Shown: positions 1-64,000 of the stretch, one piece after another
Numbering within the stretch: the first letter of the stretch is position 1
Layout of the letters: each line of letters starts with the position of its first letter
Source of the DNA: Argopecten irradians
Taxonomy: Eukaryota > Mollusca > Bivalvia > Pectinida > Pectinidae
DNA: 64,000 bases
Assembly (NCBI RefSeq): GCF_041381155.1
Contig: NC_091138.1
Span: 32,543,604 to 32,607,603, forward strand
Direction: 5' to 3'
Made by a program: the position numbers and the translations under genes
The notes under the pieces: model-generated
What the model was told of the DNA's origin: nothing
Databases searched by the model: none
The model's input: the letters and a program-made list of their open reading frames with translations, nothing else

Positions 1-585
1 TCCTTCATCTGATGGCCATCACTGGTTCAATTATCCATACATACCATATGGTGCTGCAGTGGACTCACTGTTAACCATGAAACTATTAGAGTATACCTGT
101 GTTTTTTTAAGTGTTACCAAAACGCAAACTTTTAATAGGAAGTGAGCAAGAAAAGAGTTGTGCAGCTGTTTAGTTGTGTATTGTTTTACTCTTTGCTGGT
201 AAGTTGCAAAAAAACACACACAAAAACAAAAACAAACAAACAAAAATAAAAAAAATCCACTAATAACATATTTTTGTATAAGTGTATGTTGTGGTTACAT
301 TGGTATACATATAGAAATAACAAGTTGCTATGATTTAATTACATATGTCCCAAAATTATATGAGTTTAATGTTATTATATTATATTATATATATATCTGA
401 GCCAAATTTGAATAATTGTCTCATTTGACTAATGTACATATTAAGAGTAATCCATCTTATGATAATCAATTATCAATTTATCGGTTGGTATGTATTGTTT
501 TTATACAACTAGGCCCTATAGTAATATTTTAACTAATTTGCACATTAAGAGTTGTACATTTCATAAAATGTGTGTCTATTTACAG

Positions 586-968
586 TGGTGTATCTGATCG
601 CCTGGCTTCCCTACACCATTGTATCCTTCTATCAAGCCTTTCTCGCTCCAGAATATATCCCGTTGATAGTAACTGGACTACCACCGGTTTTTGCTAAGTG
701 CAGTGCAGCGCTCAACCCTATTGCGTACATTGGAACAAACAAACAGTTCAGAATGGCATTCTACGAATTAATGCCTGAAGGAATGAAGAAAACAATGATC
801 AAGAGAGAGGAAGACGCCATGCGATCTTCGTCTGATTCTGACGACAATAAAAAGACCGCCAGAAAACCAACTCAAGTAGCACCTGCGGCTGTGGACGACG
901 GGGCGTCACAAGGGGAGAAAACTGCAGTGGAAGACATATCGCCTCCTCAATCCCAGGCTGTGGCTTAG
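586..968 (+). CDS. Opsin, last coding exon (TM6-TM7 and cytoplasmic tail)
   Basis: This is the C-terminal exon of a retinal-binding GPCR. The splice acceptor is the AG ending at 585, and the exon begins with the last two bases of a codon. The protein reads TM6 (YLIAWLPYTIVSF), a short loop, then TM7 with PVFAKCSAALNPIAY. The lysine at 696-698 sits where opsins carry the Schiff-base lysine, and NPIAY (714-728) is the NPxxY motif. NKQFRMAF then matches the helix-8 start, followed by a polar Ser/Asp/Lys-rich tail of about 65 residues ending at TAG (966-968). The lysine and NPxxY make an opsin nearly certain among class A GPCRs. The subtype (Go-, Gq-, xenopsin or other) cannot be settled from this exon. 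Upstream exons lie outside the window on the left. Confidence 0.9.
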
Positions 969-2399
969 CTCTGGAGATTATTCCCGTACAACATGTTTAC
1001 TAGAAAAGCAGTCATCACCATTAATATATGGTAAATGGAAGTTATATAAACAGCATCTATGAACCTCTATTCTTTGACATTTGCAACACTTCCAAGTTAG
1101 TCTGATCGAAAGCGCTATATCGTAAGGATGATAAGCAGTACTTACGCCCTTACCAATGCAATTTGTCAAGAGCACATTGTATAAACTATCATAAGATTAA
1201 AAAACATAGCATACAACTCTGCCTGACAAGTATATTCTAATTCAGAGCATGTAATTACTTTGTTAAAAAAATAACCTTGACCAGTACGTGATAGTTCAGA
1301 GCATGAAACGTTTCAAGGGAGGTTATAGGAAACGGTCCTTACATTGTGGACGAGACAACCGCTATCAGCAGTCACTCGTCTGCAAGAGCCCAATCGTCCT
1401 TGTGAAACCATCGATGTTTGTCGATGACTGAGTCTCTTCCCTGAGTGATAACGATATCACAACCGTCTGCCACCTCGTAATTGAAAAATCCCTGACATTT
1501 CCGCTGGGTTTACAAAAATCCGAATGTCCGTCACGAATGATTCAAAGCTCTAAGATCTATCACTTATGTATAACTTCTAATATGTTTGTGTCCTATGTCA
1601 GTCCCTTAGCCCCAGGGAGTTTAAAACCCCAATTTGTCCTTTTGTGGTGTTATATTTATGATCATCCACTCTCTTTCACTTAATATTTGTAGAACATTGA
1701 TTTCCCTTATCATAGACAGGGATATCCGCAATTTATTGGTGTGAATTAGACATCTTTTCTATCAATCCTACCCGAGAGGTCAAGTAAATAGAGAAATTAA
1801 TACGATACCTATTCCTACTCACTTTCATAGAGGACCAAGCAACCCCTGGTACGTCAGTTCATATGTATACACTCCACCTTATTACATGATTGAACACGTT
1901 ATTTTGCTACAACTGTTGTAATCTTTGGGCCAATGAATAAACATAGGAAAATGATTCTGACAGGACTTGCTTACTTTTAAGTCCACGTCAAGAAATCTGG
2001 AAGCAGCAATTTGATTGGTGAAAATGAAAGGTCATCGAAATGTGACCTCATATGTTATGTTGTTAGATCTTTTATGAAATGGAGTGGGTATAAGGATATG
2101 GATTTAAATCAGATTGTGAACTTCAGGGTTGTCAAAGTTTCACCTTATTTTATGACCAGGGGGTGGAATAATAACATTTTACCAAAGGGTTCTTCTTAAT
2201 CTCATTTCATCTGACAAATATTAGATATACACGTAATTTGACAAAATTATCTCTCTTCCATCCAATTTCCTCATAGTAGGACTTTTTTATCATGGTTTTG
2301 ATATATGAGAGATGATATCGGTCGATGATATAAGATGAGTGAGAATGTATTGAAAATGTGACCAATTTGATCTGGGTCACGCGAGACACACGAGAGAGA
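969..2399. other. Opsin 3' flank and intergenic DNA
   Basis: This AT-rich stretch has no convincing coding exon or repeat. It should hold the opsin 3' UTR. An AATAAA hexamer at 1936-1941 is a possible polyadenylation signal, but nothing else supports it. Short open frames here have no family resemblance. Confidence 0.5.
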
Positions 2400-3145
2400 T
2401 ATAATCAGTCAATGGAATAAGTGATGGAACTGTCAGTGTAGTCAATGTTATTACACCTGAGATAGAAGACCTCTGTCAATGCCGACAATATTGTAACACG
2501 TGAGAAATGACCTCAGACAATGTAGTCAATGTTATAACATGTGTGAGAGATGCCCTTATTTAATTATGTTATAACATGTGATAGAGATGACCTCAGTCAG
2601 TGTAGTAGTCAATGTTATAACACGTGAGAGATGCCCTTATTTAATTATGTTATAACATGTGAGAGAGATGACCTCAGTCAATGTAGTAGTCAATGTTATA
2701 ACATGTGTGAGAGATGCCCTTATTTAATTATGTTATAACATGTGATAGAGATGACCTCAGTCAGTGTAGTAGTCAATGTTATAACATGTGTGAGAGATGC
2801 CCTTATTTAATTATGTTATAACATGTGATAGAGATGACCTCAGTCAGTGTAGTAGTCAATGTTATAACACGTGAGAGATGCCCTTATTTAATTATGTTAT
2901 AACATGTGAGACAGATGACATCAGTCAATGTATCAGTAGTCAATGTTATAACACGTGAGAGACGCCCTTATTTAATTATGTTGTAACATGTAAGAGAGAT
3001 GACATCAGTCAATGTATCAGTAGTCAATGTTATAACATGCGAGATGAGAAAGATGACCTCCGTTAATGTAGTCAATGTTATAACATGTGTAAGAGATGTC
3101 CTTATTTAATTATATTATAACGCGTGAGAGAGATGACCTTAGTAA
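2400..3145. repeat. Tandem array, unit about 83 bp
   Basis: About eight imperfect copies of an 83-bp unit. Each unit holds two related half-units containing TTATAACATGTGAGAGATG-like sequence, separated by TTATTTAATTATG. Copies differ by CAYGTG/CACGTG changes and by small indels such as GTAGTAG versus ATCAGTAG. Diverged pieces reappear at about 3840-3900, so the insertion at about 3148-3830 appears to have split the array. Confidence 0.85.
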
Positions 3146-3147
3146 TA

Positions 3148-3285
3148 GAGAATACATGGTTAATATCTTACAATACAAGGTTTATTTTGGAAAGCCGAGA
3201 TGACGAGGCTTTGCCGAGTCATCTCGGCTTTCCGTGTCGAGCACCAAAATAAAACTTTTATTGTAAGATACTAACCGTGTATTCT
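3148..3285. repeat. Long palindrome (fold-back repeat)
   Basis: Two arms of about 60 bases are inverted around a short centre near 3208-3222. The left arm runs through GGTTAATATCTTACAATA, TTTATTTTGG and GGAAAGCCGAGATGAC. The right arm returns GTCATCTCGGCTTTCC, CCAAAATAAAA and TATTGTAAGATACTAACC. The arms are not perfect: the right arm carries about ten extra bases (GTGTCGAGCA). Such structures are typical of fold-back or MITE elements. Confidence 0.8.
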
Positions 3286-3830
3286 GTTTATCCTGCAACC
3301 ATTATGGCATTCAAAACGAAAGCAAATTGACAGTTCCTTACTTTGTTTCGCTCGAAGCGAGACGCTTCTTTGATGCGGAGGTAAAGATTCATTCACTTAA
3401 CCGAATGAGAGTGTACTCCTTTTTACTGCCGTGGGAAATAAATAAGCGCATTCACAAACAGAAACCGTAATTCTATTCAGTGTGATATATCACTGAAAGA
3501 AAATGAAAATACTCAAATAACAATAAATACCCATTAAAGAATTACTTAACAATACATACCTTTGTCATGAGCCAAGAAAAAGACGACACCGCCATACGAG
3601 ATTTTCGATATCGTAAAAATTGTGACGTCACGTTTTGGCAGGACTGAATGACGTTTCATTCACCGGAAGGTTCAAGTTCTGGGTCAACTTAGAAAAAGTT
3701 CCGTCAGATATGGAACAAATTCACGTGATCGTATTGACGGATAAAGCATATCGTATTGACGGATAAAGCACAAGTTTATCCGGCAGTAGTTATCGGTCAG
3801 TATGTGGGACAGCTGCAGGATAAAATGTTT
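3286..3830. mobile_element. Probable non-autonomous insertion adjoining the palindrome
   Basis: The 83-bp array stops before 3148 and resumes after about 3840, so 3148-3830 behaves as one insert. TTATCCTGCA near 3288 is matched by its inverse TGCAGGATAA near 3815, a weak 10-bp terminal inverted repeat. The segment also contains a direct repeat of CGTATTGACGGATAAAGCA (about 3730-3770). No coding sequence or clear target duplication is seen, and the family is not recognised. Confidence 0.5.
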
Positions 3831-3835
3831 TAATA

Positions 3836-5345
3836 CGCCAGTGAGATGATCAGTCAATGTTATAACATCTGAAAAATAAACTTAGTCAATGTAAGGACAA
3901 GACAGAAAAAGAGCGAGAGATGTAATTAATGTAAAATATTTTAGATATATAATATTGGTATATTATAAATAACGAGCCTGAGAGATGGTAGTTGTAGATG
4001 TTATAATACGTGGGAGGTGTTATTGATAGTGTTTATTAGTGATTGTTTACATATAATCAAGCTGAGCCTGTAAACAGTGTTGTTGGTACATTTAGTGATG
4101 TATATATGTATATATATCAATTTCAATCATGGATCAATCGACGACGCCTTTATGTAAATACTTTGAATGGTGGATCATATGTCAAGATACTTATAGTTTG
4201 ACAACCCTCTTCCTATCCTCGATATTCCAGGATTTACTATCACCATCGATATATCCGCCCTTTGATTACGTCCAATGAAAACTGGTGTCAGTTCAGAAAA
4301 AAAACCCTGACCAATCACAGGCTTGTACTTCCTTTGAATATTTCGGAGACAGCGATTCCCAATTCCAAACCCACACAGTCAACCACAGTGTACCGTTCAT
4401 CAAATATTTTGATATAAGGACCAAATCACCCGTCTCATCTGCTGTGACAGTGTAGATACCCCTGAAATTTCGAGGATCGATGCCATTCTTCATAGTTTAT
4501 ATTGCTAACTAGAACGGATAACTGTGTTTTGTAAGTACATTATATGTAACTATGTTTTGTCCTAAACAATGGGAAAACGATCATGAAACTATTCCAAATA
4601 ATGAGTTTAATTTGAGTTTTCTTAGTCATGTGTCATTATTTATAGTGATCAAGTTTCCGAAAGTCTTTGAAATAGCAAAAAATAAAAATTCCCGCGAAAA
4701 TAAATGGCTCGTTATTTTGTGTAACAAACGAGGCATTATTATGTTATGTACCATAATTATAATACATTTGTACACGGATCACAACTTAATTGTTGTAAAT
4801 GTATATCAGAAGTAAATAAACAATAACAATACATCCACAGTCTATTCGTGTTCATTTCTGATTGGGTAAAAACACCCCCACTGTACTGACATACTGAACT
4901 TGCTAAATATGCTTAATAGTATGGAGCTTTAACACAAACATCCAAGTGTACTCTGAATAAGTCGTGAAAATCTTAATATTTATCCTAATACATGAAGTTC
5001 AATAACAAGCTTGTAAAATTCCAAACTTATTGAGGAACTATTTGTTCTATGGAATCATTGCGTCGATTTATTCAGTCAAACAGAGACGGCGCTATAAATG
5101 GCGACGTCGATCAGAACATGTATGATTAGGCCAACAAAAATGCTTGTTACAAACGAATGTCACAAAACTTTCACTTATACTAAGTTACATAGCTTCTATA
5201 CAACACATACAATACCCGTCTGCAACAAAAACTACAGGCAAATTATTCCCTATACTGTCTTATAAATTGTCTAATCTATCTACAAACACCAAGTGTTAAA
5301 TGGGTAACATCAAAAGTAATCTATCTCACAATGTAATACAAAAGA
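3836..5345. other. Intergenic DNA without recognised genes
   Basis: Remnants of the 83-bp array occur at 3840-3900. The rest is AT-rich unique-looking sequence. A 66-codon open frame on the minus strand (4293-4493) looks mildly protein-like but has no recognisable motif and no supporting splice context. Confidence 0.5.
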
Positions 5346-5349
5346 CATA

Positions 5350-8300
5350 TTCCACAGCTGCCACCAAAACTAGTTATCTACATTTTAATCAATCCCCTCC
5401 ATACAACACAGACTACATAACCCACCGCTGTCATCAAAATGTGAGGATCTAACCCCTCCATACAACACAGACTACATAACCCACAACAAAATGTGAGGAT
5501 GTCATCAAAAAGACATATGTGAGGATCTAACCTCTCCATACAACACAGACTACATAACCCACAACTGTCATCAAAATGTGAGGATCTAACCTCTCCATAC
5601 AACACAGACTACATAACCCACAACTGTCATCAAAATGTGAGGATCTAACCTCTCCATACAACACAGACTACATAACCCACCACTGTCATCAAAATGTGAG
5701 GATCTAACCTCTCCATACAACACAGACTACATAACCCACAACTGTCATCAAAATGTAGGGATCTAACCTCTCCATACAACACAGACTACATAACCCACAA
5801 CTGTCATCAAAATGTGAGGATCTAACCTCTCCATACAACACAGACTACATAACCCACAACTGTCATCAAAATGTGAGGATCTAACCTCTCCATACAACAC
5901 AGACTACATAACCCACAACTGTCATCAAAATGTGAGGATCTAACCCCTCCACACAACACAGACTACATAACCCACAACTGTCATCAAAATGTGAGGATCT
6001 AACCCCTCCACACAACACAGACTACATAACCCACCGCTGTCATCAAAATGTGAGGATCTAACCCCTCCATACAACACAGACTACATAACCCACAACTGTC
6101 ATCAAAATGTGAGGATCTAACCTCTCCATACAACACAGACTACATAACCCACAACTGTCATCAAAATGTGAGGATCTAACCTCTCCATACAACACAGACT
6201 ACATAACCCACAACTGTCATCAAAATGTAGGGAACTAACCCCTCCATACAACACAGACTACATAACCCACAACTGTCATCAAAATGTGAGGATCTAACCC
6301 CTCCATACAACACAGACTACATAACCCACAACTGTCATCAAAATGTGAGGAACTAACCCCTCCATACAACACAGACTACATAACCCACAACTGTCATCAA
6401 AATGTAGGGAACTAACCCCTCCATACAACACAGACTACATAACCCACAACTGTCATCAAAATGTAGGGAACTAACCCCTCCATACAACACAGACTACATA
6501 ACCCACAACTGTCATCAAAATGTGAGGAACTAACCCCTCCATACAACACAGACTACATAACCCACAACTGTCATCAAAATGTAGGGAACTAACCCCTCCA
6601 TACAACACAGACTACATAACCCACAACTGTCATCAAAATGTGAGGATCTAACCTCTCCATACAACACAGACTACATAACCCACAACTGTCATCAAAATGT
6701 GAGGAACTAACCCCTCCACACAACACAGACTACATAACCCACAACTGTCATCAAAATGTGAGGATCTAACCTCTCCATACAACACAGACTACATAACCCA
6801 CCGCTGTCATCAAAATGTGAGGATCTAACCTCTCCATACAACACAGACTACATAACCCACCGCTGTCATCAAAATGTGAGGAACTAACCCCTCCACACAA
6901 CACAGACTACATAACCCACAACTGTCATCAAAATGTGAGGATCTAACCTCTCCATACAACACAGACTACATAACCCACCGCTGTCATCAAAATGTGAGGA
7001 TCTAACCCCTCCATACAACACAGACTACATAACCCACAACTGTCATCAAAATGTGAGGATCTAACCCCTCCATACAACACAGACTACATAACCCACAACT
7101 GTCATCAAAATGTGAGGATCTAACCCTCCATACAACACAGACTACATAACCCACACTGTCATCAAAATGTGAGGACTAACCCCTCCATACAACACAGACT
7201 ACATAACCCACAACTGTCATCAAAATGTGAGGATCTACACCACCTCCATACACCGCATCAAATGTGAGGACTAACTCATACAACACAGACTACATAACCC
7301 ACAACTGTCATCAAAATGTGAGGATCTAACCCTCCATACAACACAGACTACATAACCCACAACTGTCATCAAAATGTGAGGAACTAACCCCTCCACACAA
7401 CACAGACTACATAACCCACAACTGTCATCAAAATGTGAGGAACTAACCTCTCCACACAACACAGACTACATAACCCACCGCTGTCATCAAAATGTGAGGA
7501 TCTAACCTCTCCATACAACACAGACTACATAACCCACAACTGTCATCAAAATGTGAGGATCTAACCTCTCCATACAACACAGACTACATAACCCACCGCT
7601 GTCATCAAAATGTGAGGAACTAACCCCTCCATACAACACAGACTACATAACCCACAACTGTCATCAAAATGTGAGGATCTAACCTCTCCATACAACACAG
7701 ACTACATAACCCACAACTGTCATCAAAATGTGAGGAACTAACCCCTCCATACAACACAGACTACATAACCCACAACTGTCATCAAAATGTGAGGATCTAA
7801 CCTCTCCATACAACACAGACTACATAACCCACAACTGTCATCAAAATGTGAGGATCTAACCTCTCCATACAACACAGACTACATAACCCACAACTGTCAT
7901 CAAAATGTGAGGATCTAACCTCTCCATACAACACAGACTACATAACCCACAACTGTCATCAAAATGTGAGGATCTAACCTCTCCATACAACACAGACTAC
8001 ATAACCCACCGCTGTCATCAAAATGTGAGGATCTAACCCCTCCATACAACACAGACTACATAACCCACCGCTGTCATCAAAATGTGAGGATCTAACCTCT
8101 CCATACAACACAGACTACATAACCCACCCAACTGTCATCAAAATGTGAGGATCTAACCTCTCCACACAACACAGACTACATAACCCACCGCTGTCATCAA
8201 AATGTGAGGATCTAACCTCTCCATACAACACAGACTACATAACCCACAACTGTCATCAAAATGTGAGGATCTAACCTCTCCATACAACACAGACTACATA

Positions 8301-11300
8301 ACCCACCGCTGTCATCAAAATGTGAGGATCTAACCTCTCCATACAACACAGACTACATAACCCACAACTGTCATCAAAATGTGAGGATCTAACCTCTCCA
8401 TACAACACAGACTACATAACCCACCGCTGTCATCAAAATGTGAGGATCTAACCTCTCCATACAACACAGACTACATAACCCACAACTGTCATCAAAATGT
8501 GAGGATCTAACCTCTCCATACAACACAGACTACATAACCCACAACTGTCATCAAAATGTGAGGAACTAACCCCTCCATACAACACAGACTACATAACCCA
8601 CAACTGTCATCAAAATGTGAGGATCTAACCTCTCCATACAACACAGACTACATAACCCACAACTGTCATCAAAATGTGAGGAACTAACCCCTCCATACAA
8701 CACAGACTACATAACCCACAACTGTCATCAAAATGTGAGGATCTAACCTCTCCATACAACACAGACTACATAACCCACAACTGTCATCAAAATGTGAGGA
8801 TCTATCACTCCATACAACACAGACTACATAACCCACAACTGTCATCAAAATGTGAGGATCTAACCTCTCCATACAACACAGACTACATAACCCACAACTG
8901 TCATCAAAATGTGAGGATCTAACCTCTCCATACAACACAGACTACATAACCCACAACTGTCATCAAAATGTGAGGATCTAACCTCTCCATACAACACAGA
9001 CTACATAACCCACAACTGTCATCAAAATGTGAGGATCTAACCTCTCCATACAACACAGACTACATAACCCACAACTGTCATCAAAATGTGAGGATCTAAC
9101 CTCTCCATACAACACAGACTACATAACCCACAACTGTCATCAAAATGTGAGGATCTAACCTCTCCATACAACACAGACTACATAACCCACAACTGTCATC
9201 AAAATGTGAGGATCTAACCCCTCCATACAACACAGACTACATAACCCACAACTGTCATCAAAATGTGAGGATCTAACCTCTCCATACAACACAGACTACA
9301 TAACCCACAACTGTCATCAAAATGTGAGGATCTAACCCCTCCATACAACACAGACTACATAACCCACAACTGTCATCAAAATGTGAGGATCTAACCCCTC
9401 CATACAACACAGACTACATAACCCACAACTGTCATCAAAATGTGAGGATCTAACCTCTCCATACAACACAGACTACATAACCCACAACTGTCATCAAAAT
9501 GTGAGGATCTAACCTCTCCATACAACACAGACTACATAACCCACAACTGTCATCAAAATGTGAGGATCTAACCCCTCCATACAACACAGACTACATAACC
9601 CACAACTGTCATCAAAATGTGAGGAACTAACCCCTCCATACAACACAGACTACATAACCCACAACTGTCATCAAAATGTGAGGATCTAACCTCTCCATAC
9701 AACACAGACTACATAACCCACAACTGTCATCAAAATGTGAGGATCTAACCCCTCCATACAACACAGACTACATAACCCACAACTGTCATCAAAATGTAGG
9801 GATCTAACCCCTCCATACAACACAGACTACATAACCCACAACTGTCATCAAAATGTGAGGATCTAACCTCTCCATACAACACAGACTACATAACCCACAA
9901 CTGTCATCAAAATGTGAGGAACTAACCCCTCCATACAACACAGACTACATAACCCACAACTGTCATCAAAATGTGAGGATCTAACCTCTCCATACAACAC
10001 AGACTACATAACCCACAACTGTCATCAAAATGTGAGGATCTAACCCCTCCATACAACACAGACTACATAACCCACAACTGTCATCAAAATGTGAGGATCT
10101 AACCTCTCCATACAACACAGACTACATAACCCACAACTGTCATCAAAATGTGAGGATCTAACCCCTCCATACAACACAGACTACATAACCCACAACTGTC
10201 ATCAAAATGTGAGGAACTAACCCCTCCATACAACACAGACTACATAACCCACAACTGTCATCAAAATGTGAGGATCTAACCTCTCCATACAACACAGACT
10301 ACATAACCCACAACTGTCATCAAAATGTAGGGAACTAACCCCTCCATACAACACAGACTACATAACCCACAACTGTCATCAAAATGTGAGGATCTAACCC
10401 CTCCATACAACACAGACTACATAACCCACAACTGTCATCAAAATGTGAGGAACTAACCCCTCCATACAACACAGACTACATTAACCCACAAACTGTCATC
10501 AAAATGTGAGGAACTAACCCCTCCACACAACACAGACTACATAACCCACAACTGTCATCAAAATGTGAGGATCTAACCTCTCCATACAACACAGACTACA
10601 TAACCCACCGCTGTCATCAAAATGTGAGGAACTAACCCCTCCATACAACACAGACTACATAACCCACCGCTGTCATCAAAATGTGAGGATCTAACCCCTC
10701 CATACAACACAGACTACATAACCCACAACTGTCATCAAAATGTGAGGATCTAACCCCTCCATACAACACAGACTACATAACCCACAACTGTCATCAAAAT
10801 GTGAGGATCTAACCTCTCCATACAACACAGACTACATAACCCACAACTGTCATCAAAATGTGAGGATCTATCACTCCATACAACACAGACTACATAACCC
10901 ACAACTGTCATCAAAATGTGAGGATCTAACCTCTCCATACAACACAGACTACATAACCCACCGCTGTCATCAAAATGTGAGGATCTAACCTCTCCATACA
11001 ACACAGACTACATAACCCACCGCTGTCATCAAAATGTGAGGATCTAACCTCTCCACACAACACAGACTACATAACCCACAACTGTCATCAAAATGTGAGG
11101 ATCTAACCTCTCCATACAACACAGACTACATAACCCACACTGTCATCAAAATGTGAGGATCTAACCTCTCCATACAACACAGACTACATAACCCACAACT
11201 GTCATCAAAATGTGAGGATCTAACCTCTCCATACAACACAGACTACATAACCCACAACTGTCATCAAAATGTGAGGATCTAACCTCTCCATACAACACAG

Positions 11301-14300
11301 ACTACATAACCCACAACTGTCATCAAAATGTGAGGATCTAACCTCTCCATACAACACAGACTACATAACCCACAACTGTCATCAAAATGTGAGGATCTAA
11401 CCTCTCCATACAACACAGACTACATAACCCACAACTGTCATCAAAATGTGAGGATCTAACCTCTCCATACAACACAACACAGACTACATAACCCACAACT
11501 GTCATCAAAATGTGAGGATCTAACCTCTCCATACAACACAGACTACATAACCCACAACTGTCATCAAAATGTGAGGATCTAACCTCTCCATACAACACAG
11601 ACTACATAACCCACACTGTCATCAAAATGTGAGGATCTAACCTCTCCATACAACACAGACTACAAACCCACCACTGTCATCAAAATGTGAGGATCTAACC
11701 TCTCCATACAACACAGACTACATAACCCACAACTGTCATCAAAATGTGAGGATCTAACCCCTCCATACAACACAGACTACATAACCCACCACTGTCATCA
11801 AAAATGTGAGGATCTAACCTCTCCATACAACACAGACTACATAACCCACAACTGTCATCAAAATGTGAGGATCTAACCTCTCCATACAACACAGACTACA
11901 TAACCCACAACTGTCATCAAAATGTGAGGATCTAACCCCTCCATACAACACAGACTACATAACCCACAACTGTCATCAAAATGTGAGGATCTAACCTCTC
12001 CATACAACACAGACTACATAACCCACAACTGTCATCAAAATGTGAGGATCTAACCTCTCCATACAACACAGACTACATAACCCACAACTGTCATCAAAAT
12101 GTGAGGATCTAACCCCTCCATACAACACAGACTACATAACCCACAACTGTCATCAAAATGTGAGGATCTAACCCTCCATACAACACAGACTACATAACCC
12201 ACAACTGTCATCAAAATGTGAGGATCTAACCTCTCCATACAACACAGACTACATAACCCACAACTGTCATCAAAATGTGAGGATCTAACCCTCTCCATAC
12301 AACACAGACTACATAACCCACAACTGTCATCAAAATGTGAGGATCTAACCCCTCCATACAACACAGACTACATAACCCACAACTGTCATCAAAATGTGAG
12401 GATCTAAACCCTCCATACAACACAGACTACATAACCCACAACTGTCATCAAAATGTGAGGATCTAACCCCTCCATACAACACAGACTACATAACCCACAA
12501 CTGTCATCAAAATGTGAGGATCTAACCTCTCCATACAACACAGACTACATAACCCACAACTGTCATCAAAATGTGAGGATCTAACCCCTCCATACAACAC
12601 AGACTACATAACCCACAACTGTCATCAAAATGTGAGGATCTAACCCCTCCATACAACACAGACTACATAACCCACAACTGTCATCAAAATGTGAGGATCT
12701 AACCTCTCCATACAACACAGACTACATAACCCACAACTGTCATCAAAATGTGAGGATCTAACCCTCCATACAACACAGACTACATAACCCACAACTGTCA
12801 TCAAAATGTGAGGATCTAACCCCTCCATACAACACAGACTACATAACCCACAACTGTCATCAAAATGTGAGGATCTAACCTCTCCATACAACACAGACTA
12901 CATAACCCACAACTGTCATCAAAATGTGAGGATCTAACCCCTCCATACAACACAGACTACATAACCCACAACTGTCATCAAAATGTGAGGATCTAACCTC
13001 TCCATACAACACAGACTACATAACCCACACTGTCATCAAAATGTGAGGATCTAACCCCTCCATACAACACAGACTACATAACCCCACTGTCATCAAAATG
13101 TGAGGATCTAACCTCTCCATACAACACAGACTACATAACCCACAACTGTCATCAAAATGTGAGGATCTAACCCCTCCATACAACACAGACTACATAACCC
13201 ACAACTGTCATCAAAATGTGAGGATCTAACCCCTCCATACAACACAGACTACATAACCCACCACTGTCATCAAAATGTGAGGATCTAACCTCTCCATACA
13301 ACACAGACTACATAACCCACCACTGTCATCAAAATGTGAGGATCTAACCTCTCCCCATACAACACAGACTACATAACCCACAACTGTCATCAAAATGTGA
13401 GGATCTAACCTCTCCATACAACACAGACTACATAACCCACAACTGTCATCAAAATGTGAGGATCTAACCCCTCCATACAACACAGACTACATAACCCACA
13501 ACTGTCATCAAAATGTGAGGATCTAACCCTCTCACACAACACAGACTACATAACCCACAACTGTCATCAAAATGTGAGGATCTAACCTCCATACAACACA
13601 GACTACATAACCCACAACTGTCATCAAAATGTGAGGATCTAACCTCTCCATACAACACAGACTACATAACCCACCACAACTGTCATCAAAATGTGAGGAT
13701 CTAACCTCTCCATACAACACAGACTACATAACCCACAACTGTCATCAAAATGTGAGGATCTAACCTCTCCATACAACACAGACTACATAACCCACAACTG
13801 TCATCAAAATGTGAGGATCTAACCCCTCCATACAACACAGACTACATAACCCACCACTGTCATCAAAATGTGAGGATCTAACCCTCTCATACAACACAGA
13901 CTACATAACCCACAACTGTCATCAAAATGTGAGGATCTAACCCCTCCATACAACACAGACTACATAACCCACAACTGTCATCAAAATGTGAGGATCTAAC
14001 CTCTCCATACAACACAGACTACATAACCCACAACTGTCATCAAAATGTGAGGATCTAACCCCTCCATACAACACAGACTACATAACCCACAACTGTCATC
14101 AAAATGTGAGGATCTAACCCCTCCATACAACACAGACTACATAACCCACAACTGTCATCAAAATGTGAGGATCTAACCCCTCCATACAACACAGACTACA
14201 TAACCCACAACTGTCATCAAAATGTGAGGATCTAACCCCTCCATACAACACAGACTACATAACCCACAACTGTCATCAAAATGTGAGGATCTAACCCCTC

Positions 14301-17300
14301 CATACAACACAGACTACATAACCCACAACTGTCATCAAAATGTGGGGATCTAACCCCTCCATACAACACAGACTACATAACCCACCAACTGTCATCAAAA
14401 TGTGAGGATCTAACCTCTCCATACAACACAGACTACATAACCCACACCGCTGTCATCAAAATGTGAGGATCTAACCCCTCCATACAACACAGACTACATA
14501 CTGTCATCAAAATGTGGGATCTAACCTCTCCATACAACACAGACTACATAACCCACCACTGTCATCAAAATGTGAGGGATCTAACCCCTCCATACAACAC
14601 AGACTACATAACCCACACTGTCATCAAAATGTGAGGATCTAACCCCTCCATACACACACAGACTACATAACCCAACTGTCATCAAAATGTGAGGATCTAA
14701 CCCTCCATACAACACAGACTACATAACCCACACTGTCATCAAAATGTGAGGGATCTAACCCCTCCACACAACACAGACTACATAACCCACCACTGTCATC
14801 AAAATGTGAGGATCTAACCCCTCCATACAACACAGACTACATAACCCACAACTGTCATCAAAATGTGAGGATCTAACCCCTCCATACAACACAGACTACA
14901 TAACCCACAACTGTCATCAAAATGTGAGGATCTAACCCCTCCATACAACACAGACTACATAACCCACAACTGTCATCAAAATGTGAGGATCTAACCCCTC
15001 CATACAACACAGACTACATAACCCACCACTGTCATCAAAATGTAGGATCTAACCCCTCCATACAACACAGACTACATAACCCACCACTGTCATCAAAATG
15101 TGAGGATCTAACCCCTCCACACAACACAGACTACATAACCCACAACTGTCATCAAAATGTGAGGATCTAACCCCTCCATACAACACAGACTACATAACCC
15201 ACAACTGTCATCAAAATGTGAGGATCTAACCTCTCCATACAACACAGACTACATAACCCACAACTGTCATCAAAATGTGGGGATCTAACCTCTCCATACA
15301 ACACAGACTACATAACCCACAACTGTCATCAAAATGTGGGGATCTAACCCCTCCACACAACACAGACTACATAACCCACCACTGTCATCAAAATGTGGGG
15401 ATCTAACCTCTCCATACAACACAGACTACATAACCCACCGCTGTCATCAAAATGTGAGGATCTAACCCCTCCATACAACACAGACTACATAACCCACAAC
15501 TGTCATCAAAATGTGAGGATCTAACCTCTCCATACAACACAGACTACATAACCCACAACTGTCATCAAAATGTGAGGATCTAACCTCTCCATACAACACA
15601 GACTACATAACCCACAACTGTCATCAAAATGTGAGGATCTAACCCCTCCATACAACACAGACTACATAACCCACAACTGTCATCAAAATGTGAGGATCTA
15701 ACCTCTCCATACAACACAGACTACATAACCCACAACTGTCATCAAAATGTGAGGATCTAACCTCTCCATACAACACAGACTACATAACCCACAACTGTCA
15801 TCAAAATGTGAGGATCTAACCTCTCCATACAACACAGACTACATAACCCACAACTGTCATCAAAATGTGAGGATCTAACCCCTCCATACAACACAGACTA
15901 CATAACCCACAACTGTCATCAAAATGTGAGGATCTAACCCCTCCATACAACACAGACTACATAACCCACAACTGTCATCAAAATGTGAGGATCTAACCCC
16001 TCCATACAACACAGACTACATAACCCACAACTGTCATCAAAATGTGAGGATCTAACCCCTCCATACAACACAGACTACATAACCCACAACTGTCATCAAA
16101 ATGTGAGGATCTAACCTCTCCATACAACACAGACTACATAACCCACAACTGTCATCAAAATGTGAGGATCTAACCCCTCCATACAACACAGACTACATAA
16201 CCCACAACTGTCATCAAAATGTGAGGATCTAACCCCTCCATACAACACAGACTACATAACCCACCACTGTCATCAAAATGTGAGGATCTAACCTCTCCAC
16301 ACAACACAGACTACATAACCCACAACTGTCATCAAAATGTGAGGATCTAACCCTCCATACAACACAGACTACATAACCCACACTGTCATCAAATGTGAGG
16401 ATCTAAACTCTCCACACAACACAGACTACATAACCCACAACTGTCATCAAAATGTGAGGATCTAACCTCTCCATACAACACAGACTACATAACCCACAAC
16501 TGTCATCAAAATGTGAGGATCTAACCTCTCCATACAACACAGACTACATAACCCACCACTGTCATCAAAATGTGAGGATCTAACCTCTCCATACAACACA
16601 GACTACATAACCCACCACTGTCATCAAAATGTGAGGATCTAACCTCTCCATACAACACAGACTACATAACCCACAACTGTCATCAAAATGTGAGGATCTA
16701 ACCCCTCCATACAACACAGACTACATAACCCCACAACTGTCATCAAAATGTGAGGATCTAACCCCTCCATACAACACAGACTACATAACCCACCACTGTC
16801 ATCAAAATGTGAGGATCTAACCCCTCCATACAACACAGACTACATAACCCACCACTGTCATCAAAATGTGAGGATCTAACCTCTCCACACAACACAGACT
16901 ACATAACCCACCACTGTCATCAAAATGTAGGGATCTAACCCCTCCATACAACACAGACTACATAACCCACAACTGTCATCAAAATGTGAGGATCTAACCC
17001 CTCCATACAACACAGACTACATAACCCACAACTGTCATCAAAATGTGTGGATCTAACCCCTCCATACAACACAGACTACATAACCCACAACTGTCATCAA
17101 AATGTGAGGATCTAACCCCTCCATACAACACAGACTACATAACCCACAACTGTCATCAAAATGTGAGGATCTAACCCCTCCATACAACACAGACTACATA
17201 ACCCACAACTGTCATCAAAATGTGGGGATCTAACCCCTCCACACAACACAGACTACATAACCCACCAACTGTCATCAAAATGTGAGGATCTAACCCCTCC

Positions 17301-20300
17301 ATACAACACAGACTACATAACCCACAACTGTCATCAAAATGTGAGGATCTAACCCCTCCATACAACACAGACTACATAACCCACCGCTGTCATCAAAATG
17401 TAGGGAACTAACCCCTCCATACAACACAGACTACATAACCCACAACTGTCATCAAAATGTGAGGATCTAACCTCTCCACACAACACAGACTACATAACCC
17501 ACAACTGTCATCAAAATGTGAGGATCTAACCCCTCCATACAACACAGACTACATAACCCACAACTGTCATCAAAATGTGAGGATCTAACCCCTCCATACA
17601 ACACAGACTACATAACCCACAACTGTCATCAAAATGTGAGGATCTAACCTCTCCATACAACACAGACTACATAACCCACAACTGTCATCAAAATGTGAGG
17701 ATCTAACCTCTCCATACAACACAGACTACATAACCCACAACTGTCATCAAAATGTGAGGATCTAACCCCTCCATACAACACAGACTACATAACCCACAAC
17801 TGTCATCAAAATGTGAGGATCTAACCCCTCCATACAACACAGACTACATAACCCACAACTGTCATCAAAATGTGAGGAACTAACCCCTCCACACAACACA
17901 GACTACATAACCCACCACTGTCATCAAAATGTGAGGATCTAACCCCTCCATACAACACAGACTACATAACCCACAACTGTCATCAAAATGTGAGGATCTA
18001 ACCTCTCCATACAACACAGACTACATAACCCACCACTGTCATCAAAATGTGAGGATCTAACCCCTCCATACAACACAGACTACATAACCCACCACTGTCA
18101 TCAAAATGTGAGGAACTAACCCCTCCATACAACACAGACTACATAACCCACCACTGTCATCAAAATGTAGGGAACTAACCCCTCCACACAACACAGACTA
18201 CATAACCCACCACTGTCATCAAAATGTAGGGAACTAACCCCTCCATACAACACAGACTACATAACCCACCGCTGTCATCAAAATGTGAGGAACTAACCCC
18301 TCCATACAACACAGACTACATAACCCACCACTGTCATCAAAATGTGAGGATCTAACCCCTCCATACAACACAGACTACATAACCCACCCTGTCATCAAAA
18401 TGTGAGGATCTAACCCTCCATACAACACAGACTACATAACCCACCGCTGTCATCAAAATGTGAGGATCTAACCCCTCCATACAACACAGACTACATAACC
18501 CACCACTGTCATCAAAATGTGAGGATCTAACCCCTCCATACAACACAGACTACATAACCCACCGCTGTCATCAAAATGTGAGGATCTAACCCCTCCACAC
18601 AACACAGACTACATAACCCACAACTGTCATCAAAATGTGAGGATCTAACCCCTCCATACAACACAGACTACATAACCCACAACTGTCATCAAAATGTGAG
18701 GATCTAACCCCTCCACACAACACAGACTACATAACCCACCGCTGTCATCAAAATGTGAGGATCTAACCTCTCCATACAACACAGACTACATAACCCACCA
18801 CTGTCATCAAAATGTGAGGATCTAACCCCTCCATACAACACAGACTACATAACCCACCGCTGTCATCAAAATGTGAGGATCTAACCCCTCCATACAACAC
18901 AGACTACATAACCCACAACTGTCATCAAAATGTGAGGATCTAACCTCTCCATACAACACAGACTACATAACCCACAACTGTCATCAAAATGTGAGGATCT
19001 AACCCCTCCACACAACACAGACTACATAACCCACCGCTGTCATCAAAATGTGAGGATCTAACCTCTCCATACAACACAGACTACATAACCCACAACTGTC
19101 ATCAAAATGTGAGGATCTAACCCCTCCACACAACACAGACTACATAACCCACAACTGTCATCAAAATGTGAGGATCTAACCCCTCCATACAACACAGACT
19201 ACATAACCCACAACTGTCATCAAAATGTGAGGATCTAACCCCTCCATACAACACAGACTACATAACCCACAACTGTCATCAAAATGTGAGGATCTAACCT
19301 CTCCATACAACACAGACTACATAACCCACCACTGTCATCAAAATGTAGGGAACTAACCCCTCCATACAACACAGACTACATAACCCACAACTGTCATCAA
19401 AATGTGAGGATCTAACCCCTCCACACAACACAGACTACATAACCCACCACTGTCATCAAAATGTGAGGAACTAACCCCTCCATACAACACAGACTACATA
19501 ACCCACCACTGTCATCAAAATGTAGGGAACTAACCCCTCCATACAACACAGACTACATAACCCACCACTGTCATCAAAATGTAGGGAACTAACCCCTCCA
19601 TACAACACTGACTACATAACCCACCGCTGTCATCAAAATGTGAGGAACTAACCCCTCCATACAACACAGACTACATAACCCACCACTGTCATCAAAATGT
19701 GAGGAACTAACCCCTCCATACAACACAGACTACATAACCCACCACTGTCATCAAAATGTAGGGAACTAACCCCTCCATACAACACAGACTACATAACCCA
19801 CCACTGTCATCAAAATGTGAGGAACTAACCCCTCCATACAACACAGACTACATAACCCACCACTGTCATCAAAATGTGGAGGACTAACCCCTCCATACAA
19901 CACAGACTACATAACCCACCACTGTCATCAAAATGTAGGAACTAACCCCTCCATACAACACAGACTACATAACCCACCCTGTCATCAAAATGTGAGGAAC
20001 TAACCCCTCCATACAACACAGACTACATAACCCACCACTGTCATCAAAATGTGAGGAACTAACCCCTCCATACAACACAGACTACATAACCCACCACTGT
20101 CATCAAAATGTAGGGAACTAACCCCTCCATACAACACAGACTACATAACCCACCACTGTCATCAAAATGTAGGGAACTAACCCCTCCATACAACACTGAC
20201 TACATAACCCACCGCTGTCATCAAAATGTGAGGAACTAACCCCTCCATACAACACAGACTACATAACCCACCACTGTCATCAAAATGTAGGGAACTAACC

Positions 20301-23300
20301 CCTCCATACAACACAGACTACATAACCCACCACTGTCATCAAAATGTAGGGAACTAACCTCTCCATACAACACAGACTACATAACCCACAACTGTCATCA
20401 AAATGTAGGGAACTAACCCCTCCATACAACACAGACTACATAACCCACAACTGTCATCAAAATGTAGGGAACTAACCTCTCCATACAACACAGACTACAT
20501 AACCCACCACTGTCATCAAAATGTAGGGAACTAACCCCTCCACACAACACAGACTACATAACCCACAACTGTCATCAAAATGTGAGGAACTAACCCCTCC
20601 ATACAACACAGACTACATAACCCACCACTGTCATCAAAATGTGAGGATCTAACCCCTCCATACAACACAGACTACATAACCCACCACTGTCATCAAAATG
20701 TGAGGAACTAACCCCTCCATACAACACAGACTACATAACCCACCACTGTCATCAAAATGTAGGGAACTAACCCCTCCATACAACACAGACTACATAACCC
20801 ACCACTGTCATCAAAATGTGAGGAACTAACCCCTCCATACAACACAGACTACATAACCCACCGCTGTCATCAAAATGTGAGGAACTAACCCCTCCATACA
20901 ACACAGACTACATAACCCACCGCTGTCATCAAAATGTGAGGAACTAACCCCTCCATACAACACAGACTACATAACCCACCACTGTCATCAAAATGTGAGG
21001 ATCTAACCTCTCCATACAACACAGACTACATAACCCACAACTGTCATCAAAATGTGAGGATCTAACCTCTCCATACAACACAGACTACATAACCCACCGC
21101 TGTCATCAAAATGTGAGGAACTAACCCCTCCATACAACACAGACTACATAACCCACCGCTGTCATCAAAATGTGAGGAACTAACCCCTCCATACAACACA
21201 GACTACATAACCCACCACTGTCATCAAAATGTGAGGATCTAACCTCTCCATACAACACAGACTACATAACCCACAACTGTCATCAAAATGTGAGGATCTA
21301 ACCTCTCCATACAACACAGACTACATAACCCACAACTGTCATCAAAATGTGAGGATCTAACCTCTCTACACAACGCAGACTACATAACCCACAACTGTCA
21401 TCAAAATGTGAGGATCTAACCCCTCCATACAACACAGACTACATAACCCACAACTGTCATCAAAATGTGAGGATCTAACCTCTCCATACAACACAGACTA
21501 CATAACCCACCGCTGTCATCAAAATGTAGGGAACTAACCCCTCCATACAACACAGACTACATAACCCACAACTGTCATCAAAATGTGAGGATCTAACCTC
21601 TCCATACAACACAGACTACATAACCCACCGCTGTCATCAAAATGTAGGGAACTAACCCCTCCATACAACACAGACTACATAACCCACCACTGTCATCAAA
21701 ATGTGAGGATCTAACCTCTCCATACAACACAGACTACATAACCCACCGCTGTCATCAAAATGTAGGGAACTAACCCCTCCATACAACACAGACTACATAA
21801 CCAACCACTGTCATCAAAATGTGAGGATCTAACCTCTCCATACAACACAGACTACATAACCCACCACTGTCATCAAAATGTAGGGAACTAACCCCTCCAT
21901 ACAACACAGACTACATAACCCACCGCTGTCACCAAAAATTGGGGATCTAACCTCTCCATACAACACAGACTACATAACCCACCACTGTCATCAAAATGTA
22001 GGGAACTAACCCCTCCACACAACACAGACTACATAACCCACCGCTGTCATCAAAATGTAGGGATCTAACCCCTCCATACAACACAGACTACATAACCCAC
22101 CACTGTCATCAAAATGTGAGGATCTAACCCCTCCATACAACACAGACTACATAACCCACCATACAACACAGACTACATAACCCACCACTGTCATCAAAAT
22201 GTAGGGAACTAACCCCTCCACACAACACAGACTACATAACCCACCGCTGTCATCAAAATGTGGGGATCTAACCTCTCCATACAACACAGACTACATAACC
22301 CACCACTGTCATCAAAATGTGAGGAACTAACCCCTCCACACAACACAGACTACATAACCCACCGCTGTCATCAAAATGTGAGGAACTAACCCCTCCATAC
22401 AACACAGACTACATAACCCACCGCTGTCATCAAAATGTGAGGATCTAACCTCTCCATACAACACAGACTACATAACCCACCACTGTCATCAAAATGTGAG
22501 GATCTAACCCCTCCACACAACACAGACTACATAACCCACCGCTGTCATCAAAATGTGGGGATCTAACCTCTCCATACAACACAGACTACATAACCCACCA
22601 CTGTCATCAAAATGTGAGGATCTAACCCCTCCACACAACAAAGACTACATAACCCACCGCTGTCATCAAAATGTAGGGAACTAACCCCTCCACACAACAC
22701 AGACTACATAACCCACCGCTGTCATCAAAATGTGAGGAACTAACCTCTCCACACAACACAGACTACATAACCCACCACTGTCATCAAAATGTGAGGATCT
22801 AACCCCTCCATACAACACAGACTACATAACCCACCGCTGTCATCAAAATGTGGGGATCTAACCTCTCCATACAACACAGACTACATAACCCACCACTGTC
22901 ATCAAAATGTGAGGATCTAACCCCTCCACACAACACAGACTACATAACCCACAACTGTCATCAAAATGTAGGGATCTAACCCCTCCACACAACACAGACT
23001 ACATAACCCACCGCTGTCATCAAAATGTGAGGATCTAACCCCTCCATACAACACAGACTACATAACCCACAACTGTCATCAAAATGTGAGGATCTAACCT
23101 CTCCACACAACACAGACTACATAACCCACCACTGTCATCAAAATGTAGGGATCTAACCCCTCCACACAACACAGACTACATAACCCACAACTGTCATCAA
23201 AATGTGAGGATCTAACCCCTCCATACAACACAGACTACATAACCCACCACTGTCATCAAAATGTGAGGATCTAACCTCTCCATACAACACAGACTACATA

Positions 23301-24650
23301 ACCCACCACTGTCATCAAAATGTGAGGATCTAACCTCTCCATACAACACAGACTACATAACCCACCACTGTCATCAAAATGTGAGGATCTAACCCCTCCA
23401 CACAACACAGACTACATAACCCACAACTGTCATCAAAATGTGAGGATCTAACCTCTCCATACAACACAGACTACATAACCCACAACTGTCATCAAAATGT
23501 GAGGATCTAACCTCTCCATACAACACAGACTACATAACCCACAACTGTCATCAAAATGTGAGGATCTAACCCCTCCATACAACACAGACTACATAACCCA
23601 CAACTGTCATCAAAATGTAGGGAACTAACCCCTCCATACAACACAGACTACATAACCCACCACTGTCATCAAAATGTGAGGATCTAACCCCTCCATACAA
23701 CACAGACTACATAACCCACAACTGTCATCAAAATGTGAGGATCTAACCTCTCCATACAACACAGACTACATAACCCACAACTGTCATCAAAATGTGAGGA
23801 TCTAACCCCTCCATACAACACAGACTACATAACCCACAACTGTCATCAAAATGTGAGGATCTAACCCCTCCATACAACACAGACTACATAACCCACAACT
23901 GTCATCAAAATGTGAGGATCTAACCCCTCCATACAACACAGACTACATAACCCACAACTGTCATCAAAATGTGAGGATCTAACCCCTCCATACAACACAG
24001 ACTACATAACCCACAACTGTCATCAAAATGTGAGGATCTAACCTCTCCATACAATACAGACTACATAACCCACAACTGTCATCAAAATGTGAGGATCTAA
24101 CCCCTCCATACAACACAGACTACATAACCCACAACTGTCATCAAAATGTAGGGATCTAACCCCTCCACCACAACACAGACTACATAACCCACCACTGTCA
24201 TCAAAATGTGAGGATCTAACCCCTCCATACAACACAGACTACATAACCCACAACTGTCATCAAAATGTGAGGATCTAACCCCTCCATACAACACAGACTA
24301 CATAACCCACCGCTGTCATCAAAATGTGAGGATCTAACCCCTCCATACAACACAGACTACATAACCCACAACTGTCATCAAAATGTGAGGATCTAACCTC
24401 TCCATACAACACAGACTACATAACCCACAACTGTCATCAAAATGTGAGGATCTAACCTCTCCATACAACACTGACTACATAACCCACAACTGTCATCAAA
24501 ATGTGAGGATCTAACCTCTCCATACAACACAGACTACATAACCCACAACTGTCATCAAAATGTAGGGAACTAACCCCTCCACACAACACAGACTATATAA
24601 CCCACCACTGTCATCAAAATGTGAGGATCTGACCTCTCCATACAACACAG
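5350..24650. repeat. 59-bp satellite array, about 327 copies
   Basis: The repeating unit is GAGGATCTAACCTCTCC, then ATACAACACAGACTACATAA, then CCCACAACTGTCATCAAAATGT, 59 bp in all. Monomers are mostly 90-100% alike and all lie in the same orientation. Recurrent diagnostic sites are CAACTG/CCGCTG/CCACTG, GAGGATC/GAGGAAC/TAGGGAAC, CCTCTCC/CCCCTCC and CATAC/CACAC. The first monomer, at about 5350-5400, is diverged, as expected at an array edge. Because 59 is not a multiple of 3, the minus strand shows many short open frames rich in Cys and Val. These follow from the repeat and are not genes. Confidence 0.97.
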
Positions 24651-25190
24651 ACTTTCTATCCCACCGCTGTCAAAAAAAATATGTGGATCTGACCCCTCCA
24701 TTCAACACAGACTTTCTATCCCACCGCTGTCAAAAAAATATGTGGATCTGACCCCTCCATACAATACAGACTTTCTATCCCACCGCTGTCAAAAAAATAT
24801 GTGGATCTGACCCCTCCATACAATACAGACTTTCTATCCCACCGCTGTCAAAAAAATATGTGGATCTGACCCCTCCATTCAACACAGACTTTCTATCCCA
24901 CCGCTGTCAAAAAAATATGTGGATCTGACCCCTCCATACAATACAGACTTTCTATCCCACCGCTGTCAAAAAAATATGTGGATCTGACCCCTCCATACAA
25001 CACAGACTTTCTATCCCACCGCTGTCAAAAAAATTGTGAGGATCTAACCCCTCCATACAACACTGACTATATACTCCACTGCTGTCACCAAAAAGTGAGG
25101 ATCTAACCCCTCCATACAATACAGACTTTCTATCCCACCGCTGTCAAAAAAATGTGTGGATCTGACTTCTCCATACAACACAGATCTAAC
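24640..25190. repeat. Diverged right edge of the 59-bp satellite
   Basis: About nine monomers keep the 59-bp period but form a separate variant: ACTTTCTATCCCACCGCTG replaces ACTACATAACCCACAACTG, and the end reads TCAAAAAAATATGTGGATCTGA. Within the block these monomers are almost identical to each other. Some return to the main type at about 25030-25100. Flanking unique sequence begins at about 25190. Confidence 0.92.
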
Positions 25191-26690
25191 GATTGTGGGC
25201 TAAAAACCGCTAGTACAAACTATTATGATATTATGATCAATAATTGCTTCTTTCAAACAATACTATTATTTCTAAGAAACTTTCATTTTTGTTTTGGAAG
25301 GAGGTGTGCTTTTAAAGTGAATAGTTTTGAAACAAGGAATTATATAATACTTTCTTATTTCATCAAGAGCCGTTTGAGAACAGCAAACCTCGCCTTTAGC
25401 AACATTTAAAGACCAAAAAGCTTCATCATGCGAGTAAACTTTGGCCCATTGGGCCTCTTGAAATCCTCAAAATCCTATGTTTTATCATTAAAATTATTGC
25501 CTTTAGCCATAACAACATATTATGTAATCATAAGACCTATATAAAAGCAGAAATCAATTTAAGTTGTGGAGACAATGTAAAGTACAAATTAGAAATTAGC
25601 CCCTTGGGCATTTTGAAATTCTTTCATCCTTAATTTTTTTGTCTAAACCACAAACAAGACATATAATCCAATAATATCTATGCAAAAATCCGTGTCAATA
25701 ACAGCTTTTCCAAAATTCTCAAAATCCAGCATTTTTATTTTTTTTTTTTATTTTTTTTTTTATATTTGAAGATTGTTGATATTATTACAGCGCTTAAGTC
25801 CTATGTTAATGTAGAAATCAATGTCAGTTGTTATGGACAACAGTATTTCAACACTTGCACCAAAATCTTATCCAGGTCATTTCGAACACCAAAGTTGACG
25901 CCCTATTGATTCCATAAGGCACCCTTTCTTCGAGAGGCGAGCTAAAAGTATTGCGAATTGAATCTTGTTTTATAAAAGTAATAATTTAATTAGTTAATAA
26001 TCTGTTAAACGTTTGACCTAAATGCTTCATTTAGGTATAATAGAAGCATTTAGGTCTAATATAAAATATAAAATGTATGCCATAACCCGACTGACCAAGA
26101 CAATTTGGCCAGTCCGTTATGACATTTTTAGGGACATTTTTACCACTACTCTTGGAATTACAATGTATAATGATATTATGAGAAAAAAATATTTTATCTA
26201 CCTAGTTTTCCAAAAAGTCATGGTCCTGCCATGGCAAGCAGACAATATTTAAGGCCTTACCAGTAAAAATCTGCTGTATTGTAAAACGACGTGAATTGCG
26301 CCCACAAAATAATGACGTCACAATGGAGACCTACCTGCAAGAGAGCTAACTGTAATATGCAAAGATTGAATATATAAATTCAGATACAACAATATTTCTG
26401 AGAGACTGAGTTTTAATCAGCATACACATGCACAGAAAACAAACATACTTATCTATATAAGCAATGCATTTCCATATTTTTTTTAATAGTCTAATATATT
26501 TAGAGTTCCATTTCTACCAAATTTTTCACAATGCACAACTTCCAAACCAACGAAATTGTCAGTTTTCGTGTCTTTGTTCAAAGGTATAATTCGTATGTAT
26601 ATTTTAAAAAGTCAGAAATCATAGTTGATAATGAATTTAAGATAAAATGCCATAATGCCTCAGTCGATACTTGGGTATCGCAGACGGAAC
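25191..26690. other. AT-rich intergenic DNA
   Basis: No gene is supported. A fragment near 25440 (GGCCCATTGGGCCTCTTG) resembles, in reverse, the start of the interspersed repeat at 36124. A poly-T tract lies at about 25736-25760. The 3' UTR of the minus-strand lectin-like gene should fall just left of 26692. Confidence 0.5.
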
Positions 26691-26691
26691 G

Positions 26692-28891
26692 TTAATATGA
26701 TTCACATATTACTTTGAATTCGAATACTGAACATTCAATGCTCATTAATTGATAAGCTTGTAGATTAATAAGGGGTATATATGAACAAGATTGGTCAGGA
26801 AGTTGTTCACCCTCTCCAGCGGCAATAAAAGATGGGTCAACATTACTTCCATCAGTAAACTTCCATGTCCCAGAGAAGCCTATAGCGTCAGTATGATATT
26901 CCCCATGCAGGTTGTGTTCATTGATTAAAGCATTACCTTCTTCAATGGTCCTGACGCGGATCAGACGTGCATTTCTCGCTGAGCAATAGGCTATGGCACC
27001 ATTGTGATCAAGTTTGAGATCATCGGGAGCAATGACTACAGTATAATGAGAGCATGTTAACTCCGGGGTTGTCCATTGTCCGTTTCTGTTTGCTTGGCAA
27101 ATTATCGGCTGAACGTTTCCAGTCTTATTGATGGTCGGGTCATCACAGGTGTAGTCAATAACAGTACTGTCTGATTTGAGTGTTGCATTCTCCACTTTTG
27201 GCGGGTCGCCACATGGAGAGCTGAGACACACAACCTTTTTGCTGGACAAAGTGACGCATATACTCCCAGCAGTGGCATTAAAGTCATCTGAACCATCCAA
27301 CATGTCGGATCGTTCTTGATAAAAGACTTCGGTTGTAATACCTACAGCCCCACCTTTAATGGTCCCTCGTCGTAAGTAACAAGTTATGCTATCCTTGTGA
27401 TGAGCAAGAGCTTCGCAATCCCGATATGACAGACACATTTTCTTACACTGTTGAAGTCCAATGGTGGGAGTTATAACGTAATATGTGACGTTAACGGAAG
27501 CAACCCTTTCCTGGTTTGTAACGCTTGAAAATGGACTCCGTTGAAAAATTGACCTCGGGTCAGTTTTCACACAATGTTGAAAAACGGACCCCCGAATGCC
27601 GTTGAAAAATTAAACATGCCGTTGAAAATTGACAGTGTGTAGGGTCAATTCTCAACGTGCGAGGTCTGTTGAAAAATGACCGTTGATAAAATGACCTTGC
27701 GGCAAACTGTCAAACGGATGGTCTGTTGAAAATATGACCCAAGTACATCTGTACATTCACAAATAACTGTTGCACAAACATAATTCTCGAATTCTGTTAT
27801 CGCCATTCCTAATATAAGCGACCCTTCTGTGCTGTGGTATTTAAATTACGTAATCACCTCGATTTGAATTGAAATTTGGTATTGTTATCATCGTAACAAA
27901 TACCTCATTTAAATATTTTAGGTGCTTGTATATTTATTATGGAGAATACGCCACTACAAAATTTTCATTTTTTCTGTAGTCAATTTTTGTTCGTCCGTGT
28001 AGATAATGTTAATTTAATTGTTTCTCAAACTGAGGAATTGCTACATACCACTGAGGTAAACGTAGTAAATAAAAGGAATAGTTGTTATCAAACTGCATGC
28101 AAAGTTTGTACTATGTGGTGTTCACTTTCCGGAGTACCAGTGGATAGTGTTACAAAAACTATAATTATGGATTTTTATGATTATATTTTCGAATGTGTCT
28201 TGTGTTGTGTTGTTTTTGGGTGGTGTTGTATTGTTGTTGCGTGGTTGTGTGTTGTGTTAGGTGTTGTTGTGTGATGTTTTGTTGTTATTTTATGTTGTGT
28301 TGTGAGATGTGTTGAGTTATTGTGGTGTTTTGTGTTGTTGTTGGGTGGTGTTGTGTTGTTGTTGAGTGTTTGTGTGATGTGGATTTGTGTTATGTGTGTG
28401 ATATGCTGTTGTGTGATGTTGTGATGTGTAGTGTTGTTGAGTGTTGTTTGTGTTGTTGTTGTATTGTTGTTGCGTGGTTGTGTGTTGTGGTGTGGTTGTG
28501 TTGTGTGTTGTGTGATGTTTTGTTTATATATTGTGTCGTGTTGTTGTGTAATGTTGTCTTGTGCGTGGTGTGGTTGTGAGTTTGTGTGATGTTGTGTTTT
28601 AGTGTGAGCGTTTTGTTGTGTGATGTTATGTTGTGTGATGTTGTGTAAAAACGAGTTCTTATGGGTGGGTCACTTTTCTTCAACGGGGTCTATTTTCAAA
28701 CAGGGTCGGGTGTAAAAAGTGCGCTAAAAGTTCAGTTTTTTCAACGCTTTCCCGGGGTCATTTTTCAAACGTTGAAAAATGACCCAGAGGTCAGTTTTCA
28801 AGGGGGTCCATTTTCAACGTTACAATCGGCATACCGCTCCCCAGCCACTCAGCTCAACAAGAAGAAATTTGACCAATGCCAGAAGCAACAT
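26692..28891 (-). CDS. Secreted PAN/apple + sushi + C-type-lectin-like protein, two exons
   Basis: Exon 1 is 28891-28835, with ATG at 28891-28889 and a hydrophobic leader MLLLALVKFLLVELSGWGA. Exon 2 is 27510-26692, ending in TAA. The intron 28834-27511 starts GTATGC, ends ACCAG and is phase 0, giving 291 residues. An in-frame stop at 28948-28946 lies upstream of the ATG. After the leader come a PAN-like segment (about 25-88, with QQCKKMC and SITCYL), a sushi/CCP module (119-172, CGDPPKV to GQWTTPELTC) and a C-type-lectin-like domain (about 177-291). No EPN or QPD sugar-binding motif is obvious, so the ligand is unknown. Such proteins are often extracellular recognition or matrix proteins in molluscs. 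An alternative ATG at 27570 lies in transposon sequence and would lack a leader. The intron content is unusual (see findings). Confidence 0.8.
27516..28825. mobile_element. TIR DNA transposon, non-autonomous, filling intron 1
   Basis: The ends are inverted copies: the left begins TTGTAACGCTTGAAAATGG and the right, reversed, begins TTGTAACGTTGAAAATGG. Similarity continues for over 60 bases at roughly 85% by eye. Both subterminal zones carry many copies of a GTTGAAAAATGACC-like motif, probably transposase-binding repeats. The interior has no transposase and includes a T/G-rich low-complexity block. No target-site duplication is visible. The superfamily is not assigned. Confidence 0.8.
28190..28655 (+). 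repeat. T/G-rich low-complexity block
   Basis: A purine-poor stretch of irregular TGTTGTG, TGATGT and GTTGTTG repeats, about 460 bp, inside the TIR transposon. Long open frames on both strands here reflect composition only. Confidence 0.85.
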
Positions 28892-30135
28892 TGTTCTCCG
28901 ATGAGTATAGTGATGATAGATACAGCAACAAATTGTGTCCTCTCGCTATAAAAGGTATCAGATGTCACGCTTTGAGGAAAAAACACTATTTATCCCTGTC
29001 TATAAAACTTCATTCCTCGTCCCTTTAAAATTATTTTCACTTTGTCCTTAGAAAAAAAAGTATATTTGCGTCCTGGAGTATTCAAATTTTCCATTTTTTA
29101 AGCTAGAAAAGCCTCAGGAATTGCACACATCTAGACCATCGATGCTAATGTTACAGACCTCCTCTCAGTTTTTGTTGATACTTACTTCAAAAATAATAGA
29201 AAACTAAATAGTATGTATTGAATATATTATGCATGTTCGTTATATATATACCTGTATTGAGATCAAAGTTATATGATTTGTGATTGGACAGTCAATTTCA
29301 TTCATCTGTTTCCTTGCCCTCCATTGGCTAATTAAATCTTGACACATGATGTTCATATTACTATAATCATCAATCTTTGAGTCTATTGTTGTTTGTTAAT
29401 CATTGTTTGAACCACTTGTATTATTTATGAATTCATTATAACCCTTCTGAAAAACTCAAAAGTCTATCAGAGTCAATATCTGAGTGATAACGGAAAATGT
29501 CAATGATGCCATTTTCAGTTAATTTTGGTAACAATACTTTACCTTTAAAAGTTCACGCTTGTCATGTTTTATATAGGAGCGATATGCAACCTCGCACAAA
29601 ATAATCATTAAACGATGGTTATGTCTTTCCGATATGCCATTTTGGTGCTAAACTATTGTTTCGTGTCAATGTAAATAGAAGCCGAAACTGTCGCACAATG
29701 ACAATTAGTATTACATATTAAAACACATCAGGGATCGAACTTTGGGTATACATACATTACAATTTGATGATAATTCATTTTAATCATGTCACATAGCCAT
29801 GCCTTATTTCTTAAACAAAGCTGTGTGTTTTTGTGTAAGTATCTATCTACGACAAACAAACAACAAACAATGCTGTCTTTACATAAATCAATCATTGTTA
29901 GGTATAGATAGCAAATGACATCAGTGATAAGCATTGTTTCTCAATACTGTACACGTGAAACGACAACATAATTGTTATTCGACTCAACATGCAACCTGGA
30001 GCTAAAAACAACATGGATTTTTATTTGATCTTATTTAAGTCATATAAACACGCCTTTTAATGACGACCTTCACTGTATCCTATTATTATATGTGTGTTAT
30101 AGGTGCATTGTGCATTTTGTGACACTTTGCTGTAT
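28892..30135. other. Upstream region of the lectin-like gene; no other gene seen
   Basis: This should hold the 5' UTR and promoter of the minus-strand lectin-like gene next to 28892. The remainder is AT-rich sequence without recognised repeats or exons. Confidence 0.45.
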
Positions 30136-30139
30136 TATA

Positions 30140-30250
30140 TACGTGTGGTAAAAGAAGAAAAACTACATGACTAGACCAGGAATTCACCAGAGGCCCTCCG
30201 AACTCTAGTCTGAGTGCTCTACCTATGGCGCTACCAATGGTCGCTGGCAA
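30140..30250 (-). mobile_element. tRNA-derived SINE head (partial)
   Basis: Read on the minus strand, 30236-30214 gives TGGTAGCGCCATAGGTAGAG. This resembles a tRNA D-arm and pol III A box (TAGCTCAGTTGGTAGAGC type). It is followed about 35 bases later by GGTGAATTCCTGG, a decayed B box (GGTTCGAATCC type), and then a T-rich tail. It does not fold into a full tRNA, so a SINE is more likely than a tRNA gene. Confidence 0.5.
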
Positions 30251-30527
30251 TCAACCTGATACAGAACTATTACACTCTTTCCTCTCGTTTTTAGTCTTTG
30301 CCTCCAAGATTTAATAAACAACTCATGTCCGGTATCCGCCCCCTTGTTCAGTGTACCACCAATGCCACACGCACTTGCAGATAATTATAAAAATTGCTGT
30401 TAAAAGTAAAACGGTAAATGGTTTTAACCCTGGCTACTCCCCTCGCTACTGGTTAGCTCTATAGACCAAGGCTGGAAACTCCGCCACGTGAAAATACACA
30501 CCCACCCTACTTAAAGTCATACAGAAG

Positions 30528-33350
30528 ATGGATTCTAACTTGAAACTGGATAGATTGACTAAGATTAAATGGCCATTAAAAGTGCCTTTGCCAGGGTGGC
30601 CAGGTCTTATGCAACTGGTTCAATCAGGACCGCACCCTGGAAAGTCATCATTAACGTTCTTGCCAATGGTCGACTTTACTCCAAGTGGTCTGTTTTGCAT
30701 TTTTTTTCAACATTGTGATTTGTATGCGAACAACCTACACCAATCGTCACGTTCAATCAGCACTTCTATTCGAAGGCATTTACTGCCATTTCGAATGACG
30801 AACCGCAAACCAACCTGAAATTCATTGTCCTTCGATTAGGGGGATTTCACCTAGAAATGAGCGTTCTTGAGAAGCTATTGGACATCTCATCTTTGGATCG
30901 GGCCTACACCAATTCCTAGAAACAATTTATCCATCCAATGCAGTTTCCCATAGAGCACTGCGAAGCTACATGCTAATTGATGTCGCTCTCCATGCTCTTC
31001 TTGTGTCCAAGGTGTTTGGAATAAAGCTTCGAAACGATGTAGCTGAGAACATGGGCACAGAAGACGATCTTTACGTTGAAGAAATGCCGACATCTTCCGA
31101 TCATATACATATATATCAAATGTTTATCTCAGGTTGGAGACTTGTATGATCAGCCCGTTTCGGTTGATATAATTATCAAAACAGTTCGGTTTTCACTAAA
31201 GCACTTGGTTTGTTTGCTGATAAACTACAAATGCGCACAGCAAAACTTTTGGTTCAGTATTCTGAAATGATACAGATGCTTCTATTTTTCATAAAAGCGT
31301 AGAGAACATGCGATTGGGAAACTAATTTGAAATGTTTATGTGAGATGGTACCATATTTCGCAGCTGCAAGACACAATGTCTACACAGAAATCGAACATCT
31401 AGATATCTATCGGCAGTTTCGCTCATGGTATCACGTCTTTCCACGATCGTTTGTGGGTGGGTTTGTCTTGCAATTTAGTCATCGAGCAGGAACTAATGAG
31501 AAGTGTAAAGACATCCGGAGGACTAACCAGAGGTCGTGGAATGGGCGATAGCCATTATACTCGATGCAAGCATGTGCGAACATGAATAATTCTATACAAG
31601 TTTTGACCGGCGTTGGCTTTCAAAGAAGCGACCTACACAAAGAAGGATCTGCTGCAAGGAAAGAACGAGATTATAGGGATATCACAAACGTTATGGGATT
31701 GTTTGCAGGACTGAAATCCCTTTTCCGGCTCTGTGTCCTTGAAACACTGAAACAGGCGAGATTGCGCAGTTTAAGTCAAGACCGTGCGAATGAGGTGGTT
31801 GAACGTATCCTGACATCAATGGAAGAAAAGAAGGTTTTAGAATTCTCATTTAAAATTGCTCCACCGCTGAAAAATGGTTATTTTTCTCTATCAAAAACTG
31901 GAGTAGACGATTCAGAAATTTTCTTGTGTAACAAAAGTTTCTTACTTTACACCATTACCACCACTGAAAAGTTTGAGCTTCTTATTTTACTTCAAGATAA
32001 AAATATCAAAAATAATTAATTGCATCCCGAAAAAAAACTTTGACACTATGTCCTATAAGGAATGCAGTACTGATTGCGCATGCACCGAAAGCAAAATAGA
32101 TTATTTTAAATTACTTTTTGTGTTAATTAGACATATATATATACACGATTAAACACCAATTATTGCTCAAATGATGGGTATCATTTATTCTCTGTCGGCG
32201 GTGGAGCATCTTTAAGCGATCCAATCAAGTACAAAGGAGATAAATCGAGTGCCAAGGTAAATGGAGAAAGTGTCCTTATATACCGTGTTGAAATTCCTGT
32301 ATGATGTCTACTTTATGTAATCATAAATGTTTTGTATGTAAATGCCCCGTGCGGGACCTTGATTGGTTTAATCAACATTGTCTGTTGTCAATACCCTCAA
32401 CTCCTTTATCAACACCTGACGATTGCCGCTGCCTTACTTATGGACAACATCCAGCAGTTTGTTTTAAAGTATGAACTTTGTAGCTACCCTTCATCATTAT
32501 TTGAAGCATTAGGTCTTCGTAGGAAAGCACGACAAGCACCGCTAGCTGATCATATTTGGAACATGGGGCAATTTGGGGTTGAAAAACTTACAAGATAGCG
32601 TGCTAGCTGTATAACACGGCGGATCTCTTTAGCAGATAATGCCCTGGAATATAAAAGCATTTGCCATAAGTACGTGCGGCATGTTACGAAGAAATACTTA
32701 GATTGTGGAGTGGTCTTCGATGGTTATCTAATGAATTGTCAACAAAAGATGTTACCCATGCCAGATGTACATGTGGAATCAGATCACCAAAAGTACACTA
32801 CTGAGAGGAAAATGCCCTGCTAGATGAAAAAATGAAAAAATCTTGTCTAATACAGACAACAAGCAGAGGTTCATAGAGCTCTTGTGATCTAAACTACAAC
32901 AAAGTGGTTGCACCATCGTTCGTTTATTTGAAATGAGATGCTAACCTCCTCATCACGCAGATGGCTGTAAATTGCGCGGCAATCAAAGATGTCGTGATGG
33001 TTGGGAGAAGACATTGATCCCCTTGTTCTGCTTTGTTATCATGCTGGTCATCAGGATAACGCACTCTTTTCTTCATGTCTGATTGCTAAGATATCTCTTG
33101 AGAAAAAAATACAGATATGGGAAATCTGCAAAACCAAAGCCGTTCCTGGAGGCCAGTGCGTCTTTTTATTGTATCCATTATGTGGATGTAACACGATGTC
33201 TAGACCATTTGGAATTGGTAAAGCATTCAACATTTAAGAAGGTACTATCATCTGATGCCCTCCAAAACCATTCTCGTGTCTTCGTTGACAGAATTTCTTA
33301 TATAGATGCAGTTGTGATAGCTGTCGAGGAAATTTTTACGGCATGGTAAG
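30528..33350 (+). pseudogene. Decayed repeat-associated coding element
   Basis: Broken plus-strand coding similarity runs over about 2.8 kb in shifting frames. Recognisable pieces are LRLGGFHLEMS (about 30830-30860), LVIEQELMRSVKTSGGLTRG (about 31475-31535), LVLLCYHAGHQDNALF (about 33020-33070) and LYPLCGCNTMSRPFGIGKA (about 33170-33230). From memory these motifs recur in this order in a large multi-copy protein of unknown function in molluscs and other invertebrates, where it behaves like a mobile-element protein. Its class is not known to me. The copy is clearly dead, with many breaks, and a MITE has inserted into it. No open reading frame here should be called a gene. Confidence 0.6.
31849..32215. 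mobile_element. MITE with TTTAA target, copy 1
   Basis: TTTAA at 31849-31853 and at 32211-32215 flank a 357-bp element. Its ends are inverted repeats: TGCTCCACCGCTGA at the left and, read in reverse from the right, GATGCTCCACCGCCGACAG. The interior matches the copies at 49.85 and 50.39 kb. It is inserted in the decayed coding element. Confidence 0.85.
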
Positions 33351-33958
33351 GTGGACAACCACGTGATACCTTGGATCTCCTTTAATTTGTTTTTGCAGTC
33401 AAAACAAATACCGCAGTCATATACAAACGTTAAAAACGTCAGAAACAAATGATATGCATTCAGCATGTAACTAACGTTTCGTCCATACAAACATATTTCA
33501 TGTACGTATCTCATTCTTAAATTCTTCACAATTTTCATCTACCCATAGCAAGAACTTACCAAGAATGCATTACAGTTTGTATAATTCAAAAGAAAATGTA
33601 GTAGGCAAAATGTTTTTTCTTATAGATTAGAGAAAATATGTATGTTTTTACAAGGGAGATAATCAAAATCATAGTGTGATCATAAAAAGACAAGGGGGTC
33701 AATTAGCCAATAGTTCCCCCTCTCATAGAAGAGATAGGGGAGAAGAATCAGCTAGCCAATAGTTCTCCTTCTTTGAAAAGAAATAAAGAGATAGGAGAGA
33801 GGGAGTATCAGCTAGCCTATTCTTTATTCTTTCTCTGTGGAAACTTTCAGCAGCTAACTGTTAGCTGATTCTTTCCCTTGGGAAAAATTCAGCTACAATG
33901 TAGCTTAACTTGGCTATTACAGAGATATACTCAAAGTTAAGTTGCAAAGTCAGAATTA
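33351..33958. other. No gene seen; short irregular repeats
   Basis: This region contains repeated motifs GCTAGCCAATAGTTCTCC and GCTAGCCTATTC at about 33700-33840, a small degenerate direct repeat. No coding feature is supported. Confidence 0.5.
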
Positions 33959-33961
33959 TTG

Positions 33962-35312
33962 TTTTAGATCCCGTGGCAGAGCATGTGCTAAAGTCACTCA
34001 TTGTTTTATAATAGATCCCATGGCAGAACATGTGCTAAAGTCACTCATTGTTTTATAATAGATCCCATGGCAGAACATGTGCTAAAGTCACTCATTGTTT
34101 TATAATAGATCCCATGGCAGAACATGTGCTAAAGTCACTCATTGTTTTATAATAGATCCCATGGCAGAACATGTGCTAAAGTCACTCATTGTTTTATAAT
34201 AGATCCCATGGCAGAGCATGTGCTAAAGTCACTCATTGTTTTATAATAGATCCCGTGGCAGAGCATGTGCTAAAGTCACTCATTGTTTTATGATAGATCC
34301 CGTGGCAGAGCATGTGCTAAAGTCACTCATTGTTTTATGATAGATCCCGTGGCAGAACATGTGCTAAAGTCACTCATTGTTTTATAATAGATCCCGTGGC
34401 AGAACATGTGCTAAAGTCACTCATTGTTTTATAATAGATCCCATGGCAGAACATGTGCTAAAGTCACTCATTGTTTTATAATAGATCCCGTGGCAGAACA
34501 TGTGCTAAAGTCACTCATTGTTTTATAATAGATCCCGTGGCAGAACATGTGCTAAAGTCACTCATTGTTTTATAATAGATCCCGTGGCAGAACATGTGCT
34601 AAAGTCACTCATTGTTTTATAATAGATCCCGTGGCAGAACATGTGCTAAAGTCACTCATTGTTTTATAATAGATCCCGTGGCAGAGTATGTGCTAAAGTC
34701 ACTCATTGTTTTATGATAGATCCCGTGGCAGAACATGTGCTAAAGTCACTCATTGTTTTATAATAGATCCCGTGGCAGAACATGTGCTTAAAAGTCACTC
34801 ATTGTTTTATGATAGATCCCGTGGCAGAACATGTGCCAAAGTCACTCATTGTTTTATGATAGATCCCGTGGCAGAACATGTGCTAAAGTCACTCATTGTT
34901 TTATAATAGATCCCATGGCAGAACATGTGCTAAAGTCACTCATTGTTTTATAATAGATCCCATGGCAGAACATGTGCTAAAGTCACTCATTGTTTTATAA
35001 TAGATCCCGTGGCAGAACATGTGCTAAAGTCACTCATTGTTTTATAATAGATCCCGTGGCAGAACATGTGCTAAAGTCACTCATTGTTTTATAATAGATC
35101 CCGTGGCAGAACATGTGCTAAAGTCACTCATTGTTTTATAATAGATCCCGTGGCAGAACATGTGCTAAAGTCACTCATTGTTTTATAATAGATCCCGTGG
35201 CAGAACATGTGCTAAAGTCACTCATTGTTTTATAATAGATCCCGTGGCAGAACATGTGCTAAAGTCACTCATTGTTTTATAATAGATCCCATGGCAGAAC
35301 ATGTGCCAGTTA
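33962..35312. repeat. Tandem array, unit 47 bp, about 28 copies
   Basis: The unit is TAGATCCCGTGGCAGAACAT followed by GTGCTAAAGTCACTCATTGT and TTTATAA. Copies are almost identical. The main variable sites are CCCGTGG/CCCATGG, AGAACAT/AGAGCAT and TTATAA/TTATGA. One copy near 34785 has extra bases. The last copy breaks off at about 35300 into a short GTGCCAGTTAAATC duplication. Confidence 0.95.
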
Positions 35313-35646
35313 AATCTGTGCCAGTTAAATCAGCTCAAGTGTAATCTAAAACAATGGTAAATTTCTTTTAATAATTTATGACTTGGACTTGAGTACCAAT
35401 TTATATCCTGGCATCATTAATAATCATTCACCCGTGATGAAATATTCCAAGCTATTGTGAAGAGGCATCAATAATGCAAAATGAAATAATCGTCAAGAAC
35501 TATACAGTATTTCAGGTGAAAATGAAGTGTCAATCTGTTGACCTCATCTACTCTGTATGAACATCGAATTTTTATTAGATTGAGATATAATTTGGACTGT
35601 GCCTCTCACACCTGTGACCTGGGAGCGATGGTTTCCTCTCCAAAAC

Positions 35647-35729
35647 CAGCACCACTGTGATGCTACAAAGGACAGTCTCCACAGTACAGCACCACTGTGA
35701 TGCTACAAAGGACAGTCTCCACAGTACAG
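35647..35729. repeat. Two-copy tandem repeat, about 42 bp
   Basis: The segment CAGCACCACTGTGATGCTAC through GGACAGTCTCCACAGTA occurs twice in succession without visible change. Confidence 0.85.
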
Positions 35730-36123
35730 GACAAATTGTTTTTGTCTCATTATAAAGCTATTCCAATGGTGAATATCAATCAGAGGCCTCCATTTTGTTG
35801 CTATGGCAACAGACCATAAAATACTTTAGTTTCTGGGGACATAATAAAATTTTATCTCTTAGTACCAAAAGGCAGTAAATAACTGACTTTAAGCACTTCA
35901 TGAGCAGTTTATAAGTAGTTCACATTTGATTGAAATAGATTTGTCAGAAGGATTTGAAATAAAATTCATTTATCAATATCTGTAGATGAATGAAATGGTG
36001 GGTATTTCAATATGGACAAGTGATGAAGCACATATAATATTAACATGTGATCTCTCTTTTTTTTATTGTTCTCTTGTAAATGTAAATTGTTCATTCCATT
36101 TTGGATGAATCAAATATCAAATA

Positions 36124-36910
36124 AACAAGAGGCCCATGGGCCTTAACGGTCACCTGAGTTCAGATACAGAATGAAACAAAGACATGCATATAAACACTAT
36201 ATATTGGCCCATCAGGCCCTTGAAGCCAGTCAGTGATTTTATAAATTTGACTTTTTAATCTATGAAGATTATTTGGTTCCATCAAATCTGTGAATTCAGA
36301 AGAAAGATTTTTGAAATGTTATCCATTTTGAGTTTTTGACCCCTTTTGGCCCCACCCCTCTGGCTCCTGGGGGTCGGCCATGACCAATATGGATATGATG
36401 TTAAAATGCTATTTCAGGCTAATAATTCTAACCCAGTTTGACTAATTTCCTATGAAAAATAGGCAAATAATGTTCATAAATGTGTTTTTCCTATATAAAC
36501 TAAAGTAAACTTGACCCCCTCCCCAGGGGGAAACCTGAGACCCAAGGTCATATAAATCACAATTTTTGTAAAGGAACTTATGACCTTTCTATCTGTTTAG
36601 AGTATTTAATTCCATCAAATCTGAGAGTGGAGAAGAAAATTTTTGAAATTTTAGTCAATTTTACCCCTTTTGGTCCCTCCCATAGCTCCCTGGGGGGTGG
36701 GGACCATATAATTTACAATTTTGATTGGCCTTGTGCCTAAGAAGGTTTGTGCAAAATTTCATTGAAATTGCTTCAGCAGTTTTGGAGAAGAAGCCGAAAA
36801 TGTAAATTATTTACGGGCATACGACGGACAACGCATGACGGACGACTGACGATGACGGACAAAAGGCGATTAGAAAAGGTCACTTGAGACTTCGTCTCAG
36901 GTGACCTAAA
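36124..36910. mobile_element. Interspersed bivalve-type repeat with inverted ends
   Basis: It begins AACAAGAGGCCCATGGGCC, then GGTCACCTGAG, and ends with CTCAGGTGACC, an 11-bp inverted repeat. The interior has CCCC-rich segments (TTTTGGCCCCACCCCTCTGG) and near the end GACGGACAACGCATGACGG. From memory, this GAGGCCC...GGTCACCTGAG type is widespread in bivalve genomes. A truncated relative lies at 47366-47581. AAACAAG occurs just at or beyond both ends and might be a target duplication. No coding capacity is seen. Confidence 0.7.
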
Positions 36911-37395
36911 AACAAGTCTTTATATTAAGTACATGTACCATATATATACATGTATCTAAATTAAGCACTCTCTGAAGATAAAGCAATTCTAAGAACTGTC
37001 TAAACATACAGTATAACCCCTCTTACTCATTGTAAACACCCAATTGGTCGAATTAATGGCATGGTTCTAACCATGCTTCTTATATCTTACATGTAACAAA
37101 ATCCGCATGTCCATCAGGATTAATACTTGAAATAATAAATATAACAAACAGTTGAACCGGGTGTTCCACATAAATGAAAACGGCCCTGCAGTTTGAGTAA
37201 AAGCGGTTTTGATATACATGTATAAAATCTTTTAGAACTGTAAACGTTTTCTTTGTGCTTACTTTGATAGTTTCAAAAAATGTTTGAATTATAATTGAAA
37301 ATAATAACATGTAGAAAATAGACTTCAACACCCATTCTAAAATTTATCATGGTTTTATTTAACCTTAATCAACAGTACATTTTTCACATCACTTT

Positions 37396-37563
37396 CCAGA
37401 GGCCAACTCGATTTGTGCTATTCTCAGAAGAGAAATCCTCTAAGAAGATTGTCTAGCTCAAAATTGGAGGAGCTGCCAGAAGCACAAGAGCTACAAATTG
37501 AGTTACTGAAAGTTTAATTCTAGAAGTAGATAGAAGAGCTAGGCAAATCGAGTTGGCCTCTGG
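37396..37563. mobile_element. Small MITE-like inverted repeat, 168 bp
   Basis: A perfect 20-base inverted repeat, CCAGAGGCCAACTCGATTTG at 37396-37415 and its reverse complement at 37544-37563, encloses 128 bp. No coding content and no clear target duplication are seen. Confidence 0.75.
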
Positions 37564-37834
37564 CCAGTGAGTACAACATAAAAACCCAACAACACATGTA
37601 TCGGACAATAGCATCAAATAAATTAGTATTTACAATATATACAGTATTAAAATGACGAACTAAACCAAGAGAATGACAAGGGAAAGGAATGTTAAGTTAA
37701 TTACTCCTGTCAACAATGATAAATAAGTACCATACCAGCAGTTCATACAAATGTCAGATTTAGAGGTGGGATGCTCTCAACATTTCATTCATAAAAAAAA
37801 TATTATATGATACATAGAGAGTAATTTCACTTTC

Positions 37835-38335
37835 TCTCCCACTAACACACCCGAAACAGACATTTCCTGAAACAAGAATTTCCCATTTCTACCTCTATAA
37901 CAAAGATTTCCCCTAACTCAGGGATTTGATTGATCCTATCAGCAAAGGGAGGTAATCTCTCCCACTAACACACCTAAAACAGACATTTCCTGAAACAAGA
38001 ATTTCCCATTTCTACCTCTATAACAAAGATTTCCCCTAACTCAGGGATTTGATTGATCCTATCAGCAAAGGGAGGTAATTTCTCCCACTAACACACCTAA
38101 AACAGACATTTCCCTAAACAACAACAAAAGTCCTTAAAACAGCAAGAAATTTTCATTCCTAACTACAGGTATATAAGTAACAATGATTTGCCCTGGCTCA
38201 GGGATTTAATTGATCCTATATTCAAGTAACAATGATTTCCCCTGGCCCAGGATTTAATTGATCCTATATTCAAGTAACAATGATTTCCCCTGGCCCAGGG
38301 ATTTAATTGATCCTATATTCAAAGGGAGGAAATTT
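37835..38335. repeat. Two adjoining short tandem repeats
   Basis: First, two copies of a roughly 122-bp unit run from about 37835 to 38090 (TCTCCCACTAACACACC through GGGATTTGATTGATCC and AAAGGGAGGTAAT). Second, three copies of a roughly 50-bp unit lie at about 38170-38325 (CAAGTAACAATGATTTCCCC then GGGATTTAATTGATCCTATA). The units share the GATTTCCCCTRRCYCAGGGATTTRATTGATCC core, so the shorter one probably arose from part of the longer. Confidence 0.85.
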
Positions 38336-39876
38336 GTGACTATTGAGAGGAAACTGTCCTCCTTGCTTCTAGATTCTATAAATTTCCCAGATCACACTTT
38401 TCATATCAATATTGTTGAGAAAATCCTCTGAAACAAGGACAAAATCACATCCATGCAACTGCCAGGGCAAAAAGGATTTCAACTTACTGTAAAATCAACT
38501 CAACAAAGGATTTCCTTTTACGTTCTAAACAACAAGGATTTCCCTTTATTGCAAGATCAACAAGGATTTGCTCTTTATGCCACAAAATAAGGAACTTCCT
38601 TTATTGCGCAAACAAGGATTTTTACAACTTGCCTTTAAATACAGCACTTAAAAATAGATGCCAACATTTACAGCATAAAAAACATCAGTGTATCATTAAA
38701 ATACATGGTACCATACACTGTAAGAGTACCATTAAAATGCAACTGGCTTAAAAAACAATATCAGGCTTTATTACTTATGGTAAGGCCAACTTTCCAACAT
38801 GACTTTTTGTTCTGTACTGGCTTTATTCTTATAAACAGACTGACTGATTTAAAAACACTATCAGACTCTGATCATTCTATCTTTACATATTACATAATTA
38901 TCTCCCTTGAGTGTAGGTATAGGTTATGACATCATTTCTCTGTGAACAAAAATTGAGTTGATTTTCTCTGGAATGTATGACATAACACTCATAAAAACAT
39001 GGCTTACAATAATTATCTACCCACAAAGGCAGATAACTCTGTAATATGCAAATACAGAAAAGTAAAATTTGAGACACTTGTAGATCATAAGATGATATGA
39101 CAAAAACATACTGAACACAGATAGGCATCATACATCATATGTACAAACTTTCACACAACATTCAAACTGACAAGAAAGTATAAACTATTGATGTGAGTGG
39201 CAGTTAGAATTTGCAATAAATATCTAGATGTATATTTTGTATATGTCCTGGAAAATCCAATACTTTTGAGCAAGTTCTTTGTTCAACCCTTTTTGATTTA
39301 AATGCCCAACTTGTCAAACCACTTAAAGTCCCAATTTACATAACGACCTGCGAAAATTTAAGTCAGTTTTAACCCCATTTAAATTTAAGCTATACCAAGA
39401 ATATTTTTAATGCTTTCTCAGTAACTTTGGTACAGCAATAGCTGAAATGTGTTTTTTGTAAACATGTCTTTATTTTAAACTCGTCGACATAGAAGTTAAA
39501 GTCCTTATTAGCAAACAGAAGTTGGAAAGTTCATGACCCGTTCTCACAAGAGTTTGGAAATATATCACATCGTGGTGTTCTTAACAACCACACTACATTG
39601 TCGGGTAACCGCAATTCATTTAAAATACTTCAGCTACATCCAATTTATTTGAATTTTCATCAAAAGTTTTGAATTGTTATTGTCCATCTTGACTTCTATT
39701 TAGTCTTATTTTTGTATGATTTTACAACAGGATGCTATTTCAAAATTCTTCTAAATCATGAACAAATTCAGTCAGATATGTAAATTGGGACTTTAAAATC
39801 AGCATTATAGCACCAAAAAAATTACTGATGTATGACATAACATGTATATAATAAATAATCCCACGAATCATCACCA
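38336..39876 (-). other. PGS1 3' flank and probable 3' UTR
   Basis: This lies directly downstream of the PGS1 stop codon (39877-39879). It is AT-rich, with no other gene supported. The 3' UTR should begin at 39876 and run leftward, but its end cannot be fixed from sequence alone. Confidence 0.45.
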
Positions 39877-42800
39877 TCAGAAAAATGTCCGACAGGCTCT
39901 TGTCACATACTTGACCCACATTGGTACATGACGGTTTTGTTGTTGGAAGGTTTCATCAGTCATTATAGTCGACCTTGCATATAAATCCTCATGCTCCTGA
40001 AGAAAACACAAAGTAGGAATTTAGGGTATTTTATAGATACAATTAATAATATTTCCAATCAATTATATTTTGAGATGAAACTCAATCTTAGTTGTTATTT
40101 TCATATAGAATATCACAGATTTCATTACATGCATCCTAAGAATGGGCATTTGTAAAAGTCCTTTGTGGCTACCGGTAACACAACTTTCCATTTCAATGAA
40201 TGAGTCATTTTATTGATAAAATGTCAAATAAAGTTAATATGAACAAGCATGTTAAGCAACATTTCTAAAATTAACAAATGCTTTCTTGTTTTCTTTTTAA
40301 ACGGCATCATAATATTTGAAAGAATGCGAGGACTTAAAAGTGAAATATATTAATTGGGAGTATAATCATGCATTAAACCATACAAAATACTATTTAGTTC
40401 AATTTTTTCTCTTCTGTTTACCCTATTTTACACGAGTTTTAGAATCTTGATCTGGAACACCTGTGATATTTTTACCTTTTTGAGTTGGTTCTGAAGCCTC
40501 ATGTTGTTGGTAACAACCACAGCTTGGCATTCTATATCACGGTAGACTGACCTATGACCTGAAAGGAAATATCCAAATTACAGACAACTTATATAGCACA
40601 AATTATTGATAAAATTATATCTCCAAAATCTTGATAAGGTCTCGAATTCTCAAAACAAAAGTTCAGACTTAAGTCAAAACTTAAGTTTTTCTCCTTTCAT
40701 AACTTATGTTGAACTCTCTGACTTATGTTCGTTTTTTACTTAAGTTAGTTTCCAGAAAACGGAGCCAGATCAGTTAAATGTTGACACATGTTTAGAGATG
40801 TATAAACCTGAAGACATGACCAGTTAACAAATCCTTTCATACTTTGTATTGATACTTCACTGACAGAAAATATCCTGTTTATTTTTAAATATGAGGGAAA
40901 ATTAAGGACTATTTGTCTAGAAATTAACTCCATGGCCACCAAATATAGCCAACTTAGGCCGTGGTTGTGTACATTGCTATAAAATCTTGCATGTAAATGA
41001 TATAGACTTCTTGTGTACAAATAAGCTCTCTCTCTAGAAAGCTCTTTTTGTTTAACTGTAGCTACAGTTGTGCATGACATATGAATGCAACAGCAAAAAT
41101 TGAAAAAAAAAGGTTAGTGTGAAGTCATGCATAACCTCTTTAATCAAAGATCTTACCAAAGTTACTAGAGCCTACAATTGTCATAGCGGGGAGCTTGGAG
41201 TCACTAAGATAATACCAGAGGCCCTTCACATGGAAGGACCAGGTATCGTGGAAGTATTCATGTAGCTGTAACCGAGCCTCCTGTCCGTCCTCACACACTC
41301 GGTTGTAAAACTCCTTAGCCGTCTGTACATACACAAAAGGCACTGCCCCGGACACACCCTTCGCACCAAAGAATCCATTTGTCTGCAAATATAATAAATA
41401 TATAAAAGATGCGCTGTTCTTCTCTACTCATGCAAATGTTGACAGTAACTCTCTGGAACTGTGAATTATGGATAAAAGAATAGATCCAACTGTTGATGGA
41501 ATCACTATGATACCTTGTTCAATTGTTTGTGTCACACACAAATAATCAATAGAGCAGGGTTTCAAAATATAGAGTTACTTCCCTTTCTTTCACTCGTCAA
41601 TACTAATGGAGCCGCGTAAAAATAAGTTTTTTGATGCTGTATTACTCTTTTTTTCTAACTTTGACAATACAAATGGAAATATACTCTTATAAAGAGTTAC
41701 TTCCCTTCTTTTCACTCTGTCAATACCTATTGAGCAAAGCAATGGGACCTCTGATACAGACTTAGTTCCCTTCCTTTCACCCTTTTAATACTAAAAAGTT
41801 ACCTGATTTTACAATGTAGAGCTGCTGATGAATTTAGATTGACTTTTGCCTTTAAAATTGTCCAAACACTCTCCATGAATATATCCAAAGTGTTAACCTT
41901 ATGCTTAAAGCCAACACTCTCCGTGAACATATCCAAAGTGTTAACATTGTACTCAAAGCCACATCTTTGTTATTTTCAACATAGTCATGAAGACATTAAT
42001 TTGTAACCATGGACTTGACTGACAACTGTGCCGTGATATATTTGTTTTATATGACTACTCTTGAAATATTTAAATCAGCATTCATTCTTTCTCACGTAAT
42101 TACGTGAAAAGTTGTATCTCGTTGTCTACAGTACTGGTATTATCCATGGTAGGTAAATGATTAGACCATGTCAGACCTACAGAACTAACTTTTACCTCTG
42201 GTGAAGACATTAAGATGTTAAATTGAGCGTCTGTTTCTTGTAGAATGATCTTCATATAATCCTCTGTCAAATTGAAGTAGCCAGAAGCCAGCAGTAACTT
42301 TTCATCTTCCTTGGCTTTTCTGAACATATGTTTCATAACTTGTTCGTCTAACTGGATCCCGAAGGGTCCCATCTGTACCAGGGGGTACACCCAGGTGTCC
42401 ACTCCATCCCTCGACTGTTGTCCTTTGTCCATTTCCTCCTTCACTATATCTAGGATCCGCTGTCGTGCCTCTTTCTTGTAACCCTCACCATCATCTTTGT
42501 CTAGAACAAGCAAAATTTATACTTTATAGCAAATGTACCAGTTTAGTATCTGCATACCTATATGCATTACTGACAATGGGAATCATTCACGTACCACGTG
42601 ATACCCGATAACATTTGTGCGGGACTATTTTTTCTATTTTCTAAAGTCGTTTTAGTGGGGAGATTGTAAATAGTTACGTTCCATCACCACTGGAGATGCT
42701 AGTTCCGCACAAACGTTATCGGGTATCACGTGGTCCGTGAATTAATCCCATTATAAAATGGGAGTTAGGTATTTTACATTCAGTACTGGCCACTGTTTAA

Positions 42801-45800
42801 TAGAGCTGTTTAATAGTCCAGTGTGGCTTTTGTGGTTTATACTCAGGTGCAAATTATATATTGTAACCAGGAAAATCTGGTACATGTATACAAAATTATC
42901 CAATGCTCCATTGGGTTTTCACATGTATAGGGAAAGGCAACTCTCTATTACATCCCCTTATTTTTCAAAGATTATTTAAATAAACAGACAATCTGTATTG
43001 TCTTAACAAACAAATATATTAAACTCTTGCTAATACAGTGTAACTTGTCAAAACTGGGTGTCACCGGGATCAGCATATCTATAATACATAACCAGGATTC
43101 CAGATTATAAAAGTTTTAATTGCTACAAATTAAGAAGGAAAATAAATGATACAAGCCACAATACACAGGGATCTGGATAAGACAAGGGTCAGTTTTGACA
43201 AGTTACACAATACACAGTGATCTGGATTACACAAGGGTCAGTTTGGACAAGTTACACAATATACAGGGATTCGGATAAGACAAGGGTCAGTTTTGACAAG
43301 TTACACAATACACAGTTATCTTGATTAGACAAGGGTCAGTTTGGACAAGTTACACAATATACAGGGATTTGGATTACACAATGGGTCAGTTTAGACAAGT
43401 TACACAATATACAGGGATTCGGATTACATAAGGGTCAGTTTTGACAAGTTACACAATATACAGTGATCCAAATTAGACAAGGGTCAGTTTTGACAAGTTA
43501 CACAATATAAAGGGATCAAGATTACACAAGGGTCAGTTTTGACAAGTTACACAATAATACAGTGATCCAAATTAGACAAGGGTCAGTTTTCACAAATTAC
43601 ACAATACACAGGGATCTGGATTAGACAAGGGTCAGTTTTGACAAGTTACACAATATAAAGGGATCAAGATTACACAAGGGTCAGTTTTACAAGTTACACA
43701 ATATACAGTGATCCAGATTAGACAAGGTTCAGTTTTGACAAGTTACATAATATACAGGGATCTGGATTACACAAGGGTCAGTTTTGACAAGTTACACAAT
43801 ATACAGGGATCTGGATTAGACAAGGGTCAGTTTTGACAAGTTACATTGTATTACATAAAGACAAATGTGTTGTATAAAAACATTTTCCAACTATCAAATC
43901 TTCATCTAAAAGACACTATTTAGTTTATTGGAAATGATAAAATCTTAATTATTGAAATGTATACTGACCATCAAAGGGGTGAGCCTTGCAGTGTGGAGAC
44001 AGTGTAAATGTATTGTCAGAGTGAAGAACAAAAGACGATGCAGCCACACCTTTCACCAGACTAGAAAAAAAATCTGCCATTTCTGTACATTCGTTAAATA
44101 AGATGTATCGGTCCTGTCGATCTGTGAAGTATGATTCGCTGAGATTTGCTCTGAAACAGAATCAATATTCCATCAAATTCTGTCAATACTTAAATCAGGA
44201 AATAACTTTCAAATCAAATTCAGTCACTGTCTCCTTATGATCATTGCAACCTATAACAATTGATAGATTGCCAGATAGTTTGTAATTATACACGCCTTGT
44301 GCTCGCACACACATTTGTACCCATTTAAGGCCGTAGCACATGTTGTATCATACACAATGCAAAATACGAAGTCACATGTTATACACCGGTGGTTTCAGTG
44401 ACAGTTGACGAACCTACCATTAATCAAAACCTATAAACAGGTGATAAAAACTTACCCACTAATGATAAAACTGTCATCAAACAAATACATCTTCATGTGA
44501 TGTAATCCGACGATTTCATCAAAGCGTTGTGGCAGCAGGGATCGAACCAGACCACGTAGGTTTGGGGAGTGGAAGAGATGTACATGGATCATTCCTTGGA
44601 ATTCCTTTAACAGCGGAGTTAACATTGTTCTAGAGGAGCATTCACGTCCTCGTGAACCACGAACAAAGTCCAACAGTACATGAACTTCAAAGTCTTCATC
44701 ATTGTTACTTTTTGCTTCCAGACAAGCCTCGCGTATACTCTCCACCTGGTGTCAATTAATTGAGAATACGGTATTCATTATATGGTGGTCTACATCATTG
44801 TGCTGGTTAATATACAAAATGAAAGGTTACCAGGGATTAAATATATACACCTAAATACAACCGTTTATAACAAACTATCTTATTTATTTTGAAAACTGCA
44901 TGGAATCTTTTTACAAGTACTATATCCTATGACATGTTTGTGTGTACTATAAACCAACTTTCTTTAGCAACTATCAAATTTGGCGATTCCTTCTTTAAAA
45001 CAAGTTTTCAAATATATACTTTTGCAAATTTGAAAATTAAAATGTAAATATCTATCAATATAAATGTGGTCCATATGCAACACAGAGATAAATATTTGAG
45101 AATTTAATGGGACTGTGCACGTAACATTCGCAAAAGCGTACTTCACTGGAAAGGAAATCATTGCACTCAAAAAATATTTGGTTTATAACAGTGCCTATTT
45201 TTGAGGTTTTTGAGCTTTCAAGGTATTTGATGTGTAGAGATATTTGCGGTTAGTCTATTGAACAATAATTCCAATAATGTACAATTTTTTTTTTTTATTT
45301 GTAGTTATACATCACCCACGAAAGTGACGAGGGAGGGAGGGAGGGAGGGAGGGAAGGTAACTTATATAGTAATCATCATTTATTTACGGTGGGGAGGGGA
45401 GAGGAGGGGAGGGGAGGAAGGGAATGTAACTTATACAGTATCCATCATTCATTTACGGTGGGGAGGAGAGATGAGGGGAGGGGAGGAAGGGAATGTAACT
45501 TTTACAGTATCCATCATTCATTTACGGTAGGAGGAGAGAGGAGGGGAGGGGAGGAAGGCAATGTAACTTATACAGTATCCATCATTCATTTACGGTGGGG
45601 AGGAGAGAGGAGGGGAGGGGAGGAAGGGAATGTAACTTTTACAGTATCCATCATTCATTTACGGTGGGGAGGAGAGATGAGGGGCGGGGAGGAAGGGAAT
45701 GTAACTTATACAGTATCCATTATTCATTTACGGTGGGGAGGAGAGAGGAGGGGAGGGGAGGAAGGGAATGTAACTTATATAGTATCCATCATTCGTAGGT

Positions 45801-48800
45801 ACAATTTTCACCTGTTATCTTTGTTATGTCATCAATAAGTAAGAGGGTGCCCACCAGTACATACCAAATCCTGTTCTAGGCTTCCAGTGCCCAGATACAG
45901 TGATGCCAAAACCACTCTCTTTTTGGCTTGCTTCACTCTCATCTGAAAGAAGAATTTGGAGGAAATAATTCAGGAACAGCTTGCTAGGTGGCCGTTTTAA
46001 AAGAAATAAAGACAAACCTGTGTATAAAGACCACCCACATGACAAGAGAAAGTGTTTTCTATGGCTAGGTGGTCTTTAAATGACGGTATCCAGTAGGCCC
46101 TCGAGAGTATGATTTTGACTCCCAAAAATCATCCTTGACTCTTGAGTCTAAAACACATGTCATGGTATTTGTCATATGTTTTGACTCTTCAGATTTCTGA
46201 GCAATTGTGATTTGACTCCTGTTACTGTAAAAAGTCAAGGGTCAACTGGTGGATGCCATGATAATAAGCAAGGCCATTAGGGACCCTAATCCTAATAAAG
46301 TCATAGGTTTATGAAATTTCCTTATAAACAGTTTTAGCTGAATATTCTACACAATGGGCAGACATCCACTGATTTATATACCTAGACACTAATTATATAA
46401 GTACTCCACGAACAGACAATAGGATTGTGGGATGACATGCATTGCATGTTATCATATAAATATGTCATGAAATAATGAAAATTTGCATTAGTAATAGTTT
46501 GTGCGATACCTAACAGTCTGGTTGGTTAGAAATATCATCTTGTTTATAACGACCAACCTGTGTAAAGTATATCTGATCATTTGTCTTTCTGTCAGTGATC
46601 AGCTAATTATAATTACTTTGACCTTCTGACTACATAATTATTACCTTTAATGTTTCATAAAACTGATCTGGCTGTTGGAGAACTTGTACTTGATGACCAT
46701 TAATACCAAAACATGGAGTTTTACTGCCGATCCACGAAAAGGAATGCTTGACTTTGTCATTTGTTGATAGGGTGAATTCCTCCTCCGCTTTAATCTGTCG
46801 TGTCATATCCTTTCTACAGTTAGTCTGTGATAGATATCTATTATTAATTAAGAGAAGAATATATACAATGGACCCATATGATAAATCAAAATAATTTAAC
46901 AAACCTTGAAATCTGGCATAAGTTTTAAAATGGGATTCAATTTCCCTGTGATTTAATTTTGTCTTTGGAACTATGAGTTTTACAAATAAATTAACACTAA
47001 TTATATAAAAAAAAAACATATTAAAATTGCCATAAATCATAATTACAAATGATGCCATTGATTTTAATAACTTATTAATTGATTAAAAAGGTGACATCGA
47101 TTTTCATCAAAAATCAATTAATTTGGAAGGGTTTTGTATTAGCAAAACACCTGCAAACACCTTAATATTATATTCTAGAACAGATCTATACAAGGTTAAC
47201 ATACATAAAACTGTAAGTTGTGTATAATATTTTTCTAGCAATACGTGGATTTTTTTATATGATATTAGCTATAGGTAAACAGTGTTTAAAAACACTACAT
47301 TTTCTCTTAAAAATATGTATGATTAATAGATTTTTCTTATAAAAAATATTCACATGAAATTTAAACAAGAGGCCCAGAGGGCCTGTATCGCTCACCTGGT
47401 TTGTAATGCCAAATAATTTTCTGAATACAGGTTCATTGTTTCTTTTCTAAAGGAATTTTAATATTAACCTCTAAATCCCCTATTGGGCCCCACCCCTCCT
47501 GCCCCCTGGGGGTCAGAGCCAAAATTTATACAAGTTCTGTTCCCCTTCCACAAAGGATGTTTGTGGCCAAAAAAATATTTGGTTATCTTTGTTATGTCAT
47601 CAATAAGTAAGAGGGTCCCCACCAGTACATACCAAATCCTGTTCTAGGCTTCCAGTGCCCAGATACAGTGATGCCAAAACCACTCTCTTTTTGGCTTGCT
47701 TCACTCTCATCTGAAAGAAGAATTTGGAGGAAATAATTCAGGAACAGCTTGCTAGGTGGCCGTTTTAAAAGAAATAAAGACAAACCTGTGTATAAAGACC
47801 ACCCACATGACAAGAGAAAGTGTTTTCTATGGCTAGGTGGTCTTTAAATGACGGTATCCAGTAGGCCCTCGAGAGTATGATTTTGACTCCCAAAAATCAT
47901 CCTTGACTCTTGAGTCTAAAACACATGTCATGGTATTTGTCATATGTTTTGACTCTTCAGATTTCTGAGCAATTGTGATTTGACTCCTGTTACTGTAAAA
48001 AGTCAAGGGTCAACTGGTGGATGCCATGATAATAAGCAAGGCCATTAGGGACCCTAATCCTAATAAAGTCATAGGTTTATGAAATTTCCTTATAAACAGT
48101 TTTAGCTGAATATTCTACACAATGGGCAGACATCCACTGATTTATATACCTAGACACTAATTATATAAGTACTCCACGAACAGACAATAGGATTGTGGGA
48201 TGACATGCATTGCATGTTATCATATAAATATGTCATGAAATAATGAAAATTTGCATTAGTAATAGTTTGTGCGATACCTAACAGTCTGGTTGGTTAGAAA
48301 TATCATCTTGTTTATAACGACCAACCTGTGTAAAGTATATCTGATCATTTGTCTTTCTGTCAGTGATCAGCTAATTATAATTACTTTGACCTTCTGACTA
48401 CATAATTATTACCTTTAATGTTTCATAAAACTGATCTGGCTGTTGGAGAACTTGTACTTGATGACCATTAATACCAAAACATGGAGTTTTACTGCCGATC
48501 CACGAAAAGGAATGCTTGACTTTGTCATTTGTTGATAGGGTGAATTCCTCCTCCGCTTTAATCTGTCGTGTCATATCCTTTCTACAGTTAGTCTGTGATA
48601 GATATCTATTAAGAGAAGAATATATACAATGGACCCATATGATAAATCAAAATAATTTAACAAACCTTGAAATCTGGCATAAGTTTTAAAATGGGATTCA
48701 ATTTCCCTGTGATTTAATTTTGTCTTTGGAACTATGAGTTTTACAAATAAATTAACACTAATTATATAAAAAAAAAACATATTGAAATTGCCATAAATCA

Positions 48801-51800
48801 TAATTACAAATGATGCCATTGATTTTAATAACTTATTAATTGATTAAAAAGGTGACATCGATTTTCATCAAAAATCAATTAATTTGGAAGGGTTTTGTAT
48901 TAGCAAAACACCTGCAAACACCTTAATATTATATTCTAGAACAGATCTATACAAGGTTAACATACATAAAACTGTAAGTTGTGTATAATATTTTTCTAGC
49001 AATACGTGGATTTTTTTATATGATATTAGCTATAGGTAAACAGTGTTTAAAAACACTACATTTTCTCTTAAAATATGTATGATTAATAGATTTTTCTTAT
49101 AAAAAATATTCACATGAAATTTAAAAAAATACAGCATTTATTAAACCTCAAATGCACCTAGCTAGTCATGACGTCACTGGCAGTATCAAGTAAAACATAA
49201 ACACATGTACAGTCATCAAATTTGTATCATATATATATTATATACCGGTATATGCATGTCATAGTATTATAATCTCTTTCGACTTAACACTCTGTAGAGG
49301 CTTCTAGACATGGCAAACACACTAAAAAATGTGTCACTTTTTCTTTATTTTTATTCCACTTTCCATCTATGGATCATTCTAAATTTATTATTTATTATTA
49401 AATAATATTGATATATCTTATATACAGTATACATGTATATGATAAACTGATTTTTATTATGATATCAAAATTAATAAATGCTATAACTTGAATCTGATGT
49501 CCACTGGCCAATATATTTGAATATGGCTTAAAGGTATAGAAAGCAAAAGATGATCTGTACAAGGTGTGTGTTCACACGGTGCCATGTGTACTTCCTAGTC
49601 CAATAACTACCTGATCCCCGGGCTATACATTATATATAGTATGTAATGTCAGGCTACACACAAGTGATCTAATGTCAAATCCTTATTGGCCAGGAAGTAA
49701 AAATTGTAAATATACAGCTAGATTAAATATATATAGTATTCTGATTTGATGGACACAAAAATAAAAAAAAATTGGTCAGAAAATGGCATTATTTACTGGT
49801 ACAAATGTCTGAACAATTTCATACCAATTCCATAAAATGTCATACTTTAAAGATGCTCCACTGCCGACAGAGCATAAATGATATTCATCATTTGAACAAT
49901 AATTGGTGTTTAATCGTGTATATATATGCCTAATTAACACAAAAAATAACATAAAATAATTTATTTCGCCTTTGGTGCATGAGCAATCATTACTTCATTC
50001 CATATAAGATATAGTGCCACGAAATTTTTTCGGGATGCAATTAATTAATTTCATATATTTAACTTTAAGTAAAAATGTAAAATTAGAAGCTCAAACTTTT
50101 CAATGGTGGTAATAGTGTAAAGTAAGTAACTTTTGTAACTGAAGAAAAATACTAAATCGTCTGCTCCTGTTTTTGATAGTGAAAAAATACCATTTGTCAG
50201 CAGTGGAGCATCTTTAAGTAAGATAGATGTACAGATATATATGGTAGATTGCACCTTTCATTACCTTCATTTACATAATTAGAGGACACTGATTTCTTAT
50301 AAGTAATCAATAATATGTATTTTCAACTTATCTAATTGTGTACATGATGAAATTCCTTTTTAAGTGTAAGGATGCACCTTAAGCTTCCTGTTAAAATGCT
50401 CCACCGCTGACAAATGGCATTTTTTCACTATCAAAAACAGGAGCAAACGATTTAGTATTTTTCTTCAGTTACAAAATTACTTACTTAACTCCATTACCAC
50501 CATTGAAAAGTTAGTGCTTCTAATTTTACTTCAAGTTAAATATATGAAAAATAATTAATTGCATCCCGAAAAAATTCCATGGCACGATATCCTATACGGA
50601 ATGAAGTACAAATTGCTCATGCACCAAAGGCAAAATAAATTATTTTTTATATTATTTTTTTGTGTTAATTAGACATGTATATACACGATTAAACACCAAT
50701 TATTGTTCAAATGATGAATATCATTAATGCTCTGATGACCTTACAATTATTTGCACAAAGACAAATGTACTGTATCTCCACTTTTTTCATAGAAATTGAA
50801 TTACATCAGGGTTTTTCCCCTGACAATTATCACCAGGTAGTAAGTTGAAGTTCGGAACACAAATAATTTGGTACATATATATAGGATATAATCATTTGTA
50901 GATTTCTTTTGACAATTGACTTTTCTTCTTCTTCAAATTTTTGGCAACAATATGGCAACACACGGGGTCACCTCATACAAATGAGGATGCCTGGTCAAAC
51001 AATAGTGATAACAAAAATGGTGGTCTTGAGTTAAATGTTGCTGACCACAGCATGTGGCAATAAATATATATTTAAATTATCCAATTGAATATGCCTGAAC
51101 CACCCTCACTCACCAGTGACCTCCTCAATAGGATATAGGTTTGGATTATACCTCACTCACCAGTGACCTCCTCAATAGGATATAGGTTTGGATTATACCT
51201 CACTCACCAGTGACCTCCTCAATAGGATATAGGTTTGGATTATACCTCACTCACCAGTGACCTCCTCACCTCACTCACCAGTGACCTCCTCAATAGGATA
51301 TAGGTTTGGATTATACCTCACTCACCAGTGACCTCCTCAATAGGATATAGGTTTGGATTATACCTCACTCACCAGTGACCTCCTCAATAGGATATAGGTT
51401 TGGATTATACCTCACTCACCAGTGACCTCCTCAATAGGATATAGGTTTGGATTATACCTCACTCACCAGTGACCTCCTCAATAGGATATAGGTTTGGATT
51501 ATACCTCACTCACCAGTGACCTCCTCAATAGGATATAGGTTTGGATTATACCTCACTCACCAGTGACCTCCTCAATAGGATATAGGTTTGGATTATACCT
51601 CACTCACCAGTGACCTCCTCAATAGGATATAGGTTTGGATTATAAAGAATATGGTTTATGGATAACCATTGTTCAAAATTATGTTTTTATTTTCCTTCTT
51701 TCCTTTTGCAAGTAATTAATGTGAAGCAAGTACTGTATATACCTTAAGGTTGGTACTCCCAAATTGTCAAAGCTCATGCCTCTACTTTAATCAGGTTGAT

Positions 51801-53183
51801 TTAATTATGCTCTTTTTAAAGTCATAGCATATCACCGATACTTTGCTCTTTAATATAACAGAGCCCATGCTTTGAGTATTATAATATTCTTAATATTGTT
51901 AATCTTTATTTAATTTCTTAGTGCAAAATATACTCTCGCAAACACTCATTCTTTCCCTGTGCTATTCAAGACTGGAAGGCACTTCCTCCAGATCTTGCAT
52001 CGTTAAAATCTTTAAACTCTTCCTGTTTAAATTACATTTCCCATATCTCCACTATTTGTTTAGCCTTCTCTGTACATAAATACACCTATCAAACATATAT
52101 GACATGATCTTCAATACATCTGTGGAGATGTAGATATTGATAGTTTTAAATTATCAATATACATAACATTTTAAAATGCATTTACAAAATTTACAAGGAT
52201 CTTTTTTGAATTATACACATATATTAAGACATCTAAGGTTATAATATACTGAAAAATCATCATGAGCAATAATGTGAAAAGATAAAAAAGCAAAAACATT
52301 TTGGGTATAACATAGGCTAGTGTAGCGTCATTGATTAGGCCTAAAAAAATGTATGTTTCAGGTACCCCTACCTACCCTAGTTTTTACTTCCAACCCTAGC
52401 TATTTTATCACACTTTTTCAAAACAAAAATGTTGTGTGTGAAGTTGTCAACTTAGATTTTTACGCATGCGCTAAGTTTATCCACATAAAGTTCAATTTCG
52501 AATAGGGTAATGAGAAATTAAAGACTTCTAGCTAGCCTAAAGCCTGAATGACAAATTACATGTATTATTAAATTACTTTGTAATGTAGTAATAAAGCCAC
52601 TTATATATAACTCCTCCCCCACCCCTCCTAAAAAAATAAAATAAAAATCCCGACCGACCTACCCTATATTTTTCAGTCATGTAACCTGAAACATACATAT
52701 AATGTTTTGGCCTTTGTTTGACAATATCTTTAATATGTGCAATGTGTGGGTCTTTTGGTGTCATCTGATTGACACTGTTGGAACTTATAAAAATACCTTA
52801 TGATAGTATAACTACACCATCTATCAATTTGAGCACGAAACCAATTCAAGTTATCGATATAAACACCTAATTACATGTATTATAGAGGGCCAAATCTAGT
52901 ACACTTCGAAAATCTTTACAAGTTACGAACTAGGCCTACATGCATGATGCAAACATGATTCTGTTTCTCATCATCACCCATGCAGTTTAGTTGTAAAGTG
53001 TAAGCAATTTATATAATGAGATGGTCATTAGAAATTAGTATCTTATATTATTCTGTTATTAAAGCTACAAGATTTAATTCTGGTGCGACAGTATAATTAC
53101 CTCAAGCTGCCGAACATTCCCATAAAACCAATTACTTTTTGTCCACATGATCGGAAAAGACGACCGAAACCGCGGAGTGCCAT
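39877..53183 (-). CDS. PGS1: CDP-diacylglycerol-glycerol-3-phosphate 3-phosphatidyltransferase, mitochondrial (PGS1)
   Basis: This enzyme joins CDP-diacylglycerol to glycerol-3-phosphate, making phosphatidylglycerophosphate for cardiolipin at the inner mitochondrial membrane. Coding exons, minus strand: 53183-53101; 48581-48413 or its duplicate 46813-46645; 47710-47633 or its duplicate 45942-45865; 44745-44456; 44150-43969; 42500-42196; 41382-41157; 40558-40476; 39996-39877 (TGA). All junctions are GT/AG with matching phases, giving 511 residues against 556 in human as I recall. The start MALRGFGRLFRSCG is basic and amphipathic, as in a mitochondrial presequence. LLDFVRGSRGR and HMKMYLFD (residues 193-200, a HxKx4D PLD-type motif) lie in exon 4. 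DTWVYPLVQMGPF and GYFNLTEDYM lie in exon 6, and NGFFGAKGVSGAVP and FHVKGLW (second, degenerate HxK) in exon 7. The end MWVKYVTRACRTFF matches the family C-terminus. Confidence 0.95.
42575..42752. mobile_element. MITE in PGS1 intron 5, 178 bp
   Basis: Arms of about 50 bases are near-perfect inverse copies, for example CCACGTGATACCCGATAAC at the left and GTTATCGGGTATCACGTGG at the right. The outer ends are AATGGGAATCATTCACG and CGTGAATTAATCCCATT. The centre is about 75 bp. Each arm carries a CACGTG palindrome. It lies 75 bp upstream, in gene orientation, of the exon 6 acceptor. Confidence 0.85.
43155..43847. repeat. Tandem array in PGS1 intron 5, unit about 49 bp
   Basis: About 14 copies of ACACAATATACAGGGATCTG then GATTAGACAAGGGTCAGTTT and TGACAAGTT. 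Frequent variants are TTAGACAAGG/TTACACAAGG, CAGGGATC/CAGTGATC and a few one- or two-base indels. The array ends about 120 bp before exon 5 (43969). Confidence 0.93.
45325..45797 (+). repeat. G-rich tandem array in PGS1 intron 3, unit about 69 bp
   Basis: About seven units of GGTGGGGAGGAGAGAGGAGG then GGAGGGGAGGAAGGGAATGT and AACTTATACAGTATCCATCA plus TTCATTTAC. It is preceded by GAGGGAGGGAGGGAGG. Because 69 is a multiple of 3, long open frames run through all copies (for example 45389-45838 on +). They are repeat artefacts. The clustered G runs on + could form G-quadruplexes. Confidence 0.92.
45814..47365 (-). repeat. PGS1: PGS1 segmental duplication, copy A (1552 bp; exons 2 and 3)
   Basis: This copy contains exon 2 (46813-46645, with KHSFSWIGSKTPCFGINGHQ) and exon 3 (45942-45865, MRVKQAKKRVVLASLYLGTG), plus flanking intron. 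Against copy B I see two substitutions (near 45850 and 47023), one 7-bp indel near 46850 and one 1-bp indel near 47311. The coding exons are identical. Confidence 0.95.
47366..47581 (+). mobile_element. Truncated interspersed repeat at the duplication junction
   Basis: It begins CAAGAGGCCCAGAGGGCC, then GCTCACCTGG, and later GGGCCCCACCCCTCCTGCCC. This resembles the 5' part of the 36124 repeat, cut short. It sits exactly between the two PGS1 duplicate copies and in neither of them. Confidence 0.7.
47582..49125 (-). repeat. PGS1: PGS1 segmental duplication, copy B (1544 bp; exons 2 and 3)
   Basis: Near-identical to 45814-47365. It contains exon 2 (48581-48413) and exon 3 (47710-47633), both with intact splice sites and the same lengths (169 and 78 nt) as in copy A. 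Confidence 0.95.
49846..50217. mobile_element. MITE with TTTAA target, copy 2 (intact-looking)
   Basis: TTTAA at 49846-49850 and 50213-50217 flank a 362-bp element. The ends are AGATGCTCCACTGCCGACAG and, reversed, GATGCTCCACTGCTGACAAA. It belongs to the 31849 family in the opposite orientation and lies in PGS1 intron 1. Confidence 0.88.
50391..50735. mobile_element. MITE of the TTTAA family, copy 3 (right end lost)
   Basis: It starts TTAAAATGCTCCACCGCTGAC and matches copy 2 in inverse orientation through GATGAATATCATTAATGCTC. The terminal inverted repeat at the right is missing. It sits 174 bp from copy 2, so the two could form a large imperfect hairpin. Confidence 0.85.
51105..51645. repeat. 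Tandem array in PGS1 intron 1, unit 47 bp, about 11 copies
   Basis: The unit is CCTCACTCACCAGTGACCTC then CTCAATAGGATATAGGTTTG and GATTATA. Copies are virtually identical. One partial duplication near 51250-51290 repeats only CCTCACTCACCAGTGACCTC. It is unrelated in sequence to the other 47-bp array at 33.96 kb. Confidence 0.93.
52338..52712. mobile_element. MITE-like inverted-repeat element, 375 bp
   Basis: The left end GGCCTAAAAAAATGTATG then TTTCAGGTACC is matched inversely at the right by TAACCTGAAACATACATA and GTTTTGGCC. Further in, CCTACCCTA occurs near both ends in direct orientation. The arms are diverged, so the element is fairly old. No target duplication is evident. Confidence 0.6.
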
Positions 53184-53573
53184 GTTGTTTATTCCGACAC
53201 GGACTATTTCGATGCGCTGGAGGCTATCCGAACAGTAAAACATTTAAATGATTCTACACGGCCTTCGCGTCATTCCGTAAGTGCTCGTTGAGTCATTGTC
53301 GCTTACACGCTTTATGGTTTACACAGCAGACGGAACTCCCCGAATCGTTCCGATTTGGGCGGAATGTCACGATACCTGCGTCTCGTGTTTATCGCAACTA
53401 ATAGCAACGGCTACCATTACCAACGGGAGAAGGGAGAAGAGTAGGAGGATTGGCGATTTCACCGTGGCCTCCCTACTCGAAGGGGACAACAAAGTCGGAA
53501 ATATTTCAAGACAGGGAATGCAGCTATAAAATTGTTTCAATTTGATTGAGTTTTCGCACACCAAAAAGTCACC
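53184..53573. promoter_or_regulatory. Head-to-head PGS1/DNAH intergenic region (candidate bidirectional promoter)
   Basis: Only 390 bp separate the two start codons, which face away from each other. The segment must contain both 5' UTRs and both promoters. It is richer in G+C and CpG than the surrounding introns and shows no obvious TATA box. An open frame at 53281-53529 carries no recognised motif and is read as 5' UTR. Confidence 0.6.
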
Positions 53574-56500
53574 ATGGCGTCCGATTTGGAACTCGGCGAC
53601 GCTCGAGTCGAGTTCATTGCTGACTATGTCATCAAAACACTGAAAGTTAAGCCTGATAAGTTTTCAAAAATGTACAGTCAAGAGGAAACAAAGATGATGT
53701 TCTTGGAATTTTTTGACAAACCAGAACATATTTCTTTGGTAGTAATTTCATCTGCCAGTGGTGCTTTGAGCATTCAATACGAATGGCCAGCAAATCCCAA
53801 AGCAAAAGCATGTTACTTTGTGAAGAGAGGAAAGGAAAATGTCCAGAAAGACGGAGATCTCAGGAAAAGTTTCATTTATGGTGATTTATCATATGCACCA
53901 TTGGACCAACTTTCTGCTTTTGTTGATGAGGTAATCATGGTTGATCTTCCTGGGGTTTATTATTCAAGTTTCAATAATCAATTGTATTAGATAAAGAGCA
54001 AAAATATTTTAATCTACTAACAATAGTAATATTAGGATATGATGTACGGCGCTGATGACAATATTATATTAAAAGTATTTATATGCCCTGTGATAAAGGC
54101 ATGCAAATGGGGCTGGTAGAGATGTCTGGCAATCAGTTCTTGCCAAGTACCAATTATACGATTGTAAATTGACAAGAATCAATTGAAACAAGGTAAGAGA
54201 TGTTTATACATATATAGTTACAGTTTGCACTGACATGGACTCAATAACCATGCTTTCTAGTATTATCATTATCAGTGTATAATGTTAGCACAACACGGCG
54301 GGATTCTATTGTTACGCAAGGACGTCCTTGTGTTACGTATATGATAGTCGATGGCGTAGCAACGTGGGGTCATGACCCCACTTTTGGCGGGAACATAAGA
54401 ATGACTTGATTCCAATCAGCTGTTCAATCGAATTCGTTGACAATGACGGGAGAGAAAAAAAAATATGGGTATTTTAATAAAAATATGCAACTGCCGCTGT
54501 AAAAGATAATATTCATTTACTTGAAAAACTGTAAATATAATGAATAGATGTTTATTTTGTTGAGGTTATGAGGGTAAAATGATAATGGAGTCCGTGTAAA
54601 TTTTATGTAACCCGGCTTCATTATCATTATACCCTCATAACCTCAACAAAATAAACATCTATTCCTTAAGTAAATTGCCACTTCTTCATCTTCTTCTTGG
54701 TACAAGACCAGACAGTCAATATTCATGATTTGTGGTCTATAGGAACTTGTATCTGTTACTGAAGCATTTGTTCAATATCAGGAATTAATGATGTAAAATG
54801 TTGCTTTTACAGGTACTTGTTCCCCTGCTTTCAAACGACAGGAACCATGAGCAGTGGCCTCAGGTGGTCTCCAACGATGTTACTCGCCATGTGCACAATT
54901 TGAAAAGCAATGTGTATGTTGTGTCTGGCCAAGCAAAGGGGAAAACACTGTTGCCATTGCCAGTGGGAGCAGAACGAGTGGAACAAGCTGATGAAGACAA
55001 GTATGTATGCAGTAATGTATATATAGAAATAATACTACAATTTGAAAAAAAATTTACAATTTTTTTTGCCCACACGGTTGGAATTACTTCCTTGTCCCGT
55101 ATTATATATATATAAAATGCCAGTAGAGCCTTGATGCTTATTAAGTTTACAAATTTTTAAATAAACAAGTTTGTATTCTTCAAAATGCTTTATAGTTATT
55201 AATTTGTAGGTAATCCTATTGAAGCCTTAATGCTTTTTTACACATGTATAAGTTTGTATTAATGATTATTATTGATTTTCATTCAGGGATTCATTTGACA
55301 GAACATTGATTCATGCCATTGAGTCAGTAATCATTGAGTGGACTCATCAGATCAGAGATGTGCTCAAACGAGATTCTGCTCAGCCTATCCTTGAAGGTCT
55401 ACATCCTACACCATTTGTGGAAATTGAGTTTTGGAAAAACAAGGCTACAAACTTAGAGTGCATATATGACCAGGTAAAAAATCATTGCAAATGCTATTTG
55501 TATGATATGAATAATGACTGTACATAGTCATGTTAAAGATGGACTTTCAACCAACCAAATAAAAATGATTCTAGATCTGTTTGCTTTTTTAAATGCCTTA
55601 CAACTATTAGAATGATAGCTCGTGAAAATGTCAACCCATATTTATAAATTAAACTGAAATCCATCAAGTGATTAATTCAAATGTGCAGTTCTAGAATACA
55701 ATTAAGCAATTTGTTAAATCATTAAGTTAAATAGGGAAAAAATGCAAAATTAATCTAGAAATGGTACGTTTGTATCTAAAATTTCATTTTCCTTTCTTTC
55801 AATATATTAACATTTTCGTTCTTTTAGCTCCGGGACTCCAAAGTAAGAAAGATGGCAGAATTGTTGGAACGTACACAGAGCAGCTACTTCCCGACTTTCA
55901 AAGACATCTTCAGAGATGTTGTGGCCGGTATGTATGCTGGAATAATTTCAGAATACCTACAACTCCAAAATTGGGGGGGGGGGGGGGGGGGGGGAAAGGA
56001 AATGAATTTGAATTAGCATGACACTTAATTAGTATATACCATTTCATAATTTAGTAGTCATAAATTGCATTGATATCCAAGGGGTTACCGTGGCCAAATG
56101 CAAGGTTAAAAGTTGTTTTTCTCTGGGTTTTCTGGCTTCCTTTCACTTTCTCAACCTGGCACAACCATAAATGACCCTTACAATTAGATGGATGTTTAAC
56201 TCTAATTAACTCCAAACCACACATTAATATTAGATAATTGTCTTTGTTTCAGCTCTTACGGAAGCTCAAGACATCAACATGTACATGACACCTCTGAGAC
56301 ATCACTTTGAAGACTATGAACAAGCCGAGTTTGATGAGAGCATCCCACTGTTGGCCCCTATGATGCAGACTGTTTGTCTGGTGTGGTCTCACTCGCAATA
56401 TTACAACACCCCAGCCAGGATCATCGTCCTGCTCAAGGAAATATGCAACATGTTTATCAACATGGTAATTATTAATTTATGCAAGTACAGATTAAATACC

Positions 56501-59500
56501 AAGACACTGACTTAATCCCAAAGAGAAAATAGAGCAAACTCTTTTTAGATATTAGATATATATATTTGATTTGCAGATGCATAATTGGGAGAAAGGAAGA
56601 CATTATTAAAAAAAAACACCAAAAAACAAAAAAAATTCTTGTATACTCACTTCATTAAATCTTTAAAAGCTTAATTTTATTCATATTGTCTGCATTCATA
56701 TTCCTATGAGTGCCAAATGGTAATTTTGGTGTCATTGAACTGATTTGTATTCTGAACATATACTTTTTCATAGTTAACAAATATGGAAATGAAATTTTTG
56801 ATTTGTTAAAAAAAGTGTATCTATTTTGCAAAAAAAAAAAAAAAATTATTGTGAAAAAAATATTATAATATATAAGGGTAATCTTCAGTTTACTTCATTG
56901 AATGCATTTATTTTTCTAGGCATCAAATTACTTGGAACCAACAGAGATTTTCAAGGGTGAGCTGGAAGAAACAATTGAGAAAGTACGAAAGGCTTGCGAT
57001 GTTCTCAATGCATTCAAGGCCACATATGATGAGCATAAGAACAAACTGAAGAGCTACTTTCCAGAAGGCACTGAGCCAAGGCTTTGGGAATTTGCTCCCA
57101 AACTTGTATTTGCAAGATACGACAAATTCCTTGAGAGAGTTGAAACTGTGAAGGTACTTAAAAACAAAATGACATTTTGTTTTGTTCAGAGAGGAGCGTT
57201 GACATAATAATTAACTCATTTATCCCTGTAAATCAAAAATGAACTCTCTTTGCCATTAAATTGGAAGAGTTTAACTGTGTCTACAGGGGTGTAAGACATT
57301 AAAGGTTAAGATTTTGTTATTGATCTTTAATATATTGTACATTGTTTTATTCAATAGTTCTTAACGTAATATTGTAGTAAAACTGTCCCTGTATTCTCAA
57401 TTCAGAAGAATTTTCGATTACACAATATTACCTTTGCTGTTTGACCTAATCTAATGATTAACTTTGTTAGGAATTGATGGAGACAGCTCTTGAGTTCATG
57501 AAGCTAGAGAAGATAGAATTGGGAGGTATAAAGGGAAAGATGCTCAGTCAGCAAGTCGTTCAGCTATTTGAAGAGTTCAACGCCCAGTACAAGGTGTTTA
57601 CAGAAAAGAGCTATGACTGTCTTGACCCAGCCAGCAACGTAAGTAACCACTTTTATCATTAAACATTTTTGCCAGGTGAGAAGGTATGAGTAATTGTAAA
57701 GATGAACATTTTATCACCAATAGCCATATAAACAAAGTTTAAATATTGGCAGTGAAACTATTAATTCCTGCGTTATTTTAAAACTTTTTTTGCAAATTTG
57801 CTATAAATACTTTTTGAAGAAAACTGATTCTTTGTAACCCCAGCTCTGATGTTTTGCATTAAAAAAAAACTTAGCTTATATATAATGTGCATTGATTTTA
57901 ATTTGTCATGATACGCCTTTATGCTTTTTGATATATTTCGACAGGAATTCCAAGATGACTACAACCTATTCTTGGAGAAAGTTTTTGACTTTGATAGAAG
58001 ACTTGCTACCATCATCTGTCAAGGCTTTGATGACTGTTCAGGTCTGGAGGCGCAATTCAAGGTAATATTAAATGAAAATAATTTTGATGATGACATTTAA
58101 GTCTCCAACAATTTTAGAACATGATACATAAATGAAAATGTTTTGTTTTATGACTAATTTAAATTTGAAAATGTTTTCTTTGTATATGGACATTCCTGCA
58201 TATCTGGTAAAGTAAATCAATTTATTAAAAAAAAACAAGTAGATCTTTTTGGTAGGTTTTGTTTCTTAATAAATTATAATACTGATAAGGTGACCGATTG
58301 GCCTACATGCATACTTATACTTATAATTTTAAATGTTCCTTAACCCAGAACACAATAAAAAAAACAACCTTTAATTGGATTTATTTGTAGCTGTTGGACA
58401 TTATGGGCAGTCTGCTGGAGAGAGAAATGATCAAGAAGGACTTTGAAGAGAAATACCCCATGGTGATTGCCACATTCCATAGGGAACTGGACATGGTAAA
58501 GGTAATCTACGATAAACAGATGGACATCAAAGAAAGCCAAGGAAAGGCTTCTATCCACAAGAACATGCCAAAAGTCTCCGGTAGTCTGCGTTGGGCTCAG
58601 GAGCTTCGGGAGAGAATCACAATCCCTATGGGCAATTTTAAGCATTTAGATCACCCGTAAGTATTTTATCTCCCTGTGGATTGAAGGGAGACAACTCCTG
58701 ATTAATACGGGTTCATCTGTTTCTTGTTAAGTGCTTATTTTTATCCTTGAAGATCCTTTTTTGTTTAATGCTACAATGCCTATATAGGTTGCAATAAGGA
58801 TCCTTTGGGTCAAAATTTCAAAAAGTGCAAATGAGTAATTATTTTTAACTTTGACCAATGGTAATTTATTTGACTTGTTCTTTTGTTGAATGATTAAATA
58901 AACTTATCTTACTAAGACTTCACAACACTTATGCTCAAATTTAAATGGTCTAAAAGTGAGCCACTACAATTCTCCTATCTTGATCATTCTGATATTGAAT
59001 CTTAAACATGTTTGTGCCTATATTTTCAAGAAAAAAAAAATGTGCAGCAGAACCTGCCAAAAAATTATTGAAATTAAACAGCAACATGTTAATTTATGTT
59101 TAACTAATTATTTTTTAAACAGATGTATGCAGTCTGAAGATGCCAAACTAGTTTTCACCAAGTATGAAGAAATGTTACAACTCTTGAGTGGGTAAGTATC
59201 CGTAAGCTACTGGTTGTATCATATTGTAAAGATCACTTCATAGACCAAGGTAACAAATAGGAATACCTTGTACTTAGTTCAAGTATGCTTAATTCAAATA
59301 CTGTGATAGCACAAAATCTTACAATGGTCCCTCTGACTTTGAGTTAACACAGTTTTGCTATAATTATAATTATCAGTTATATGATGGAATTATTGGTTAT
59401 AAGATGATGATGGAAATTCAATATTTGCATCTGTTTAGTTGTTGACCAAGAGACCACCGGGGTGAATATTAATGGAGAAATTTTGTTTTACAGTTGGGAT

Positions 59501-62500
59501 GAGGACATCTACAAGGAATGGATTGCCGGTGTCAGCGAGGCTTGTTCTTTCAATCTCAGCCAATCGCTGCTGATGAGGAATGAAGAAACCAAATTGGTTT
59601 CAGTGAACTTTGACCCTCAGTTAACTGCTGTATTGCGAGAAGTGAAGTATTTGGAAGCTCGTGAGAAAGAAGAAATTCCAGAAAGTGCAAGTAGCATATT
59701 TAAAAGAAACGATACACTCTGGAAGTTTGTTACCAATCTTGACTTGACTGTACATCTATATAACAAAGTACGTAAGACCATTCTGGAAGTGGAATTCCCT
59801 CTAATCGAAAGCCAACTCCAGGACATCGACCGGGAGCTGGAACAAGCCGAAAAAACCATGAACTGGAATGGAGAAGGTAATTACAGATGACTTAACAGCT
59901 AAATCATATCTGATTGGCTACGATGAAATTACAGCCAATCTGATTGGCTAAACAAAAGCCTGAATCTAAGATTGTTTTATGATCCAAGAGCCTAGATTAT
60001 GGGTTCACCCACCACCTTACCTTGGCAAACCTTTTTAAAAATGAAACATCTCTTGTTAAAAAAACTAAAGTACCAGTTAGAATTCATTTGAGTTTAAACA
60101 GGAGTTAGTTGAACAGGATAAAGTATATAGAGTGACCTGAATATAAATTTTACTTGAATTTTTTTCAAATGTAGAAAAACAAATCATCCATTCTAATTTA
60201 ATTAACATATGACTTTTTGTCATATAATTTACAAAATCCTCATGTCATTGGTAAATATTTGTTTACCCAATTAGGTGTGTGGGAATATATTGAGAAAACA
60301 AGAGACCATGTGATTGACTTGGAATCCAGAGTTCAAAAGGCTAAGGATAATGTGGAAGAAATAAAAAAACTGATGAACACATGGAGTAAATTGCCTCTGT
60401 TTGAGAGGAAAGAAGATAAGCATGATACTCTTCTCAACTTGGAGGACAGGAAAGATCGCATCAACAAACGTTACACAGAGATCAAGAATGTTGGAAACAA
60501 AATACATGAGCTGCTAAAGGTAAATTTCCAAGAGGAGAGTGTCAGTTCTATAATTGCATATTATAGTTATCTGCCCTTGGGGATAGTCATGATTTTAAGT
60601 GTAACATCATATTTTTAAAGGGAAATGATATAATTTTCAAATACCATCTCATAAAGTCATAATTGATACCTTCAGGAATGGACAGATAACTGTTATATGC
60701 AAAAACAGAAGATGTGAAACTCAAACTATCTTAAACAATTTAAAGATTCTAAAGATGATAACTAAGCATACCCAGTTTAATATTTTTCTTTCTTTGTTTA
60801 GAAACATGTTTTTAAAAAGAATATTTTTTAAATTTTCAGCAAAATCTTGAATTTTTCAAAGCTGATGCCTCATCTGATGTGTGGAAGGCATATGTAGACT
60901 ATGTTGATGAAATGATTGTTGATGGATTCTACGCTAGCATCCACTGCAGTGTGAAATTTATGTTAGATAATACAGACAGCAAAAACAACCCCGATTCTCT
61001 GTTTGAGGCCATGCTGGAGCTTCAGGCTCCAGAGATGGTCTTCCAACCATCGCTGGATTATGGTGTGGCTGATGGTTTCTATGACCTTGTCGATGGTCTT
61101 ATTGGTGACATTTACAAACAAGCTTCCCTGATACCACGTCTGGCCGCTCACAGCGGACAGGAACACTATCAGCCAGATCTAGAGGACATGGAAGAGTTGT
61201 CAGAAATGAGACAGGAACTGATGGACCGCATCACAAACATTATGAACAAGGCATGCGAGTACAGAAATTCATTTGATAACTATTCTTACCTATGGACGGA
61301 TGACAGGAACGAGTTCATGCGACAGTTCTTGTTGTACAACCATGTTCTTACCACAGAGGAAATCGAGGCTCACGCTGAAAATGGTGTACCAGAGAGTCCT
61401 CCAACTCTTAAGCAATTCAAAGAGCAGGTATGTCATAAAATATTCATCAAAATTTTTATTTCATAACTGTGTCAACGAGAGTCTCAGGTGATCTATTGTA
61501 ATCGCATCTTCGCCTCTTATGAAAGATATTTACAAAAAGTTTAAAAGACAAAGTCTATTGACAATTTTTACCTGAATAGAATTCCAACTTGCGACTCAAC
61601 ATGGGTTGATGAATGAAATTAATTTTATACAATATACCTTTTAGTACCTGACTTAGGTGAAGAGGTTTTGTTTTAATAGATAGGGACAGGGGAGATAATT
61701 ACACAGCTCATTTATTGACTTTTTCAGATTGACACATATGAGAAGATCTATGAAGAAGCTGAGCATGTGGAACCAATAATGATATTTGAGACTTGGTTCA
61801 GAGTGAACTCAAAGCCATTCAAACAAGCTCTACTGAACACAATCAAGAGATGGAGCTTCATGTTCAAACAGCATCTGATTGACCACGTCACAAACAGGTA
61901 TGTCAGGACATCTGGATAAAATGTTTTATAACACTTAAAAAAGTTAGCAATTTTTGTCAGTAACTTGAAATTAATGATCATGATCGTAATGACCCACTAA
62001 CCTCTCAGCTTAAAGGTCATAATTAGCTCATTTAACCCCGAAGACGCATTTGAACTCTTCTTATTCGAAGGTAGGAACAGTTGATTATGAATCTACAACA
62101 GGTTGTTAATCGACATTGGTCGTTTTCTTGGCTATACTTGTAAGCTTCCCTTTGCTCAGATCATCTATATATTAGATATAAATTCATTACTGAACACCAT
62201 GACAAAATATTAAAATCTGATTTTATGATTGTAGTTTACGTGAACTTGGTGACTTCATCAAGACAACAGATGGCGGCCTCACAAAACCTGTGGAGGAAGG
62301 AGATTACAACGGACTTGTGGAGTGTATGGGTTATCTGTTCGCTGTCAAGGAGCGCCAAGCTACTACTGATGAAATGTTTGAACCACTCAAACAGACCATT
62401 GAACTTCTGAAGACCTACGAACAGGAAATGCCCGAGGAGGTTCATTTACAGTTGCAGGTAAGATTGACACCGTTGCACTTTTCAGATTTATTATCTTAAC

Positions 62501-63591
62501 ATCTGAACTATTTGCTAAGGGTTTTTTTAAGAATGTGTTTTAATTTACATAAAAATTATATACTTTATAATACACTTTTTTTTTCAAGTGGTTTTTTTTC
62601 AGATTAATAATAAATTTAAAAAAAAAAGTTAAAATATATTCAAAATGAAATTTTCAAAATTTCATATTTTATCTAAAATGCTTGCAGGAGTTGCCAGAAC
62701 AGTGGAACAACACAAAGAAGATTGGAATCACCGTGAAACAACAAGTCGCACCACTACAGGCTACCGAGGTGGCCAACATCCGTAGGAAGACTGCGACCTT
62801 CGATGTGAACCAGCACAAGTTCAGAGAAAAGTTCAGAAGCATTCCACCTTTCCGATATGATTGTGAAAAGCCCTATCAACACATTGACAAAGTAACTATG
62901 ATAACTTGTTCCTTCAGTCTTCTAGTCAGGGCTTTTATTTCATTATATAAATGGTTTGTTTGTTCATTTTAAATCAGTTTCATTGTTTTTAATTATATCA
63001 TAGATATTTTCAATCCAAATTTTGTGACAATTTGCCTCATATTTTATTAAATTATTCTAAAAATATGATAATTCAAAACCTTTCTCCAATGTTCTTTGCT
63101 AAAATGTCGTTCTTGATCCTGTATGTCTTGTAAGTCGTTAAACTAACGAACAATTATTAACAGACTGGTATTGTTTATAATTATTTAAGTACCATGAGGA
63201 GATAGCAGGCATGGAGAAGAACATGGGTGACTTGCTAGACTCTGCTGGTCTATTTGAAGTCAACGTGCCAGACTTCAAACAGCTGAAGCAGTGTCGTAAG
63301 GAGATCAAACTACTGAAGACGCTGTGGGATTACATTATAATGGTACGCAGCAGCATTGACGACTGGAAGACAACTCCATGGAAGGACATCAATGTCGACC
63401 AGATGGACATGGACAGCAAGAAGTTTGCCAAGGATATCCGAACACTAGACAAGGAAATGAGAGCCTGGGATTCCTATCTCGGACTGGAAAACACCGTCAA
63501 GAACATGTTGACTTCTCTGAGGGCTGTCAGTGAACTCCAGAACCCTGCCATTCGTGACCGCCATTGGCAACAACTTATGGCTGCTACAAAG
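53574..63591 (+). CDS. DNAH17: Axonemal dynein heavy chain, DNAH17-like (5' 17 coding exons)
   Basis: This is a motor subunit of ciliary outer dynein arms. The ATG has a strong context (CACCATGG). Exons: 53574-53930, 54813-55000, 55287-55473, 55828-55927, 56253-56464, 56920-57153, 57471-57638, 57945-58061, 58391-58656, 59123-59191, 59494-59876, 60275-60519, 60840-61427, 61728-61897, 62235-62457, 62688-62891, 63190-63591. All junctions are GT/AG with consistent phase, giving 1371 residues, about 30% of a usual 4400-4500. They cover the N-terminal tail (DHC_N1) and the start of the linker (DHC_N2); the AAA motor lies beyond the window. Telling motifs are KGKTLLPLP, HQIRDVLKRDSAQ, YYNTPARIIVLL, HKNMPKVSGSLRWAQEL, SPPTLKQFKEQIDTYEKIYEE, FEPLKQTIELLKTYEQEMPE and RAVSELQNPAIRDRHWQQLM. 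HQIRDVL.KDSAQ, KLEKIELGG and the N-terminal KPDKFSK favour DNAH17 over DNAH9/11, but orthology is by eye. The gene runs off the right edge. Confidence 0.93.
54542..54664. repeat. Long palindrome in DNAH intron 1
   Basis: Arms of about 50 bp are inverted copies: GAATAGATGTTTATTTTGTT then GAGGTTATGAGGGTA at the left, and TACCCTCATAACCTCAAC then AAAATAAACATCTATTC at the right. The spacer is about 25 bp. The length and symmetry fit a small fold-back MITE. No target duplication is clear. Confidence 0.85.
55973..55994 (+). repeat. Poly-G tract, 22 bases, in DNAH intron 4
   Basis: An uninterrupted run of 22 G lies 45 bp after the exon 4 donor. Its exact length is unreliable in most sequencing. It could form a G-quadruplex on the coding strand and in the nascent RNA. 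Confidence 0.9.
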
Positions 63592-64000
63592 GTATGTCAA
63601 GAAAGGAAAATCTTACTGTCCTTATAAGAAGTTACTCTGGTTCTGTTACTGGAGATCTTTACCCACTTCGTTGTTGTGACCTTTGGCAAGACCCATAGTG
63701 TTCCTACACATGCCACTGGATTCCTATGTGTCGTAACTCTTTGTGGAGATTTCACATCAGAATGAAGCTTAATTTCAATCCAGTGAATTAACATCATCTG
63801 ATGCACATGTATAAAGTTATATTCTTACTCTGTCTTTATAAACTACAATTTGTATATGTTTCTTGTTAAACATCTATATTTTATGTATGCTTGTGTTTTC
63901 CTTTATAAACGGACTATCTCTACATGTATATCATGTAATGATTTGTTTCTCATATCATACCTCACTTGATTTATTACAATGCTGATACCAGACCGAAAGT

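Follow-up and report, generated by a model that had tools for sequence, protein, structure and literature searches.

A non-autonomous transposon of Ginger1 type lies within the coding exon of a PAN/lectin-like gene of Argopecten irradians; it belongs to a large family, is absent from the corresponding site in related genes and carries an abnormal excess of inserted bases. The locus sits in a window of 64,000 nucleotides on contig C5 of the 846 Mb genome (G000), in which an initial annotation had proposed that the element created a spliceosomal intron. Our analysis leans towards a recent exon-breaking insertion over a new intron, and we judge it moderately probable that this insertion was recorded with local sequence errors. 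In the order of the gene, the features are:

28835..28891, minus strand: 5' part of the coding exon, ATG plus 18 further codons, signal-peptide-like.
28829..28834, minus strand: proposed donor GTATGC, absent from all three close paralogues.
28826..28829, minus strand: CCGA, a degraded copy of the target site towards the 5' end of the gene, as matched against the paralogue and family sites.
27517..28824, plus strand: non-autonomous Ginger1-like element with terminal inverted repeats (TIRs), 1308 nt, TGTAACG...CGTTACA, oriented after family copy L003.
27511..27514, minus strand: CCAG, the copy of the target site towards the 3' end of the gene, containing the AG proposed as acceptor.
26692..27510, minus strand: 3' part of the coding exon, 272 codons plus stop, PAN/C-type-lectin-like, open throughout.

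The initial annotation had recognized a TIR transposon at 27516-28825 (1310 nt). The element is real, with ends at 27517 and 28824 as set by alignment to other copies, one base inside the earlier limits on each side. The predicted intron of 1324 nt is, as had been described, nearly all element, with 16 nt of flank rather than 14; base 28825 is flank between the CCGA copy and the element, and bases 27515-27516 (AA, minus strand) lie between the CCAG copy and the element. Within the 3' part, which had been described as a PAN/sushi/lectin exon, Pfam matched PAN_1, PAN_2 and Lectin_C, every match below the curated cut-off, and gave no match to a sushi domain in the 272-codon frame.

A genome-wide search for further copies, as the initial annotation had suggested, uncovered a large family: the TIR pattern TGTAACGTTGAAAATGGACCCC occurs 540 times with at most one mismatch (275 + 265), and a reversed control of the pattern has no genome occurrence. 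The TIR arms in the window measure 45 nt (78%) and 38 nt (74%), and the window's left end aligns to the right ends of other copies over about 92 bp at about 80%. Inside the element is a GT-rich degenerate array (window 28196-28646), and other family copies have similar low-complexity interiors in the open reading frame (ORF) listing. Three copies on three contigs (L002, L003 and L004, at C5:28841899, C13:31206762 and C6:43454674) match at a listed identity of 100% along 647 nt, so that activity of the family was very recent.

The accessible text of Bao, Kapitonov and Jurka (2010, PMC2836005) gives Ginger1 elements TGTNR ends, TIRs of 40-270 bp and 4-bp target-site duplications (TSDs), CCGG in 75% with CCGT and ACGG as minor sites; non-autonomous copies are known. 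The window family resembles them in its TIRs, which fall within that range, in the non-autonomous window copy, in its TGTNR termini (TGTAACG...CGTTACA in the window copy and in others) and in its mostly CCGG 4-bp TSDs. The 53 distinct flanks comprise CCGG (41), CCGT (3), CCAG (3), CAGG (2) and one each of TCGG, CCTG, ACGG and CCCC, and 9 of 12 two-ended flank pairs have identical four bases. It differs from Ginger1 in its minor CCAG and CAGG sites and its long GT-rich interior; the TSD of the window copy is degraded. Autonomous Ginger1 elements carry a transposase with a Gypsy-like integrase; the assignment here is made from termini, TSDs and TIRs.

A missing TSD had been named as a weak point of the proposed intron. 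A degraded trace does exist, CCGA (28829-28826) paired with CCAG (27514-27511) on the minus strand, and we take the duplication to be degraded rather than missing because this pair matches both the uninterrupted site of the three paralogues (ATGCCAGAAA or ATACCAGAAA, elsewhere given as GGGATGCCAGAAA or GGGATACCAGAAA) and the family's CCGG-type target. CCAG is a minor target of that family (3 of 53 flanks). The AG of the proposed acceptor is the target site's own.

Relatives of the gene preserve the site without the element. A search with the 272-aa protein returned 44 genome matches, the closest paralogues being at C10:34907265 (79% amino-acid identity), C9:25878453 and C6:21314008. In all three, the signal peptide and the next domain form one open stretch across the site, and all three align gap-free to the window's 57-nt 5' part. 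The C10 paralogue is intact, open over its full 290 codons; those on C9 (L040) and C6 (L041) are decayed, with stops or frameshifts further on. By BLAST, window positions 26650-27510 and 28840-30223 are collinear with C10, with 6 bases between them there and 1329 in the window. Among distant relatives, inspected by eye, a Met and a run of hydrophobic residues share the open frame in 23 of 25, the exceptions being L036 and L038. Many of the distant relatives lie on C13 at about 18.8-24.5 Mb, in a large gene family with uninterrupted exons.

These comparisons bear on an alternative raised in the initial annotation, that an older ordinary intron shrank around the element and that the paralogues are retrocopies or intron losses. 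The imperfect TSD of the assembled copy is in keeping with such a history. Upstream, the window and C10 have about 1.4 kb of non-coding sequence in common, and shorter stretches are shared with C9 and C6; the paralogues are therefore DNA-level duplicates, and we rejected the idea of intronless retrocopies. Of the distant relatives, 23 of 25 are likewise uninterrupted at the site, and the target site is the paralogues' own uninterrupted CCAG. Within one genome we reject the older intron, which we consider very improbable. An interruption is lacking in all three of the close paralogues and in 23 of the 25 distant relatives; the uninterrupted exon is therefore, on sequence comparison, the ancestral state within the single genome examined.

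The window copy stands apart in its insertions. In a pairwise BLASTN alignment with L003 over 647 nt, it shows 17 mismatches and 24 gap openings; the gaps add 32 bases and remove 3. Counted from majority sequences of the two ends, the window copy has 22 insertions to 1 deletion, and the ends of other copies together have 12 insertions to 30 deletions (14 left and 34 right, from 37 loci, some giving both; Fisher P = 8e-8, indicative only since the copies are related). Eleven of the 22 insertions lengthen the adjoining base or unit. The net gain is 29 bases, compared with -21 to +12 in the 40 best-scoring listed copies (query included, one 32-base row dropped; the list favours query-like copies). 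A different repeat at 31842-32216 differs by -3 to +10 bases from 39 other copies, with a median of 2. That repeat is very abundant (4952 first-look candidates, 40 scored), and fragments occur close to the C10, C9 and C6 paralogues as well.

The insertion bias extends into the flanks: exon bases beside the element, those of the sole good donor among them, are insertion-rich relative to all three paralogues (paralogue GTGCTGGGATGCCAGAAA, window GTGGCTGGGGAGCGGTATGCCGAT//AAACCAGGAAA), and the last bases of the 5' part (about 28835-28846) are unlike all three. No frameshift separates the 819-nt 3' part from C10. Away from gaps, substitutions are more frequent in the window copy (22/485 left, 15/122 right) than in other copies (205/8281 left, 141/5332 right); transition:transversion counts gave no discrimination. 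The tract resembles locally uncorrected long-read sequence, and its bias looks more like sequencing or assembly error than evolution. We set aside dating of the insertion by divergence as untrustworthy, a multiple alignment giving 33 substitutions and a terminal branch of 0.053 and BLASTN giving 17 substitutions and 24 gaps.

The phase-0 join of the initial annotation, GCG/GTATGC to ACCAG/GAA (slashes mark predicted exon boundaries), is indeed in frame, and it gives exactly the paralogues' 19-codon length. Splice sites were scored with site frequencies of human introns. Among 5593 GTs on the minus strand of the window the donor, at 1.28 bits, stands at the 93rd percentile, and among 3755 AGs on that strand the acceptor stands at the 63rd. 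A rival AG at 27447, 63 nt downstream in the same phase, ranks above it at the 75th percentile. An in-phase GT..AG pair is by itself weak evidence. A second in-frame pair, with donor ATT/GTAACG within the TIR and acceptor GAAAG/GG, scored lower at both sites and was discarded. The best donor in a reconstructed junction (paralogue exon, CCAG and family TIR) scored no higher than -2.66 bits, and the family's own TIR ends yield weak donors only.

To a new spliceosomal intron we give a substantial chance, though one clearly short of even. Its acceptor would derive from the CCAG target copy, its body mostly from the element and its donor GTATGC from later changes in the exon flank; selection would have kept frame and length, and the differences of the element would be real and mark its age. 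The restored 19-codon length and the high-ranking donor speak for such an intron; the acceptor context is weak, with a better-scoring in-phase AG downstream, and the 22:1 insertion:deletion bias is absent from other copies. Much turns on whether the copy-specific bases are real. If they are, many indels in the element beside an adjoining exon free of frame-shifting ones would imply selection on a spliced product, hence splicing. If they are errors, the predicted intron would have no donor, because its GT rests on those very bases; since many spurious inserted bases are probable, we do not trust the apparent donor or the exact in-frame join.

The proposal that the element created the intron thus holds in its premise, as relatives near and distant point to no interruption before the element arrived, and is not supported in its conclusion: the donor depends on copy-unique bases in the insertion-rich tract. 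The full claim, of a Ginger1-type transposon that gave a secreted-lectin gene a working intron, with a CCAG acceptor, a mutated-flank donor and the ancestral exon readable in three paralogues, is in our view less likely than not.

Coding constraint fits both outcomes. Relative to C10, the 3' part has dN 0.128 and dS 0.296, and nonsynonymous:synonymous changes on the C5 lineage number 27:12 (outgroup C9) or 17:20 (outgroup C6), random mutation giving 3.3:1. On these grounds, selection constrained the gene during at least some of its history, which is compatible with splicing of the insertion as well as with its recent arrival. An open and constrained 3' part can be counted in favour of a new intron, but the constraint may be older than the insertion.

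In the explanation that we favour, a CCAG just downstream of the signal peptide was the target of a non-autonomous Ginger1-type transposon, within the single coding exon of one member of a secreted PAN/lectin-like gene family. As assembled, the start codon and signal peptide are cut off from the remaining protein, and this gene copy would be unable to make its secreted product if the element is not taken out by cryptic splicing. The insertion is probably recent, and many of the extra bases in the element and right beside it are probably spurious; we infer the sequencing or assembly error, the recency and the loss of product. Exon breakage is favoured by the uninterrupted relatives, the 22:1 bias and its extension into the flanks, the donor-poor reconstructed junction and the recent activity of the family. 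Counting against it are the frameshift-free 3' part, the restored 19-codon length, a match that errors would reach by chance alone, and the higher substitution rate away from gaps, as real age would give.

A family of specialized introners, repeatedly making introns in this genome, would accord with the high copy number, recent activity and short TSD of the elements. The usual CCGG site supplies no AG, however, and the TIR donors are weak; nor was a second host exon evident in the ORFs beside the element at 41 loci (some of these loci holding the same element; the ORFs were listed and inspected visually, with no domain search). Because the usual site lacks an AG and these loci hold no other evident host exon, we consider an intron-making family very unlikely.

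It is rare to find an intron arising while the exon as it stood before the insertion can still be read in the same genome, and the three paralogues provide that state. Should the intron fail, the locus would be a warning: badly corrected repeat sequence can mimic an intron made by a transposon. Some exonic transposons, such as Tc1 in C. elegans, are removed by cryptic splicing. The present case resembles Tc1 in its exonic insertion and in the possible use of a nearby cryptic GT and AG; it differs in being known from genomic sequence, the Tc1 cases resting on cDNA.

Introners that draw a splice site from the target site or neighbouring exon, usually with unchanged mRNA length, are described in the accessible text of Gozashti et al. 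(2022, PMC9860276), as are family medians of 30-654 nt and, among animals and land plants, occurrence in only two groups. The window element is similarly a non-autonomous TIR element inserted in a previously uninterrupted coding exon, with a candidate splice site from the target site or exon flank, as in one mode described there. It differs in being a single candidate insertion with predicted splicing, not a family that makes introns again and again, as the word introner implies, and at 1.3 kb is longer than those medians. In the accessible part of that text, 'Ginger' appears once, within the title of a cited paper; our literature search found no Ginger-derived intron, and absence there is no proof that none exists. 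If the prediction is true, a Ginger1-derived intron would add a source.
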